From: Hyphomicrobium album
GTDB lineage: Bacteria > Pseudomonadota > Alphaproteobacteria > Rhizobiales > Hyphomicrobiaceae
Direction of reading: 5' to 3'
NCBI RefSeq assembly: GCF_009708035.1
Contig: NZ_WMBQ01000001.1
Coordinates: 434,001 to 498,000, forward strand
Length of the DNA: 64,000 nucleotides
Under the pieces are notes generated by a model that was given only the letters and a program-made list of their open reading frames with translations, was not told the DNA's origin and did not search any database. Position numbers and translations under genes: made by a program. Positions 1 to 64,000 of this stretch are shown one piece after another (positions within the stretch are counted from its first letter, which is position 1; the number at the start of each line of letters is the position of its first letter).

Positions 1-2
1 AG

Positions 3-1193
3 ACCGCGTGGCCCACCAGCGCTGATGATCGCGACGACGCCCGGCGGCCGAACAACCGGCGAATTCGTGGCGCGAAGTACTATCTGGCAGACGTTTCGGC
101 CGGCAAGGGGGAGCTGGCGCACCAGTCGATCCTGCCGCTCGATGAGGGCCGCGTACAAGCGCACTGGTACCTCTGGGAAGGCGAGCGGCCGAACATTCAC
201 TCCTACGCCAAGAAGCCGGGCTACATCGCCGTCAAGTACAAGGACGAGCTGTTCGAGCTCTCCATGCACAAGGCTCACTTCCGGTGGTTCGGGATTGCTG
301 ATCCGCAGGTGCAGCAAAACCTGACGATCATCCTCGAACCCACTCTCTTCGACCCGCAGATCGCCATGTGGGGCGTGTACCCGGATCAAAGCCGCAACCG
401 GCTCATGTTTGCTGGCAACGGGGAAAAGGGCATTGGATTGCCCCTCTCCGACTGGGGTTTCGACTTCTCCGACAACATGCCGCAAGAGATCCGCGACGCG
501 ATCTTGGCGGCTCGCGGCGACGGCAACAACACCCTGGAGGATGAGGAGTACCGGAAGCGTCTCCAGGACAAGTTCGGCACTCGGTGGTTGACCACCAAGC
601 TTGTTCAGGCGCGCGACGAGGACAAGGACTCCAAGCCTGCAACCCCGACCAACGAGACGGTGGCGATCGTGCAGCGCGATGGCGAGGGTGGCGGCGCCCG
701 GAAGGTTCGGAACAAGCGCAAGAGCGCTCGGCGAATTCAAGTTATTCGCCTGCGCGCAGTTGAAGGAGGTAATGGGCAAGGTGTCGAGCGGCAGGTAGCC
801 GTCGACGTGCCGAAGTTCCGCTTCGTCGGCGCCGACCAGTTCGACGAGAACTGGCACCTCGCATCGTGGGTTCCGAACGATCCAGACGGGCCCACGGTCT
901 TGATGAACAGTGAGGCGCCGATTTTGCTGGAGACGGTCAAGCACCATCAGGAGCAGTATCCGGACGTCTTCGCCGCCGAGGTCGACAAGATCGTTCGAGA
1001 CACCTACGGCGAGGTCGCGGTGTGCAAGATAGCTCACTCCCAGAAGCTCATCGCACATGTTGCTGAGGAGGATCTCGATCAGGTGTACCGCAATGAAGCG
1101 GCCCTCACGGTGTCGCTGATGGGGCTGCTGGCCGAAGAGAGCCTGCTTGCCCAGCGGCTGGGCAAGCTGGGCCGCAAGAAAAATGCGGCGTAG
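3..1193 (+). CDS. C-terminal part of a large protein of unknown function (5' end outside window)
   Basis: The frame is open from base 3 to a TAG at 1193, so 396 residues are visible and the start lies to the left. No catalytic motif is visible. There is a basic stretch (RKVRNKRKSARR) in the middle and a C-terminal helical part ending LGKLGRKKNAA. Segments such as YPDQSRNRLMF and LPLSDWGFDF vaguely recall the C-terminal halves of GHKL/HSP90-like ATP-binding proteins found in mobile elements, but the ATPase domain would be outside the window, so this is a guess. It converges on the leftward recombinase-TcmP-DUF5131 operon with 89 bp between stops. Confidence 0.6.
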   Translation, partial: TAWPTSADDRDDARRPNNRRIRGAKYYLADVSAGKGELAHQSILPLDEGRVQAHWYLWEGERPNIHSYAKKPGYIAVKYKDELFELSMHKAHFRWFGIADPQVQQNLTIILEPTLFDPQIAMWGVYPDQSRNRLMFAGNGEKGIGLPLSDWGFDFSDNMPQEIRDAILAARGDGNNTLEDEEYRKRLQDKFGTRWLTTKLVQARDEDKDSKPATPTNETVAIVQRDGEGGGARKVRNKRKSARRIQVIRLRAVEGGNGQGVERQVAVDVPKFRFVGADQFDENWHLASWVPNDPDGPTVLMNSEAPILLETVKHHQEQYPDVFAAEVDKIVRDTYGEVAVCKIAHSQKLIAHVAEEDLDQVYRNEAALTVSLMGLLAEESLLAQRLGKLGRKKNAA

Positions 1194-1282
1194 TCCCGGC
1201 CTTTCGGCCTCGCGTGAGCACAGCGCTCGCGCGAGGCCACGCTCCGACACCTCGAGTCGTTGTCTGGCGCTGCTGCGAGGCG

Positions 1283-2065
1283 CTAAGCTGCTCTCTGGCG
1301 CGTGGCGGTCACAGTCGCCGGCATCTCATCCCAGGTTCGCCCCTTAAGCAGACGCCCTCTGCGCTTCTTCACGGGTCCGCCCCACTGCTTGAAGAAGAAG
1401 CTCGAGCCGTACTTCCTGGTGGCCGAAAGCAGGTCCAAGACCCATTTCTCTTCAACAGGGCGCGCGCCGGGCCCCGACTCGCCGCCGACGATGATCCAAT
1501 CGATGCCGCGCAGGTTTGGCTTCGGTATCGCGCCCAGCAGCGGCTCGAAGGAGATGAAGCGCACGGCGGCAGAGACCTCGCGGATGGCGTCGATGCGATC
1601 GAGGTACGCGGCGCTCTCGACAGAGGTTCCTAACCACACGTTCGGTGTGACCGTCTTCCTCGTCTTGAGGAACGCCGCCATGCGCTGGGGGCGTTTGGTG
1701 AGCACCTGGAACTGATGCCAGTGAGCCTGTTCCATGACCGACCACACGGCGCTTACGAAGGTGTCGGGGACGCTTTCATGAAAGAGGTCGGACATCGAGT
1801 TCACGAAGATCAACCGCGGCTTCCTCCACCGCAGCGGGATGCTGAGAGCATTGACATCTAGGCGAATGGAGCCCGACCAGATCGCGCGGCCGCCAGACTT
1901 GCGAGTCGTCCCCTGGTACTTCGCAAGACCCATCGCCTGAAGTCGCGCAGCCATGCGCATGGCATAGCAGTTCGTGCAGCCGGGCGAGACCATGGCGCAC
2001 CCCGCGACAGGGTTCCAAGTCGCATCCGTCCATTCGATGTCGGATCCGCCGGCCAGTAGGGTCAC
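1283..2065 (-). CDS. DUF5131 (phage Gp37/Gp68 family), three-Cys-motif protein
   Basis: 260 residues from a GTG start at 2065. The N-terminus DIEWTDATWNPVAGC is the family hallmark, and C23, C30 and C33 form the C-x6-C-x2-C motif, which resembles a radical-SAM-type cysteine cluster. Later family blocks are LIFVNSMSDLFHE, LTKRPQRM, NVWLGTSVE and IIVGGESG. The frame extends further upstream, but GTG 2065 is preferred because it overlaps the TGA of tcmP (bases 2064-2062) in a GTGA junction and sits just before the conserved block. It is the last gene of a coupled operon with a serine recombinase and TcmP. The biochemical function of the family is not established; similarity to radical-SAM proteins is from family knowledge. 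Confidence 0.9.
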   Translation of the reverse strand: MTLLAGGSDIEWTDATWNPVAGCAMVSPGCTNCYAMRMAARLQAMGLAKYQGTTRKSGGRAIWSGSIRLDVNALSIPLRWRKPRLIFVNSMSDLFHESVPDTFVSAVWSVMEQAHWHQFQVLTKRPQRMAAFLKTRKTVTPNVWLGTSVESAAYLDRIDAIREVSAAVRFISFEPLLGAIPKPNLRGIDWIIVGGESGPGARPVEEKWVLDLLSATRKYGSSFFFKQWGGPVKKRRGRLLKGRTWDEMPATVTATRQRAA

Positions 2066-2898
2066 TCCCTCAAGAGGTGGTTCGCGATGTTCATCGAGGC
2101 CGCCTGCGCGGCCGGTGACGGATTCGAGCACGCGAACATTAAGGAGTAGAGTACCCGAGTCTTGTCTTTGAGGTGGAGCACGTTGCGCGCCACGCCGGGG
2201 AAGCCGGCTGCGCGTATTCGATCCTGAACCTCCTGATCGAGCATCTCCAGTGTCGCCACCTTCACCTGCTCAGGCTCGTTGCCGAAGAAATTGGTCTGCC
2301 GCGAGGGCTCATAGAACTTTTCTCGCCACCCCTTGTAGCCGAGGAAGGCGTCGATCTTGGCACCCCAACTGGCGGGCATCTGCGACCTTGTCTTCGTCGC
2401 CAGGCGCTGCAGGCCCATGCCGGTCGGCACCAATAGCCAGAGATCGACACCGGCCTTGCACCTGGCGATCGCCTGCAAGGTGCTCCACTCGAGCTGCATG
2501 CCATAGGGGTCAATGAACAGCACGACGCGGTGCTTCTTCGTCAACCTCTCCAGCAGCGCCGGCAGGATCGCATTGACGTCGCCGGCGTGAAAGGAGACGC
2601 GATCGAGCCGGTCAAGATGGCGCGCGGCGATCTGCTCGCGCAACCGCTTCAACGCCTTCTCAGATTTTTCAATGAGGTGATACTCCGCCATTGGAGGATC
2701 CAGCCCGACGGCCTGGAGCGCAGAGCCCGCCGTCGGCGCAGCCGCATCGCGCAGTATCACCTCGCCGCTACCGCTGAAGGCATCGATATAGACCGTCTTG
2801 GCCCAGCTCTGCCGGCTCATCACCTTCAGCCAAGCCTCGAGGTACTCGCGCACCTTGCCCAGCTTCTTCGTCGTCCAAGGTCCGCCGCGCCCCTTCAC
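2062..2898 (-). CDS. tcmP: Three-Cys-motif partner protein TcmP
   Basis: 278 residues with a GTG start at 2898 that overlaps the recombinase stop (GTGA). The opening GPWTTKKLGKVREYLEAW followed by VYIDAFSGSGEV is the TcmP signature. The fold looks like a class I methyltransferase: glycine-rich motif I (DAFSGSG), an acidic strand end (HLIEKSE), FHAGDVNAIL and VVLFIDPYG. The family was named because its genes sit beside three-Cys-motif proteins, and here the DUF5131 gene does follow directly. A nucleic-acid or nucleotide modifying role is plausible but is inference. Confidence 0.92.
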   Translation of the reverse strand: MKGRGGPWTTKKLGKVREYLEAWLKVMSRQSWAKTVYIDAFSGSGEVILRDAAAPTAGSALQAVGLDPPMAEYHLIEKSEKALKRLREQIAARHLDRLDRVSFHAGDVNAILPALLERLTKKHRVVLFIDPYGMQLEWSTLQAIARCKAGVDLWLLVPTGMGLQRLATKTRSQMPASWGAKIDAFLGYKGWREKFYEPSRQTNFFGNEPEQVKVATLEMLDQEVQDRIRAAGFPGVARNVLHLKDKTRVLYSLMFACSNPSPAAQAASMNIANHLLRE

Positions 2899-3632
2899 TT
2901 TCCGCTCCGCTCAGATATCGGTAGCGCTGTACTGTCGGATCCCGGCCGAGCGTCACGTCGCACTGAGCTGGAGATTTTGGACACCCTACGCGCGCGAGTT
3001 TGACTCGGCTGGCCGCCTACCTGCCGTCCAGCCACAACGAGGGCCTTGCGCGCCGCTGCGACAGTGCCGACGCTCGCGCCGGTCTCGGCCACGACGTCCC
3101 GCACCGACGCCCCCCGCAGTAACCCCGCTTTGATCTTCTCAATATCGAAGTCCGCGCCTCTCGGTCGGCCGATGGACTTGCCGCTCCTGGTGCCACTGGA
3201 GCGGGCCCTGGCGATGCCGGCGTTCACACGGGCCACGATCATCTCGCGCTCGAGCTCGGCGAACACACCGAGCATCTGGTAGAGCGCGCGGCCGGCGGGC
3301 GTCGTGGTGTCCAGGGCTTGCGTGTGGATGTAGAGGCCGCGGCGCGTCTCGCGGATGGTCTGGAGTATGTCAAGGAGGTCCTTCATGGACCGCCCGAGGC
3401 GATCCGAGGACCAGACGGCTACGATGTCGAAGTTCCGGCGAACTGCATCCTTGAGCAGCCTGTCGAGCCCCGGCCGCTTCGCTCGGCCCTTCGACCCGCT
3501 GATGCCCCTGTCCTCGTGTACGGCGACCACGTCGTGCCCCGACCGCGCCGCCCACCTGTGCAGCTCTTCGAGCTGGTTGGCGGTAGTCTGCGCATCCGTG
3601 GAAACGCGCGCGTAGATAGCGACACGAGCCAT
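2895..3632 (-). CDS. Serine recombinase (resolvase/invertase family)
   Basis: 245 residues. The resolvase domain covers about residues 3-140: Y7, R9 and catalytic S11 in YARVST, the block RPGLDRLLKD at 53-62, and SSDRLGRS at 75-82 with R78 and R81 of the active site. GRPRG at 155-159 leads into a helix-turn-helix (about 163-196). The length fits small Tn3-type resolvases or DNA invertases, not large serine integrases. ATG 3632 has GGAGG upstream. It is the first gene of the coupled operon with tcmP and DUF5131. No paired crossover sites were identified nearby, so whether it resolves, inverts or moves this cassette is open. Confidence 0.93.
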   Translation of the reverse strand: MARVAIYARVSTDAQTTANQLEELHRWAARSGHDVVAVHEDRGISGSKGRAKRPGLDRLLKDAVRRNFDIVAVWSSDRLGRSMKDLLDILQTIRETRRGLYIHTQALDTTTPAGRALYQMLGVFAELEREMIVARVNAGIARARSSGTRSGKSIGRPRGADFDIEKIKAGLLRGASVRDVVAETGASVGTVAAARKALVVAGRQVGGQPSQTRARRVSKISSSVRRDARPGSDSTALPISERSGK

Positions 3633-3762
3633 AAACCCTCCCGCGACGTGTTCAAAAGGTAGTGGATTTGAACATACTTTACGGCGTTCCGGAGAGCCAG
3701 TGTTTTGGGGGTTATCAGCGAGGTTTTTCGACAGGGGTTTTGAACAGTACCGGCGCGGACGC

Positions 3763-4071
3763 TCACGGCAAGATCAAGTTGATGCGCAACTGCGCGTCGG
3801 CTCGTTCCGCCTTCTCTCGTGCCACCGCGACAACTTCGTCGGGAGCGTCCACAACCTTCTCGAGCAAGTCCCAGTAGGCGGCGAGCCGTCGCTCATCTTC
3901 GACCCCGAGGTCGGGCCGGAGCAGGCCTTCAAGCTCGGTGACCTGATCGAATGTGAGCACGCTCAGCAGGCGCGCGAAGGCGGCTGTCACTTCGGGATAT
4001 GGATCGACTCGTTCGCGTAGTCGGGCGCCGAAAACCTTCTCAAGTCGCTGCAGTCGCGTGCTCGTGCTCAT
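3763..4071 (-). CDS. Small acidic protein of unknown function
   Basis: 102 residues, charged and mostly helical, with no recognised domain. The start is set at ATG 4071, which has GGAGG five bases upstream; an in-frame GTG at 4077 lies on the ribosome-binding site itself and is less likely. It begins 9 bp after the stop of the HTH protein at 4081-4638 and is probably cotranscribed with it. A 130-bp gap separates it from the recombinase operon. Confidence 0.65.
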   Translation of the reverse strand: MSTSTRLQRLEKVFGARLRERVDPYPEVTAAFARLLSVLTFDQVTELEGLLRPDLGVEDERRLAAYWDLLEKVVDAPDEVVAVAREKAERADAQLRINLILP

Positions 4072-4080
4072 TGTCACCTC

Positions 4081-4638
4081 CTAATGCCGCGGAGCGGCGT
4101 TCGATGAGAGCGTGCGCTCAAGGGCCACCAGCCGCGCGTCGTGCTCGACGTCGACCAGGGCACGTCGATGTATGTCGACCAGGTCGCTTAGCTGTCGTCC
4201 CTGCTCCGGCGTGATCTCGGCGTTCGTCACGCCAGCCCTGATGGCGGACAGGGCGCGCGGGACATCCTCGACGCCATCGATATCGGGAAGCTTGAACTTG
4301 AGGACGCGAGGCGCCGCGCCGTAGCCGCGGCTCGCGCCCATCATTTTCAAATAGAACTGCGCCGCATTGCTTTGGACTGCAGGGTTCCGATCATCTGCGA
4401 TGCGCTTGATGATCACGCCTTCGGCGATGTCGAGGCGGTTCTCGAGAATCTCGGCGAGCGCCGCCTTCACGTCTGGGTAGCGCTCCACGTAGTTCGTCAC
4501 CGTTGTGGGGGAGCAACGCAGCACCTGAGCTGCGCCGAGGCGGATACCGGCGCTGGCCTCGAGGGCTGCGATGACCTGAGCCGGGGAAAACTTTTCATGT
4601 GGCCGGCGAGCCGCGGCCTCACGCTTCTTGCGTGCCAT
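4081..4638 (-). CDS. HTH protein, possibly terminase-small-subunit-like
   Basis: 185 residues. A basic N-terminus (ARKKREAAARR) is followed by a helix-turn-helix at about residues 18-50 (QVIAALEASAGIRLGAAQVL, then SPTTVTNYVERYP), then a long helical part. The HTH plus helical oligomerisation layout and the setting among phage genes recall terminase small subunits, but no large subunit follows, so the role is uncertain. It is upstream of and close to the 102-residue gene. Confidence 0.65.
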   Translation of the reverse strand: MARKKREAAARRPHEKFSPAQVIAALEASAGIRLGAAQVLRCSPTTVTNYVERYPDVKAALAEILENRLDIAEGVIIKRIADDRNPAVQSNAAQFYLKMMGASRGYGAAPRVLKFKLPDIDGVEDVPRALSAIRAGVTNAEITPEQGRQLSDLVDIHRRALVDVEHDARLVALERTLSSNAAPRH

Positions 4639-4667
4639 GACTTACACTCGTGTTCTAGAGGACTGCG

Positions 4668-4865
4668 ATGAACCGCTTGCGCATGAGCCACGCCTTCAAC
4701 CCCATGATGGGTCGTTGGATCGCGATCGTGTCGGACAAACACATCGCCAACGGCGACCGCGAGACCAACGTGCTGGCGGTCGAGTTCTTGGGCTCCGAGG
4801 AGGCCTGCTACGCGTGGTTTGAGCGCGTGCAGGCCGAGCGCCCGTGGGAGCGGCTTAGATCTTGA
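4668..4865 (+). CDS. Small protein of unknown function, only rightward gene in this block
   Basis: 65 residues, MNRLRMSHAFNPMMGRW at the start, with alternating hydrophobic and charged positions compatible with a small folded domain. GAGG lies six bases before ATG 4668. It is divergent from the HTH protein (30 bp apart) and its last 11 bp overlap the 3' end of the leftward gene at 4855. No family recognised. Confidence 0.55.
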   Translation: MNRLRMSHAFNPMMGRWIAIVSDKHIANGDRETNVLAVEFLGSEEACYAWFERVQAERPWERLRS

Positions 4866-5175
4866 AGCGGATCTCACGGCGGCCTGCGGCAGCCAGCAGC
4901 AGCTTACGCTCGGGGGGCGAAGCGGCGCCGAGAGCAATTTGCCATTCCCGCCGATCCAGCACCGGCTCCTTGCCGCGTGGCGGCCGAGCGATAGCGGCCG
5001 GCATGTAGCCGGCGTCGCGAATAGCCTTGCGGACCTTTTGCAGCTGGCGGCCGCCGGCATGCAGCGTGTATCCGCCCGCGGCGTCAGACTCATACAGAGG
5101 TTGCTGGCTCGACGGCGCCTCGCTGATGGATTCAATCGAGGTCGGCAGCTCGTAGAGCGAGTGGGGATAGCTCAT
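4855..5175 (-). CDS. Phage-type protein of unknown function
   Basis: 106 residues. The ATG at 5175 overlaps the stop of the upstream tail-assembly chaperone gene in an ATGA junction, which argues for real, coupled translation. The central block (ADIRKAIR-like helices, DRREWQIALGAASPPERKLL) is helical; no family is recognised. It is the last gene of the tail module as read leftward. Confidence 0.6.
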   Translation of the reverse strand: MSYPHSLYELPTSIESISEAPSSQQPLYESDAAGGYTLHAGGRQLQKVRKAIRDAGYMPAAIARPPRGKEPVLDRREWQIALGAASPPERKLLLAAAGRREIRFKI

Positions 5176-5411
5176 GGGTTGTCCTTGGGTTTGAAGGTTG
5201 AAATTTCATCGAGGACGATGTCGAGCCGACGGATGTCGGCGAGGTCGAGCTCGTCGATCACGCGACGGTCTAGGCCGGTCATCACCGCGTAGGCGGCGAG
5301 GCGGATCTCGAGCACGTCCTCGCGGCTCGGTCGGCGCACCATGAGGGCGCGCACGACCGAGCCGTCGTCGAGTTCGATGGGGTACAGCAGCGTTAGCTTG
5401 GTGCTGGTCAT
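5172..5411 (-). CDS. Phage tail assembly chaperone-like protein (second copy)
   Basis: 79 residues of the phage tail assembly protein type (Mu gp41-like). It starts with a short beta segment (KLTLLYPIELDDGSVVRALM), then VRRPSREDVLEIR, and ends in ELDLADIRRLDIVLDE. The same order of blocks occurs in the chaperone at 5572-5850 (LAYPIDYQGATIATL, LRRPKGRD, EMDAADLTRLGAVV), so the two are paralogues. Its ATG overlaps the TGA of the frameshift extension ORF (ATGA), tying it to that reading frame. Confidence 0.75.
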   Translation of the reverse strand: MTSTKLTLLYPIELDDGSVVRALMVRRPSREDVLEIRLAAYAVMTGLDRRVIDELDLADIRRLDIVLDEISTFKPKDNP

Positions 5412-5605
5412 CGCGCACCGCCTTCCGGCCGCACGTGCATGGCATTCCAGCGGGCGACCGCCTCAGCGTGATCCGCCACCATGTCGAGCCAGTCGAGCTC
5501 ATCGAGCTCCGACGGTGACCAATGATAGATCAGCGCCAGATCGTTGCGGATCTGGCGCCAGGCGTAGGGGCTTATCGGCGACCCGCCGCCTTTTGGCTGT
5601 CCGAC
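5408..5605 (-). CDS. GpE-like domain read by -1 frameshift from the tail assembly chaperone
   Basis: A 65-codon open frame with no good start codon before its conserved part. It reads DLALIYHWSPSELDELDWL, close to the GpE family of tail proteins (W-SP-E-L pattern), and ends at the TGA overlapping the next ATG. It is entered by a -1 slip at the heptamer T-TTT-TTG (bases 5611-5605 on the minus strand), which lies in phase with the chaperone gene at its Phe-Leu codons. The fusion product would be 147 residues. Phage P2 gpE+E' uses the same heptamer and the same domain arrangement. Confidence 0.8.
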   Translation of the reverse strand, partial: VGQPKGGGSPISPYAWRQIRNDLALIYHWSPSELDELDWLDMVADHAEAVARWNAMHVRPEGGAR

Positions 5606-5850
5606 AAAAAATCGGTGACAACCGCACCCAGGCGCGTGAGGTCGGCTGCGTCCATCTCGTCGAGCACGCCCTCCTCGACGCCGGCGAGCAACGCGAAGAA
5701 GGGGAACATTTTCTCGACGCTCGACGACCCGTCGGGCAGGAAGCGCATGTCGCGGCCCTTGGGGCGACGCAGCTTCAACGTGGCGATCGTCGCGCCCTGG
5801 TAGTCAATCGGGTAGGCGAGCTTGAGCTCGACGGGCTTGGTACCTGTCAT
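5572..5850 (-). CDS. Phage tail assembly chaperone with slippery site
   Basis: 92 residues from ATG 5850, chosen over the in-frame TTG at 5862 because GGAG lies six bases upstream. The protein resembles the Mu gp41/P2 gpE class: LKLAYPIDYQGATIATL, LRRPKGRDMR, then a helical end with DEMDAADLTRLGAVVTDFL. The F-L pair is encoded by TTT TTG preceded by T, a canonical -1 slippery heptamer, and 30 bp later the zero frame stops. In tailed phages the short form and the frameshifted form together coat the tape-measure protein during tail assembly, and the tape measure gene is the adjacent one here. Confidence 0.85.
   Translation of the reverse strand: MTGTKPVELKLAYPIDYQGATIATLKLRRPKGRDMRFLPDGSSSVEKMFPFFALLAGVEEGVLDEMDAADLTRLGAVVTDFLSDSQKAAGRR
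5605..5611 (-). promoter_or_regulatory. Programmed -1 frameshift site T-TTT-TTG
   Basis: The plus strand reads CAAAAAA, so the minus-strand mRNA reads U-UUU-UUG with codons UUU and UUG in the chaperone frame. After a one-base slip the ribosome enters the GpE-like frame, which stays open for 65 codons. A second A-AAG tetramer follows 9-14 bases later and could add weaker slippage. Confidence 0.8.
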
Positions 5851-5864
5851 GGGCTTCTCCAATG

Positions 5865-5886
5865 AAAAAGGCGCCCGGAAGCGCCT
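5865..5886 (-). terminator. Hairpin plus T-run between tape measure and chaperone genes
   Basis: On the minus strand AGGCGC and GCGCCT enclose the six-base loop TTCCGG and are followed by TTTTTC. It lies after the tape-measure stop and ends just before the chaperone ribosome-binding site, so it could end tape-measure transcripts or attenuate read-through. Confidence 0.65.
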
Positions 5887-5927
5887 GCTGATCCGCGATG
5901 CCGTCGCGGGCGGAATTGGTGGTGTGG

Positions 5928-8117
5928 CTAGTTGCCGTCGATCGCGGTTGCGCCCCGCACCTTGGCGCCGACGGCCGAGCCGACGGCAGATCCGATGGCG
6001 CCTGGATCGGCGTTGGTTTGCACGCTGACGGAGACACTCGTGCTGACGCCGCCGACATTGACGGTCTTGCTTTGATCGATGTTGTTGGTCGTCGGCCCCG
6101 CGATGCTCGGCGGCATCTGCAAGCCGCTAGGCAGTGTTGCGAACCGGCCGACGCCGCCAGCGGGCGGCGCGATGACGGCGCGGGCACCAGCGGCCGCGCC
6201 TGCGATCCCACCAGCCTTGCCGCCGCCCCAGAGCGAACTCAGTGACGGCAGGGAGCCAAGCAGCTCGCGGATCGCCCGCAGCGGGTTGAGAAGCTTGTTG
6301 GCGGCCGCCGCGCCAGCATCGAAGAAGCGCGTGAGCGACCCCGAGTCGAGCGAACCGAGATCGAACAGGAAGTCGATGCCCGATTTGATCTTGCCAAACA
6401 CACTGCCGAGGATCGGCAGTTGACCAGCGAGCCACTGAAAGGCCTGCTGGGCCTCAGAGCCCTGCCAGCCGGTGTTGAGGCCCGACCAGAAGCCCGACGC
6501 CGCGGCCTCGATCGCGGGGTAGAACGTCACGATGCCGAGCAGCGCCGCGCCGACGCCGGTGCCGAGCGCCAGCAAGCGAAGGCCGGCAAACAGGGCGGCA
6601 AGTGGACCTGCGACTCGCGCCACCGTGGCGAGCGCATGCACGACCATCGGCCCCGCACGCGCCAAACCCTGCAGCACGCCGAGTAGCGCGCGGCCCGGCA
6701 GCAGCAGGAGCGCGAGCCGCGTGCCGAGGCCCGCGAGCGCGAAGCGCAGCATTGCCGCCGGCAGCGCGATGGCGGCGAGACCACCGAGCAGCATCGCTGC
6801 CCAGCCCGTCGCGCGCTGCACCCAATCGGGCATTTGCACGAAATCGGTGAGCCGATCGCGGGCGAAGTTCATCACGGCGATCATGTCCCCGGCAAAGCCC
6901 GACCTGCCGATAGACAGCCGAGCCGCCTCAACATTGGCCCTCAGGCGATCGAACACGCCTGGCAGGCCGGCCATCTGGTCGTCGGCCATCTTGCGCGCAA
7001 CGCCGTCGGCCGTCTCGAGCTCGCGCGTGAGACGCCGAAGCTCGCTCACGCCACCGGACAGCAACGCTGCCAGGATCGGTCCGCCCCGGTCGCCGAAAGC
7101 CGCCATCGCCTGTTGGGCCGTAACGCCCTTCTTCTGCAAGTGCTCAAGTAGGTTTGGCAGATCCTTGAAGTGTCCGTTCTTGTCGTAGATGTCGCTCGGG
7201 TCGAGGCCGAGGCTGCGGAGAATATTTTGCGTCGGCTTTGTCTCCTTCACGAAGCCGCTCATCATGCGTCGGAAGCCGGTGCCGGCGAGCGAGCCCTTGA
7301 TGCCCTGCTGCGACAAGAGGCCGACCGCAGCGGCGGTCAGCTCGAGCGGTACGCCGAACTGCTTCGAGATCGGGCCGGCCATCTTGAAGGCCTCGCGCAG
7401 ATCTTCGAGCTTCGAAAACGTTTGGCGCTGCGTTTCGGCCAACACGTCGGCGACATGAGGCAGGTCGGCGTCGCTCAACCCAAACTGGTTCTTGATGCCG
7501 ATCAGCGTCTCCGCTGTCTTCTCTAGCGGCTCTCGCGCGCCCTGGGCGACCATGATGGCGGTCGGCATGGCCATGATGGCCTCGCGCGCCTCGTAGCCGG
7601 CCGCGCCCATCTCGCCGAACGCCTTGGCGATCGTCGTCGCCGAGAACGTGGTCGTGGTCGACAGCTCGATGGTCTTCTTCTCGAGCGCCTCAAGGTCGGC
7701 GATCGAGCTCCGCGTCATCACCGCGCGTGTGTTGTTGATCTCGCGTGCGAAATCGAGGTTCGAATTGAACAACCCGCGGCCCAGGCCGCTGCCGTAGCTC
7801 AGCACGCCAGCGAGGCCGAGGCCGGCGCCCAGACCCACCAGGCGATTATTGCGGCCCACGCGGGCCGCCATCGCGCCGTGGCTGCGCGTCGCAGCATTCA
7901 TCTGCTGGGCCAAGCCGGCAACCTGGCGGCTCGATGCCGTCGCGGCGGCGCCGATTGAGCGCACGCCGCTCGCGGCACCGTTGGCCGCGCCGGTGATGTT
8001 GCGCGAGGCCGCCTGAATCTCGCGGCTCATGCTCGTGAACGATCGGCCAGCAGTGCGTGCTGGCGCCGTGAGCTGGTCGCGCAGTTGCAGCAGGATCTGG
8101 ACGGCGAGGTTGCTCAT
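5928..8117 (-). CDS. Phage tail tape measure protein
   Basis: 729 residues from ATG 8117 (MSNLAVQILL); the frame runs 40 codons further upstream but that part looks non-coding, and AGG lies seven bases before this ATG. A helical Ala/Gly-rich N-terminus precedes the TP901-type core (about 100-330: NTRAVMTRSSIADLEAL, FSATTIAKAFGEMGAAGYEA, LLSQQGIKGS). Several hydrophobic segments follow (about 430-560), and the C-terminus is Gly/Ala-rich. Tape measure proteins set tail length and can insert into the host membrane. Here it lies upstream of the chaperone genes, the reverse of the usual order. Confidence 0.88.
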   Translation of the reverse strand: MSNLAVQILLQLRDQLTAPARTAGRSFTSMSREIQAASRNITGAANGAASGVRSIGAAATASSRQVAGLAQQMNAATRSHGAMAARVGRNNRLVGLGAGLGLAGVLSYGSGLGRGLFNSNLDFAREINNTRAVMTRSSIADLEALEKKTIELSTTTTFSATTIAKAFGEMGAAGYEAREAIMAMPTAIMVAQGAREPLEKTAETLIGIKNQFGLSDADLPHVADVLAETQRQTFSKLEDLREAFKMAGPISKQFGVPLELTAAAVGLLSQQGIKGSLAGTGFRRMMSGFVKETKPTQNILRSLGLDPSDIYDKNGHFKDLPNLLEHLQKKGVTAQQAMAAFGDRGGPILAALLSGGVSELRRLTRELETADGVARKMADDQMAGLPGVFDRLRANVEAARLSIGRSGFAGDMIAVMNFARDRLTDFVQMPDWVQRATGWAAMLLGGLAAIALPAAMLRFALAGLGTRLALLLLPGRALLGVLQGLARAGPMVVHALATVARVAGPLAALFAGLRLLALGTGVGAALLGIVTFYPAIEAAASGFWSGLNTGWQGSEAQQAFQWLAGQLPILGSVFGKIKSGIDFLFDLGSLDSGSLTRFFDAGAAAANKLLNPLRAIRELLGSLPSLSSLWGGGKAGGIAGAAAGARAVIAPPAGGVGRFATLPSGLQMPPSIAGPTTNNIDQSKTVNVGGVSTSVSVSVQTNADPGAIGSAVGSAVGAKVRGATAIDGN

Positions 8118-8311
8118 GGGAATACCTGTTGGACGCGCGCAGGCGTTCGCAGCAGCAGGTGGCTGCCGCGCGTGCGCAATGTTGTGGAGATTTCCAACAC
8201 CCCGACGCCGAGCCCTCCCCTCCAGGAAGGCGAGCACGGCGCCGAGGTTAACCGGTCGTTTGGGTGAATGATGCCGACAGCTTCGAGCTCGCGGACCAAG
8301 TTACGCAGTGT
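8118..8311. other. Intergenic spacer between tape measure and replication-type gene
   Basis: 194 bp. It contains a leftward open frame of about 60 codons with no recognisable similarity and no good ribosome-binding site. Nothing else was identified. Confidence 0.4.
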
Positions 8312-9763
8312 CTATGCGGACCCGCGTTCCACTTCCTGAGCCTTGAGCGACATCGCGCGGTCGGCAATTGCCTGCGCAAAACTGTCTTCGACACGTTTTT
8401 GGAGGTCGCGACCGTAGCCCCCGGGGCCAGCGGCGCGTGCGATGTCGGAGAACAAGAGCTTCGCGCCTACCTCGTCGTCGAACGCAACCTTGTGCCGAAG
8501 CGCCAAGTCGCCCACAAATTTTGCGGACAAGAACACCCACGGGGATTCGTACGGGCAACCATCACGTCGCTCGGCGACTTCGCCCCCAGCGTGCATCTTA
8601 GGCGTGCCCCGCAGCGAGTACACGGCCTCGCGCAAGACGTCGCTGGCCAGCTGATCATCGTCGAACGTGCGCCCAACCGTTCGGTACCGCCAACTGCGGG
8701 TCCGTTCAACACCATCTACTACGTGCTGAGGTTCGGCCTCAGGGCAGATCTCTCGCAGTCGATCGAGCAATTTGTTGAGCAGCGTGGCGCCCAGTGTTCG
8801 GTTGTCGCCGCGTGGGTCCGGTACTCCACCACGCCGCGGAAAAGAAGCACGCCCGTTTGACGACGTATTGGAGGTTTGCCCTCTTTCTAAAGGCGAAGCC
8901 GGCTCTCTCCCCCCGGAACGGGGGGATAGGGGGGACTTCACTTCAAGTGGAGGATCTTTCTGAGGTTCTCCCGTAGGAGAGGTTAGTCCCGCACCGCTGC
9001 GGGTACCCCTCTCCTCGTCCGCGCGGGTACCTTCCCGCTCATCTGCGGGTACGTCTCCGCTTGGCTGCGGGTACCCGCAAGAAATTCCCTCGACATCGAA
9101 TGCGGCGGCGGCAAGGGTCGGCAACGTGGTTTCAGAGCTGTCGTAGTCGCCAAATTTTGACTTCCGAGTCTGACGTTTCACGTGCCCCGTATCGACGAGC
9201 CGTTTGAAGGCGCGCTCGACTGTAGTCCGCGAAACGCCGAGATGCTCCGCGTAGTAATTGTTGCCGTGCCAGTCCTTGCCCTTCTCGCGGTTGATGCGGT
9301 CGACCACGCAGGAGAACAGCGCGCAGGACGCCTTTGTCTGCCGAGCGTCCCGATTTACTGCCTCTCGCGCGGCCTGCAGTGCCCCACGCCAGCCGCGCCG
9401 TGCCCCATGCGGAAGAGCCTCGCCTTTTTTCTTGTCGTCCGGGATGGAGGCGATCTTCTCGGCGTAGAACGCGAACGGTTGGGTGGCTGGCGTCGGCGTC
9501 TGATTCTGTTTTGGCCGTCCGCGCCCTGCCGGGTGGGGACCTTCCTGTTGGAGCCTTCCGCGCTCCTCGACTAGGACCTCCGCCAGCACGTCGCCGATGT
9601 CGCTATAATCGGATGATGAGCCGACGTCGCGGCACGGAAATTCGATCACGTTTTGGGCGCGCATCGAAGTGTCCAAGTCCGCGTTCGGGACGGTGGCAGC
9701 GCTCGCAGGTTCGCGAATTTCGATAGCGCGTGTGCGCACTTGCGTGTCGTTGTAATGGTTCAT
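8312..9763 (-). CDS. Winged-helix replication-initiator-like protein
   Basis: 483 residues. A low-complexity N-terminus leads to a winged-helix domain at about residues 145-205 (NNYYAEHLGVSRTTVERAF, then RLVDTGHVKRQTR), the layout of phage and plasmid replication initiators. Residues 210-320 are a Pro/Gly/Glu-rich linker, and residues 330-450 form a second domain of no recognised family. The linker DNA holds four iteron-like repeats, as in the lambda O gene where the origin lies inside the initiator gene. Initiator function is inferred from this layout; a transcription regulator is the alternative. Confidence 0.7.
   Translation of the reverse strand: MNHYNDTQVRTRAIEIREPASAATVPNADLDTSMRAQNVIEFPCRDVGSSSDYSDIGDVLAEVLVEERGRLQQEGPHPAGRGRPKQNQTPTPATQPFAFYAEKIASIPDDKKKGEALPHGARRGWRGALQAAREAVNRDARQTKASCALFSCVVDRINREKGKDWHGNNYYAEHLGVSRTTVERAFKRLVDTGHVKRQTRKSKFGDYDSSETTLPTLAAAAFDVEGISCGYPQPSGDVPADEREGTRADEERGTRSGAGLTSPTGEPQKDPPLEVKSPLSPRSGGREPASPLERGQTSNTSSNGRASFPRRGGVPDPRGDNRTLGATLLNKLLDRLREICPEAEPQHVVDGVERTRSWRYRTVGRTFDDDQLASDVLREAVYSLRGTPKMHAGGEVAERRDGCPYESPWVFLSAKFVGDLALRHKVAFDDEVGAKLLFSDIARAAGPGGYGRDLQKRVEDSFAQAIADRAMSLKAQEVERGSA
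8996..9075. repeat. Four iteron-like direct repeats (GCGGGTAC)
   Basis: GCGGGTAC occurs at 8999, 9023, 9045 and 9067, that is at spacings of 24, 22 and 22 bp, close to two helical turns. Copies 1 and 4 extend to GCTGCGGGTACC. They lie inside the replication-type gene, in the part encoding its disordered linker, and are candidate origin iterons. Confidence 0.6.
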
Positions 9764-9959
9764 GTTTCAGACCTCGCATGATGACCTTGCGGCCGTCGCC
9801 CTAGCCCGAGCGCGGTCGCTTTCTTTGAGCGGAGACATTTGCGCCGCTCGCGCATGCGGTCTGGTCTGGTCTGGATGGTGAGACGCCGGTATTAGCTCTG
9901 GTCAGGAGCAGCGTCTCGGAGGTGGCCTGGAGCACGCCACCGACGCGAGGCTATTAGAT
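9764..9959. other. Intergenic region with short TCTGG tandem repeat
   Basis: 196 bp upstream of the replication-type gene. GGTCTGGTCTGGTCTGG (three TCTGG units) lies near 9858-9875. It should contain the leftward promoter of the replication gene, but no clear -35/-10 pair stands out. Confidence 0.4.
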
Positions 9960-10202
9960 TCAGCCTCGGCCTGGGTTTGCTTCTGCGGCGCTATCCACAT
10001 CAATGTACGGAGCTGCTGACCCGCTGAGGCCTAAGTAGGCAAGAAGATCGTCCTCGACGACATAGTAGATCCCGCCGATCAACACCGGCGGCGGCAGTCC
10101 CCCAGGCTCGCGCAACAGGCGCTTGGCCTTGCTCGGGCTCATGCCGAGCTGGCGCATCGCGGCGGTAAACCTGACCATCTTCGGTAGACGTCGATTGTCC
10201 AT
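9960..10202 (-). CDS. AlpA/excisionase-like DNA-binding protein
   Basis: 80 residues with a MerR-like winged HTH: FTAAMRQLGMSPSKAKRLLR, then the wing GGLPPPVLIGGIYYVVEDDL, which is the usual pattern of small prophage AlpA/Xis-type proteins. It is likely a regulator or recombination directionality factor. It is the gene upstream of the replication-type gene on the same strand. Confidence 0.75.
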   Translation of the reverse strand: MDNRRLPKMVRFTAAMRQLGMSPSKAKRLLREPGGLPPPVLIGGIYYVVEDDLLAYLGLSGSAAPYIDVDSAAEANPGRG

Positions 10203-10286
10203 GTCGTTTCTCCACGCACACGCGCGCGACCGCCGCTAGGCGTCACGTCGACGTGTCGATGATGTTGGGGATGTAGAAAATGCAAA

Positions 10287-10308
10287 GCGCCCAGGTTGCC
10301 CCAGGCGC
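10287..10308 (-). terminator. Candidate terminator after the coiled-coil gene
   Basis: GCGCC and GGCGC arms with an imperfect inner pairing (CAGG/CCCA region), followed on the minus strand by TTTGCATTTT. It lies downstream of the gene ending at 10354. Confidence 0.4.
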
Positions 10309-10353
10309 AAAATCGGAGAATGCCGAAATGTGTACTCGACCAGCGCGCTGGCG

Positions 10354-10587
10354 TCAAGCGGTGTTATCAGGTTCGCGCTCGCGTCTCTTCGCCAGCGCAT
10401 CAAGCCGAAGCTCAAATCTCTTCGCCCATGCATCGAGCTGAACATTCAGAGATGCACTAGTGCGGTCTACTGCTACCTCCGCTCGATCGAATGCGGCCTT
10501 GAGGTCGTCGAGCTTTGCGAACAGCAGATCGAAGCGCTGCTGCTGCAGCGCGGCTTCTCGAGCGACAATGTCTCTGAGCGTCGACAC
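10354..10587 (-). CDS. Small coiled-coil protein of unknown function
   Basis: 77 residues with a heptad-like pattern throughout (LFAKLDDLKAAFDRAEVAV, LDAWAKRFELRLDALAKRR). No family can be assigned. Small coiled-coil proteins of this kind are common in prophages. Confidence 0.55.
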   Translation of the reverse strand: MSTLRDIVAREAALQQQRFDLLFAKLDDLKAAFDRAEVAVDRTSASLNVQLDAWAKRFELRLDALAKRREREPDNTA

Positions 10588-10672
10588 CCGTGCAGCTTAA
10601 CGCCCCGCACGACGTCGGTGAAGCCCGAGTTGGCGACGGCCGGGGTAGCAGTACCCAAGGCGCGCGGGGCTT

Positions 10673-11101
10673 CTAGGATTCGCCGCCGGGCATCTGCAAA
10701 AGGCTGAGCTTCGGATGTCGACTGCCGCAGCCGCAGTCCTCCATTCCGTACTCGAACACATCGAGGTCGAGTGTCTGCTTCAACCACAGGCTCACGAGGC
10801 CCCTGTGGCACCAGTCCGGCTTGTTGGGCGCCTCGTAGCAGACCAACGTGGGAATGCGTCCGTCCGCGAACGCCACGAGCTCGGAGACGACGCGCTCCGG
10901 GTCCAGCTGGTCGAGCACCTCGGCTTGGTAGCGCTTCCGGTATTCCTCGGGCGAGACGCTCGAGAACCATGGGCCGGGGGCCAATTTGGGATACCGGCGA
11001 TAGCCCGCCGGCATGCCCCGTGGCGTGCCGCGCGAGATGCCCACCCGCAGGTGATCTTCGGGGAGCGCCACGTACCAGCTGCTGGTCAAGATTCTCGGCA
11101 T
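10673..11101 (-). CDS. DUF488-like protein
   Basis: 142 residues. YPKLAPGPWF near the middle, then VCYEAPNKPDWCHRGLVSLW near the C-terminus, match the DUF488 pattern in which a cysteine-rich C-E-x-WCHR block ends the domain. The function is unknown; members are often encoded beside DNA-modifying genes in mobile elements. Further cysteines (DCGCGSRHP) follow close to the C-terminus. Confidence 0.75.
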   Translation of the reverse strand: MPRILTSSWYVALPEDHLRVGISRGTPRGMPAGYRRYPKLAPGPWFSSVSPEEYRKRYQAEVLDQLDPERVVSELVAFADGRIPTLVCYEAPNKPDWCHRGLVSLWLKQTLDLDVFEYGMEDCGCGSRHPKLSLLQMPGGES

Positions 11102-11213
11102 GCAGATCCCGTGTCTCCTGTTGCTCGCTTGTCGTAGCGCGAACTAGTGAAGCGGCCCATAGCTTGCTGCGGAGCGCCGCAACGCTCCATCATCTGCTGC
11201 CATGTTCGCGAAG

Positions 11214-11241
11214 ACGCCGCCGCCCCTCGGGACGGCGGCGT
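11214..11241 (-). terminator. Strong hairpin after the gene ending at 11247
   Basis: A perfect nine-base stem (ACGCCGCCG/CGGCGGCGT) with a ten-base loop starts five bases after the TAA of the leftward gene. The T-rich tail is better on the plus strand (TTGTTCTT), so it may act in both directions. Confidence 0.55.
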
Positions 11242-11246
11242 TGTTC

Positions 11247-11579
11247 TTATTGGCGCTTCTTCTCGAGCTCGTAGAGCGCCCCAAGGAGCTTCGCCAACAT
11301 CTCGTCATCGGGCGTCTGGGCCTGCTCGGTCAAGCAGCCCTGGCGGCCGTAGTCGTGGAATTCCGCCACTACATTCCGCAAGGCCAGCACGCTCTCAAGT
11401 GTGCCATCGACCGGGATGGACCGTGCGATCTTGAGCATGCGCTCGTCGCATGCCGCCACCTCTACACGGGCCCGCTTGTGAGCTCTCGTTCCGACAAGTA
11501 CGACAGACTCGCGGTCGATAGCCTCGAGCCGAGCCGGAACGAGGGTCGCGAACTCCTTCATCAACGCTTCCGTCAACAT
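11247..11579 (-). CDS. Protein of unknown function in element
   Basis: 110 residues from ATG 11579, which has GGAGG five bases upstream; an in-frame GTG at 11585 overlaps that site. The N-terminal half (MLTEALMKEFATLVPARLEA) is helical and a small beta-rich part follows. No family recognised. It is divergent from the ribbon-helix-helix gene. Confidence 0.6.
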   Translation of the reverse strand: MLTEALMKEFATLVPARLEAIDRESVVLVGTRAHKRARVEVAACDERMLKIARSIPVDGTLESVLALRNVVAEFHDYGRQGCLTEQAQTPDDEMLAKLLGALYELEKKRQ

Positions 11580-11672
11580 CTGCACCTCCGCAATAGGGTT
11601 GGAGAAGACATCCTAGATTGCATGCGCCACTCGCGGCACGAAAAGCGCAAGGTATCGTTCAAGTTTCTGTGA

Positions 11673-11699
11673 TTTATGTAGCTCAATAAGTTACATAAA
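11673..11699 (+). promoter_or_regulatory. Palindromic operator upstream of ribbon-helix-helix gene
   Basis: The arms TTTATGTA (11673-11680) and TACATAAA (11692-11699) are a perfect eight-base inverted repeat with an 11-base spacer, ending eight bases before the ATG. The position suggests autorepression by the encoded ribbon-helix-helix protein. Confidence 0.65.
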
Positions 11700-11707
11700 G
11701 TTTTTCC

Positions 11708-11920
11708 ATGACCAAGGCTAAGCCACATAGAGGGCGTCCACGGCTCGCCCGGTCGGCTCTGCTCGCGCCCGTGATGATCAGGTTCCCCGGAAGCATGTTG
11801 AAGGCCATCGACGCCATCGCGAAGCGACGTCTAGACCGGCCGAACCGCAGTGCTATCGTGCGCGAGCTCGTGGCCGAGGCGATCGCCGCCAGGTCGGCTC
11901 GTAGGAGGAGGAAGGGCTAG
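11708..11920 (+). CDS. Ribbon-helix-helix (CopG/Arc-type) DNA-binding protein
   Basis: 70 residues. A basic N-terminus (KAKPHRGRPRLAR) precedes the beta strand PVMIRFPGSM and two helices (LKAIDAIAKRR, SAIVRELVAEAI), the standard RHH fold, and the C-terminus is Arg-rich. A perfect inverted repeat sits just upstream of its start. Its TAG shares one base with the GTG start of the membrane protein gene (TAGTG), so the two are coupled. Confidence 0.85.
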   Translation: MTKAKPHRGRPRLARSALLAPVMIRFPGSMLKAIDAIAKRRLDRPNRSAIVRELVAEAIAARSARRRRKG

Positions 11921-12327
11921 TGTGGATCGCCGGTGCCGGTGCCTTGGTGTTGATGCTCTTGTGGTTCTGGGTCGACCTCGGCCTGCCTGACAACGAGTGG
12001 CTGATGCTAGCGGCGGTGGCCGCCATATTCGCACTTGGCGGGTGGCTTCAATTTCGCGGCGACCCGCAGGACGCCGACGACCTGCAGCCCGGCACTGAAC
12101 GTGCGGCCGGCGCGCTGCCGAAGCGCGTCGAGACGGTCGCCTTCTTCGCGTCCGCCGTGATCCCCTACTGGGTCGGCCTCGCGGTCTGGGGCCTCGAGAG
12201 CGACTGGCCCATCGCCGCCGCTCTGCTAGGTATCGCGACGTTCGTCCTCGGTTACCTGACGTGGCTCAGCTACGCTGCAAGACGGGCTGAGGAGGGCAAG
12301 AAGACTGAACGAAAGAGCACCAGCTAA
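11920..12327 (+). CDS. Small four-helix membrane protein
   Basis: 135 residues with a GTG start overlapping the preceding stop by one base. Hydrophobic segments lie at about 3-19, 28-45, 73-90 and 97-118, with a basic tail (RAEEGKKTERK). No family recognised. Coupled to an RHH protein, it might be an exclusion or toxin-type membrane protein, but nothing in the sequence proves that. Confidence 0.65.
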   Translation: MWIAGAGALVLMLLWFWVDLGLPDNEWLMLAAVAAIFALGGWLQFRGDPQDADDLQPGTERAAGALPKRVETVAFFASAVIPYWVGLAVWGLESDWPIAAALLGIATFVLGYLTWLSYAARRAEEGKKTERKSTS

Positions 12328-12348
12328 CGACAGGTCTCAGCCTCGCCT

Positions 12349-12436
12349 GGAGTCGCGTTGCGCGGTCCTGGACATGGCGGGAGTCGACGCCCCGCAGGGA
12401 GTCGCGGCGCGCGGTCCTGGAACGCGGCGGGAGTCG
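12349..12436. repeat. Two imperfect 38-39 bp direct repeats
   Basis: Copy 1 is 12349-12386 and copy 2 is 12398-12436; both start GGAGTCGCG, share GCGCGGTCCTGGA or close variants, and end GGCGGGAGTCG. The period is 49 bp. They fill the space between two convergent genes. Function unknown. Confidence 0.6.
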
Positions 12437-12466
12437 GTTCCTCGACAGGTGCACCAGCCGCCGCGG

Positions 12467-12895
12467 TTAAGCAGCGACTCGCACGGGAGCCTCGGGAACC
12501 TCACAGGCAGCGACCGGCGCTCCAGGCGGTGGATAGAGCCGAGGACGATTGCGCGTGCCGTCTGGGTTCTGAGATGATCCGTAGACCTTCTTGCCCGTGG
12601 TCATGCGCGTGAACTCGCGCGCGACCGAGTTCCAGGGCCGGATCACAAAGTTATGCCTCGTGCACATCTCTCGGTAGTTTGTTTGAACCTCGGCTACAGA
12701 CATCGGTGCGTGCCAGCCTGCTGCCATGAGATGGTCTACGAGAGCGGCGGCCAGTTTTTCGGGAGGCAAATAATTCTTCGGTCTACTGGGCGGCGTCGCT
12801 GCCACTTGCCGACCAGAAGCAAGCGGCTCGCCGCGGGCCGTCTCAGGCGACGCGGACTCTGCCCTAAGCAACCGAGACCACAATCGACGTAGCAC
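12467..12895 (-). CDS. Element protein of unknown function
   Basis: 142 residues from GTG 12895, three bases after the AlpA-like gene stop, so the two are probably coupled. After a basic start (RRLWSRLLR) and a linker, the domain YLPPEKLAAALVDHL to TNYREMCTRHN could be a small DNA-binding or helical domain. The C-terminus is Pro-rich. No family recognised. Confidence 0.55.
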   Translation of the reverse strand: MLRRLWSRLLRAESASPETARGEPLASGRQVAATPPSRPKNYLPPEKLAAALVDHLMAAGWHAPMSVAEVQTNYREMCTRHNFVIRPWNSVAREFTRMTTGKKVYGSSQNPDGTRNRPRLYPPPGAPVAACEVPEAPVRVAA

Positions 12896-12898
12896 CGG

Positions 12899-13102
12899 TC
12901 AGAGCTCCGGCGCGTGAGTCGTATCGCCGACGACGTGCGGCAGCGTGAGACGCCACGCTTCGATTTCGTCCTCCAGGAACACCACCCTTCCCGGGCTCGC
13001 CTTGCGCGCCTGGGGGAACAGACCACGTGCCCTCAGCCGGTCGATGGTCGACCGCGACAGTCCCGTCAGCTCGCTGACTTGCTTCTTGCTCAGCATCTTC
13101 AT
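12899..13102 (-). CDS. AlpA-family transcriptional regulator
   Basis: 67 residues from ATG 13102, which has GGAGG six bases upstream; the frame extends ten codons further but without a ribosome-binding site. LSKKQVSELTGLSRSTIDRL then RARGLFPQARKASPGRVVFL and IEAWR is the classic AlpA/excisionase winged HTH. AlpA proteins activate integrase genes or act as excisionases in prophages and integrative elements. Confidence 0.85.
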   Translation of the reverse strand: MKMLSKKQVSELTGLSRSTIDRLRARGLFPQARKASPGRVVFLEDEIEAWRLTLPHVVGDTTHAPEL

Positions 13103-13444
13103 GAACGTCCTCCTAGCTTCGAGAACGATCATGAGTGCGCCTGCTCGATACGCGCAATACCGGCGATGCCACGCCGTCGTGCGTTAGCGAACCGAGCTTA
13201 CTTTAAAATAGCAACTTGCCGCATACCGCGTTGAAAACGCGATGCCATTCGAAGTTTCTACTTTCGAATTTGGTTTTAACGATCCACAGCTTTGTCAACA
13301 CGTGAGATCGGGCATGCGCTCGCCGCTAATTCCGCGTTTGCAAGAGAGCATAAGCGGGCTTGGATGCCGACCGACTTGCCTGACAGTGCCAACCCTCGCT
13401 AGTGGTCTGCACGCAAAAAGAAGTTCTCAAGACGAGACCCACCC
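13103..13444. other. Divergent control region with inverted repeat
   Basis: 342 bp between the leftward AlpA-like gene and the rightward HARE-HTH gene. It is less GC-rich than its surroundings. An inverted repeat ATTCGAA (13247-13253)/TTCGAAT (13263-13269) with a nine-base spacer is the best operator candidate. No gene seen. Confidence 0.5.
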
Positions 13445-14089
13445 ATGCCAGACATCGAGCAGTCGTCGGAGACGCATCCCGAAGAGATGACGTTGGGGAG
13501 GAGAGCGAAGGTCGTCCTGTCGCAGAATGGGGAGCCTATGACCTATCGCGACCTCATCACGGCGCTGTGGTCGACGTTCCCGGAATACCGTGATCATAGC
13601 TTTAGTCGTCATCCGAGGGAGGCTGAGGCACGGCGCGAGGTACGGACACGGCTGGGCGGCCTGGTGCGCAACAACCCCGACATCTTCACGGCGACGAAGG
13701 CCGACGGCATCGTTTTGGTCGGGCTGGCCGCCACGTCGGAAGATGTCGCCGATGATGCCGAGGAGGACGAGGACGACGCTGAGCCGGGGACGCCTTCGGT
13801 CTACTGGTACACGTTTCCGGCTTACCAGCGCGCCGATGGGCCTTATCCTATTAAAATTGGCTGGGGCAAAAGGCCCACTGACAGGATCATCCGCCAGTCG
13901 AAGACAGCGATGCCGGAACACCCAATCGTTCTCGGTACCCGTGAGCATGTGCAGGCCTTCGATCTAGAACGGGCACTGCATGCCGTGCTTGTGCTGCGGG
14001 GTCGACGAATTCGGACAGCACCGGGAGCGGAGTGGTTCTCAACCACGCCCGCAGAAGTGGCGGAACTCATAGGCGTGTTGCTCGGCTGA
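13445..14089 (+). CDS. HARE-HTH plus GIY-YIG-like (T5orf172) protein
   Basis: 214 residues. Residues 15-95 look like a HARE-HTH domain (AKVVLSQNGEPMTYRDLITA, then LGGLVRNNPDIFTATKADGI). An acidic linker (98-115) leads to residues 118-205: VYWYTF, then IKIGW, LERALHAVL and GAEWF, the pattern of T5orf172/MUG113-type GIY-YIG nucleases. HARE-HTH domains are known fused to restriction endonucleases and chromatin proteins. This is therefore a candidate DNA-targeting nuclease at the right edge of the element, with no methyltransferase partner beside it. Confidence 0.75.
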   Translation: MPDIEQSSETHPEEMTLGRRAKVVLSQNGEPMTYRDLITALWSTFPEYRDHSFSRHPREAEARREVRTRLGGLVRNNPDIFTATKADGIVLVGLAATSEDVADDAEEDEDDAEPGTPSVYWYTFPAYQRADGPYPIKIGWGKRPTDRIIRQSKTAMPEHPIVLGTREHVQAFDLERALHAVLVLRGRRIRTAPGAEWFSTTPAEVAELIGVLLG

Positions 14090-14207
14090 CGCTAAGCGAA
14101 ACAGAGTCCGTGCACCGTTGAAAGGGGGATGCAAAGAGGGACGCCCGGAGCACGCTTCGGTCTAGAAGCTTGGCGACGCGAAGGTTTTCCCTCGGCGTTC
14201 GGCCGCC

Positions 14208-14220
14208 ACCCCTTCCGCCA
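14208..14220 (+). other. Possible attachment-site remnant resembling a tRNA-Ser 3' end
   Basis: ACCCCTTCCGCCA equals the usual 3' end of a serine tRNA acceptor stem plus CCA, and it lies exactly where accessory genes give way to chromosomal ones. No T-loop or complete tRNA precedes it and no tyrosine integrase was seen, so a chance match is quite possible. Confidence 0.2.
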
Positions 14221-14377
14221 CCCCACCACTTAGGATTGTGACGTTTGTGTCATCTGGGCATCGGCCGGCCAGATTCTCCTCTGCACAGACTTCAAAACTG
14301 GACCATAGAAGTCATGAATATTACCGTCCGCGAACGATCAGACCTCAAAGTCATCTCGTATCGCGTAGGGGGTTCAA

Positions 14378-16636
14378 GTGGTGTTGCGTCTCGGCGGGCG
14401 TTCGTGGAACTGCGTCTATAAGAAGTCTGCGTTTTTCGGTGCCCTTTTGGCGAGTATAGCGCCGGTCGAAGCGCAGGAAGCGCCCAAGACCGACCAGCTG
14501 CCTCCCGTCGTCGTCGAGACGGGCCCCGCGCCCGCGGCGAAGAAGAAATCGTCCGCCAAGAAGAAGGCAGCCCCCTCGACCGCGGTCGCGGTCACGCCCG
14601 AGCCCGTACCACCCGCGCAGTCGACCGAGCCCACCTCCGGCGGCCCGCTCGGCAACCCCAACCCTGGCGGCGTCATCGGCTACATGGCCACCCGCACGTC
14701 AACGGCGACCAAGACCGATACGCCGCTCATCGACATTCCGCAGTCGATCACCGTCGTTCCGAAGGAGCTGGCGAAGGACCAGGGTTCGCGCGACATGCGC
14801 CAGCTCCTGTCCTACGTTCCCGGCATTGTCGTTGGCCAAGGCGAAGGCCATCGCGACGCGCCGACCATCCGCGGCGTCAGCACCACGGCCGACTTCTTCA
14901 CAGACGGCATGCGCGACGACGTTCAGTATTTCCGCGACCTGTACAATATCGAACGCGTCGAGGTGCTGAAGGGCCCGAATGCCATGATCTTCGGTCGCGG
15001 CGGCGGCGGTGGCGTCATCAACCGCGTCACCAAGAAAGCGGAGGGCGAGCGTCTTTACGAGGCAACGACGACCTACGGCTCGTTCGACACCAAGCGCGTC
15101 GAAGTCGACGCCGGCCAGGCGATCACCAACGACTTTGCCTTCCGCATCCTCGGCATGTACGAGGATTCCGGCAGCTACCGCGATTTCGTGGACCTGGAGC
15201 GCTTCGGCATCAACCCGAAGATTGCGTTCAAGCCGGACGACAGCACCGTCGTGCACCTTTCGTACGAGTACTTCAACGACGACCGCACGGTCGATCGTGG
15301 TATTCCGTCGCGAACGGGCACGAACAAACCCGTGAAGGTCGATCCGAGCACGTTCTTCGGCAATCCGTTCGACAGCTACATGACGTTCGAGTCGCACGTC
15401 GCGACGGCGATCGTCGAGCACAAGTTCGACAACGGCATCAAGATCAAGAACCAAACACTGTACGGCAACTACGACAAGTTCTATCAGAACATCTACGCGA
15501 ACGGTGCCGCGAATGGCGCCGGTGTCGTGTCGCTCGGCGCCTACAATTCGCTCACCTTACGCGAGAGCGTCTTCAACCAGACGGACCTAACGGCCAAAGT
15601 CGATGTCGGCGGCGGCATTCGCCATACGCTGCTCGCCGGCACGGAGTTCGGCTATCAGACGACCGACACCCAGCGCGATCCGACATCGAATGACTACGTG
15701 TTCGCCAGCAACTCCGTCATCATTCCCAATACGGTGACGACGGCGGGCCCTGCGTGGGGCTCAAACAAGGGGCCGCTGAATCAGACCGAGCTCGCGTTGG
15801 CAGGCGTCTATATTCAGGACCAAATCGAGATGAGCCGTTACTTCGAGGTCATCGGCGGTATTCGCTTCGATCGTTTCGATCTCGATTTCCACGACAGCAC
15901 TGGCGCATCGCGCGGGCGCGTGGACGACGTCTGGTCGCCGCGCATCGGCGCCGTATTCAAGCCTCTGGACTACCTGTCGTTCTACGTCAGCTGGTCAAAG
16001 TCGTTCCTACCATTCTCGGGCGAGCAGTTCAGCACGCTCAGTGTGCAGAACGCCAACCTCGCGCCGGAGGAGTTCAACAACCACGAGATTGGCTTCAAGT
16101 GGGATGTCACCCCGCGCCTCTTCTTCACAGGTGCCTTGTTCATGCTCGATCGCGAGAACCAGTTGATCGCGACGGGCCCGGGCGCCGGCACGCAGGTCGG
16201 CAAGACGCGCACCGAGGGCGGTGAGCTGGCGCTCACGGGCTATCTCACCGAGGACTGGGAGACCGTCGTAGGTTATGGCTACCAGGGCGCCGAGGTGTTA
16301 GTCGGTGCGCCCGCCCAACTGGGCAAGGAGATAGCGCTCGTTCCACAGCACACGTTCTCCATGTGGAACAAGTATCGCTTCCTGCCGGGGTGGGCTGCCG
16401 GACTTGGCGTCGTCAGCCGCACCGGCATGTACGCGCTCATCGACAATACCGTAAAACTGCCGGGCTTCGCCCGCCTCGACGCGGCGCTGTTCTGGGACAT
16501 CAACGAGAACCTCGAGGCGCAGCTCAACGTCGAGAATGTGCTCGACACCGAGTACTACGCCACGGCGCACAACAACAACAACATCACGCCCGGTTCGCCG
16601 CAGGCGTACTTCGTGACGATCACGTCGCGCTACTGA
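14378..16636 (+). CDS. TonB-dependent siderophore receptor
   Basis: 752 residues from GTG 14378, with AGGGGG six bases upstream. A signal peptide ends near PVEAQ (residue 33). A Pro/Lys/Ala-rich stretch precedes the plug domain (about 110-250: IPQSITVVPKELAKDQ, IRGVSTTADFFTDGMRDD, VEVLKGPNAMIFGRGGGGGV). The 22-strand barrel follows and ends in the aromatic signature FVTITSRY. The layout is that of ferrichrome/catecholate receptors such as FhuA, FhuE or Fiu; the ligand cannot be read from sequence. No typical Fur or Irr box was found upstream. A terminator follows. Confidence 0.95.
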   Translation: MVLRLGGRSWNCVYKKSAFFGALLASIAPVEAQEAPKTDQLPPVVVETGPAPAAKKKSSAKKKAAPSTAVAVTPEPVPPAQSTEPTSGGPLGNPNPGGVIGYMATRTSTATKTDTPLIDIPQSITVVPKELAKDQGSRDMRQLLSYVPGIVVGQGEGHRDAPTIRGVSTTADFFTDGMRDDVQYFRDLYNIERVEVLKGPNAMIFGRGGGGGVINRVTKKAEGERLYEATTTYGSFDTKRVEVDAGQAITNDFAFRILGMYEDSGSYRDFVDLERFGINPKIAFKPDDSTVVHLSYEYFNDDRTVDRGIPSRTGTNKPVKVDPSTFFGNPFDSYMTFESHVATAIVEHKFDNGIKIKNQTLYGNYDKFYQNIYANGAANGAGVVSLGAYNSLTLRESVFNQTDLTAKVDVGGGIRHTLLAGTEFGYQTTDTQRDPTSNDYVFASNSVIIPNTVTTAGPAWGSNKGPLNQTELALAGVYIQDQIEMSRYFEVIGGIRFDRFDLDFHDSTGASRGRVDDVWSPRIGAVFKPLDYLSFYVSWSKSFLPFSGEQFSTLSVQNANLAPEEFNNHEIGFKWDVTPRLFFTGALFMLDRENQLIATGPGAGTQVGKTRTEGGELALTGYLTEDWETVVGYGYQGAEVLVGAPAQLGKEIALVPQHTFSMWNKYRFLPGWAAGLGVVSRTGMYALIDNTVKLPGFARLDAALFWDINENLEAQLNVENVLDTEYYATAHNNNNITPGSPQAYFVTITSRY

Positions 16637-16664
16637 CGGCTCCCGCCGAAATTGGGCACGCACA

Positions 16665-16696
16665 AAAATGCCCCCGCATCGCTGCGGGGGCATTTT
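16665..16696. terminator. Bidirectional rho-independent terminator
   Basis: A perfect 14-base stem with a four-base loop (TCGC): A-run plus TGCCCCCGCA on one side and TGCGGGGGCA plus T-run on the other. It separates the convergent receptor gene and the small secreted-protein gene and would serve both. Confidence 0.95.
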
Positions 16697-16717
16697 GCGT
16701 GGCAATCGATGCTGGAC

Positions 16718-17971
<1,254 letters not shown>

Positions 17972-18037
17972 AGTCACCGTGAATTGGCGAACGCTTTGTG
18001 CTTCACTGGCCTGAATGCCGCTGAAGGCGCAAGGTGC

Positions 18038-18748
18038 ATGGCTCATCGCCCCCCGGTCATCGTAGCGACACTGGTCGCCGCGGCGTTTTTCGCCGCTACA
18101 GCGACGTTCGCACAAAGGGCAGCCCCGTCGTGCCGTGATGACGCGATGCTCGTGTTCGACGCGTCGGGCTCCATGGCCGGGACCGATTTCAACAACCCGC
18201 CCACGCCGCGCATCGCCAAGGTGAAGCAGGCGCTGGCCAAAGCCCTGCCGCAGGTCGCCGCCGCACGCAACATCGGCCTCATCGACTATGGTCCAGGTCC
18301 TGCCAACCAGTGCAACAACATCGATCTACTGCTGCGACCTGCGCCCTATGCCGCTGAGCAGATCATGAACGAGATCGACAAACTGATCCCGGCGGGGCGT
18401 ACGCCGCTGACGGCGGCGGTGCGCGAGGCTGCGCACGTGTTGCAGTTCCCCGAGAAGCCGGGCGTCGTCGTACTACTCACCGACGGCGAGGAAACGTGCG
18501 GCGGTGATCCCTGCAAGATGGGACAGTCGCTGCGCTCGCAGGGCGAGAACCTCACCGTTCACGTCATCGGCTATCGCATGCGCGACACGGCCACTGCCAC
18601 CGGCTACCTCCAGTCCCGCTGCCTCGCCGAGAGCACGGGCGGCCTCTATATCTCGGTGGAGACGACCGATCAGCTCATCGAAGCCCTGAACAAGATGCTG
18701 GGCTGTCCTGCTGTCTCGGCGCTGCCCCAGTCGCCCTGGCGGCATTGA
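18038..18748 (+). CDS. Secreted von Willebrand factor A domain protein
   Basis: 236 residues from ATG 18038, where an export signal begins (VIVATLVAAAFFAATATFAQ); an in-frame ATG at 17984 is less likely. The VWA domain has an intact metal-ion adhesion site: DASGSMAG, the Thr of GRTPLTAAV and the Asp of LLTDGEETC. Cysteines around GEETCGGDPC and SRCLAE suggest disulfides in the periplasm. The partner is unknown. Confidence 0.88.
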   Translation: MAHRPPVIVATLVAAAFFAATATFAQRAAPSCRDDAMLVFDASGSMAGTDFNNPPTPRIAKVKQALAKALPQVAAARNIGLIDYGPGPANQCNNIDLLLRPAPYAAEQIMNEIDKLIPAGRTPLTAAVREAAHVLQFPEKPGVVVLLTDGEETCGGDPCKMGQSLRSQGENLTVHVIGYRMRDTATATGYLQSRCLAESTGGLYISVETTDQLIEALNKMLGCPAVSALPQSPWRH

Positions 18749-18833
18749 TAAACCCTTCTCGGCGCAACCGTCTGGTCATAGGCGGCGCTATCCTTCAAAA
18801 GAGCCCTCAAGCGGAACTCTGAGGGCGGTACAA

Positions 18834-19463
18834 ATGACTTCGTCGATTTTTGCGCGCGCTATCGTAGTCGTCGCATGGTGCGCACTGTCGGCTTCGGCGA
18901 TGGCCGAGGACCGCCCGATCGATCGCGATTGGCACACCGGCGTCATCGTCGCCCCCGGCGCCAAGACCTGGACCGCCGACAACTACGAGCAGAAGCAAGG
19001 GCTCATCAACGAGACGGCGACGGCGCGCGGCAAGACCTGCACGAACTACGCCTTCATCGGCTGGCCGTCAGCCGCCGGCGACATCCAGGAGATCTTGGCC
19101 ACCACGCGCAAGAACTACGAAACGGAGGGCTGGTCGGTCACGCAGACACAGGGCGACATCGCCACCGACACGATCTGGACGGTGCGCAGGGGCGACCGCG
19201 AAGCGGTGATCCTGTGGGGCGGCGTGATGGGCTCGACCATCTACCTTTCGTGCCTCACCGCCGGATCGCCCGCCTCCGATCCCATCCAGACGCTCTTCGT
19301 CGGCATTCTGCTGCCGATCGGCCTCGGCTGCCTCGGCGCCGGCCTGTGGCTGATCCGGCGCCAACGCGCGTACGGCGCCGTCAGCGTCGTTGGTGTTGTA
19401 TTGGCTGGTGTCGGTGCAGCTGCGCTCACGGCAATCGCCGTGCTGGTGCTGTTCGTCGCCTAA
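18834..19463 (+). CDS. Exported membrane-anchored protein of unknown function
   Basis: 209 residues. A signal peptide (ARAIVVVAWCALSASAMAE) leads to a periplasmic domain with GKTCTNYAFIGWPSAAGDIQ and a Trp-rich end, then two transmembrane helices (about 150-170 and 183-207). No family recognised. It follows the VWA gene by 85 bp on the same strand and may be cotranscribed. Confidence 0.75.
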   Translation: MTSSIFARAIVVVAWCALSASAMAEDRPIDRDWHTGVIVAPGAKTWTADNYEQKQGLINETATARGKTCTNYAFIGWPSAAGDIQEILATTRKNYETEGWSVTQTQGDIATDTIWTVRRGDREAVILWGGVMGSTIYLSCLTAGSPASDPIQTLFVGILLPIGLGCLGAGLWLIRRQRAYGAVSVVGVVLAGVGAAALTAIAVLVLFVA

Positions 19464-19506
19464 AGGCGCGGGCGCCCCGGATGGGCGCCCACTGCGCAAT
19501 CTTTGT

Positions 19507-19827
19507 CTAGTAGTTTTGCTTCAGCCCGGCGGCGAAGGCAAAGCGCATCGGCGCGGCCGCAGTTGCCACGCGGGCGCCTGCTGCCTGCGCGCTCACCGGC
19601 AGGCTCGGCACCGCGTTGGCCGAGGTCGATGCGACCGGCCATTGGCAGACGAACATCCCGACGAACAGAGCGGCGAATATTCCGAACTGGCGCAGATGCA
19701 TGCTGCGGGTTTGGCGCTCGGTGGTCTCGATGATGTAGATTTTCAGGGGAAGGTCGAAGTCAGCCACGGCTCGACCTGGTGCCGTCACCGGCACGTACGC
19801 CGATAGCACCTCTTTGTGTTCCGTCAC
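19507..19827 (-). CDS. Small single-pass membrane protein of unknown function
   Basis: 106 residues. The N-terminal half is soluble (FDLPLKIYIIETTERQTRSM), a transmembrane helix covers about 46-63 (FGIFAALFVGMFVCQWPV), and an Ala-rich tail follows. No family recognised. It converges on the preceding gene with a 43-bp gap. Confidence 0.55.
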   Translation of the reverse strand: MTEHKEVLSAYVPVTAPGRAVADFDLPLKIYIIETTERQTRSMHLRQFGIFAALFVGMFVCQWPVASTSANAVPSLPVSAQAAGARVATAAAPMRFAFAAGLKQNY

Positions 19828-19974
19828 GTTGCACTCTCCTGGAAGCGGTACGAACCAGTGCCCTCAGGATCGAGACATGGCGCGACATTTTGGCCGCCTC
19901 GTGACAACGAGGTTAATCGCTGAACTTTATTCGGCAAGCTGAGCGACTGATCGCGCGCACGAAATGGCATCGCC

Positions 19975-20195
19975 TCAATGTGCGGGCGCTGCCACATTCG
20001 CAGCCGGGCGGCGCACCATAATTGCGGCGAGCGCCAGCCCTGCGAACAACAGCGTCAGCAGCAGGAACACACCGGCGAAGGCCATCACCACACCCTGCCG
20101 ATGCATGATTTGCATCAGCTTTTTCAAAGCCATGGCTTGTGCGTCGGTGCCGTAGGCGGAGAAGCGCTGCGCCAGCCCGTTGAAATGCAGGTTTC
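19975..20195 (-). pseudogene. 3' remnant of a DHA2-type MFS efflux gene
   Basis: About 70 codons match the C-terminal end of 14-helix efflux transporters: a helix with LMQIMHRQGVVMAF, then the last transmembrane helix (AGVFLLLTLLFAGLALAAIM) and a short Pro/Ala tail. The rest of the transporter is missing; the fragment ends abruptly at the start of the TetR relic on the other strand. An intact DHA2 transporter lies at 24595. Confidence 0.65.
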
Positions 20196-20820
20196 CACCC
20201 GCGAGGCAGCCAAGAGGCCGACCGAGGAAGGTTCCAAGCGCCGCCAGATTATCGAGGGCGCGCGTAAGCTGTTCCTGGCGCAGGGCTTCGACGCCGCCAG
20301 CATCGGGCGAGATCGCCCGCCAGGCGGGCGTCTCGAAGGGCACCCTCTACGTCTACTTCGACAGCAAGGAGGGGCTGTTCGAGGCCGTGGTCGAAGACGA
20401 GCGGGGGGCCAGGCCGAGCAGGTTTTTCGGCTCGACCATGCGGATCACGACGTCGCGGCCGTGCTGACCCGCCTCGGCAAGGCTTTCGTCGAGTTCCTGT
20501 GCCAGCCATCGGGGATTTCGCCGCTACGTACGGTCATGTCGATCGCCGAGCGCATGCCCGAGGTCGGGCGCAGCTTCTACGAGGCGGGGCCGATGTGCGG
20601 CATTACCCGACTCGGCGCCCATCTCGACGCCCAGGTCGAGGCGCGTGTCCTGAAGATCGAGGACACCGAGGTCGCCGCCGCGCAGGCCCTCGATTCCTGC
20701 CAGTCCACCATGTTCAAGCCGCTGCTGTTCAATGCCGGCGGAGCGCCGACCGAGGAGCGCGTCGCCTACGTCGTCGGCATCGCGGTGCGCACTTTCCTCG
20801 CCGCCTACCAGCGCCGCTGA
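20185..20820 (+). pseudogene. TetR/AcrR-family regulator with two compensating frameshifts
   Basis: A TetR protein is spread over two frames. It starts at ATG 20185 (SKRRQIIEGARKLFLAQGFD), changes frame near 20306 to give EIARQAGVSKGTLYVYF and KEGLFEAVVEDERG, then returns to the first frame in the run of six G near 20402-20408 and continues to the end (AAVLTRLGKAF to FLAAYQRR). The shifts are +1 and -1 and lie in or beside G runs, so either a decayed gene or two sequencing errors would fit. Its likely target, the divergent efflux gene, is reduced to a fragment. Confidence 0.75.
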
Positions 20821-20877
20821 GGCTGGCGGAGAGGCGCCGCAGACCCCACATTACGGGCATCTCCACACGAGGTGCGA

Positions 20878-21891
20878 ATGGGCGCTGCCGGCGTCGACAA
20901 GTGGCTGTATCCGACCGACCGGGGGCTCTTCTGCGAACCCGGCGGGTTCTTTGTCGATCCCTCGCGCGCAGTCGATCGCGCTGTCATCACCCACGGGCAC
21001 TCGGATCACGCGCGCTCCGGCCACGGGGCCGTGCTGGCGACCAACGAGACCCTTGAGATCATGAAGGTGCGCATGGGGCCGGGGTGTGCGGGCGCCTTCG
21101 AGCCGCTTGCTTATGGCGCGACGCAGTCGGTCAACGGCGTCGACGTGCGTCTCGCGCCCGCCGGGCACATCCTCGGCGCCGCGCAGGTCGTGCTCGACTG
21201 GAACGGCCAGCGCGCCGTCGTCTCCGGCGACTACAAGCGCGCCGCCGATCCGACCTGCCCGACGTTCGAGGTCGTGCCGTGCGACGTGTTCGTCACCGAG
21301 GCGACATTCGCGCTCCCCGTCTTCCGCCACGAGCCGGCCGAGGCCGAGGTCGGACGTTTGCTGGCATCTATGGCGCGCCAGCCGGAGCGCGCGCATCTCG
21401 TCGGCGCCTACGGTCTCGGCAAGACGCAGCGCGTCATCAAGCTCGCGCGCGAGGCCGGGTATGACAAACCGATCTACCTGCACGGCGCGCTCGTGGAGCT
21501 ATGCGCACTCTATCAGCGTCTCGGCGTCGACCTGGGCGACCTGCGTCCCGCGACCACCGACAAAGACGAGGACTTCACCGGAGCGCTCGTGCTCTGTCCC
21601 CCTTCCGCCGTCGACGACCGCTGGTCGCGGCGCTTCCCCGATCCGGTGAGCGCCTTCGCCTCGGGCTGGATGCGCATCAAGGGCCGCATCCGCCAGGCGG
21701 GCGTCGAGCTGCCGCTCGTCATCTCTGATCACGCCGACTGGCCCGAGCTGCTCGACACCATCGTCGAAACCGGCGCCGAGGACGTGTGGGTTACGCACGG
21801 CCGCGACGACGCGCTCGTCTATCAGCTCGGCCTCATGGGTCGCAAAGCGCGGGCGCTGTCGCTGGTCGGGTTCGAGGACGAAGGCGAATAA
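20878..21891 (+). CDS. Ligase-associated DNA damage response exonuclease (MBL fold)
   Basis: 337 residues from ATG 20878, with GAGG five bases upstream. Metallo-beta-lactamase fold: the metal motif HGHSDHA, then APAGHILGAAQ, SGDYKRA and, near the end, ISDHADWPEL, typical of the beta-CASP exonuclease that accompanies an ATP-dependent DNA ligase. The ligase gene begins three bases after this stop, so the two are one operon. The DEXH helicase and PdeM phosphatase often found with this pair are not here. Confidence 0.93.
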   Translation: MGAAGVDKWLYPTDRGLFCEPGGFFVDPSRAVDRAVITHGHSDHARSGHGAVLATNETLEIMKVRMGPGCAGAFEPLAYGATQSVNGVDVRLAPAGHILGAAQVVLDWNGQRAVVSGDYKRAADPTCPTFEVVPCDVFVTEATFALPVFRHEPAEAEVGRLLASMARQPERAHLVGAYGLGKTQRVIKLAREAGYDKPIYLHGALVELCALYQRLGVDLGDLRPATTDKDEDFTGALVLCPPSAVDDRWSRRFPDPVSAFASGWMRIKGRIRQAGVELPLVISDHADWPELLDTIVETGAEDVWVTHGRDDALVYQLGLMGRKARALSLVGFEDEGE

Positions 21892-21893
21892 CG

Positions 21894-23525
21894 ATGCAGA
21901 AGTTTGCCAACTTGCTCGACTGCCTCACGACGACGCCGTCGCGCAACGGCAAGCTCGGTCTGCTGGTCGAGTATTTCCGCTCCGCACCCGACCCCGACCG
22001 AGGCTTCGCGCTCGCCGCCCTGACCGACGGCCTTTTCCCGCGGCTGCCATTGCGGCGGGCGCTGGCCGAGCTGATGGCCGACAAGATCGATCCCGTTCTC
22101 TACCAGCTGTCGCGCGACTACGTCGGCGACACGGCGGAAACCGTTTCGCTGCTGTGGCCCGACAAGCGCGACAAGCGTCCCTCGCCGCGCCTCGCCGAGG
22201 TCGTCGCCGCGCTGGAGCTCGCGCCGCGCAGCAACGTCGCCCCCATCCTCGGCGACTTCCTCGACCGGCTCGACGTGCGCGGACGCTGGGCGCTTCTGAA
22301 GCTCGTCGGCGGCGCCCCGCGCGTCGGCGTTTCCGCCCGTCTCGCCAAAGCCGCGCTGGCACAGATGAGCGGCCACGAGCTGTCCGACATCGAGGAGATG
22401 TGGCATGCGCTAAAGACGCCCTATACCGATCTCTTCGCCTGGCTGGAGAACCGCGGCCCACGTCCCAGCGCGGAGGGCAAGCCGGTCTTCCGCCCGCTGA
22501 TGCTCGCGCATCCGATCGAGGAAGGCGACTGGGCGGACCTGAGCCCCACCGATATCGTCGCCGAATGGAAATGGGACGGCGTGCGCGTGCAGCTCGCGGC
22601 CGGGTCATGCCGAAGGCATGCTTCCAGCATGAGCGAGGTGCGCATCTTCTCCCGCTCGGGCGACGACATCTCGGCGAGCTTCCCGGAGATCGTCGCCGCC
22701 TTCCAGCCCTACGATGCCGTGCTCGACGGCGAGCTGCTCGTGGTGCGTGACGGCGTCGTTGCCCCCTTCAACGACTTGCAGCAGCGCCTCAACCGCAAGA
22801 CCGTCACGGCGAAGATGCTGCGCGACTATCCGGCGTTCGTGCGCCTCTACGACATCCTGATCGACGATGGCGAGGACGTGCGCCCGCTGCCTTTCGCCGA
22901 GCGCCGCGAACGGCTCGAGGCCTGGCACACGCGCCACCATCCGCGGCTCACCGACGTCAGTTCCATCGTCGCCTTCGAGGACTTCGGCGCGCTCGACGCC
23001 TTGTGGAGCAGCGCGCGCGAAGCCGGCATCGAGGGGCTGATGCTGAAGCGCAAGTCGAGCCCGTATCTGTCGGGGCGCCCCAAGGGCCATTGGTGGAAAT
23101 GGAAGCGCGCCGCCCTGACTGTCGACTGCGTGCTCATGTATGCCCAGCGCGGCTCCGGCAAGCGCTCGTCCTACTATTCCGACTATACCTTCGGCGTCTG
23201 GCGCGTGACCGAGGACGACGACGGCAAGCCGGCGCGAGAGTTGGTGCCGGTCGGCAAGGCTTACTCGGGCTTCACCGACGAGGAGCTGCTGCGCTTGGAC
23301 CGCTTCATCCGCAACCACACCATCGAGCAGTTCGGCCCGGTACGCGCCGTCGAGCCGACCATGGTCTTGGAAATTGCCTTTGACGCCGTGTTCCCGTCAT
23401 CGCGGCACAAGTCTGGCCTCGCCATGCGCTTCCCCCGCGTGCACCGCATTCGGTGGGACAAGCCCGCCGAAGAAGCCGACACGCTCGAGACCGTGCAGAA
23501 GCTCGTGGTGGCGGCTGCCGCCTAG
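21894..23525 (+). CDS. ATP-dependent DNA ligase (ligase-associated repair operon)
   Basis: 543 residues from ATG 21894; upstream in-frame codons overlap the exonuclease gene and are not used. The N-terminal domain (about 1-190) precedes the nucleotidyltransferase: adenylated K226 in EWKWDGVRVQL (KxDG), FSRSGDDIS, LDGELLV, EGLMLKR and WWKWKR. The OB-fold follows. Between VRVQLA and EVRIFSR an extra block (about residues 236-246) is encoded by a palindromic repeat also found at 26.3 and 35.5 kb. It probably joins nicks in repair together with the exonuclease. Confidence 0.93.
   Translation: MQKFANLLDCLTTTPSRNGKLGLLVEYFRSAPDPDRGFALAALTDGLFPRLPLRRALAELMADKIDPVLYQLSRDYVGDTAETVSLLWPDKRDKRPSPRLAEVVAALELAPRSNVAPILGDFLDRLDVRGRWALLKLVGGAPRVGVSARLAKAALAQMSGHELSDIEEMWHALKTPYTDLFAWLENRGPRPSAEGKPVFRPLMLAHPIEEGDWADLSPTDIVAEWKWDGVRVQLAAGSCRRHASSMSEVRIFSRSGDDISASFPEIVAAFQPYDAVLDGELLVVRDGVVAPFNDLQQRLNRKTVTAKMLRDYPAFVRLYDILIDDGEDVRPLPFAERRERLEAWHTRHHPRLTDVSSIVAFEDFGALDALWSSAREAGIEGLMLKRKSSPYLSGRPKGHWWKWKRAALTVDCVLMYAQRGSGKRSSYYSDYTFGVWRVTEDDDGKPARELVPVGKAYSGFTDEELLRLDRFIRNHTIEQFGPVRAVEPTMVLEIAFDAVFPSSRHKSGLAMRFPRVHRIRWDKPAEEADTLETVQKLVVAAAA
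22601..22632 (+). repeat. CATGC-type palindromic repeat, copy 1 (inside ligase gene)
   Basis: CGGGTCATGCCGAAGGCATG followed by CTTCCAGCATGA. Two related copies lie in intergenic DNA at 26291 and 35490. Here it is in frame and translated in the ligase. Confidence 0.75.
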
Positions 23526-23548
23526 CTGCGCTCTTAACGAAGCGCCGG

Positions 23549-24067
23549 TCAGAGCATTGCGTTGGTGAACCAAAGAATTACGAAAACCGCAAACGCACCG
23601 CTCGCGCCCACCGCGAGGCGCGTCCCCAATTTCAAGTCTGCCCGGATCAACCCGCTGACCTCAGTCGCAATCGCTCCCAAACCGAGACTAAGGAGTCCTT
23701 GCACCAGTTTGGTCTGGAGAGGTGTCGTTTCGGGGAACGAGAATGCCAGCACTGTAGCGGCGCCAACCAGAATAATACCAACGATTAGAGCGATGTGGTT
23801 CTCTTTAGGTGCTATGTCGACATCATAAGTGAATGTGTAAGACGATACGCCTGGCGCCAAGGTTTGCGTCTGCTTCTCGCCGGAATAATCGACGGTCACC
23901 CCAACCGGACCGGTGTAGTCATTCTCCAGATCGATCCGCGCGCGACCATCACTCTCAGGAACGCTACCCGCCACCGCTCCATCCAGTGAAAAACTGATCA
24001 GCGCCCCAGGCAGCCGTCGGCCGTTCCGGTCTTTTACGAAGATGTCTATCGAGCGCGACAACGTCAT
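23549..24067 (-). CDS. Membrane protein with an Ig-like domain
   Basis: 172 residues from ATG 24067. An extracytoplasmic-type beta domain (IDIFVKDRNGRRLPGALISF, then SVPESDGRARIDL) is followed by three hydrophobic helices (about 95-115, 122-145 and 150-170). Its start lies five bases after the stop of the gene upstream, with no clear ribosome-binding site, so it may depend on re-initiation. The beta domain resembles that of the upstream protein; carboxypeptidase-regulatory-like is the closest general description. Function unknown. Confidence 0.6.
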   Translation of the reverse strand: MTLSRSIDIFVKDRNGRRLPGALISFSLDGAVAGSVPESDGRARIDLENDYTGPVGVTVDYSGEKQTQTLAPGVSSYTFTYDVDIAPKENHIALIVGIILVGAATVLAFSFPETTPLQTKLVQGLLSLGLGAIATEVSGLIRADLKLGTRLAVGASGAFAVFVILWFTNAML

Positions 24068-24071
24068 TTGG

Positions 24072-24446
24072 CTACCCACAAATGCGTACTTGGCGTCCTC
24101 CCACGCGGCAGACGACACACGGCTGGCCCGTGGTGCCATCAGCGCAACGGCCACCGGGTATTGTCGCGGTGAGCCTTCTGGGTGGGTTGGTGAAAACAAA
24201 GCTCACAGCGTGGTCTCTTGCATCAATCTCACGAATTTCCTTGAGATCGGCGATGCGCGCCTCGAGCCTCAATGTCACTCCGGGATCTGCAAATTCAAGC
24301 AAACTGCTTCCGCTGCTTGTGATCGTGCCGACAAACTCGTTATCGAGGTAGACGTCAATCAAGGCGCCAGCAATTGGTCGACCTTCGGCGTCCACAACGG
24401 AAATTTGAAGCCGAGGCGACGCCTCCGGAGGGGCAGCAACCGCCAT
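24072..24446 (-). CDS. Small Ig-like (carboxypeptidase-regulatory-type) domain protein
   Basis: 124 residues from ATG 24446, which has GGAG six bases upstream. Beta domain with LQISVVDAEGRPIAGALIDV and TSSGSSLLEF. The C-terminal part contains a cysteine-rich stretch (GRCADGTTGQPCVVC). There is no signal peptide or membrane helix. The similarity of its domain to the next gene suggests one two-domain ancestor, or a tandem duplication, now read as two genes. Confidence 0.6.
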   Translation of the reverse strand: MAVAAPPEASPRLQISVVDAEGRPIAGALIDVYLDNEFVGTITSSGSSLLEFADPGVTLRLEARIADLKEIREIDARDHAVSFVFTNPPRRLTATIPGGRCADGTTGQPCVVCRVGGRQVRICG

Positions 24447-24594
24447 TTGAAACTCCAATAGATTGATCAGAAATGACGCAAAGAAATGAGTGCAACAAGA
24501 TTAGCTAGCTTTTTTAGAGCAAGGGTACGTGCCTACGCAAGCCTCAGCTCGATGGCAACGCGCCACCCACAGCCACGCTAGAGGCTACACGACC

Positions 24595-26142
24595 TCAGTG
24601 CGAGTTTTCTCTGGGCATGCCGGCGCGGCGCAGAAGGGTCGCCGCGAGGATGGCGGCGAGGACGGCACACACCGCCGACACCGCCGACGTCACCTCGAAG
24701 GCATAGACGAACGCGCTACGAGCCGTCGCCAGAAGCTGCGCCGCCTGCTCGTTCGGCAGGACGTAGGCGGCGTCGACGGCGCTGCCCAACCCGTCGCGCG
24801 CCCGCTCAATCGCCGCGACCGGCAGCGAGCCTGGGTCGGCCGCAAGGAACGCACGCCCGTAGACAAACGTGAACAGGCTGCCCAACACAGCGATGCCAAG
24901 CGCGCCGCCCAGCTCGAAGCTGGTTTCCGAAATGGCAGAGGCGGCGCCTGCCCGCTCTGCCGGCGCAGCACCCATGACGAGATCGGTGGTGATGGCGCCG
25001 ATCGGCGACAAGCCGATGCAGAATGCCATCATGCCGGCGAACAGCAGCCACGGCGTCTTAGCGTCGGCGATCTGCGTCAGCGCCGCAAAGCCAGCTGCCG
25101 ACAGCAATAGCCCGAGTGCGATTACGTGCGACGGCTTGAACCGGCGCACCAGGAGCGGCGCCGCCATCGAGCCGAGCGCGAACACGATGCCCGACGGCGC
25201 CATCCACAGCCCGGCCTGCATGGGGTTCATAAGCAGGACGAGTTGCAAATACTGGGTGATGAACAGGAACGAACCCAGCACCATGAAGAGGCCCAGCACG
25301 TTGGTCGCCAGCGCCGCGCTGAACGCGGGCGTCGAGAACAGCGTGACGTCGATCAGCGGATCGGCGAGCCGGCTCTCGCGCCGGAAGAAGATCGCGGCGA
25401 CCGCGAGCCCGATGACGATCGACGCGAAAGGCAACGGCGCCCAGCCGTCCTCGGCCAGGCGCTTGATGCCGTAGATGACGCCCAGCACGGCGATGACCGA
25501 TAGCCCCGCGCTGACCAGATCCATACGCCCGGCATTGGGATCGCGGAACTCCGGTAACAAAATAGGACCGAGGAACAGCAGCATCAGCATGACCGGCACA
25601 TTGATGAGGAACACCGCGCCCCACCAGAAGTGCGCCAGGATGAAACCGCCGAACACGGGGCCGACGACCGCGCCGGCGGAGAAGCTCGCCACCCAGATGC
25701 CAATTGCGAACGCGCGCTCCTGCGGATCTAGGAACATGTTGCGGATCAACGAGAGAGTCGACGGCGCCAGCGTCGCCGCCGCAAGCCCCTGCAGCGCACG
25801 CGCCGCGATCAGCATCTCGGTTGACGTCGAATAGGCGGCGAGCACCGACGTGATGCCGAACGCCGCGGCGCCGATGAGCAATACCTTGCGCCGCCCGATC
25901 CGGTCGCCGAGCGTTCCCATGGTGACCAGCGCGCCGGCGACCATGAAGCCGTAGATGTCGACGATCCAGAGAAGGCCGGCCGCACTCGGCCTCAAGTCGG
26001 CGACGATCTCCGGCACCGCGAGATAGAGGACCGTCAGGTCCATCGAGTAGATGAGGCAAGGAATGGCGATGACCGCGAGGCCGATCCACTCCCGCCGGGT
26101 CGCCTTGGCGGGCACTTCGTGTCGAAGGAATTTGTGCTGCAT
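24595..26142 (-). CDS. DHA2-family MFS multidrug efflux transporter
   Basis: 515 residues with 14 predicted transmembrane helices, the DHA2 (QacA/SmvA/EmrB) layout. The antiporter start LIYSMDLTVLYLAVPEI, the motif A loop GTLGDRIGRRKVLL and GLAAATLAPSTLSL are typical. It expels drugs or dyes using the proton gradient; the substrate is unknown. There is no membrane-fusion partner beside it, which favours QacA/SmvA-type action, and no regulator gene is adjacent. Confidence 0.92.
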   Translation of the reverse strand: MQHKFLRHEVPAKATRREWIGLAVIAIPCLIYSMDLTVLYLAVPEIVADLRPSAAGLLWIVDIYGFMVAGALVTMGTLGDRIGRRKVLLIGAAAFGITSVLAAYSTSTEMLIAARALQGLAAATLAPSTLSLIRNMFLDPQERAFAIGIWVASFSAGAVVGPVFGGFILAHFWWGAVFLINVPVMLMLLFLGPILLPEFRDPNAGRMDLVSAGLSVIAVLGVIYGIKRLAEDGWAPLPFASIVIGLAVAAIFFRRESRLADPLIDVTLFSTPAFSAALATNVLGLFMVLGSFLFITQYLQLVLLMNPMQAGLWMAPSGIVFALGSMAAPLLVRRFKPSHVIALGLLLSAAGFAALTQIADAKTPWLLFAGMMAFCIGLSPIGAITTDLVMGAAPAERAGAASAISETSFELGGALGIAVLGSLFTFVYGRAFLAADPGSLPVAAIERARDGLGSAVDAAYVLPNEQAAQLLATARSAFVYAFEVTSAVSAVCAVLAAILAATLLRRAGMPRENSH

Positions 26143-26290
26143 CGCCGCCTCTTAGCGGAGAGCGTGCCCTACCGCCAGGGGCGAAACCTGCTGGCCTCCC
26201 GTTCCGCCCCGCATAGGGTTCCTTTTTGTCGTTCTCGGCTTTACCCCCAGCAATCTCCGCGCGGTCGGGAGTAAATTTCGACATGGATCC

Positions 26291-26336
26291 TCGGGGTCAT
26301 GCTGAAAGCATGCCTCCGGCATGTCCCGAGGATGAC
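26291..26336 (+). repeat. CATGC-type palindromic repeat, copy 2
   Basis: CGGGGTCATGCTGAAAGCAT, then GCCTCCGGCATGTCCCGAGG and ATGAC. Intergenic, between the divergent ends of the MFS gene and the next leftward gene. Outer TCCTCGGG and CCCGAGGA arms make it nearly palindromic. Confidence 0.75.
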
Positions 26337-26358
26337 AGGTTAGGTCGAAACCCAGCCG

Positions 26359-27021
26359 TCAGTCCCGCTTGGTGTTGGACGCTGACTGCCAGTCGGCGCT
26401 GTACATCGGCAACGTGCGATCGTTGAAGGCGCGCGCGTCGTAGAAGAGCAGCGAGCGGTCGAACTTGACCGTTGGCTTGGCGTTGCCCTCCGCCACGTCG
26501 AAGATCAGCTCGAAGCTGTACTGCCCCACCGCTTCGATGAGCTGGTTGGGCTTCTGGTCGTCGCCACGCGTGTAGAACAGCACCTGTTCGGTACGGCTCG
26601 ACCGCCCGGCGAGCGACAGCGGCGCGAACGGCTCGTAGGCGCCGGTGCGCGTGCGCTCCATCGTCCAGCGGCCAAAATCGGCGGCATAGAAGTGCTTGGT
26701 CTGCTTCGTGCGCGGATCGGTGACGGCAAGCTGCATCGACAGGATCGTCGCCGTGCGCGCGCCCTCGTTGGTCAGCGTCACCGGCACGGCGATCATCTCG
26801 AAGTTCGAGTTCTGGTAGGGTGCCGCATACTGGATGACTGGGGGCACGAAGATCTGCACGTCGGCCTGTTTGAGCGATGTTTCCCACAGGCTGTAACCGG
26901 ACATCAGGAGAGCGAAGAGCGACAGAACCGCCGCGAGCTTGCCGCCCTCGAATGCCGATACCCCGTGCGCCGCAACCTCAGCCGGATCCACTCCCCGCAC
27001 CCGATCCGCGAACCTAACCAT
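26359..27021 (-). CDS. Single-pass membrane protein of unknown function
   Basis: 220 residues, with a GGGGGA site before ATG 27021. A short cytoplasmic start is followed by one helix (about 28-47, LAAVLSLFALLMSGYSLWE) and a periplasmic domain (MIAVPVTLTNEGARTATILS and LFYTRGDDQKP). The pattern suits a beta-sandwich domain. No family recognised. Confidence 0.7.
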   Translation of the reverse strand: MVRFADRVRGVDPAEVAAHGVSAFEGGKLAAVLSLFALLMSGYSLWETSLKQADVQIFVPPVIQYAAPYQNSNFEMIAVPVTLTNEGARTATILSMQLAVTDPRTKQTKHFYAADFGRWTMERTRTGAYEPFAPLSLAGRSSRTEQVLFYTRGDDQKPNQLIEAVGQYSFELIFDVAEGNAKPTVKFDRSLLFYDARAFNDRTLPMYSADWQSASNTKRD

Positions 27022-27103
27022 CTCATTCCCCCTCTACGCAAAGCTTAGAGGATCGCCATTGGCAGGTGATCTGGGCTGCCCTGTGGCAGGCCGCCGTGTG
27101 ACG

Positions 27104-27787
27104 TCAGCGCTCGCGAACGTAACGAAACGACAGTCCCTGCAGCTCCGTGATCGGCGTATCCGTGTACGTCATCTCCAGCGCGTCGCCGTCGACGCGCAGC
27201 GGCACGTCGGCGAAGCGCTTCTTGCCGAGATCGCCGGCGGTGAGGCCGAACACGTAGGCCTTGTTGTTGTCCGCGGGCGCTGCCACGTCGATCGACTGCG
27301 GCGCGATACTGAACATGCCGAGCCCCAGCGAGATCGCTGACGGCGCGCTCTTGCAGTCGACAGCGAAACCGCCCGCCTGGGTCACGCCGGCGGACTTTGT
27401 GACGCCGTCGCAGGTGACACCGACGTCAACGCCGGCGATCGGCTGACCGTTCTGCGCTTCGACGATCACGTCGTAGGCGCCCGCCTCGCTCGCCTGCATC
27501 CGCTTGAAGGAGAATGTCGGCCGCTTGTCGTAGGCGGGAGTGGTCGCGATCACCGCGCCGTCGGCGACGCGCCAAGTTCCTTCCGCGGTTTCGTCGTAGG
27601 CGCCATAGGCGAGGAAATATTCGAACTTGCCGTCGGGCGATAAACGGATGCACGAGCCGACCTCGTGCACACCCTGCAGGCAATAGCTGCCGGCCACGGC
27701 GGTCGCTTCCTCCGCATGGGCGGGCGGCGCCAGCATGCAAGCTGCGGTCACCAATAGGTGCAGAGCTGAAACGCGAAGGCTGTTCAT
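27104..27787 (-). CDS. Exported protein of unknown function
   Basis: 227 residues, with GGGAGGG before ATG 27787. The signal peptide ends at PPAHA (residue 25). The mature protein begins with a small lipocalin-like block (GSYCLQGVHEVGSCIRLSPD, then EGTWRVADGAVI) and has three further cysteines. It may be a periplasmic protein in an operon with the preceding membrane protein (82-bp gap). Confidence 0.7.
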   Translation of the reverse strand: MNSLRVSALHLLVTAACMLAPPAHAEEATAVAGSYCLQGVHEVGSCIRLSPDGKFEYFLAYGAYDETAEGTWRVADGAVIATTPAYDKRPTFSFKRMQASEAGAYDVIVEAQNGQPIAGVDVGVTCDGVTKSAGVTQAGGFAVDCKSAPSAISLGLGMFSIAPQSIDVAAPADNNKAYVFGLTAGDLGKKRFADVPLRVDGDALEMTYTDTPITELQGLSFRYVRER

Positions 27788-28068
27788 GATGCCCTCCCCT
27801 TGCCGACAGACCTAGCATGGAGCCAGGGCCGGCGGCCATCACGGTGATGCGCCGGCTCGGCAGGCAGATGCGGGCAAACTGCGCACGCAGCCCCACCCAA
27901 CGTTAACTAGACGCGGCTAAGGCATCCGACACGCGAGCATGTGCGGGTGTATCGAAATGCACCCGTGGGTCAGCGGGAATGCAGACGACAGAGGATCTAC
28001 GCCACGACGTCACGGCCAAGGCGAATGCGCTGGCCGCGGGGGGACCACCTCAAACAAGGGAGAGTCTC

Positions 28069-29115
28069 ATGGCTACGACGAATATCGTCTCACTCATCAC
28101 GCAATTCATCACCCCGGAAATGGTCGGGCGCGTTTCCGCTGCGCTGGGAATAGATCGCGCGACCTTGCAAAAGGCCTTCGGCGCCGCCGTTCCGGGTGTC
28201 CTCGCCGCGATCACATCAGTTCTTGCAAGGCCGGGCGGAGCCGGCAAGATCGAGAACGCCATCAATCAGCAGCAGCCGGGGCTTCTCGCCAACATCGGCA
28301 GCGCGCTGGGCACCCCGCAGCAGACAAGCGCGATCGACACAGGGCTGAGCTCCCTGTCGTCGCTCTTGGGCGGCGGCAACACCTCGGCGCTCGCCAACGC
28401 GCTTGGCAAATACGCCGGCCTCGGCGATAGCGGCGCCAAGGGTCTCCTCGGTCTGCTTGGCCCAATGGTCATGGGCGTCCTGGGTCAGCAAAGCGGCACT
28501 GGCGGCGGCATCGCGCAGGTTCTCGAATCCCAGAAAGACAATATCGCCCGCGCACTGCCTTCTGGCTTTGCAAACTACCTGAGCGGCACAGGCTTGCTCG
28601 ACCAGCTCCCGGGCGCGGTCACCTCGCAGGCCACCGGAGCGCGCTCGGCGTATCGTCCAGAGAGTTCGCGTCCGACCAACTGGGTGCTGCCTGTCCTCGG
28701 CACGCTCGCACTGCTGGGTCTCGGCTGGTACCTGATCAGCCGCCCGAGTGATCGCACAACCACCGCCGACACCACGCCAACCACGCAAATGCAAGCCGAG
28801 ACGCGCGCGCCCGGTGAAACGGCCTTCATGGTCGCCGAGCAGGATATCGGCAAGTGGATGCATCGGCCGGTCTTCAGCAGCGACAATACAAAGGTGGGCG
28901 AGATCGTCGAGCTGAGCCGTGGGGCGGACGACCGCGTCACCGATCTCTACATGGACGCCGAGACCTCGCTCGGCATCGGCGGCCAGCGTTACCGCGTCAC
29001 CGCCGACAAAATCCGCGAGGTGAAGCCCGACGGCATCGTGCTGACACTCAGCGAAGCGGATGTGAAGGCGATGGCCCCAGCTGCCGATCAGCCCGCTAGC
29101 CAACCGTCACCGTAA
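28069..29115 (+). CDS. DUF937 plus PRC-barrel membrane protein
   Basis: 348 residues from ATG 28069 (GGGAG upstream). Residues 1-190 form a DUF937 domain (VSLITQFITPEMVGRVSAAL, ALGTPQQTSAIDTGLSSL). One transmembrane helix follows at about 205-222 (WVLPVLGTLALLGLGWYLIS), then a linker and a PRC-barrel (about 255-335: IGKWMHRPVFSSDNTKVGEI, YRVTADKIREV). PRC barrels bind RNA or proteins, and DUF937 is common in envelope-stress genes. The role here is unknown. Confidence 0.85.
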   Translation: MATTNIVSLITQFITPEMVGRVSAALGIDRATLQKAFGAAVPGVLAAITSVLARPGGAGKIENAINQQQPGLLANIGSALGTPQQTSAIDTGLSSLSSLLGGGNTSALANALGKYAGLGDSGAKGLLGLLGPMVMGVLGQQSGTGGGIAQVLESQKDNIARALPSGFANYLSGTGLLDQLPGAVTSQATGARSAYRPESSRPTNWVLPVLGTLALLGLGWYLISRPSDRTTTADTTPTTQMQAETRAPGETAFMVAEQDIGKWMHRPVFSSDNTKVGEIVELSRGADDRVTDLYMDAETSLGIGGQRYRVTADKIREVKPDGIVLTLSEADVKAMAPAADQPASQPSP

Positions 29116-29123
29116 CATGAAGG

Positions 29124-29159
29124 CAGGGCGCGATCCGCCTGCAAGCGGATCGCGCCCTG
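29124..29159 (+). terminator. Terminator-like 15-bp perfect hairpin
   Basis: CAGGGCGCGATCCGC and its exact complement enclose a six-base loop, followed by TTGATTGTCTTG. It lies nine bases after the DUF937 gene stop. The T tract is weak. Confidence 0.75.
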
Positions 29160-29290
29160 TTGATTGTCTTGCCGTCAGGCGCGCGCGAAGCGCTTACCCT
29201 GGCAGACGTGGCGCTTGCGCGACGGCGCGACACACACCGCTGTGCAATCTGCCGCTCGTTGCGCAACTGGGGTTGATTTGACCACCTCTC

Positions 29291-29307
29291 GCAACATATA
29301 ATGTTGC
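29291..29307 (+). promoter_or_regulatory. Candidate operator GCAACAT-N3-ATGTTGC
   Basis: A perfect seven-base inverted repeat with spacer ATA, in the 354-bp gap before the methyltransferase gene. It is AT-rich inside a GC-rich gap. The regulator is unknown and no regulator gene is adjacent. Confidence 0.5.
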
Positions 29308-29469
29308 ATGAGACGCGATAGCCGACTGTCGGGTGTGCTTCATGTTCTGCCTCACTTGGCGGAACACCGCGATCCTGTCGCTCGGCGACGTGACGCTCGC
29401 CATGTTGAGCGCCGACGTGCGCCGTCGGCACCTGGCCCGCACCCCTAACAAAAAGAGGAAAACGGCATC

Positions 29470-30153
29470 GTGAGCGGCCACATGGGGCACTTCTCCGATT
29501 CTTCGTCCGTGGCTCGTTATGCCGAAGGGCCGCGGCGGTTGGTGCCGGGCCTCGAGGCTTTGCATCGGATGACTTTGCTGCTGCTCGCCGAGCGCGCGCC
29601 GAAGGATGCGCGGGTGCTCGTCCTCGGCGCGGGCGGTGGGATGGAACTCAAGGTCTTCGCCGAAGGACAGCCGGGATGGCGGTTCGATGGAGTCGATCCA
29701 TCTGCCGCGATGTTGAAACTCGCGGAGGAAACGCTCGGCCCGCTCGCCGCGCGGGTGTCGCTGCACGAAGGTTATATCGAGAGCGCGCCGGAGGGACCGT
29801 TCGCCGCGGCGACCTGTCTCCTCACCCTCCACTTTTTGAGCCAGGAGGAACGGCTGCGCACGCTGCAGGAAGTGCGACGCCGGATGCAACCGGGTGCCCC
29901 GTTCGTGGTCGCGCATCACAGCTTTCCGAGAGACGAGGCCGGTCGCGAGCGTTGGTCATCCCGCTTTGCCGCGTTCGCGGTCGCATCGGGCGTAGACCGC
30001 GGGATGATGGAAGCCGGGCGCGGCTTCATTGCCCACCAACTCCCGGCGCTGTCGCCCGACGAGGACGAGGCATCGCTGCGCGCGGCCGGCTTCTCCGATG
30101 TGAGCCTGTTCTACGCCGCCTTCACCTTTCGCGGCTGGGTCGCCTACGCCTGA
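29470..30153 (+). CDS. Class I SAM-dependent methyltransferase
   Basis: 227 residues from GTG 29470 (GAGG lies 11 bases upstream; ATG 29482 is an alternative). Motif I is VLVLGAGGGMELKVF, the acidic loop is FDGVDPSAAML, and motif IV region is ATCLLTLHFLSQEE. It resembles small-molecule methyltransferases; the substrate is unknown. Confidence 0.88.
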   Translation: MSGHMGHFSDSSSVARYAEGPRRLVPGLEALHRMTLLLLAERAPKDARVLVLGAGGGMELKVFAEGQPGWRFDGVDPSAAMLKLAEETLGPLAARVSLHEGYIESAPEGPFAAATCLLTLHFLSQEERLRTLQEVRRRMQPGAPFVVAHHSFPRDEAGRERWSSRFAAFAVASGVDRGMMEAGRGFIAHQLPALSPDEDEASLRAAGFSDVSLFYAAFTFRGWVAYA

Positions 30154-30211
30154 TCACCCGAGCTCGCGCTGCGAGGCGGATCTTCCCTCTTGAGCCCCCT
30201 GAAATGCAAAA

Positions 30212-30232
30212 CGGCGAGCCGTGAGCCCGCCG
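30212..30232 (-). terminator. Terminator after the 55-residue secreted protein gene
   Basis: CGGCGGGCTCACGGCTCGCC-type hairpin with one mismatch in the stem, followed on the minus strand by GTTTTGC. It is placed 27 bp after the stop at 30259. Confidence 0.5.
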
Positions 30233-30258
30233 CTGCAATTACGAGTCTCGCGTGACTG

Positions 30259-30426
30259 TTAGCCGCCGTGGTCCTCGGCAATGCACTTGCCGGTCGCCGC
30301 ATCCCAGTCATAGCCCTCGGTCTTGTTGCATTCCGCCTCGGTCGCCGGCGGCTTCGGGTCAGCAAATGCGGGAGCGACCATTGCCATCGTAGTTCCGAGC
30401 ACCATCAGTGAAAGCAAGCTCTTCAT
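30259..30426 (-). CDS. Small secreted Cys-containing protein
   Basis: 55 residues, MKSLLSLMVLGTTMAMVAP then AFA cleavage, mature part about 33 residues with EAECNKTEGYDWDAATGKC. GGAGG lies eight to nine bases before ATG 30426. The two cysteines could form one disulfide in the periplasm. Similar tiny secreted proteins are common in Hyphomicrobiales; function unknown. Confidence 0.75.
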   Translation of the reverse strand: MKSLLSLMVLGTTMAMVAPAFADPKPPATEAECNKTEGYDWDAATGKCIAEDHGG

Positions 30427-30652
30427 TTTCGTTTCCTCCGTTGCGAGTATCGGTTCACGCGGGAAGCATTGATCAGGTGAAGCCCCGTTTCCACCGCTGG
30501 TCCACTATGTGGCAAAGCCTGTTCGAAGCCGCGTTTCATATTAGATCGGGCAAATTCGAGCTGCCGTCAGGTTTTGCGGGGCGCGTATAACTCTCCGAAA
30601 ACTGGAGCATTGCGTGCCCCGACGTTTTGCCACCGGGCGCAACTGGTTGCAG

Positions 30653-32314
<1,662 letters not shown>

Positions 32315-32679
32315 GGACTGCGGACTCCTCGATCGCGGGTGCGGGGGATTTGAGTTAGCGGCGTTCTAGCCGATCCGGCGCGGGCTCTCAAATGCGGCGC
32401 GGTGGCGGGGCTACCGGGTCCTCTGGGGGCGTTCAGACGCGTTCGCAGCAAAAGCCGCTAAGAACCGGCAATCTGTGGCGCTTTGGTCGCGGTTACCGAC
32501 CAAACCGCCGATGTCCGCCGTTTGCCGTTGCGACCCTCGGCGGCGCCACTAGCGTGTCCCGTAGGCGGCGCGGGGGAGTTTTTGGGCGCGCATCGCCGAA
32601 GTCATTTTGAACTGCAGTAACGCAATTTCATATGCGCCGGGTCCCTGCCCCGCCGTGGCGCGCGGGAGGTAATCGGACA
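32315..32679. other. Divergent intergenic region
   Basis: 365 bp between the leftward EttA gene and the next rightward gene, GC-rich. It should hold both promoters. No hairpin, repeat or small gene could be supported. Confidence 0.4.
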
Positions 32680-33012
32680 ATGCGCAAGCTCCTCGTTCTT
32701 TTCGTCGCCGCCGCCCTCTTTGGGCTCGCCGGCGCACATCAGGCGGCCGATGCCGGACATGCCCCCAAGACCTACGTCTGCTGGGGCTCCGTGGGCGGCT
32801 TCACGGAATGCGATTGGCTGCCGCGCCACTATCGCGTCCCCGGCATCAAGCGCGCCACCTGCTGCAACGTGCGCAGCGACTCGGACCGTGTCGACTTCGT
32901 GCTGACCCGCCGCATCATCGCCGCGCTCGCCGCCCAGGGCGTGCGCACCGACACGATGGTGCCCGGCGCCTGGGCGCAGCTGCAGGCGGTCTGCAAGAAG
33001 CGCAAACACTAA
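32680..33012 (+). CDS. Small exported Cys-rich protein of unknown function
   Basis: 110 residues from ATG 32680, ten bases after GGAGG, where an export signal begins (KLLVLFVAAALFGLAG). The mature part has CWGSVGGFTECDW, ATCCNVRSDSD and a final AVCKKRKH, five cysteines. No family recognised. Confidence 0.7.
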   Translation: MRKLLVLFVAAALFGLAGAHQAADAGHAPKTYVCWGSVGGFTECDWLPRHYRVPGIKRATCCNVRSDSDRVDFVLTRRIIAALAAQGVRTDTMVPGAWAQLQAVCKKRKH

Positions 33013-33082
33013 AGCGAGGAGCCCATTCCGGCTCCATGCGGCGCGGCCTCGCAGCTTTTTGGCTGCGGGGCCGCTTCTGCGA

Positions 33083-33814
33083 TCAGCGCCAGCTCAGGAC
33101 GCCAACGCCGGTGAAGAAGTAGCGGCCGAGCCCCACCGTGAAGACGAGCGCGCCCCACAGCGTGTGCTCGATGAACACGGCCCAGAACGAGCGCGTCAGC
33201 GCATAGCGCCAGGCGAACAGTGCGCCCGTCGCCATGGTGCCGTAGACGGCGAGCGGCGTGCCGATGACGATATGACCCAACCCGAACAGCACGCCGTTGA
33301 GCAGGATCGCCGCCCACCACCAGTTCCCGAACAGCACGCCGTAGCGATGGAAGAAGAAGGTGCGGTAGACGAGCTCCTGCACCAGCACCGACATCAGCGG
33401 GTAGAGCAGCATGATGCGCGTGTAGGTCTCCGGCCGGTTGCGCGGAAACTCGAGGAATAGCTCGGGATGATACTGCGCGACGTAGGTGGCGACGATGCCG
33501 CCGCCGACGGCGAACGTCAGCAGGATGTAGAAGAACTGTCGGAGCGAGAAACCGCGCGTCAGCTCGCGGCGCAGCGAGAACGTGCGGTCAACGCTCAGAA
33601 ACATCACGATGACCGCGAGCACCGGCAGCAGCGCGATGAACACCGGGATGCCCTCTCGATGGACGGCCTGGTCCACGGCGAACGGCGCCGCCACGTAGAG
33701 CAGCGCCATCTCGGCAATGCGCCAGGCGCGCGCCGGCCGGCTCAATTCGGGAATAGAGAGAGTACCGCCGGCGCAAAGCACATCCTCGGGTGGCGCCACG
33801 ACTTTCTGCATCAT
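33083..33814 (-). CDS. CPBP-family intramembrane protease with altered active motif
   Basis: 243 residues from ATG 33814, overlapping the stop of the ELM1 gene. About seven membrane helices. The active-site region reads VQELVYRTFF, where the usual EExxxR has Gln in place of the first Glu. FGLGH keeps the FxxxH motif and FIEHTLWGAL holds the last His. CPBP/Abi enzymes are glutamic intramembrane proteases or their inactive relatives. Activity is uncertain with the Gln. Confidence 0.8.
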   Translation of the reverse strand: MMQKVVAPPEDVLCAGGTLSIPELSRPARAWRIAEMALLYVAAPFAVDQAVHREGIPVFIALLPVLAVIVMFLSVDRTFSLRRELTRGFSLRQFFYILLTFAVGGGIVATYVAQYHPELFLEFPRNRPETYTRIMLLYPLMSVLVQELVYRTFFFHRYGVLFGNWWWAAILLNGVLFGLGHIVIGTPLAVYGTMATGALFAWRYALTRSFWAVFIEHTLWGALVFTVGLGRYFFTGVGVLSWR

Positions 33815-34812
33815 CGCTTCGCCTGCCTCGCCAGCCAGCGCCGCTCCACCTCGCGCGCGATTTGATCCGCCGAAAAGAGGGGCGGATAGCTCCACTGGGG
33901 AAACTCGGCGACGCGCTCCGGCAGCGGCCGCGTCGCTCCGTGCGCCTCGAGCGCTGCGTGGAAACGACGAAACTTGGCGGAGCCGGTCGAGGGCGTGAAT
34001 ACCAACACAGGGCGCCCCGTTGCCGCCGCCTCGCCCGTCATGTTGACGCTGTCGGCGGTGACGACCAGCGCATCCGCCTGCGCGAGGAATTGCGGATAGG
34101 GGTTCGGCCCGTCGCCCTCCCAAAAAATACGCGGAAACGCGCGCGTCGCCTCGTCCGTCACCTCTCGCAGCCGGGCATGGGTACGTCGCGATGTCGTGAC
34201 CATGAAGCTCACGCCCAAGTCTCCCAACGACTTGAGCGCCGACGCGAAGCGCATGTCGTCCCCCGGGCGGAAATCGTAGACCGCGTTCTTGCCGCCGAGG
34301 ATCACCGCCACGCGCGGGCCTGGCAGCCCCGCGATGTCGGCCGGCATCGCGGCACGCAGAGCCGCCAGCCGCTCCGCAGTAAAGCCGTGGGGAGCGGTGA
34401 GCGTGGTGATGACATTGGCCCCGCGTAAGGGATCGTGCTGCGGCACCCAGATGACGTCGGCGGCGCCGAGACCGGTGCGCGTATCCAGCATCTGCAGGGT
34501 GAACGTAGCGGGCGACCGGCGCCGGATCGCGCGGAGATAGGGAACAGCCGAGCGACCCAGTCCGATGGCCACGTCCGGCCAGGGCGGCGCAAATGTCGAA
34601 CCGCCTTCGCCGATACGCTCGCTCGGCGCCACCGGTCCCCACGGCGCCAAAAGCTTGTAGAGGCCGCGCGGCGCGATGGGCTTCATCTCATAGGCGAGGC
34701 CCAGTGCGTCGGCGACGCCGCGCGTCTGCGTGTCCATGCCGGCGGCGCCGGTGGTGATGACCCACGCGCTGAGACCCTGAAGCGGGCGCTGGTGTTTGGC
34801 GACTGCGTCCAT
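33811..34812 (-). CDS. ELM1 family (mitochondrial-fission-like) glycosyltransferase-fold protein
   Basis: 333 residues. SAWVITTGAAGMDTQ near the start, RSAVPYLRAIRR, QMLDTR and PQHDPL in the middle, AVILGGKN, MVTTSRRTHAR and ADSVNMTGEAAATGRPVLVF near the end are diagnostic for the ELM1/DUF1022 family, which has a nucleotide-sugar transferase-like fold. In Alphaproteobacteria the function is unknown. It overlaps the CPBP gene by four bases (ATGA), so the two are coupled. Confidence 0.9.
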   Translation of the reverse strand: MDAVAKHQRPLQGLSAWVITTGAAGMDTQTRGVADALGLAYEMKPIAPRGLYKLLAPWGPVAPSERIGEGGSTFAPPWPDVAIGLGRSAVPYLRAIRRRSPATFTLQMLDTRTGLGAADVIWVPQHDPLRGANVITTLTAPHGFTAERLAALRAAMPADIAGLPGPRVAVILGGKNAVYDFRPGDDMRFASALKSLGDLGVSFMVTTSRRTHARLREVTDEATRAFPRIFWEGDGPNPYPQFLAQADALVVTADSVNMTGEAAATGRPVLVFTPSTGSAKFRRFHAALEAHGATRPLPERVAEFPQWSYPPLFSADQIAREVERRWLARQAKR

Positions 34813-34992
34813 GTGCTACCGCCAGCTTGTTAGCGTTGGCGGCGGCGCTGTCCATCCCCTTTTTGGGACGCAACCTGGCGATCGCCGCGCCCAAGGGTGC
34901 GGACGCTAGCCAAAGCGGCCGGCTTGGTGCAACGTCGGCCGCGCCGGCGCCGCCCCATCGGCGCCGCACGACCCCGCGGAGAGAAGTGCGCG

Positions 34993-35472
34993 ATGGCCCT
35001 GCGCCTGGACCCCGTCGATTGGCGCATCCTCAAGGAGCTGCAGGCCGACGGCAGCATGACCAACGTCGCGCTCGCCTCGCGCGTCGGGCTCTCCGCGCCC
35101 CCTTGCCTACGGCGCGTGCGCGCTCTCGAGCAGGCGGGCCTCATCGCTGGCTACACGGTGCTGTTCGACGAGGCGGCTCTCGGCTTCGAGCTCACCGCCT
35201 TCGCCATGGTGGGCTTGCACAATCAGGCTGAGGGGGAGCTGCGTGCCTTCGAGAACCGCGCGCTCGGCTGGCCGATCGTGCGTGAGGCTTACATGCTGTC
35301 GGGCGAGAGCGACTACATGCTGAAGTGCGTGGCAAAGGACTTACCCGCGTTCCAGGAGTTCGTGCTCGGGGAGCTGACCGCGGCGCCCAACGTCGCCAGC
35401 GTGAAGACGTTTCTCACCATCCGCCGCGCCAAGCGCGAGCCGGGTGTGCCCATCACCGTCCCCGAGAAATAG
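34993..35472 (+). CDS. Lrp/AsnC-family transcriptional regulator
   Basis: 159 residues from ATG 34993 (GGAGAG nine bases upstream); the frame extends 32 codons earlier with no support. N-terminal HTH: DPVDWRILKELQADGSMTNV and LASRVGLSAPPCLRRVRALE. The C-terminal RAM ligand domain contains ESDYMLKCVAKDL. A single transcription unit; the target is unknown. Confidence 0.92.
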   Translation: MALRLDPVDWRILKELQADGSMTNVALASRVGLSAPPCLRRVRALEQAGLIAGYTVLFDEAALGFELTAFAMVGLHNQAEGELRAFENRALGWPIVREAYMLSGESDYMLKCVAKDLPAFQEFVLGELTAAPNVASVKTFLTIRRAKREPGVPITVPEK

Positions 35473-35489
35473 CCGCCACCAACAACAAT

Positions 35490-35540
35490 CCCGGAGAGAC
35501 ATGCTGGAAGCATGCCTCCGGCATGGCCCCGGGATGACAG
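35490..35540 (+). repeat. CATGC-type palindromic repeat, copy 3
   Basis: CCCGGAGAGACATGCTGGAA then GCATGCCTCCGGCATGGCCC and CGGGATGACAG. It lies in the short gap between the Lrp gene and GreA. The ends CCCGG and CCGGG are inverted. Closest to the copy at 26291. Confidence 0.75.
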
Positions 35541-35558
35541 GGACGGTAAGCCGCGCGG

Positions 35559-36032
35559 CTACTTCCACTCGATCTTGAGGACCTGGTAGGAGCGCGCGCC
35601 CTTGGGCGTCGTCACCTCGGCGGCTTCGCCCTTCGCCTTGCCGATCAGAGCCCGCGCGATCGGCGAGGAGATGGAGATCTTGCCGTCCTTCACGCTCGCT
35701 TCGGAGTCGCCGACGATCTTGTATTTGACCTTCTCGTCGGTGTCCTCGTCGACCAGGGTAACGGTGGCGCCGAACTTGATTGTGGTGCCGGAAAGCTTCG
35801 AGGTGTCGATCACGTCGGCGCGGCTGATGCGGTCTTCGATGTCGGCGACGCGCGCCTCGTTGAGACCCTGCTGCTCTTTTGCAGCATGGTACTCGGCGTT
35901 CTCCGAGAGGTCGCCGTGCGAGCGCGCTTCGGCGATAGCCTGAATGATACGGGGGCGCTCTTCCGATTTAAGACGCTGCAGCTCGGTCTCGAGCGTGCGG
36001 TAGCCCTCAACGGTCATCGGGACCCGTTCCAT
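35559..36032 (-). CDS. greA: Transcription elongation factor GreA
   Basis: 157 residues from ATG 36032, six bases after AGGGA (an upstream ATG at 36038 touches that site). The coiled-coil tip [17 protein letters not shown] carries the acidic residues that enter the RNA polymerase secondary channel; the FKBP-like C-terminal domain ends in [12 protein letters not shown]. It rescues backtracked polymerase and lies next to carB, as in many Hyphomicrobiales. Confidence 0.97.
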
Positions 36033-36112
36033 GGTCATTCCCTAACATCTCCCTTCGGCCTGGCAGGGCTGCCAGGACCACCGACACACTCGTTGCTGCC
36101 AACGTGTGAAAT

Positions 36113-36139
36113 GGACCGCCTGCCGGCTGGAGGCGGTCC
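36113..36139 (-). terminator. Hairpin after carB
   Basis: GGACCGCCT and AGGCGGTCC form a perfect nine-base stem with a nine-base loop, eight bases after the carB stop (minus strand). The following tail ATTTC is poor in T. Confidence 0.5.
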
Positions 36140-36146
36140 CGATGGA

Positions 36147-39485
<3,339 letters not shown>

Positions 39486-39612
39486 GAGGCGGCCTTTTAT
39501 TCATGATCGGCGGCTTTGGCTATAGCCACAATCCGCGCACACACGGCTGCGCACCGGCTATTGACCGGTGCGCGCAATAAATAGGCGGAAAAACCGCGCG
39601 ACTGCGCAGGCC

Positions 39613-40311
39613 CTACTTCTTCTCCGCCGGCTTGTCGACCGGCGCGCCGGGGGCCGGCGGCGCATCGACCTTGATGTCCGCCGGATACGTGTAGGTCGCC
39701 TCGAAGATCGGCTTATCGAGCTTGTCGGCGCGCGCAAAAATGCTGCGCATCGGCAAACCTGTCGTCGGATCGACATAGATCACACGCACCGGCCGGTCCG
39801 GAAGCTTCGGCTTCTCGGCGGCGCCGGGGCTCAGGTTCTGCGGACCCGGCTCGACGTTCTCGCCCTGGTAGGCAAGGAACTGCTGGTCTTGAACCGGGAT
39901 CTTGCCGAGGCATTCGAAGTCGCCGAGCGTTGCACCTTCCTGGTTCTCGCCAAGTGTTTCCTGCATCTGCGCCGCCATCGCGTCGGCGACCTGTGGATGC
40001 ATCGGACGCCACGGCTCGCCGTCGATGCGCGACCAGCCATCGCGGCCGATGATGACAGTCTCGACGGGCTTGGGCTCGGTGGTCGAGGTGATCACCTGGC
40101 GCATCCGGTTCGGCAGCACGTAGTCGACGGTCATGTCGACGAGGCCCTGCTCGGACAGCATCTTCGTCTTCATGCGGAAGCCGCTCGTCTTGCGCTGGCG
40201 CTCCAGCGCCGTGGCGACCTCGTCCTTGCACGCGGCGTGCGCGGCGGGGCCGGCGGCGATCAACAGGGCCATTGCCGTCAGCAACCGGCGCATCGTCTGC
40301 TTCTCCATCAT
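39613..40311 (-). CDS. Exported LolA/LppX-like protein (paralogue 1)
   Basis: 232 residues from ATG 40311 (GAGG six bases upstream; ATGs at 40308 and 40293 are alternatives). The signal peptide ends at PAAHA. The mature part has QRKTSGFRMKTKM, NRMRQVIT, IIGRDGWSRI, FECLGKIPV and IYVDPTTGLPMRSIFA, with a Pro-rich tail. The pattern of short strands suggests the LolA-like half-barrel of envelope lipid carriers, but the fold assignment is inference. Confidence 0.8.
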   Translation of the reverse strand: MMEKQTMRRLLTAMALLIAAGPAAHAACKDEVATALERQRKTSGFRMKTKMLSEQGLVDMTVDYVLPNRMRQVITSTTEPKPVETVIIGRDGWSRIDGEPWRPMHPQVADAMAAQMQETLGENQEGATLGDFECLGKIPVQDQQFLAYQGENVEPGPQNLSPGAAEKPKLPDRPVRVIYVDPTTGLPMRSIFARADKLDKPIFEATYTYPADIKVDAPPAPGAPVDKPAEKK

Positions 40312-40354
40312 ACTCGTCCTCGACACATCCTTGAGCACCACGCTTCGCGTGGCT

Positions 40355-40990
40355 CTAGCGCATTTTCACCAGCGGCGCGTCCGGGTGATCCTCGATCTCG
40401 ATCTTCTCCGGATAGTCGTACGTCGCTTTGAAGACCGTCTCCGCGTTGGGTCCGTCGCCGGCCACAATGTTGAGCGCCGGCAGGCCCGTCTTCGGATCGA
40501 GGTAGATCATGCGGTGCAGCTGCGGCGCACCCGTTGCCGCGCCCGCATCCGCCTGCTTCTCGACGCTCCGATAGGCGAGATATTCCTTCCCGTCGAGGGT
40601 CGTCGTGCCCATGCAGTCGAAGTTGCCGACTTCCTTGGGCGGATCGATGGTGGCGGCGCGCACCTGGGCGATGATGGTTTGGGCGACGGCCGGCATCAGT
40701 TCTTCCCACTTCGTGCCCTGGCGGCTGTAGGCGCGCTGGCCGTATAGCACCGTCTCGAGCATCTCCTGGCCGGGCGCCGTCACCGTCTGGCGCATGCGGT
40801 CGGGCGGCTGGTACTCAGCCTTGATCTCAACCACACCGCTGGGCGTCTTGAGCTCGGTCGTCATCGCGAAAGCGCGCGACGTACGCTGCTTGTTGAAAGC
40901 GGCGGCCACTTCGCCGCGGCACTTCTCGTCGGCCAGGGCCGGGCCCGCGAGGCCGGCTGCAAGTGCGCAGAAAAGCGCGCAACGATGCAT
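40355..40990 (-). CDS. Exported LolA/LppX-like protein (paralogue 2)
   Basis: 211 residues from ATG 40990 (GGAGGAG upstream). The signal peptide ends at GPALADE. The same order of blocks as the downstream gene: NKQRTSRAFAMTTE, DRMRQTVT, LYGQRAYSR, NFDCMGTTTLDGKEYLAYRS, IYLDPKTGLPALNIVAGD. The two genes are a tandem duplication 43 bp apart and are probably one operon. A conserved cysteine (FDCMG/FECLG) is shared. Confidence 0.8.
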   Translation of the reverse strand: MHRCALFCALAAGLAGPALADEKCRGEVAAAFNKQRTSRAFAMTTELKTPSGVVEIKAEYQPPDRMRQTVTAPGQEMLETVLYGQRAYSRQGTKWEELMPAVAQTIIAQVRAATIDPPKEVGNFDCMGTTTLDGKEYLAYRSVEKQADAGAATGAPQLHRMIYLDPKTGLPALNIVAGDGPNAETVFKATYDYPEKIEIEDHPDAPLVKMR

Positions 40991-41183
40991 AAGTTGCTCC
41001 TCCCACTTCGGGCCCGTTGGGCCGCTGATGGCCGTCGGGCGCCGCTTGCTTACTGTGCCTCGGGAACTTTTGCCACGCATTTGCGGCCATTCTTCCCGGC
41101 GCGCAACACTATAACGGCGGCGCCGCGCAGCGGCAGCCCCGGCGGAATTAATGTTTCGTAGGGTAAAGCGGGCCTCGCCGGGG

Positions 41184-42380
41184 TCAGCCGGCCTTCTGGC
41201 GGCGCATCATCTCGACGAAGCGCTCGAACAGGTAGTGGCTGTCCTGGGGTCCAGGTGACGCCTCGGGGTGGTACTGGACCGAGAACACCGGCTTGTCCTT
41301 GAGCTGCAGTCCGCAGTTCGTGCCGTCGAACAGCGACACGTGCGTCTCCTCCACCTCGCCCGGCAGCGTCGACCGGTCGACGGTGAAGCCGTGGTTCATC
41401 GAGGTGATCTCTACCTTCGCGGTGGTGTGGTCCTTCACCGGATGGTTCGCGCCGTGATGGCCCTGGCGCATCTTGTGCGTCTTGGCGCCGAGCGCCAGCG
41501 CCAGCATCTGGTGACCGAGGCAGATGCCGAAGACCGGCAGCCCCGACGACACGAGCTTCTGAATCTCGGGGACGGCATACTTGCCGGTCGCCGCTGGATC
41601 GCCGGGACCGTTGGAGAGGAATACGCCGTCCGGCTTACGCTCGAGGATGTCCTCGGCCGTGGTCGTCGCCGGCACGACCGTCACCTTGCAGCCGGCGCTG
41701 GCGAGGCAGCGGAGGATGTTGCGCTTCAAGCCGTAGTCGACGGCGACGACGTGATAGGGCGCGTTCTCCCGGCGTTCGTAGCCCTTGCCCCACACCCAGC
41801 GCATCTCGTCCCAAGTGTAGCTCTGGCCGCTGGTGACGTCGGGCACGAGATCCATGCCGTCGAGCCCCGGCCACGCCGCGGCTTCGGCCTTCAACTTGTC
41901 GATGTCGAACTTGCCTGACGGCTCATGCGCGATGACGCCGTTCGGCATACCGAGCTCGCGGATGCGCGCCGTTAGTGCGCGCGTGTCGATGCCGGCAATC
42001 GCGATGATGCCGCGCGCCTTCAGCCATTTGTTGAGATGCTCGGCCGAGCGGTAGCTCGACGGCCCGGTGATGGGCGCGCGCAGTACGGCGCCACGCACGC
42101 CCGAGCGCGCCGCGAGGTTGGAGGTTTCCGTGTCCTCGATGTTGGCGCCGACGTTGCCGATGTGCGGGAACGTGAAGGTGATGATCTGTCCGGCGTAAGA
42201 GGGATCGGTGAGGATCTCCTGGTAGCCGGTCATCGCCGTGTTGAAGCACACTTCCCCGACGGCCGAGCCGGTGGCACCGAGGCCAATGCCGGAAATGACC
42301 GTTCCATCAGCCAGAACGAGGCGGGCGGTGAGCGGCGCGTCTGCCCAGGGCGGCGGCGTATCGGCTGGCGTCGTCGTCAA
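41184..42380 (-). CDS. carA: Carbamoyl-phosphate synthase small (glutaminase) subunit
   Basis: 398 residues from TTG 42380, which has GGAG six bases upstream. The frame stays open to ATG 42443, but that part is encoded by a palindromic repeat and lacks a ribosome-binding site. N-terminal domain: [15 protein letters not shown] and [17 protein letters not shown]. Glutaminase: SNGPGDP, the nucleophile Cys in GICLGHQ, and the His-Glu pair in [12 protein letters not shown]. It supplies ammonia to CarB. Confidence 0.95.
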
Positions 42381-42412
42381 TGGCGGCTCCGGCGGTCGCG
42401 CGTGGCGTGGCG

Positions 42413-42488
42413 CTAGTGCGATGATCGAGAAACTCGCCATCATGCGCGGCGAGGTAGCGAGCGAATTTCTCGATCTGAATCACACTAG
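42413..42488 (+). repeat. Compound repeat, palindromic element A, copy 1
   Basis: 76 bp with near-perfect ends CTAGTGCGAT and ATCACACTAG and inner arms GATCGAGAAACTCGC and GCGAATTTCTCGATC. It is over 80 percent identical by eye to the copy at 58221-58296 and lies at the 5' edge of carA. Confidence 0.85.
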
Positions 42489-42503
42489 CAAAAGCGGGTT
42501 CCT

Positions 42504-42581
42504 CTAGTGTCCCTTATGATTCCGAAGTTCGCTCCCGGCCCCAGCAGCGAAGTTCGGCGAACTTCGGAATCGGGACACTAG
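42504..42581 (+). repeat. Compound repeat, palindromic element B, copy 1
   Basis: 78 bp with perfect ten-base ends CTAGTGTCCC and GGGACACTAG and inner arms ATTCCGAAGTTCG and CGAACTTCGGAAT. It lies 15 bp after element A. A second B copy is at 58310-58387. Confidence 0.85.
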
Positions 42582-42775
42582 GGGCGCGGGCGAAGCTCCG
42601 TGCGGACGCGAGGCAAGGGGCGGAAAACGCGCGGAACCTAGGAGATGCGTCCCCGCCGGTCAACACTAAGGCGCGCGCGGCGTGGGGGCACATATGGGTG
42701 CAGGCGGATCGCGGCGCGGCCTTGCGCTGGGCGCAGGCGCTACCTAAACAACGATCCTCACTCATGGAGGCGGCT
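42582..42775. other. Intergenic region upstream of yqeY
   Basis: 194 bp with GC-rich sequence between element B and the yqeY ribosome-binding site; it should hold the yqeY promoter. Together with elements A and B, the gap from carA is 395 bp. No gene seen. Confidence 0.4.
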
Positions 42776-43225
42776 ATGCGCGACAAGATCAACGACGACC
42801 TGAAGACGGCGATGAAGGCCGGCGAGAAGGACCGCGTCGGCACGCTCCGCCTCATCAATTCGGCCATCAAGTCGGCCGACATCGATGCGCGCCCGTCCGG
42901 CAAGGACAAGGTTTCCGACGCCGACATCCTCTCGGTGCTGGCCAAGATGGTGAAGCAGCGCCGCGATTCCATCGAGCAGTTCAACGCCGGCGGACGGCCG
43001 GAGCTCGCCGCCAAGGAAGCCGCCGAGATCACGGTCATCGAGGGCTATCTCCCCAAGCAGATGAGCGACGACGAGGCGAAGGCCGCCATTGCCGCAATAA
43101 TCAAGGAGACGGGCGCTGCCGGTCCGAAGGAGATGGGCAAGGTCATGGCCGCGCTCAAAGCCAAGTACGCGGGCCAGATGGATTTCGGCAAAGCCAGCGC
43201 CCTCACCAAGGAACTGCTGAAGTAG
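42776..43225 (+). CDS. yqeY: GatB/YqeY domain protein
   Basis: 149 residues from ATG 42776 (GGAGG five bases upstream). The family pattern is complete: MRDKINDDLKTAMKAGEKDR, GTLRLINSAIK, LAKMVKQRRDSIEQFNAGGR, IEGYLPKQMSD and KEMGKVMAALKAKYAGQMDF. YqeY resembles the tRNA-binding tail of GatB; its role is unclear. It is commonly next to carA and dnaG in this lineage. Confidence 0.94.
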   Translation: MRDKINDDLKTAMKAGEKDRVGTLRLINSAIKSADIDARPSGKDKVSDADILSVLAKMVKQRRDSIEQFNAGGRPELAAKEAAEITVIEGYLPKQMSDDEAKAAIAAIIKETGAAGPKEMGKVMAALKAKYAGQMDFGKASALTKELLK

Positions 43226-43349
43226 CGCCTGCGGGCCTGTGGATTACGCCCATAACCGTTTGATATTCGGCGACTGTCGCCGGGGGGCTGCACGAATCGC
43301 GTACTCACGGGGTACGTTTCGCTCCGCAGCTCGGACGGCCAAAGACCGC

Positions 43350-45260
43350 ATGCGCTATCCGCCCAACTTCCTGGACGAAATCCGCGCGCGGCTGAGCGTC
43401 AGCTCCGTCGTCGGGCGGAAGGTAGCGCTGAAGCGTGCGGGCCGCGAATACAAGGGTCTCTCTCCCTTCAAAATGGAGAAGACCCCGTCCTTCACCGTCA
43501 ACGACCAGAAGGGCTTCTACCACTGCTTCGCCACCGGCGAGCATGGCGACATCTTCGGCTTCGTGATGAAAACCGACGGCCTGTCGTTTCCCGAGGCGGT
43601 CGAGCGCCTCGCCGAGGAAGCCGGCGTGCCGATGCCGAAGCTCTCGCAGCGGGACGAGGCGCGCGAGGACGAGCGCGAGCGGCTCTATCGCATCGTCGAG
43701 ACGTCGGCGGCGTTTTTCGAGGCGGCGCTGATGACCGGCCCCGGCACCGAGGCGCGCCGCTACCTGGAAAAGCGCGGACTGAGCCGCGAGACCATCGCCG
43801 CCTTCCGTCTTGGCTACGCCCCAAACAGCAAGTCCGCCTTACGCGATCACCTCGCCGCCGCCGGGTTCAAGGTCGAGGAGATGATCGCGTCCGGCATGCT
43901 GATCGGTGGCGACGACATCCCCGTCGCCTACGATCGCTTCCGTCACCGCGTCACCTTCCCGATCAGCGACCTGCGCGGGCGCACGATCGCCTTTGGTGCG
44001 CGCGCCCTCGATCCCAGCCAGCCGGCGAAGTATTTGAACTCGCCCGACACGCCCCTCTTTCACAAAGGCCAGAACCTCTTCAACGCCCACCGCGCCCGCG
44101 GCCCCGCGCACGAGAAATCGCGCATCGTCGCCGTCGAAGGCTACATGGACGTCATCGCGCTCGCCGAGGCGGGGTTCGCGGAGACGGTCGCGCCGCTCGG
44201 CACGGCGCTGACAGAGGAGCAGGTGAAGCTCCTGTGGCGCATGGCGGACGAGCCGATCCTCTGCTTCGACGGCGACGCCGCCGGCCGCAAGGCCGCGTTC
44301 CGCGCCGTCGAGACCGTGCTGCCGCTGTTGAAGCCCGGCTTCAGTCTGCGTTTCGCCTTCCTTCCCGGGGGCCTGGATCCCGACGACCTCGTCCGCCAGC
44401 AGGGACCGCAAGCCTTCGCCGACGAGCTCGGCAAGACGCGCGCCCTGTTCGACGTGCTGTGGGAACGCGAGGCGCAGGAGCAGGATCTGTCGACGCCTGA
44501 GCAGCGCGCCGCCTTCGAGGCGCGCCTCAAGGGCATGGTCGCAAAAATCGGCGACGCTGCGGTGCGCACTCACTACGAAAGCGAGCTGCGCGAGACGCTG
44601 TGGGCGCTGAACCGCACCGTCGTGCGCGAGATTGCGCGCGGGCACGGTCCGCGCCGCAGCGCCGGCGGAAGCGCCCGGCGCAACAACATCACTCCCGATT
44701 GGCGCCTGCGCGAGCGCGCCCGCCTCGGCCCTGCCGCGCAGGCCCAGGCGCCTCGCCGCGGCGCGGCTAGCCCAGAGCTTACTGCGCACGCCGAGTTCGC
44801 GTCGCCGCTCGAGGTCCTGCTTATGAAAACACTGCTCAGTCATCCATGGCTGATCGACGAGCACGCCGAGGAGATTGCCGGGCTCGGCTTCGTCTCCCTC
44901 CCCCTCGGCCGCCTGCGCGATGCCATCCTGGCAAGCCAAGCTGTGGAGAATAGTCTTGACAGCGCCCGTCTACGCTCCCAATTGAGCGGGACGAGCCTCG
45001 ACAAGGTGGTTAACCTTGTGGAGCGCTCCATTACGCATAGAAGCGATCGTTTCGCAGAGCCTGAAGCCCCGCGGGCCGAGGTGGAAGCTGGCTGGCGCCA
45101 CACCCTCGCGCTGCATGAGAGGCAGGTCGGCTTGCAGAAGTCGCTCGAAGCAGCCGTCCAGGCTTATCACCGGGACGGCTCCGAGGACGCGCTCGCGCGC
45201 ATCTGCGAGATCCAGGGTCTGCTTGCGCGGGCAAGCGAACCGACCGTATCCGCAGACTGA
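43350..45260 (+). CDS. dnaG: DNA primase
   Basis: 636 residues from ATG 43350. The N-terminal domain keeps the CHC2 layout, but three of the four zinc ligands are replaced: GLSPFKMEKTPSF has S38 and K41 where C and H are usual, and YHCFATGEHGD keeps C59 but has T62 for the last Cys. The TOPRIM core is intact (VAVEGYMDVIALAEAGF, FDGDAAGRKAAFR, LPGGLDPDDLVR). A C-terminal helicase-binding domain follows. It makes RNA primers at the fork. Followed by rpoD, the classic order. Confidence 0.96.
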   Translation: MRYPPNFLDEIRARLSVSSVVGRKVALKRAGREYKGLSPFKMEKTPSFTVNDQKGFYHCFATGEHGDIFGFVMKTDGLSFPEAVERLAEEAGVPMPKLSQRDEAREDERERLYRIVETSAAFFEAALMTGPGTEARRYLEKRGLSRETIAAFRLGYAPNSKSALRDHLAAAGFKVEEMIASGMLIGGDDIPVAYDRFRHRVTFPISDLRGRTIAFGARALDPSQPAKYLNSPDTPLFHKGQNLFNAHRARGPAHEKSRIVAVEGYMDVIALAEAGFAETVAPLGTALTEEQVKLLWRMADEPILCFDGDAAGRKAAFRAVETVLPLLKPGFSLRFAFLPGGLDPDDLVRQQGPQAFADELGKTRALFDVLWEREAQEQDLSTPEQRAAFEARLKGMVAKIGDAAVRTHYESELRETLWALNRTVVREIARGHGPRRSAGGSARRNNITPDWRLRERARLGPAAQAQAPRRGAASPELTAHAEFASPLEVLLMKTLLSHPWLIDEHAEEIAGLGFVSLPLGRLRDAILASQAVENSLDSARLRSQLSGTSLDKVVNLVERSITHRSDRFAEPEAPRAEVEAGWRHTLALHERQVGLQKSLEAAVQAYHRDGSEDALARICEIQGLLARASEPTVSAD

Positions 45261-45469
45261 GCGTTTGGTTGGCGCGGCCCTTGCGAGCGGCGGCAAGGAG
45301 ACGGCTTGAAGCGGGCCTGCACGTGCGGTGCAGACCAAGGTCGACGGGGGAAATAGGTGGACGCCCGTGGGTGCTTTGCGTGCGGAAACCCAGGCGTTGC
45401 ATCGATGCCGTAGTGGCTGCGACGGAATGTCGCAATAGAAATTGGCGCTGTTAGAGCGGGAACGAGCCC
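45261..45469. other. dnaG-rpoD intergenic region
   Basis: 209 bp that should include the rpoD promoter. TAGAAATTGGCGCTGTTAG lies close to the start. No hairpin or small gene supported. Confidence 0.4.
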
Positions 45470-47509
<2,040 letters not shown>

Positions 47510-47516
47510 GCCGTTA

Positions 47517-47550
47517 GCCCCGGGGCGGCGCGCAAGCGCCGAGCCGGGGC
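47517..47550 (+). terminator. GC-rich hairpin after rpoD
   Basis: GCCCCGG and CCGGGGC outer arms and CGGCGC/GCGCCG inner arms with small bulges around the loop GCAA. No T tract, so a stable structure but uncertain as an intrinsic terminator. Confidence 0.5.
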
Positions 47551-47717
47551 ACCCGCGGTCGCGCAAACTCCACTCGTTTTCCGGCGACAGAGCACACGCA
47601 TGCAGCCGCGCGTAGCCGCGGCCGCGTGCAGGGGTCAAACCCGCGCCAGCAGGTAACGCAAATTTAACCACCATGACAAAATGATGAACCCTTGGAGCCG
47701 CCGCACCTCGGGGACTA

Positions 47718-48419
47718 ATGCTGTCGAAAATGCGTAGACGGAACGGTACTCCACTTTCACTTGCCTGGAATGTCAGGCGAAGCGCCTGCCTCTTCCTCAC
47801 TGGGAATGAGGAACCTGATTGGCGAGAGCCCGTACCGCTTGCCGAGGTCCGCCCGACGCAGATGGCCGTTGGCATGCGATCCGTCGAAGTGAAGCGCCGC
47901 AAGATCGAGCGCCACGCCGAGAGTTCGCGGAAGCTGCGCCGATTCCTTGAGAGGCGGCCCGTCCCCGCTGTGCTCGGACCGGGGGAAGACTATTACATCA
48001 TCGACCACCATCATCTGAGCCTGGCTCTTTGGCAGAGCGAGGTCGATGAGGTATTCGTGCGCGTCGTTGGCGATCTGTCCGACATGCCGAAGCGCGCCTT
48101 CCTTCATGCGATGGCAGCACTCGGTTGGCTTCATGCTTATGATGCCCAGGGCCGGAAGATCTGCCCGACGCGCCTACCCGCGACGCTCGATCAACTCCAA
48201 TGCGATCGCTATCGCGATCTAGCTTGGTCGGTGAGGGAGGCCGGCGGATTCAAGAAGACGTCCATCCCCTTCAGCGAGTTCGCATGGGCGAACTTCTTCC
48301 GCGACCGCATACCGGCAACTGTGCTGGCGCGCGACTTTGAGCTTGCTCACGAACGAGCATTGCACCTCGCGCACTCGCACGATGCGAGGCATCTTCCCGG
48401 AAACGTCCACTGGTCATGA
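47718..48419 (+). CDS. ParB-like nuclease-family protein
   Basis: 233 residues; the first residues (MLSKMRRRNG) may not be translated. The ParB/sulfiredoxin-type core: PVPLAEVRPTQMAVGMRSVE, LGPGEDYYIIDHHHLSLALW. The His-rich motif DHHH and the helical rest match the putative ParB-like nuclease family (ParBc_2). The biochemical role is unknown. No partition genes are nearby. Confidence 0.8.
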   Translation: MLSKMRRRNGTPLSLAWNVRRSACLFLTGNEEPDWREPVPLAEVRPTQMAVGMRSVEVKRRKIERHAESSRKLRRFLERRPVPAVLGPGEDYYIIDHHHLSLALWQSEVDEVFVRVVGDLSDMPKRAFLHAMAALGWLHAYDAQGRKICPTRLPATLDQLQCDRYRDLAWSVREAGGFKKTSIPFSEFAWANFFRDRIPATVLARDFELAHERALHLAHSHDARHLPGNVHWS

Positions 48420-48616
48420 TTTGGGTCCCGAAGGCCGAGCGGAATCGTAACGAAATCCGGTCCTGGTCTAGAGCGGACAATTCCTGGCCTAAACCAACCC
48501 CCAGCACCTCAGTGCACGACTGCGACCGCGCCGCCGCGGAGTTCACGTCGCATTTGCCACTTCAGCCCGATCGCCGGTGGCTATGCTCCCGGCCGTTGTC
48601 GTTCTGAGGAGAAGAA

Positions 48617-49498
48617 ATGTCTGCACTGATCTCGCGGCGCTCGGTTCTATCGAGTGCTCTAGCCATCGCTGTCTTGCACGTCACGGAGGCCGGGGCAGAG
48701 CCTTCACCGATCGACCTCAATGCCCGGCTCGCCGAGATCGAAGCTGCCGCGCAGGGCCGTCTCGGGGTTGCCATTCTCGATACGAAGACGGGAGAGCTTT
48801 TTGGCCGGCGCGAATTCGAACGCTTTCCCCTGTGCAGCACGTTCAAGGTGCTGGCCGCAGCGCTGGTGCTGCAGCGGGTCGACAGCGGCGAGGAGAAACT
48901 CGACCGGCGCGTCGTCTTCAGCGCGAACGACGTCGTTGAATATTCGCCCGTTACGAAAGATCGCGCCGGTGCTGAGGGCATGACCATGGCGGAGCTCTGC
49001 ACCGCCGCCATCACCCAGAGCGACAACACGGCTGGCAATCTGATGCTGGCGAGCTTCGGCGGCCCGGAGGCGCTCACCCAATGGCTGCGTACGCTCGGCG
49101 ACGCAGCGACACGCCTCGACCGCACCGAGCCGGCGCTCAACGAGGTGCCACCCGGCGACCCGCGCGATGGGACCACGCCACGCGCGATGGCTTACACGCT
49201 GCAGCGCATCTTGCTTGGCAACGTCCTGTCGAAAAGCTCAGAGAAGCTGCTCATCGGCTGGCTCACGGCCAACACGACCGGTGGTGCGCGCCTGAGAGCC
49301 GGGCTGCCCGCGGACTGGCGCGTCGGCGACAAGACGGGCACGGGCGCCCGCGGCGCGACGAACGACGTCGCCATCGTCTGGCCACCGGATCATCCGCCCA
49401 TCGTCATCGCCGTCTATCTGGCGGACACGGAAGCGCCGATTGATGTGCGGAACGCAGCGATCGCCGACGTCGGGCGCGCCACTGCCGCGCTGTTCTGA
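48617..49498 (+). CDS. bla: Class A beta-lactamase
   Basis: 293 residues, with GAGGAGAAG before the ATG. A Tat-type signal (ISRRSVLSSALAIAVLHVTE) directs it to the periplasm. All class A motifs are intact: S74-T-F-K77 (Ambler 70-73), S135-D-N (130-132), E171 and N175 in EPALN (166/170), K239-T-G (234-236). The KTGTGARGATNDVAIVWPP block is closer to CTX-M/Pen-type enzymes than to TEM. It has a Cys before the catalytic Ser but no partner Cys at 238. It hydrolyses beta-lactams; no LysR-type regulator is beside it. Confidence 0.96.
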   Translation: MSALISRRSVLSSALAIAVLHVTEAGAEPSPIDLNARLAEIEAAAQGRLGVAILDTKTGELFGRREFERFPLCSTFKVLAAALVLQRVDSGEEKLDRRVVFSANDVVEYSPVTKDRAGAEGMTMAELCTAAITQSDNTAGNLMLASFGGPEALTQWLRTLGDAATRLDRTEPALNEVPPGDPRDGTTPRAMAYTLQRILLGNVLSKSSEKLLIGWLTANTTGGARLRAGLPADWRVGDKTGTGARGATNDVAIVWPPDHPPIVIAVYLADTEAPIDVRNAAIADVGRATAALF

Positions 49499-49556
49499 CG
49501 GGCGGCTGATGCAGCCGGTCTCGCAACGTCGTGGGGCGTCACGCAGGAGGTATCAG

Positions 49557-49628
49557 CTCGACCGTATGCTGTCTGACCTCATCGACTTTCGCCGGTGTCT
49601 CGCGATAGCGCGGATGCCCGATCACTAG
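49557..49628 (-). pseudogene. Degenerate duplicate of the 5' part of the gene at 50175
   Basis: About 55 bp are roughly 80 percent identical to 50316-50375. Read leftward it gives YRETPAKVDEVRQHTVEL, comparable to PRQPPKGAEVGGHTVEV in the other copy. The copies flank the two-helix membrane protein gene. No independent open frame of useful size remains. Confidence 0.4.
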
Positions 49629-49635
49629 ACGCGGG

Positions 49636-50094
49636 TCAGCGTTGCCCAGACGTCGAGCCGGAAGGGCCCCACCCAATCCACTGGCCGAAGAATAACGCCG
49701 AGCCACTTGCGACCACACCCAAGATAGCCGTCAACAGCAATGAGGGCACATCCGCCGATCGCACCACGAGATACAAGAGAGTAGACACCGTGGCGATGAA
49801 CACGAACGCGGCGACCCCTAGCGTTGCCAACTTGACGTAGGTGTCCAGCCGTTCCTTGCGGCTAGACTCCAGACGCTGATGCAGGTGCATGCAAAGCTGC
49901 TCAAAGCCCGAAAAATAGAGCGGAGGTCCTCCGACTTGCTCAAGAACAAATCTCGTCTTGAATTCGCCCTCATCGAGAACCCAGACCTCCCAAATCGCGT
50001 CCCCGGACAGGGTGTTTGGCCCCCAGACGCCTTCGATTGATCCAGCTTCTTTGCCAACCGCGAGGGTCTTCACCTCGGTTTCCGTAAGGCTCAT
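49636..50094 (-). CDS. Two-helix membrane protein of unknown function
   Basis: 152 residues, GGGGA seven bases before ATG 50094. A soluble N-terminal domain (IWEVWVLDEGEFKTRFVLEQ) and an amphipathic helix with LHQRLESSRKERLD precede two hydrophobic helices (about 91-111 and 119-136). No family recognised. Confidence 0.65.
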   Translation of the reverse strand: MSLTETEVKTLAVGKEAGSIEGVWGPNTLSGDAIWEVWVLDEGEFKTRFVLEQVGGPPLYFSGFEQLCMHLHQRLESSRKERLDTYVKLATLGVAAFVFIATVSTLLYLVVRSADVPSLLLTAILGVVASGSALFFGQWIGWGPSGSTSGQR

Positions 50095-50174
50095 TGCAAT
50101 ATCCCCATTAAATCAACAGGAACGGAACGCAGGAAATCTGCCAATTTGAATCGTGATGCGCACTCAAGCCGGAA

Positions 50175-50384
50175 CTATACCATCGGTCGCACTCGCCGTC
50201 CGACTGTTGGCTGGCCGTTGCGCGCCTCGGCAACAAAGATCTTAGGATTACCGAGAACCTGATAACCGCCGTCCCCATCCTGGAGACGGGCGGCGAGCTC
50301 GTCATCCGTGCGCGGCACCTCGACCGTATGCCCTCCGACCTCAGCGCCTTTCGGCGGCTGTCTCGGGATCACGCCCGGCCGCAC
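50175..50384 (-). CDS. Small protein of unknown function downstream of SDR gene
   Basis: 69 residues from GTG 50384, ten bases after the SDR gene stop. IPRQPPKGAEVGGHTVEVPR then TDDELAARLQDGDGGYQVLG. A decayed copy of its N-terminal part lies at 49557-49628. Short and without a recognised domain; could also be non-coding. Confidence 0.45.
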   Translation of the reverse strand: MRPGVIPRQPPKGAEVGGHTVEVPRTDDELAARLQDGDGGYQVLGNPKIFVAEARNGQPTVGRRVRPMV

Positions 50385-50393
50385 GAACTCAGG

Positions 50394-51257
50394 TCAGCTG
50401 ACCTTGGCCGCGTCGCCTCCCGTCGCGGCGAACTCTGCTCCCGTCACAAGTGCCGCCGCGTCTGAGGCAAGGAAGACAGCGACAGGGGAGATGTCTTCCG
50501 GCTGCAGCCAGCCAACTTGCAGCGGGACGGTCGGGGCTCGCGCGTCCCAGGCCTCCTGCGCCGTTGGATATGCGGGTGATGGTCGGTTCGATTGCGCGAT
50601 CGCCGCGCGGTAGCGCTGCTCGTTGTGAGTGAGCGCGGTACCGACCAGACCGGGCAGGATGGCGTTGACGGTAATATTGTAGGCACCGAGCTCCAACGCC
50701 GCGGACTTCATCAGGCCGAGGATGCCCCACTTCGACGCCGAGTAGGCGGCACCGTCCTTCGTACCCATGCGTCCCTGCATGGACGCAAGCAAGATCAACC
50801 GGCCCTTCTTGCGCGCGGCCATCTTCGGACCGAAGGCGCGAACGGTGTTGGCGGTACCGTTGAGATTATTCTCGATCTGGTCGTGCCAATCGTTGTCCTC
50901 CATTTCCATCAGCGGCTTCCAGCCCTGTATGGCAGCGTTGGCTACGACGATGTCGATCTTGCCATAGGCGGCCTCGACCTGATCGGCGATCCGGCGAAGC
51001 GCGGCGATGTCGCGAATATCGGCTTTGATCGCCATGGCGCGGCGGCCGTAGTGCTGGATGCCGGCAACGGTTTCGGCGAGCTCCGCTTCCGTCGCGGGGA
51101 TCGCATCAGCGGTCGGGCTCACCGGCCCGGCGATGTCGAGCGCAACGACGTCGGCGCCGTTTGCCGCAAACTCGACGGCGATAGCGCGGCCGATTCCACG
51201 CGCGGCGCCGGTGACGATCGCGACCTTTCCTGCAAGGGATGATCCTCGACCGGGCAT
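50394..51257 (-). CDS. Short-chain dehydrogenase/reductase
   Basis: 287 residues. The Rossmann NAD(P) site TGAARGIG (16-23), NAAIQGW (NAG-type), the catalytic Ser in LLASMQGRMG and Y-x3-K in YSASKWG are all present. LDIAGPVSPTADAIPATEAE after the second strand (Asp-Ile) suggests NAD rather than NADP, and the insertion there recalls mycofactocin-type or carveol-type SDRs. Substrate unknown. Confidence 0.92.
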   Translation of the reverse strand: MPGRGSSLAGKVAIVTGAARGIGRAIAVEFAANGADVVALDIAGPVSPTADAIPATEAELAETVAGIQHYGRRAMAIKADIRDIAALRRIADQVEAAYGKIDIVVANAAIQGWKPLMEMEDNDWHDQIENNLNGTANTVRAFGPKMAARKKGRLILLASMQGRMGTKDGAAYSASKWGILGLMKSAALELGAYNITVNAILPGLVGTALTHNEQRYRAAIAQSNRPSPAYPTAQEAWDARAPTVPLQVGWLQPEDISPVAVFLASDAAALVTGAEFAATGGDAAKVS

Positions 51258-51524
51258 GATCGCACCCGCCGACCGCTCCGGCGGCGGTACAGGTAGGGGC
51301 CGGCGACTGGCTCGGCTACCGGATGTATGTCGCTGGGCATCGTCTTCCCTTGCGCTAAGCCACGGTCAAGCGATCCCCGAATGTCATCCAACCCCATTAA
51401 GATTCCGACTGATAGTGCAGCGCAGAAGTTTGCAAGCCCGCCGCGCGTGGTCCGCTTTTGGGTTGTGCAGACTTCCTAAGCCGCTATCTCTTGCCAACAA
51501 ATGTCCCCCCACTCGGGTTTGCAA

Positions 51525-52439
51525 ATGACGGACAATCCAGATTACGGGACCGCGCTCTTTCAACTCCTGGCGAAGGCCGAGGCTGGCGAGACCGCGCCGC
51601 TCGACGCCTACCTCGCCGCCGATCCGGCGCGCGCGGCGACGGCAGATCGCCAATATGTGCTGGTGGCTCGTAACCAGTTCGGCGCCGAGCGCGAAGGGCG
51701 CTGGTACGCCTACTCGGCGCAACCCGATCGCAACCCCTGGCCCGGCACATCGGCGCGGACAGCCCTTGTGCTCCTTCGGCGCGACCCGAGCGGCACGCTG
51801 TCGTGGCACGAATTCACCCTACCTGAGGGGACGTGGATCGATGCCATCTCCGCAAAGGGAAGCACCTTTATCATTCGCGCGGGCGGCGTCGACGTCACGA
51901 CAACCGGCGATGAGCTTTTTCGAGTCATCGCCGATGGCGCGTTCGGACCGCCGGGATTTTCGAAAGCCGAAATCGCGCGGGGGTTAGACAAGCTCGTCGG
52001 TCGTGCCCCGCTGGACGTTGTGGGGCCGGCAGAGCCCGGCGCGATCCTGGGGAGCGCGCTGCCGCTCATCCTCGATGATCGAGTGCTCGGAACGTTCACG
52101 TTCAGACCGGAGCGGCCAGCGCACTACAACGAAACCAGCGAGTATGGACCGAGCTGTTCCCTCTTTGCCGATCCGTCAGGGAACTTCGCGCCGGCGCTCG
52201 CGCGCGCACGCGAGGTAATCCCCGGGCTCGCGGCACAGGTTGCATCGGGCGCACACCTCGTCCAGGAGGCCAATCCGGACTTCGGCAAGGCCGACGCCCC
52301 GCGGCTGGCCAGCGCAACATTTCGGCCCGACGGAATCGTGGAAATCACCATCGACGACGACGATGCAGGTTCCGTCTCCGCCGACCTCGAACTCGGAACC
52401 GATGGAAAGCTGCGCCTAATCGAGATCGACGACACTTAG
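51525..52439 (+). CDS. Protein of unknown function
   Basis: 304 residues from ATG 51525 (an in-frame ATG at 51501 is an alternative). The protein is acidic and soluble, with blocks YVLVARNQFGAEREGRWYAY, TALVLLRRDPSGTLSWHEFT and IVEITIDDDDAGSVSADLEL. No signal peptide and no recognised family. Confidence 0.65.
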   Translation: MTDNPDYGTALFQLLAKAEAGETAPLDAYLAADPARAATADRQYVLVARNQFGAEREGRWYAYSAQPDRNPWPGTSARTALVLLRRDPSGTLSWHEFTLPEGTWIDAISAKGSTFIIRAGGVDVTTTGDELFRVIADGAFGPPGFSKAEIARGLDKLVGRAPLDVVGPAEPGAILGSALPLILDDRVLGTFTFRPERPAHYNETSEYGPSCSLFADPSGNFAPALARAREVIPGLAAQVASGAHLVQEANPDFGKADAPRLASATFRPDGIVEITIDDDDAGSVSADLELGTDGKLRLIEIDDT

Positions 52440-52573
52440 CCGGCGGCGGGCCTTGGTGCCCGCCCTTTGCTGTCGGATAGCCCCGATCCTGCCGCCGCGG
52501 AGGCACGGCCGAACTTTCGGCACACTCGATCCGCAGTCTCGGCCGAACCAACGGCCTCCTGCCAGAGCATCCT

Positions 52574-53512
52574 TTGCCAGACACCACGATAGAGCGAAGC
52601 GGCGCATCCGCATGGCCCGTGCTGCGCCAGTTCGTGGCGGCGGAGTCGCACGTCGCCGCGCACATGAGCCGCCGCCCCGCGACGGCGGCAATCTACGAAT
52701 TTCTCCGCTTCGGCATGAAGCAGGCATGGGCGTGCCTGTTCGGCGCGCTGATGCTGTCGCTGTTGCTTGGGACGTATTTCTTCTATCCGCACGACGCGGC
52801 ATTGGCGCGCTACGACTTTCTCTTCCTCGCGGCGCTCTTCCTGCAGGTGTCGCTGCTCGGCTTCGGGCTGGAGACGATCGAGGAGGCCAAGGTCATCGCC
52901 GCCTACCACGTCGTCGGAACGGTGATGGAGATCTTCAAGACCTCGGCCGGCTCCTGGATCTATCCGGAGGAGAGCTTCTTCCGCATTGCCGGCGTGCCGC
53001 TGTTCTCCGGCTTCATGTACTCGTGTATCGGCAGCTATCTGTGCCGCGCGTGGACCCTCTTCCACTTCGAGTTCAGGGCGCATCCGCCGATCGCCTGGCT
53101 CGCCGCCCTGAGCGTCGCGATCTACGCCAATTTCTTTGCGCACCACTACCTGCCCGATGCGCGCTCGGTCCTATTCATTGCGGCTGGCGTCCTGTTCGCG
53201 CGCACGCGCGTCTACTTCGTCAACTGGCAAACCTACCGGTGGATGCCGCTGTTGCTGGGACTGTTGCTCGTGACGGCATTCATCTGGATCGCCGAGAACG
53301 TCGGGACGTTCACGCGGACGTGGCTCTATCCGAACCAGCGAAGTGTCTGGTCGCTGGTGAGCGCCGGCAAGTTCGGCTCTTGGTTCCTGCTGCTGATCAT
53401 CAGCTACACCCTCGTCGCGCTGATCAAGCGGCCGGTCGAGCGCGCCACTCCTGCGCAATCGCCGGATGCCGATGCGGACCCGCTGGAAGCGCCACGCGTC
53501 GTCAATGCCTGA
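52574..53512 (+). CDS. DUF817 family membrane protein
   Basis: 312 residues with about seven to eight membrane helices. The family pattern is present: FLRFGMKQAWACLFGALMLS, FLFLAALFLQVSLLGFGLET, EIFKTSAGSWIYPEESFFRI, VPLFSGFMYSCIGSYLCRAW and FARTRVYFVNWQTYRWMP. The function of DUF817 is unknown; the family is common in Proteobacteria. The start lacks a clear ribosome-binding site; an internal ATG at 52664 is possible. Confidence 0.88.
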   Translation: MPDTTIERSGASAWPVLRQFVAAESHVAAHMSRRPATAAIYEFLRFGMKQAWACLFGALMLSLLLGTYFFYPHDAALARYDFLFLAALFLQVSLLGFGLETIEEAKVIAAYHVVGTVMEIFKTSAGSWIYPEESFFRIAGVPLFSGFMYSCIGSYLCRAWTLFHFEFRAHPPIAWLAALSVAIYANFFAHHYLPDARSVLFIAAGVLFARTRVYFVNWQTYRWMPLLLGLLLVTAFIWIAENVGTFTRTWLYPNQRSVWSLVSAGKFGSWFLLLIISYTLVALIKRPVERATPAQSPDADADPLEAPRVVNA

Positions 53513-53661
53513 CCGACATCGCGCCCGGCAGCGTCAGCGCCGCCTAGTGCAGGGCCGCCCTACTTGGGAATTACCTAATTTGAGCGAATGTGCGTTTTCG
53601 GACTTTCAGCGGAACCTATTGCCCAGGTGGGGCTTAGGCCTAACGAAAGGCGCCCCCTCCG

Positions 53662-53829
53662 ATGCCAACTGAGCTTTCAAAATGGATTACGGATATCGGG
53701 GCCGAGATGAGGCTTCGCGCCAATATTGCGGCCCTCGATGCGCGCACCCAACGCATCAATGAGCTCTTGAAGCTCATCGCGGAACGCGAAGTTGCTACAG
53801 TCCGAGCAAACGGCCTCAGTCCACGCTGA
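53662..53829 (+). CDS. Possible small helical protein
   Basis: 55 residues: MPTELSKWITDIGAEMRLRA, NIAALDARTQRINELLKLIA then EREVATVR. An amphipathic helix that may form a coiled coil. No strong ribosome-binding site and no family. The surrounding 53,513-54,072 region (560 bp) holds nothing else that can be supported. Confidence 0.35.
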   Translation: MPTELSKWITDIGAEMRLRANIAALDARTQRINELLKLIAEREVATVRANGLSPR

Positions 53830-54072
53830 CGTACCCACCCACCACATATGCTCAAGCGGGCCCGCATTTGGGTCAGTCGTTGCAGCGCTTGTGGTACTGT
53901 CGCTTGGAACTGCGGGGTCCAAATGACCCGCTCCTGCGGTAGCGCGACCGCGTCGCGCACCCGAAGGTACCCACAATGCCCTGTCTATCTGGGCTCACGA
54001 CCATCATCGTCGACTTTGGGGAAGCCGTTGGGGTGAAAGCCGGTGGCTCCCGACGCGTGGAGGCCTAATCCA

Positions 54073-54459
54073 ATGTCAACCGACCGCTTAGACGCGCAGA
54101 CGATCCTCGTCGTCGAGGACGAACCTTTCATTCTGCTCGAAATCCAGCGGATACTTGAGGAAGTAGGCGCGCGTGTGCTGGCGGCGCGGTCGGTCCAGGA
54201 GGCGCTGGCTCTGCTGGCCGCGGAGCCGATCACTGCTTCGATCCTCGATTACCGGCTGCAGGGCGGGACGGCCGATGACTTGTGTCACCAATTGACGGCG
54301 CGGAAAATTCCGTTCGTCATTTACAGTGGCTATACCAACGTCGAGGGCGAGTGCAACAAATGGGAGATCGTGTCCAAGCCGGCCGATCCCCAGCTGCTGG
54401 TGACGCGCGTGCTGAGCGTGCTCGTGGCCAGCGCGCTCCCCGGGCCTCAATGCCCGTAG
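54073..54459 (+). CDS. Single-domain response regulator
   Basis: 128 residues from ATG 54073. Receiver domain only: acidic pocket VVEDEP, phospho-acceptor Asp in SILDYRLQGG, YSGYTN and Lys in SKPADP. No output domain and no histidine kinase beside it, so it is probably a phosphate carrier or allosteric regulator in a network such as the general stress response. The partner is unknown. Confidence 0.9.
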   Translation: MSTDRLDAQTILVVEDEPFILLEIQRILEEVGARVLAARSVQEALALLAAEPITASILDYRLQGGTADDLCHQLTARKIPFVIYSGYTNVEGECNKWEIVSKPADPQLLVTRVLSVLVASALPGPQCP

Positions 54460-54669
54460 CTGGGTCAGCTTTGCTCTCTTCAACCCCAGGCAACGCGCCG
54501 GCGGGGCCGTAACGTCTTGGCCCGACGTTCGTTTTCGGTCACGCGTTGCATCGACCGCACCGCCCGCTGCGAAAGCGCACCGCCAATCCCATCCTCCGTG
54601 TTCGGGCCATTGTGGCAATTCCCGCGGGAAGGCATACTCCCCGCGCATAGAAGAACGAGGAATCGCCTC

Positions 54670-55485
54670 ATGCGCCGCGCCGTCCCGATGCTCGCCGTTG
54701 CCGTCGCCGTGAGCCTATCCAGCCTCGCGGCTGCGCCGCAGGCCAAAGCCGGCAAGGCGTGGGACGAGATCCGCGCCGGAGTATTCGCCGGTCGCACCAT
54801 CGAGCCCGCCGGTGACGCGGTCGTCCTCACCGCTCCCTTCCGCCCGCTCGACCAGCGCGCCGTGCCCATCGAGGTCGAGGCCAAGTTCGCCGACGGCCGC
54901 AGCGTCCGCGCCGTCACCCTGATCGTCGACGAGAACCCCTCGCCCGTCGCCGCGCGCTTCGACATCGGCGGCACGCGCGAGCACTTCCACCTGGCCACCA
55001 AGCTGCGCCTCAACGCCGGAACGGACGTGCGCGCCATCGTCGAGGCGTCCGACGGCAAGCTCTACATGGCCGAGCGCTTCGTGCGCTTCGCCGGCGGCCA
55101 GGCGGCCTGCTCGGCACCGCCCTCGGGCAGCCCGGAGCAGATCGCCGCCAGCATGGGCAAGATGAGCCTCGAGCCGCTGTCGAAGCAGGCGGAGGCGACG
55201 CAAATCGAGCCGCGCGCCCGCCTCAAGGTCATGCACCCCAACCACACCGGCATGGTGCTCGACCAGCTGACGCTGCTCTACGTGCCGCTGCGCATCATCA
55301 CCGACCTGGAGGTACGCCAGGGCGAGGAGCGCGTGTTCGCCATGCAGGGCTCGATGACCATGGCGCAGGACCCGGTGATCGACTTCGACTACCGCACCAA
55401 CGGCGCGGAGACGCTGTCGATCAGCGCGCGCGATTCCGGCGGCGGCGCCTGGCAGCGCACCTTCCCCATCGGCCAAGGCAGCTAG
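54670..55485 (+). CDS. SoxYZ-like carrier protein (quinoprotein-dehydrogenase-associated type)
   Basis: 271 residues from ATG 54670 (GAGGAAT upstream). The signal peptide ends at AKAG. Residues 25-150 are SoxY-like (IPIEVEAKF, IDENPSPVAARF) and end in GGQAACSAPPSG, whose Cys replaces the usual GGCGG carrier arm. Residues 165-271 are SoxZ-like (RARLKVMHPNHTGM, LEVRQGEERVFAM). The fused SoxYZ type is usually near PQQ alcohol dehydrogenases; none is in this window. Confidence 0.88.
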   Translation: MRRAVPMLAVAVAVSLSSLAAAPQAKAGKAWDEIRAGVFAGRTIEPAGDAVVLTAPFRPLDQRAVPIEVEAKFADGRSVRAVTLIVDENPSPVAARFDIGGTREHFHLATKLRLNAGTDVRAIVEASDGKLYMAERFVRFAGGQAACSAPPSGSPEQIAASMGKMSLEPLSKQAEATQIEPRARLKVMHPNHTGMVLDQLTLLYVPLRIITDLEVRQGEERVFAMQGSMTMAQDPVIDFDYRTNGAETLSISARDSGGGAWQRTFPIGQGS

Positions 55486-55500
55486 CCTCTGAATCGCTCC

Positions 55501-55833
55501 CTATTTCGCGAATAGCTCATCCTCAGACTTCGGTTTCCGGACGACCGTGAGCTTCTTTAGCTCCGCGCCGATCTTCAAGTGAGCGTTATAGAGGTCGACG
55601 TCACGCTGTAGATTTAGCCAGAACTCCGGCGTCGTGCTTGTAGCGTGTGCCAAGCGTAGGGCCATTTCTGCCGTCACCGCCCTTCGCCCGTTCATGACTT
55701 GGTTGATGGAAAATCGCGAGACGCCAATCGCTTCAGCCAACTCCTCCTGCGTAATGTTGGTGTCGCGAAGAATTCTCGTGCGCAACACGTGTCCAGGTGA
55801 AATTGGCGGCGCTAGCCTGCCGCGATTTGACAT
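55501..55833 (-). CDS. higA: HigA-family antitoxin
   Basis: 110 residues. The XRE-type HTH typical of HigA/VapI: RILRDTNITQEELAEAIGVS, INQVMNGRRAVTAEMALRL, followed by TTPEFWLNLQRDVDLY. It begins three bases after the stop of the toxin gene. HigA neutralises HigB and represses the operon. Confidence 0.95.
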   Translation of the reverse strand: MSNRGRLAPPISPGHVLRTRILRDTNITQEELAEAIGVSRFSINQVMNGRRAVTAEMALRLAHATSTTPEFWLNLQRDVDLYNAHLKIGAELKKLTVVRKPKSEDELFAK

Positions 55834-57160
55834 GCCTTAGCTCCCGATTTTCAAACGCTCCAGTAGCAGTGAATGCGCTCCTGAGAGGTCGTCCCAGACG
55901 AACGTCACGAACCAGCGCCCCTCGGCGTGCAGTCCAAAACGTGCAACCTTCAGCCGGTGAATCCGCCCGATAACACCCACGTCTTGCAGGCTGCGCGCCG
56001 CAATTAGCAAATGCATGACCTCGTGAGCCGCCACGCACACCTTGCCGGTCAGCTTTTGATGGAAGCGCGTGAGGTAAACCTGTTCTGTCCGTAAATCGAG
56101 AAACTGAGCCATTGCCATCTCCAATTGTAGGTCCAAATCTGCGCTGCAAACTGCATGCAGGTTCAGACGGAGGTGGCGTTCCGCTCAGGATGGCGAATGT
56201 CCGAATTTGGACGCTCGTCGAAGGCGCGCAGGTATGCCCCTTAGCTCGTCGGGGGCGCAGCGATACGGTGGATAACCCAAGGACCCCTTCGCGCAATTTA
56301 TCGCGAAGCAAACCGCAGAACTTTGAGGCGGATAAGACCGACCCAACGCTGGAGAACTCTTCGATCGTCCTCTGCCAAATGCGTCGGAGGGCACGTTGAG
56401 AGACGTCGTAAACCGCGTCATCATCCCAGGAAATGGCGTTCGCCGCTCGGATGCCTTGCCAAACGTCAGATTCTAGAACCTCCCATCGAGCATCGACGCA
56501 CTCGAGGAAGCGCCAAAAATGGCGCTGGGAGTCCAGCCTCTTGGCTTTGACGTACTTTTCGAGCTGAACGGCGACTAGTTGGCTTGCAAATTCTGGAACA
56601 ACTTGGCGGCCATCGGCTCGCCACGCGTATACGTAGTCGCCTTCTGTCGGTGGCCTGTCACTTTCGCAGTTGGGGCCACCCCTGTCATCACAGACCAGCG
56701 AAGTATCGCAGTCTTGGAACAACGACGCGGCAAATTCGGTCAGCTCCGAGCGCGCGCATGAGGTAAGCGAGCTCGACGACGTCAGCGCTTCCAGCGAGGC
56801 GAGCACGCTGCGCGACGTCAGCCCTCCCAGCGCCGTGATCGAGTCCAACGACGTCAGCGCTTCCAGCGAGGTGAGGTAGCTGGGGGTCGTCGGCACTTCC
56901 GGCGTGGAGAGCAAGCCCGACGACGTCAGCGCTTCAAGCGAGGTGAGCACGCTGCGCGACGTCAGCCCTCCCAGCGCCGTGATCGAGTTCAACGACGTCA
57001 GCGCTTCCAGCGAGGTGAGGTAGCTCGGCGATGTCGCCTCGATCAACGACGAAAGAGTAGAGAGTTCTTCGGCGCTTTCGCAACGTACTGCAGAGGTCTT
57101 CCCATCCGAGAATGCTTGGGATTCATCGAGCGCCTGAAGCTTGTTTTGCCCACTTGCCAT
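55733..57160 (-). CDS. Long open frame with Leu/Thr-rich repeats; 3' part overlaps HigBA
   Basis: An open frame of about 475 codons, start uncertain (ATG 57160 or 57196). After an N-terminal segment it has two copies of a 36-residue repeat (SYLTSLEALTSL, SITALGGLTSRSVL, SLEALTSS), then a domain with YVYAWRADGRQVVPEF, RHFWRFLECVDARWEVL and RALRRIWQRTIEEFSSV that looks like real protein. The last 130 codons run antisense-free but in another frame through the toxin and antitoxin genes and look random, so the true 3' end has probably been lost. No family recognised. Confidence 0.45.
   Translation of the reverse strand: MASGQNKLQALDESQAFSDGKTSAVRCESAEELSTLSSLIEATSPSYLTSLEALTSLNSITALGGLTSRSVLTSLEALTSSGLLSTPEVPTTPSYLTSLEALTSLDSITALGGLTSRSVLASLEALTSSSSLTSCARSELTEFAASLFQDCDTSLVCDDRGGPNCESDRPPTEGDYVYAWRADGRQVVPEFASQLVAVQLEKYVKAKRLDSQRHFWRFLECVDARWEVLESDVWQGIRAANAISWDDDAVYDVSQRALRRIWQRTIEEFSSVGSVLSASKFCGLLRDKLREGVLGLSTVSLRPRRAKGHTCAPSTSVQIRTFAILSGTPPPSEPACSLQRRFGPTIGDGNGSVSRFTDRTGLPHALPSKADRQGVRGGSRGHAFANCGAQPARRGCYRADSPAEGCTFWTARRGALVRDVRLGRPLRSAFTATGAFENRELRHVKSRQASAANFTWTRVAHENSSRHQHYAGGVG
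55837..56136 (-). CDS. higB: HigB-like toxin (RelE superfamily)
   Basis: 99 residues; the start may be the internal Met at residue 9. The C-terminal half has the RelE/HigB pattern: ARSLQDVGVIGRIHRLKVAR, GLHAEGRWFVTFVWDD. Toxin upstream of the antitoxin is the usual HigBA order. It cleaves mRNA on the ribosome. It is more divergent than most HigB proteins, so it is assigned mainly by pairing with HigA. Confidence 0.8.
   Translation of the reverse strand: MDLQLEMAMAQFLDLRTEQVYLTRFHQKLTGKVCVAAHEVMHLLIAARSLQDVGVIGRIHRLKVARFGLHAEGRWFVTFVWDDLSGAHSLLLERLKIGS
56775..57025. repeat. Two 107-bp direct repeats, period 144 bp
   Basis: Copy 1 is 56775-56881 and copy 2 is 56919-57025; both start GACGACGTCAGCGCTTC and end GAGGTGAGGTAGCT. 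They differ at about five positions and encode the Leu/Thr-rich repeat. Each contains two internal GACGTCAGCGCTTC-like units. Confidence 0.85.
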
Positions 57161-57246
57161 GTGGCTCGGTGTAAACAACGGCATAACACACGTCAAGCAC
57201 TCGATTTGTGGTGCATCTACATGCCCGGAATTGTACTGGAGGCGGA

Positions 57247-57705
57247 TTACTCTATCTCCGTGATCTCGGCGTCGGTGCCGGCGACCTTGACAGTGTCGCC
57301 CACCGCCTTGCCGACGAGCGACCGGGCCAGGGGCGATACGAAGGAGACCGAGCCCTTCGCCGGGTCGGCCTCGTCCTCGCCGACGATGCGATACGTCTGC
57401 CGCCGGCCGTCCTCGCGCTCGATGGTCACCGTGGAGCCGAAGTGCACGTGGTCGCCGTCCGCCGGCACGCGCACCAACTCCGCCGTGCCGAGCCGCGTGC
57501 TCCAGTAGCGCAGCTCGCGCGCCGTCGCCGCCATCGCCTCGCGATCGCCCTCGGCCTGCGCTGCCGCATGTGCCGCGTCATAGCGCGCCACCTCGGCCTC
57601 GATGTGCTTGAGGCCAGCGGGCGTCACGAGGTTTGCGTGCTCGGAGATCAGGCGCTCCGGCAGCTCCTCGACACTCTCCTGCTCCTTCACGAAGGCGCGG
57701 CTCAT
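57247..57705 (-). CDS. GreA/GreB-family protein with shortened coiled coil
   Basis: 152 residues. The C-terminal FKBP-like domain is typical (VHFGSTVTIEREDGRRQTYR, GSVSFVSPLARSLVGKAVGD). The N-terminal coiled coil is about 16 residues shorter than in GreA, and its tip reads EGDREAMAATARELRY instead of [10 protein letters not shown], so the acidic pair that triggers RNA cleavage is altered. It may act in the secondary channel as an inhibitor or in another way. Paralogue of the greA at 35559. Confidence 0.85.
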   Translation of the reverse strand: MSRAFVKEQESVEELPERLISEHANLVTPAGLKHIEAEVARYDAAHAAAQAEGDREAMAATARELRYWSTRLGTAELVRVPADGDHVHFGSTVTIEREDGRRQTYRIVGEDEADPAKGSVSFVSPLARSLVGKAVGDTVKVAGTDAEITEIE

Positions 57706-57834
57706 GGGCGGACCTTTTGGGTGAGATCAGCGGCAGATATGCCGCCGCACTCCTCAATATAGGGTTGCGGACAGGCGCCCGGTATAGGCGCGACGCGCAT
57801 TGTTGAACCGCCGCGGCGCGCTTACATTCGCCCG

Positions 57835-58224
57835 GTGCAGCAGAGACCCACCATTATCGCCAGCCTGACCAGTTTCGAAAAGCGCCATCACAAGGTGGCG
57901 CCGCGCCTGGTGTTCGCCGAGCGGCTGGCCCGGGCCATCGGCCTGTGGCTGGCGCTGACCGCGTTCGGCTTGGCCATCGGCATCGCCGGCTACGCCCACT
58001 TCGAGGGCATGAACCTCACCGATGCCTTCCTCAACGCCTCGATGATCCTGTCCGGCATGGGACCGGCGGCCGAGCTGAAGACGGAAGCCGGCAAGGTGTT
58101 CGCCGGCTGCTACGCGATCTTCTCCGGGCTCATCATCGTCATCGCCACCGGCTTCGTGCTGGCGCCGATTTTCCATCGCGTGCTGCACAAGTTTCACGTC
58201 GAAGCGCGCGACGGCGACGACTAG
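57835..58224 (+). CDS. Small membrane protein, ion-channel-like
   Basis: 129 residues from GTG 57835. Two membrane helices (about 33-52 and 88-112) with LNASMILSGMGPAAELKTEA between them, at the place of a pore loop in two-helix K+ channels, but without a TVGYG-type filter. Function unknown. Its TAG stop (58222-58224) is supplied by the left end of palindromic element A. Confidence 0.7.
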   Translation: MQQRPTIIASLTSFEKRHHKVAPRLVFAERLARAIGLWLALTAFGLAIGIAGYAHFEGMNLTDAFLNASMILSGMGPAAELKTEAGKVFAGCYAIFSGLIIVIATGFVLAPIFHRVLHKFHVEARDGDD

Positions 58225-58296
58225 TGTGATGATCGGGAAATTCGCCATCATGCGTCGCGAAGGGCCGAGCGAATTTCTCGATCTGAATCACACTAG
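58221..58296 (+). repeat. Compound repeat, palindromic element A, copy 2
   Basis: 76 bp with perfect ten-base ends CTAGTGTGAT and ATCACACTAG; inner arms GATCGGGAAATTCGC and GCGAATTTCTCGATC match at 14 of 15 positions. Its first bases form the stop codon of the preceding gene. Confidence 0.88.
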
Positions 58297-58309
58297 CCAA
58301 TCGATGATC

Positions 58310-58387
58310 TCAGTGCCCCTCCTAATTCCGAAGTTCGCTCCAGGTCCCGGCAGCAAACTCCGGCGAACTTCGGAATTGGGGCACTGA
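58310..58387 (+). repeat. Compound repeat, palindromic element B, copy 2
   Basis: 78 bp with perfect ten-base ends TCAGTGCCCC and GGGGCACTGA and inner arms AATTCCGAAGTTCG and CGAACTTCGGAATT. It begins 13 bp after element A. Its last base is the A of the next gene's ATG. Confidence 0.88.
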
Positions 58388-59067
58388 TGCCCGCGCTCCC
58401 CGATCTGCCGGCGGCGGAAGCCGCCATCATCGAAATGACCAACGCCTTCCGGGCGCAGAACAAGCTCGCGCCGGTGCGGCAGAACCCGCAGCTCACCGCC
58501 GCGGCGCGCGCCTACGCCACGACGCTCACCGGCTATCGGGCGCTGTCGCACACTGCCGATGGGACCACGCCGTCCGATCGCGTCGCGTCCGCCGGCTATC
58601 GCTACTGCCAGGTGGGCGAGAACCTCGCGACGATCCTCGACACGCGCGGCTTCACCGCCGGCGAGTACGCCAAGCGCGCGGTGCAAGGGTGGGAGGACTC
58701 GCCCGGCCACCGCAAGAACATGCTGCTGCCGTTCGTCACCGAGACGGGCGTCGGTGTGGTGCGCAGCTCGCCCACAGAGCCGCAGTACATCGCCGTGCAG
58801 CTGTTCGCCCGTCCCGAGGCGACGAAGTACTCGTTCAAGATCATGAACCGGGCGGAGCGCGCGGTCTCCTACACCTTCAGCGGCAAGGACAACGCCATCG
58901 CCCCGCGCGAGATCATCACCCACACGGCGTGTCTGCCGGGAACGATAGCGTTCGCGACCGGGGCGAAGCCGGCGGTCGCCGCCCGCTATGAGGCGGCCGA
59001 CGGACAGCTCTATACCCTCAAATCCTCCGCCTCCGGCATTGCCGTCGAGGTCGGCGGCAAGCGCTGA
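58387..59067 (+). CDS. CAP (SCP/PR-1-like) domain protein, copy 1
   Basis: 226 residues. The CAP domain covers about 8-135: AAIIEMTNAFRAQNKLAPV, AARAYATTLTG, LSHTADGTTPSDRVASAGYR, GENLA, VQGWEDSPGHRKNMLLPFVT with the His and Glu of the CAP cavity. A second domain with two Cys (HTACLPGTIAF) follows. No signal peptide is visible from this ATG, which touches element B, so an original upstream part may be missing. Tandem with the next gene. Confidence 0.88.
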   Translation: MPALPDLPAAEAAIIEMTNAFRAQNKLAPVRQNPQLTAAARAYATTLTGYRALSHTADGTTPSDRVASAGYRYCQVGENLATILDTRGFTAGEYAKRAVQGWEDSPGHRKNMLLPFVTETGVGVVRSSPTEPQYIAVQLFARPEATKYSFKIMNRAERAVSYTFSGKDNAIAPREIITHTACLPGTIAFATGAKPAVAARYEAADGQLYTLKSSASGIAVEVGGKR

Positions 59068-59190
59068 AAGCTACTCGGCAAGCCCCGGCGGAGCACGGAT
59101 TATTCACCGCGCACTCGGCTTGCCCTGGCGCCGCTCTCTGTTTCCGGGGAGACTGACGGCGTTGCTCCCTGTGCCTCTGGTGGCGCACGC

Positions 59191-59898
59191 ATGCCGATCA
59201 CCGCCGACATCCCCGCCGCCGAAGTGGCCATCGTCGAAATGACGAATGCCTTCCGCAAGAAGCATAACTTAGCGACGGTGCGTCCCAACCCGAAGCTCGC
59301 CGAGGCGGCGCGCGCCTATGCCGAAACTCTCGCCGAAGGGCGGGAGCTGTCGCACACGTTGGGCGAGACGACGCCGGCCACGCGGGCGCAGAGGTCGGGC
59401 TACGCCTACTGCCAGATCGCCGAGAACCTGGCGATGGCCGACTACCGCGGCGGGTTTTCCTCGCAGGATTTCGCCCGGCGCACGATGCAAGGATGGGAGG
59501 GATCGCCCGGCCACTTGCGCAACCTGATGCTGCCGCACCTGGCCGACATCGGCGTCGCCGTGGTGCGCGCCTCGCCCGACGATCAGCGCTACATCGCCGT
59601 GCAGCTGTTCGGGCGCCCGCGCACGCAGCGCTACGCCTTCAAGGTGGAGAACGTCGGCAGCAAGTCGGTCGCCTACGAATTCGCCGGCAAGCGCTACGAC
59701 CTGGCGCGCGAACAGTACATGACCCACACGCCGTGCATGCCGGGCACGATCGACATCGTCGGCGGCGGCAAAGGCAAAGCCGCCGGACGCTACGAGGCAC
59801 GCGACGGGCAGGTCTATTCCGTCAAGGCGGGACCCGATGGCGTGACCGTGGAGGTGGCGCCCGACCCACGCCGCGCCGAGGCGGCGCCTGCCGACTAG
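59191..59898 (+). CDS. CAP (SCP/PR-1-like) domain protein, copy 2
   Basis: 235 residues and the same layout: AAEVAIVEMTNAFRKKHNLA, LSHTLGETTPATRAQRSGYA, GENLA, MQGWEGSPGHLRNLMLPHLA and a final domain with HTPCMPGTIDI. It too lacks a clear signal peptide; the upstream stretch (GRLTALLPVPLVAHACR-like in frame) could encode one if an earlier start were used. Its TAG overlaps the recO stop by two bases. Confidence 0.88.
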   Translation: MPITADIPAAEVAIVEMTNAFRKKHNLATVRPNPKLAEAARAYAETLAEGRELSHTLGETTPATRAQRSGYAYCQIAENLAMADYRGGFSSQDFARRTMQGWEGSPGHLRNLMLPHLADIGVAVVRASPDDQRYIAVQLFGRPRTQRYAFKVENVGSKSVAYEFAGKRYDLAREQYMTHTPCMPGTIDIVGGGKGKAAGRYEARDGQVYSVKAGPDGVTVEVAPDPRRAEAAPAD

Positions 59899-60632
59899 GC
59901 AGCTGCAGCCGCGCGCCGCACGATCAGATCCTTCATCCGCACGCGCGCCGCGGGCATGGCGTCGCCGCGCGGGATCAGCACCCGCGTCTCGAGGAAATGG
60001 CCGGTGAGCGCCAGTCCGTCGATGACGTCGGCGCTGGTCGCCGCTCCTTGTCGACCTTTCAACAGGAAGCCCGGCAGGCGCAGCAGCCGGTCCTTGTACT
60101 CGTCGCCCGCCGAGGCCGACACGGCCCGCCCCGACTTCGGCGATACGTAGATCAGATTGTCGTTGGCCCCGGTCGCCGCACACGCCACGAGATCGAGCCC
60201 GAAGCCCAGCTCTTCGAGCAGGGCAAGCTCCCAGCGGACCATCAGTGCCGGCCACACCTCGGGCTCGTCGAGATAGCCGAGCACGAACAGCGCCACCTCG
60301 AACAGCGCCGCGTGCGGGTCGCGCTCCGGCAGCAGCCGCGACAGCGCGCACAGCGACGACAGTCCGGCGAGCGCGAGCGGGTCCTCCATCGCCTGCGCCG
60401 CATAACCCTTGCGCAGCTCGACCGTCACATGCCCCAGCTGCTCGGCGAGCCGCGCCTTCCAGGTCGCGTCGACATGGTTGCCCGTCTGCAGGACCGGGCG
60501 CATGCGGCGCGAGCGGCCACCGTGCACGAGGCCCAGGTGGCGTCCGTGGGCGCGCGTGAATATTTCCGCGACCGCGGCGGTCTCGCCGTAGGCCTTCACC
60601 GATAGGATGATGCCCTCATCGGACCACTGCAT
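59895..60632 (-). CDS. recO: DNA repair protein RecO
   Basis: 245 residues. The OB-fold N-terminus MQWSDEGIILSVKAYGETAA and GLVHGGRSRRMRPVLQTGN are typical; the helical C-terminal domain lacks the zinc-binding cysteines of many homologues except CAATG. RecO loads RecA on SSB-coated DNA with RecR. Last gene of a cupin-yidD-recO unit, nine bases after yidD. Confidence 0.95.
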   Translation of the reverse strand: MQWSDEGIILSVKAYGETAAVAEIFTRAHGRHLGLVHGGRSRRMRPVLQTGNHVDATWKARLAEQLGHVTVELRKGYAAQAMEDPLALAGLSSLCALSRLLPERDPHAALFEVALFVLGYLDEPEVWPALMVRWELALLEELGFGLDLVACAATGANDNLIYVSPKSGRAVSASAGDEYKDRLLRLPGFLLKGRQGAATSADVIDGLALTGHFLETRVLIPRGDAMPAARVRMKDLIVRRAAAAA

Positions 60633-60641
60633 CGCGTCTCG

Positions 60642-60944
60642 CTATCGCCCCTCGCCGGCTCGCGGCGCGTCCCAGCGCCAGCGGCCATACCGCCAGGGCG
60701 CCAGAGGATGCCGCTCGCCCCGGATATCGGGCACGGGGTCATGCCCCCGCGTACCGTACGGGTGGCAGCGCGACAAGCGGGAGATGGTGAGCCACAGCCC
60801 GCGCCAGGCACCGTTCTGGTCGATCGCCGCCAGCGCGTACTCCGAGCAGGTCGGCAGGTGCCGGCAATTCCAGCCGACGTAGGGTTTGAGCGTCCAGCGG
60901 TAGAGGTGGATTGGTGCCTTCAGCAGCCTGCCCGCAACGCTCAT
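60642..60944 (-). CDS. yidD: Membrane protein insertion efficiency factor YidD
   Basis: 100 residues. The family core HLYRWTLKPYVGWNCRHLPT, CSEYALAAIDQNGAWRGLWL and SRLSRCHPYGTRGHDPVPD is complete, with the invariant Cys residues. The ATG overlaps the cupin gene stop (ATGA). A basic amphipathic protein that aids YidC-dependent insertion. Confidence 0.96.
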   Translation of the reverse strand: MSVAGRLLKAPIHLYRWTLKPYVGWNCRHLPTCSEYALAAIDQNGAWRGLWLTISRLSRCHPYGTRGHDPVPDIRGERHPLAPWRYGRWRWDAPRAGEGR

Positions 60945-61405
60945 TCGTAAGGCTCGCCCGACGTGCGCACGAAGCCAGCCCGGCCATCGCGCCTTTGAAA
61001 GCGCAGGTCGACGTCGGGGTAGACGACGTCCTCCACCGGCGAGCGCGTTCCGATCTCGAGATAGGTCGCCGGCTCGCTCGAGCGGTTGACGAGATGGTGT
61101 GCGTTGGGCTCGCCGGCCGGGAACGTCGCCGCCATCCCCCGCCCCAGCACGTCCTCGCCGGCATCGGTGATCAACGTGACCTCGCCGTCAAGCACGAAGA
61201 CGCACTCGTCCTCGTACCTGTGCCAGTGGCGCAGCGCCGACATGGCCCCCGGCTCCAGCGTCGTGAGGTTCACACCGAATTGGGTGAGGCCGCCGGCATC
61301 CCCCAAGGCGCGTTTGATGCGCTTGTCGAAGCCTGCCGCGAACTCAGCCGGATAGATGGTCTTGCGCCGCCCCGGGAGGTTCAAGGGATCGCGGATAATC
61401 GCCAT
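60941..61405 (-). CDS. Cupin-domain protein
   Basis: 154 residues. Cupin motif 1 is HWHRYEDECVFVLDGE and motif 2 is FPAGEPNAHHLVNRSS, so the metal ligands (two His, Glu, His) are present. A small beta-barrel enzyme or sensor; substrate unknown. First gene of the unit with yidD and recO. Confidence 0.9.
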   Translation of the reverse strand: MAIIRDPLNLPGRRKTIYPAEFAAGFDKRIKRALGDAGGLTQFGVNLTTLEPGAMSALRHWHRYEDECVFVLDGEVTLITDAGEDVLGRGMAATFPAGEPNAHHLVNRSSEPATYLEIGTRSPVEDVVYPDVDLRFQRRDGRAGFVRTSGEPYE

Positions 61406-61420
61406 GACTGCCCCACAGTC

Positions 61421-61888
61421 TCAGGCGCTGGCAGCGTCGGCGCGCGCCCCGGCCCGTTTCGCCTCGATCTCGTCGACAGCGCGCTCCAGCGCGTCGAACA
61501 CCAGCATCACCGATCCATGCCGCGCCTTGTAGTGGCGCACCGGCTCGAGGATCTCAAGCTCAGCAAAGCGGCCTTGCGGGGGCGCCCCGTTCTCCTTCAG
61601 CATGCGGCGCATGGCGACTGCGGCGTCCCGCAGCTCGGCCACGGTTGCACCCACTATGTTGGCCCCGACGATCGCGCATGCCGCCTGGCCCAGCAGGCAC
61701 GCCTTCACCGTCTGCCCGTAGTCGCTCACCCGGCCGTCGCGCATGCACACGTCGATGGTCACCGTCGACCCGCACAGCTTCGAATGGGCGGTAATGGTCG
61801 CGTCTGGGGCCGGCAGCCGCTCGGAATGCGGAATATGTGCCGCCAGCTCCAGGAGCTTCGAGTTGTAGATCTCGTTGAGATCGGCCAT
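61421..61888 (-). CDS. Iron-sulfur cluster assembly scaffold (NifU/IscU-like)
   Basis: 155 residues from ATG 61888; the frame extends 44 codons upstream without support. MADLNEIYNSKLLELAAHIP, then the three scaffold Cys in HSKLCGSTVTIDV, VKACLLGQAACAIV. It resembles the IscU-like protein that lies next to folE in Hyphomicrobiales. Divergent from folE with 152 bp between. Confidence 0.85.
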   Translation of the reverse strand: MADLNEIYNSKLLELAAHIPHSERLPAPDATITAHSKLCGSTVTIDVCMRDGRVSDYGQTVKACLLGQAACAIVGANIVGATVAELRDAAVAMRRMLKENGAPPQGRFAELEILEPVRHYKARHGSVMLVFDALERAVDEIEAKRAGARADAASA

Positions 61889-62040
61889 TTGTCGCCTGTG
61901 TGCGGTGGCTGGGTTGACGCCCTCGGCCTTCCCAAGCAAGGCGCGGGTGCCGATAATATAGGCGACCCGGGCGCCTCGCACATCCCGCCCGGTCTGCCGC
62001 ACAGCCGCAACCGGCGACAATCGTAAGCAGGAGAGCCCTC

Positions 62041-62661
62041 GTGACCGACATTCCGGGCCTCAAACTCAAAAAGGCACCACGCCTCGCGCCGACGCGCGAA
62101 GAGGCCGAGGACGCCGTGCGCACCCTGCTCGCCTGGGCCGGCGACGACCCGGAACGCTCCGGGCTCGCCAATACGCCCAAGCGGGTGGTCGAGGCGTTCG
62201 AGGAACGGTTCGGCGGCTACCGGGAGGACGCGGCGTCCGAGCTCGCCCGCACCTTCGAGGATGTCTCGGGCTATTCCGACATGATCCTCCTACGCGACGT
62301 GCGGCTCGAGAGCCACTGCGAGCACCACATCGCGCCCTTCACCGGGCTCGCCCACGTCGCCTATCTGCCCAACAAGCGGGTGGTCGGGTTGTCGAAGCTC
62401 GCCCGCGTGGTCGACATTTTTGCCCGCCGGTTGCAGGTGCAGGAATCGCTCACGGCTCAGATCGGCGAGACCATCCAGCAGAGCCTGGCGCCGTTGGGCG
62501 TCGCGGTGATGATCCGCGCCGTCCACCAGTGCATGACCCTGCGGGCCGTCAATCAGCCCGGCGCGATCATGGAGACGACCCACTTCACCGGCGTGTTCGC
62601 CGACGACGAGAGCTGGCGCCGACGCTTCCTCGACGCCGTACGCGAGCGCCCCGGCGCCTAG
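62041..62661 (+). CDS. folE: GTP cyclohydrolase I
   Basis: 206 residues, GTG start with AGGAGAG seven bases upstream. Core: [40 protein letters not shown] with zinc ligands Cys and His, [20 protein letters not shown], and the third zinc ligand in HQCMTLRAV. It converts GTP to dihydroneopterin triphosphate, the first step of folate or tetrahydropterin synthesis. Confidence 0.97.
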
Positions 62662-62685
62662 CGCGCTTCACTCAGCAGGTTCTGT

Positions 62686-63129
62686 ATGGCTCCGACGAAG
62701 ACCTACGCCTTTCGCTCGCCCGGCTCCAAGGCCGAGGTCGAGAGCGGTCTCGACTTCCGACCCAAATTCGACGCCGACGGACTCATCCCGGCGATCGTCA
62801 CCGACGCGCGCTCGGGCGAAGTGTTGATGTTTGCTTTCATGAACGCCGAGGCGCTGGGCCTCAGCATGGAGACCGGCATCGTCCATTTCTGGAGCCGCTC
62901 CCGCGCCGCGCTCTGGAAGAAGGGCGGCGAAAGCGGCAACGTATTTAAGATTGTCGAAATGCGCACCGACTGCGACCAGGACGTCATCTGGTTGCGTGTC
63001 ACAGTCGAGGGCGACGGGCATGCGTGTCACACGGGGCGGCGCAGTTGCTTTTACCGGCTCGTTCCCGTCCAGGGCGCGGCTGGCGAGACGTCACAATTGA
63101 CGCTCGCGCCCGATACTGACGACGCCTGA
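62686..63129 (+). CDS. hisI: Phosphoribosyl-AMP cyclohydrolase
   Basis: 147 residues. Core [38 protein letters not shown], the metal motif [10 protein letters not shown] and [10 protein letters not shown]. No fused HisE pyrophosphatase domain, as usual in Alphaproteobacteria. It catalyses the third step of histidine synthesis. It begins 24 bases after folE. Confidence 0.96.
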
Positions 63130-63356
63130 AACGAGTCCTAATCGCATTGCGAACGTTTCGTCGCTGCAGTGCGTTTGTGCATGCCGCAGTGCGAGACCAG
63201 TTGCGTCATAGCGCAAGGTTAATCTTGGCCACCTATATTGGTAGCGTATGCTTCGACTTGCGGTGGTGTGCTGAGTCGCCGCGCATGGCACCAAATGCAC
63301 ATCCAGGCGTTAAGCAAGCAAACGGGGTCGGACGGAACACCAGCACAGGTGAGGAC

Positions 63357-64000
63357 ATGGCCAAGGCGAAGATCGGTTTGGCGTTGGGTGGCGGCGCGGC
63401 GCGCGGCTGGGCCCATATCGGTGTCCTGAAGGCGCTCGACGAGGCGGGTATCAAGCCGGACATCATCGCCGGAACGTCGATCGGTGCTGTCGTCGGCGCC
63501 TGCCACGCAGCCGGTCACCTCGATGCTCTGGAAGAATTCGCCCGTGAGCTGACGCGCCGCCGCATCTTCGGCTATCTCGATTTCAATTTCGCCGGCACGG
63601 CCCTTATCAACGGCCAGCGCCTGTGCGAACGCCTCGAGCGTCAACTGGGCGAGTTGCACATCGAGGAACTCGATCGCCACTTCACCGCCGTCGCCACCGA
63701 GCTCGGCTCAGGGCACGAGATCTGGTTGTCACGCGGGCGTCTCGCCGATGCCGTGCGGGCCTCCTACGCGCTTCCCGGCATTTTCCGCCCCGTCAAGATC
63801 AACGGCCGCTGGCTGTTCGACGGCGCGCTCGTCAATCCCATCCCGGTATCCGTCTGCCGTGCGCACGGCGCGCGCTACGTGATCGCCGTCAACTTGAACT
63901 TCGACATCTGCGGTCGCGGCACGATTGTCCCGCATCTCGAGCCCGATATGGAGGCCGAGGAGCAGCCGGAGCCCGCCGGCAAGAACGGCAGCGGCATGCG
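63357..64000 (+). CDS. Patatin-like phospholipase/esterase (3' end outside window)
   Basis: 214 residues visible. ATG 63357 is preceded by GTGAGG. The oxyanion hole GLALGGGAARGW, the nucleophile elbow GTSIG (GxSxG) and the catalytic Asp in FDGAL are all present, so the catalytic Ser-Asp dyad is complete. RssA/patatin family; it hydrolyses acyl lipids at the membrane. The frame runs to the window end. Confidence 0.93.
   Translation, partial: MAKAKIGLALGGGAARGWAHIGVLKALDEAGIKPDIIAGTSIGAVVGACHAAGHLDALEEFARELTRRRIFGYLDFNFAGTALINGQRLCERLERQLGELHIEELDRHFTAVATELGSGHEIWLSRGRLADAVRASYALPGIFRPVKINGRWLFDGALVNPIPVSVCRAHGARYVIAVNLNFDICGRGTIVPHLEPDMEAEEQPEPAGKNGSGM

Follow-up and report, generated by a model that had tools for sequence, protein, structure and literature searches.

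A TcmP–DUF5131 gene pair on a tRNA-Ser element of Hyphomicrobium album: a candidate nucleic-acid modification module beside a seemingly incidental serine recombinase

Three genes near the start of the window, by which we mean the whole 64,000-nucleotide stretch of Hyphomicrobium album DNA analyzed here, raise the question of whether a serine recombinase forms one unit with TcmP and DUF5131 or only stands next to them. The serine recombinase gene (2895..3632, minus strand) begins with ATG, and the TcmP gene (2062..2898, minus strand, 278 amino acids) and the DUF5131 gene (1283..2065, minus strand, 260 amino acids) both begin with GTG. The recombinase stop overlaps the TcmP start in the four bases GTGA (2895..2898, minus strand), and the TcmP stop overlaps the DUF5131 start in the same manner (2062..2065, minus strand). 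These results confirm the layout of three leftward genes with two GTGA overlaps that was given in a preliminary description of this DNA, and the family names assigned there also hold. The recombinase matched PF00239 at 145 bits, matched PHROG 125 ("DNA invertase"), and resembles plasmid recombinases; we take S11 and R9, read by eye, to be its catalytic residues. TcmP matched TIGR04474 at 163 bits against a curated cut-off of 53, and DUF5131 matched PF07505 at 309.8 bits against a curated cut-off of 28.9. The score of DUF5131 with the radical-SAM model TIGR04471 was 70 bits, well under the cut-off of 355. The genome contains one TcmP and one DUF5131.

The GTG starts of TcmP and DUF5131 proposed earlier were also upheld. 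The GTG at 2898 is the first ATG, GTG or TTG past the preceding in-frame stop, the protein enters the TIGR04474 domain at residue 7, and no other such start codon yields a protein containing the domain; the TcmP start is therefore nearly forced. In regards to DUF5131, an alternative in-frame GTG lies upstream at 2131, and the start at 2065 is preferred, as it already places the domain start at residue 8. Four-base overlaps are ordinary in this chromosome, since they were found at 3 of 58 junctions between adjacent same-strand gene calls over 98 kb, both window junctions excluded. A scan of window positions 1100–3900 found no promoter and no terminator. In this genome, the recombinase promoter may drive TcmP–DUF5131, in which case the neighbour would bear on the expression of the pair.

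We examined two sets of loci for the three-gene order. TcmP was present in 14 of the 103 genomes of the family, in all cases with a DUF5131 gene no more than about 400 bases away on that contig, and in 49 of the 397 genomes of the order (E ≤ 0.001; 47 of them pass the curated cut-off), which is about one in eight genomes of the order. The first set consisted of 53 loci, 13 from the family and 40 from among the order matches. The second set was obtained with a DUF5131 query against GTDB genomes of many phyla, which gave at least 586 confirmed loci; we retained the best 80. At least two places belong to both sets (L080/L150 and L098/L137), and the 133 loci thus represent about 131 different ones. 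A serine recombinase led the TcmP–DUF5131 pair in none of the 53 family and order loci, and in none of the best 80 of the at least 586 loci, among which the stretches of L160, L177 and L189 start at or just before the pair and leave the upstream gene outside the view. Serine recombinases occurred elsewhere in the stretch, not leading the pair, at 2 of the 53 loci (L076 and L110) and 3 of the 80 (L131, L139 and L148). The closest case was L148, whose 201-aa recombinase shares the strand of DUF5131 and lies 685 bp upstream of that gene.

The reverse search started from the recombinase. Relatives at E ≤ 1e-20 were found in 20 of the 385 genomes of the class, including the genome of the window. 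We inspected 34 loci (28 from the class, own locus included, 4 viral and 2 plasmid), mostly over 1.5 kb on each side of the recombinase relative. Neither TcmP nor DUF5131 was found beside the other 33 relatives within these limits, and the window locus was the sole case of the 34. The absence of recurrence in the three surveys (0/53, 0/80 and 0/33) indicates that the recombinase neighbour is a one-off at this sampling, and on these grounds we reject the recombinase as a conserved third member. The preliminary description had regarded the recombinase-led cassette as a self-contained unit, and had named a genome survey in which the recombinase neighbour proves to be a one-off as the result that would speak against this; that is the result obtained. 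The serine recombinase looks like a chance neighbour that is incidental to the TcmP–DUF5131 module.

The overlap between the recombinase and TcmP genes probably has an origin of its own. Codons 201–245 of the recombinase (2898..3032, minus strand) have no match in relatives and no coding signal, and are a probable read-through. The GC contents at the three codon positions were 0.64, 0.69 and 0.58 in these codons and 0.67, 0.51 and 0.85 in codons 1–200. The mean codon score was -0.53, compared with 0.115 in codons 1–200, and among overlapping 45-codon segments, a score as low as that of the tail was found in 1 of 247 in the island and in 0 of 1170 in the flanking chromosome. The match to the 33 other relatives stops at or before residue 202; in another search, the alignment of L220 extends to residue 232, across an in-frame stop. 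Three of the 33 relatives are long (L202, 238 aa; L204, 228 aa; L237, 227 aa), and none of the three matches the tail. Of the plasmid relatives, the best two have 203 and 200 residues. A tail with neither a match nor a coding signal suggests that the overlap follows from a lost stop. The original recombinase stop has probably been lost, judging from composition and alignment, and the reading frame would now cross the former leader to the stop that overlaps the TcmP start.

A 26-bp dyad, TGTTCAAA-N10-TTTGAACA (3649..3674, no strand assigned), lies 16 bp upstream of the recombinase ATG and is a possible binding or crossover site of the recombinase. The dyad occurred at one exact place in the genome and at two places with 3 mismatches. 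No second copy was found in the genome within 2 mismatches, a search that a site of different sequence would escape. An invertase, which would need two inverted crossover sites flanking a segment, was considered; the genome shows one exact dyad, the other two places being 3 mismatches away. Upstream dyads with at least 7 outer pairs were found at 13 of the 33 other recombinase loci, their sequences differing, and 27 of 2000 shuffles of the upstream stretch of the window gave an arm of 8 pairs.

TcmP–DUF5131 is carried by a 19.9-kb element inserted in a tRNA-Ser gene. The tRNA-Ser gene lies at 428249–428338 of contig 1, its 3' 15 bases falling at window positions -5676..-5662, and is followed by a tyrosine integrase gene (428533–429756). 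The right attachment repeat is a 15-bp sequence at 14206..14220 (plus strand; contig 448206–448220), identical to the 3' end of the tRNA-Ser gene. Besides TcmP–DUF5131 and the serine recombinase, the genes between the repeats encode a ligase domain, an SRAP protein, a GHKL ATPase, a tail chaperone, a tape-measure protein, a protein with weak similarity to replication initiators, AlpA and a T5orf172 protein. The left flank (DacPBP and RlpA genes) was beside the tRNA-Ser gene in all six congeners examined of the seven, and no right-flank gene was found there in any of the six. Another integrase was found at the same tRNA in the congener L257. The preliminary description had proposed that the recombinase moves or inverts DNA. 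The mobility of the element is better explained by its own tyrosine integrase and tRNA-Ser repeats, and the tyrosine integrase, not the serine recombinase, is the better candidate for its natural mover.

DUF5131 adjoins TcmP at 51 of the 53 family and order loci; no DUF5131 was seen at L099, where TcmP lies at a contig end, and at L110. The arrangements in this set were TcmP–DUF5131 (11 loci), DUF5131–TcmP (30) and convergent (10). Among the best 80 of the at least 586 loci, the numbers were 41, 14 and 15, respectively, so that 70 of 80 are adjacent; in the remaining loci, TcmP was far away (1), absent (6) or cut off by a contig end (3). The two genes had been described as known neighbours, and the counts show that they are near-constant partners.

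We next considered the strict coupling and near-equal production that had been read from the overlaps. Among 43 tandem TcmP–DUF5131 ORF pairs from the 80 loci (L171 counted twice), 34 lie within 30 bp of each other, and an NTGA overlap was possible in 6 and was the best start in 2. Strict coupling therefore does not describe the system, in which an NTGA overlap is rare among tandem pairs and reversed or convergent layouts are frequent; evolved translational coupling was rejected on the same grounds, and convergent pairs cannot be translationally coupled at all. In a quick tree of 81 DUF5131 proteins, 8 changes of arrangement were needed, compared with a mean of 26.1 after shuffling, 10 rows without a clear arrangement being left out of the count; the well-supported branches force only 2–3 changes per arrangement. 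The three arrangements and the 8 changes indicate that the bond between TcmP and DUF5131 is independent of one operon layout. A partnership that is kept while order and strand vary argues for a joint function without fixed translational coupling. Fusion proteins were also considered as evidence of contact, and no ORF in the two locus sets matched both profiles.

The DUF5131 model (pLDDT 92.1) was closest, among the folds listed by VIA-align, to spore photoproduct lyase (Z 12.8–12.9, rmsd 3.0–3.1, 197–200 residues), followed by viperin-like proteins (Z 11.3), lipoyl synthase (Z 11.0) and RlmN (Z 10.4). Foldseek gave no match at E ≤ 0.001; its best match was also spore photoproduct lyase (E 1.6e-3, probability 0.99–1.00). 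The textbook radical SAM cysteine motif is CX3CX2C. All 81 DUF5131 proteins contain a CX6CX2C motif (C23, C30 and C33) together with the invariant segments GGESG (194–198) and KQWG (226–229). DUF5131 is thus predicted from the model to be a radical-SAM-type barrel.

The TcmP model (pLDDT 95.8) was closest, again among the folds listed by VIA-align, to RlmJ, whose best entry gave Z 18.0 and whose other entries gave 14.7–15.2. The next matches were LPL1258 (Z 17.6), Trm1 (15.9) and many other class I methyltransferases (14–15.6). Most RlmJ entries score no better than many of these other class I methyltransferases. The TcmP profile matches RlmJ by sequence (E 2e-8), which favours RlmJ among the similar-scoring folds; a profile search with the window TcmP listed no RlmJ family at E up to 1. 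All 55 TcmP sequences have K12 and D130. Motif IV consists of D (55/55), P (50/55) and then Y, F or W (47/55); the window protein reads DPYG, and the catalytic DPPY motif IV of RlmJ is absent from it. The presence of DP-aromatic-G instead of DPPY suggests that the target base of TcmP may differ from that of RlmJ. Trm1 has a similar DPFG motif. On the basis of the model, TcmP is predicted to belong to the class I methyltransferases, with RlmJ, an rRNA adenine methyltransferase, as its closest match. The statement in the preliminary description that the cassette modifies something is reasonable, since the predicted folds of both proteins are those of SAM-using enzymes.

PADLOC assigned TcmP to PDC-M41A (9.6e-71) and DUF5131 to PDC-M41B (2.5e-102). 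The listing of PDC-M41 in PADLOC is that of a guilt-by-embedding candidate only. The B model of PDC-M30 also matches the window DUF5131 (2e-94); an excerpt of one study describes PDC-M30 in 32 P. aeruginosa strains, 68.8% of which were phage-resistant, a correlation only (PMC10855318). We compared 136 proteins neighbouring 17 pairs (of 20 prepared loci) with 134 proteins of 17 control stretches on the same contigs, a small sample. At E ≤ 1e-20, 68 PADLOC models were matched by the pair neighbours and 11 by the controls, and these are counts of models, not of proteins, because one protein can match many models. The neighbour matches listed include QatA, QatC, HamA, HamB, PDC-S15, PDC-S19 and a phospholipase effector; the control matches were judged mostly generic, and mad3 matches two proteins in each set. 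In Pfam terms, both sets consist mostly of ordinary metabolic genes.

Phages and a symbiotic plasmid also carry these genes. Convergent TcmP–DUF5131 pairs were found in Gordonia phage Fairfaxidum, between the integrase and the immunity repressor, and in Synechococcus phage Ssp-JY39. Of 50,697 phage records, 161 contain DUF5131, and of 26 pattern matches for TcmP relatives in viral contigs, none was confirmed. In S. meliloti pSymA, one TcmP lies behind an 845-aa ORF, and a second TcmP with DUF5131 lies farther on. From its position, the 845-aa ORF would be Hna; an excerpt of PMC12445080 lists TcmP SMa2243 with Hna SMa2245. A search of the published literature, preprints lying outside its scope, found no functional test of TcmP or DUF5131.

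These results indicate that TcmP–DUF5131 is probably a nucleic-acid modification module with an anti-phage role, for which it is a candidate. The reading that we favour, with somewhat better than even confidence, is that of a two-enzyme module (PDC-M41) carried as cargo by the tRNA-Ser element beside an incidental recombinase, the two enzymes limiting phage growth by sequential action on a nucleobase. In this mechanism, DUF5131 would bind a [4Fe-4S] cluster and SAM and generate a 5'-deoxyadenosyl radical, and TcmP would bind nucleic acid and SAM. In succession, the two enzymes would act on one shared nucleobase in the nucleic acid of phage or host, and this would limit phage growth. In a narrower proposal, put forward tentatively as possible but rather doubtful, the pair would provide immunity through an RlmJ-like methyltransferase and a radical-SAM enzyme resembling spore photoproduct lyase that work successively on one nucleobase. 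In the literature searched, such two-step chemistry was found assigned to no defence system.

The alternative that survives best gives the pair a protective or housekeeping role in mobile elements, by way of nucleic-acid repair, tRNA or rRNA modification, or the masking of element DNA from host restriction, and no anti-phage role. It is consistent with the nearest folds, which are those of a DNA-repair lyase and an rRNA methyltransferase, with the SRAP protein and ligase domain of the window element, and with the two phages examined that carry the pair themselves, along with the phage records containing DUF5131. However, the pair figures in PADLOC among the defence candidates, the neighbours of the 17 pairs match more defence models than the controls, and the position between integrase and repressor in Fairfaxidum fits a prophage-borne defence equally well; we consider this alternative unlikely, though worth keeping in mind. 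Improbable to a greater degree is a toxin–antitoxin-like pair, in which a toxic nucleobase change made by one enzyme would be reversed or blocked by the other and so stabilize the element. A near-constant enzyme pair on mobile elements, phages and plasmids with free order and orientation would suit it, but both proteins are full-size enzymes, DUF5131 lacks an adjacent TcmP (by profile) at 7 of the 80 loci, none of these 7 being cut by a contig end, and one TcmP of the 53 loci (L110) has no DUF5131 nearby. A single coupled cassette of recombinase, TcmP and DUF5131, which would modify something and also move or invert DNA, as the two GTGA overlaps on one strand and the dyad as a potential crossover site might imply, is highly improbable and largely refuted at this sampling by its lack of recurrence (0/53, 0/80 and 0/33), the non-coding composition of the tail that makes the overlap, the absence of a further dyad copy in the genome within 2 mismatches, and the element's own integrase and attachment repeats.

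The pair was already known and the recombinase lead is misleading; with that lead removed, a testable chemistry takes its place, and the enzymology of TcmP and DUF5131 is the lead worth following. If the assignment to a radical-SAM enzyme and a methyltransferase is true, it would provide a function for PF07505 and TIGR04474 and explain a widespread PADLOC candidate.

Among known systems, the recombinase is comparable to plasmid serine recombinases of Methylocaldum and Methylomagnum (54.5% identity over residues 1–177 and 51% over residues 3–196). Those proteins have 200 and 203 residues, lack the 45-residue tail of the window recombinase, and are not beside TcmP within the stretches examined. 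Spore photoproduct lyase is the best structural match of DUF5131, yet the identity is 11–14%, and DUF5131 has CX6CX2C where the lyase has CX3CX2C; a profile search with the window DUF5131 listed no spore photoproduct lyase family at E up to 1. RlmJ, the 23S rRNA A2030-N6 methyltransferase, shares with TcmP motif I, the GSP segment and the motif-IV aspartate, and differs in having DPPY where TcmP has DPYG. The likeness to PDC-M41 of PADLOC is close, as the window proteins match M41A and M41B best, their genes are adjacent, and they lie on a mobile element, but here the pair is preceded by a serine recombinase, which was seen as leader in none of the 53 and 80 loci. In regards to the partner pair of TIGR04474 TcmP and PF07505 DUF5131, the window proteins score above both curated cut-offs, and the window differs in its upstream neighbour only, not in the proteins themselves.

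The recombinase gene and the TcmP-DUF5131 pair are carried by a 19.9-kb integrative element inserted in tRNA-Ser(TGA). The end of the element comprising tRNA-Ser(TGA) and the tyrosine integrase lies left of the window (contig 1 positions 428249–429756), and the 15-bp attachment repeat is located at positions 14206–14220 of the window. A gene at the element's right end (13445–14089, plus strand), which was absent from the predictions of our gene caller, encodes a T5orf172-domain protein (PF10544). In addition, a small DUF488-related protein (PF22751), which also corresponds to PHROG 2450 of unknown function, is encoded at 10673–11014 on the minus strand.

A 26-bp dyad at 3649–3674 and an extra half-site, TGTTCAAAA, at 3738–3746 were found upstream of the recombinase gene. 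The dyad site was present as a single copy in a search of the genome. Together, the dyad and the half-site could form a putative resolvase-type site.

The DUF5131 gene has as its tail-to-tail neighbour a gene for a 624-aa GHKL-type ATPase (−681 to 1193, plus strand; HATPase_c_3 match, 4.2e-11). This protein weakly resembles MzaB (6.2e-7) and could be one more defence gene product of the element.

Among the loci fetched from other genomes, one DUF5131 gene is flanked by two TcmP genes in L215 (pSymA of S. meliloti), L080/L150, L087, and L142, which are possibly a three-component version of the pair. In L123, L126, L127, L129, L130, L133, L137, and L144, TcmP and DUF5131 genes are convergent with 3′ ends overlapping by 31–80 bases, which is a compact layout.

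The element also encodes an SRAP protein left of the window (contig 1 positions 432355–433029). An SRAP-type gene is annotated on the small Methylocaldum plasmid whose recombinase is closely related to that of the element.
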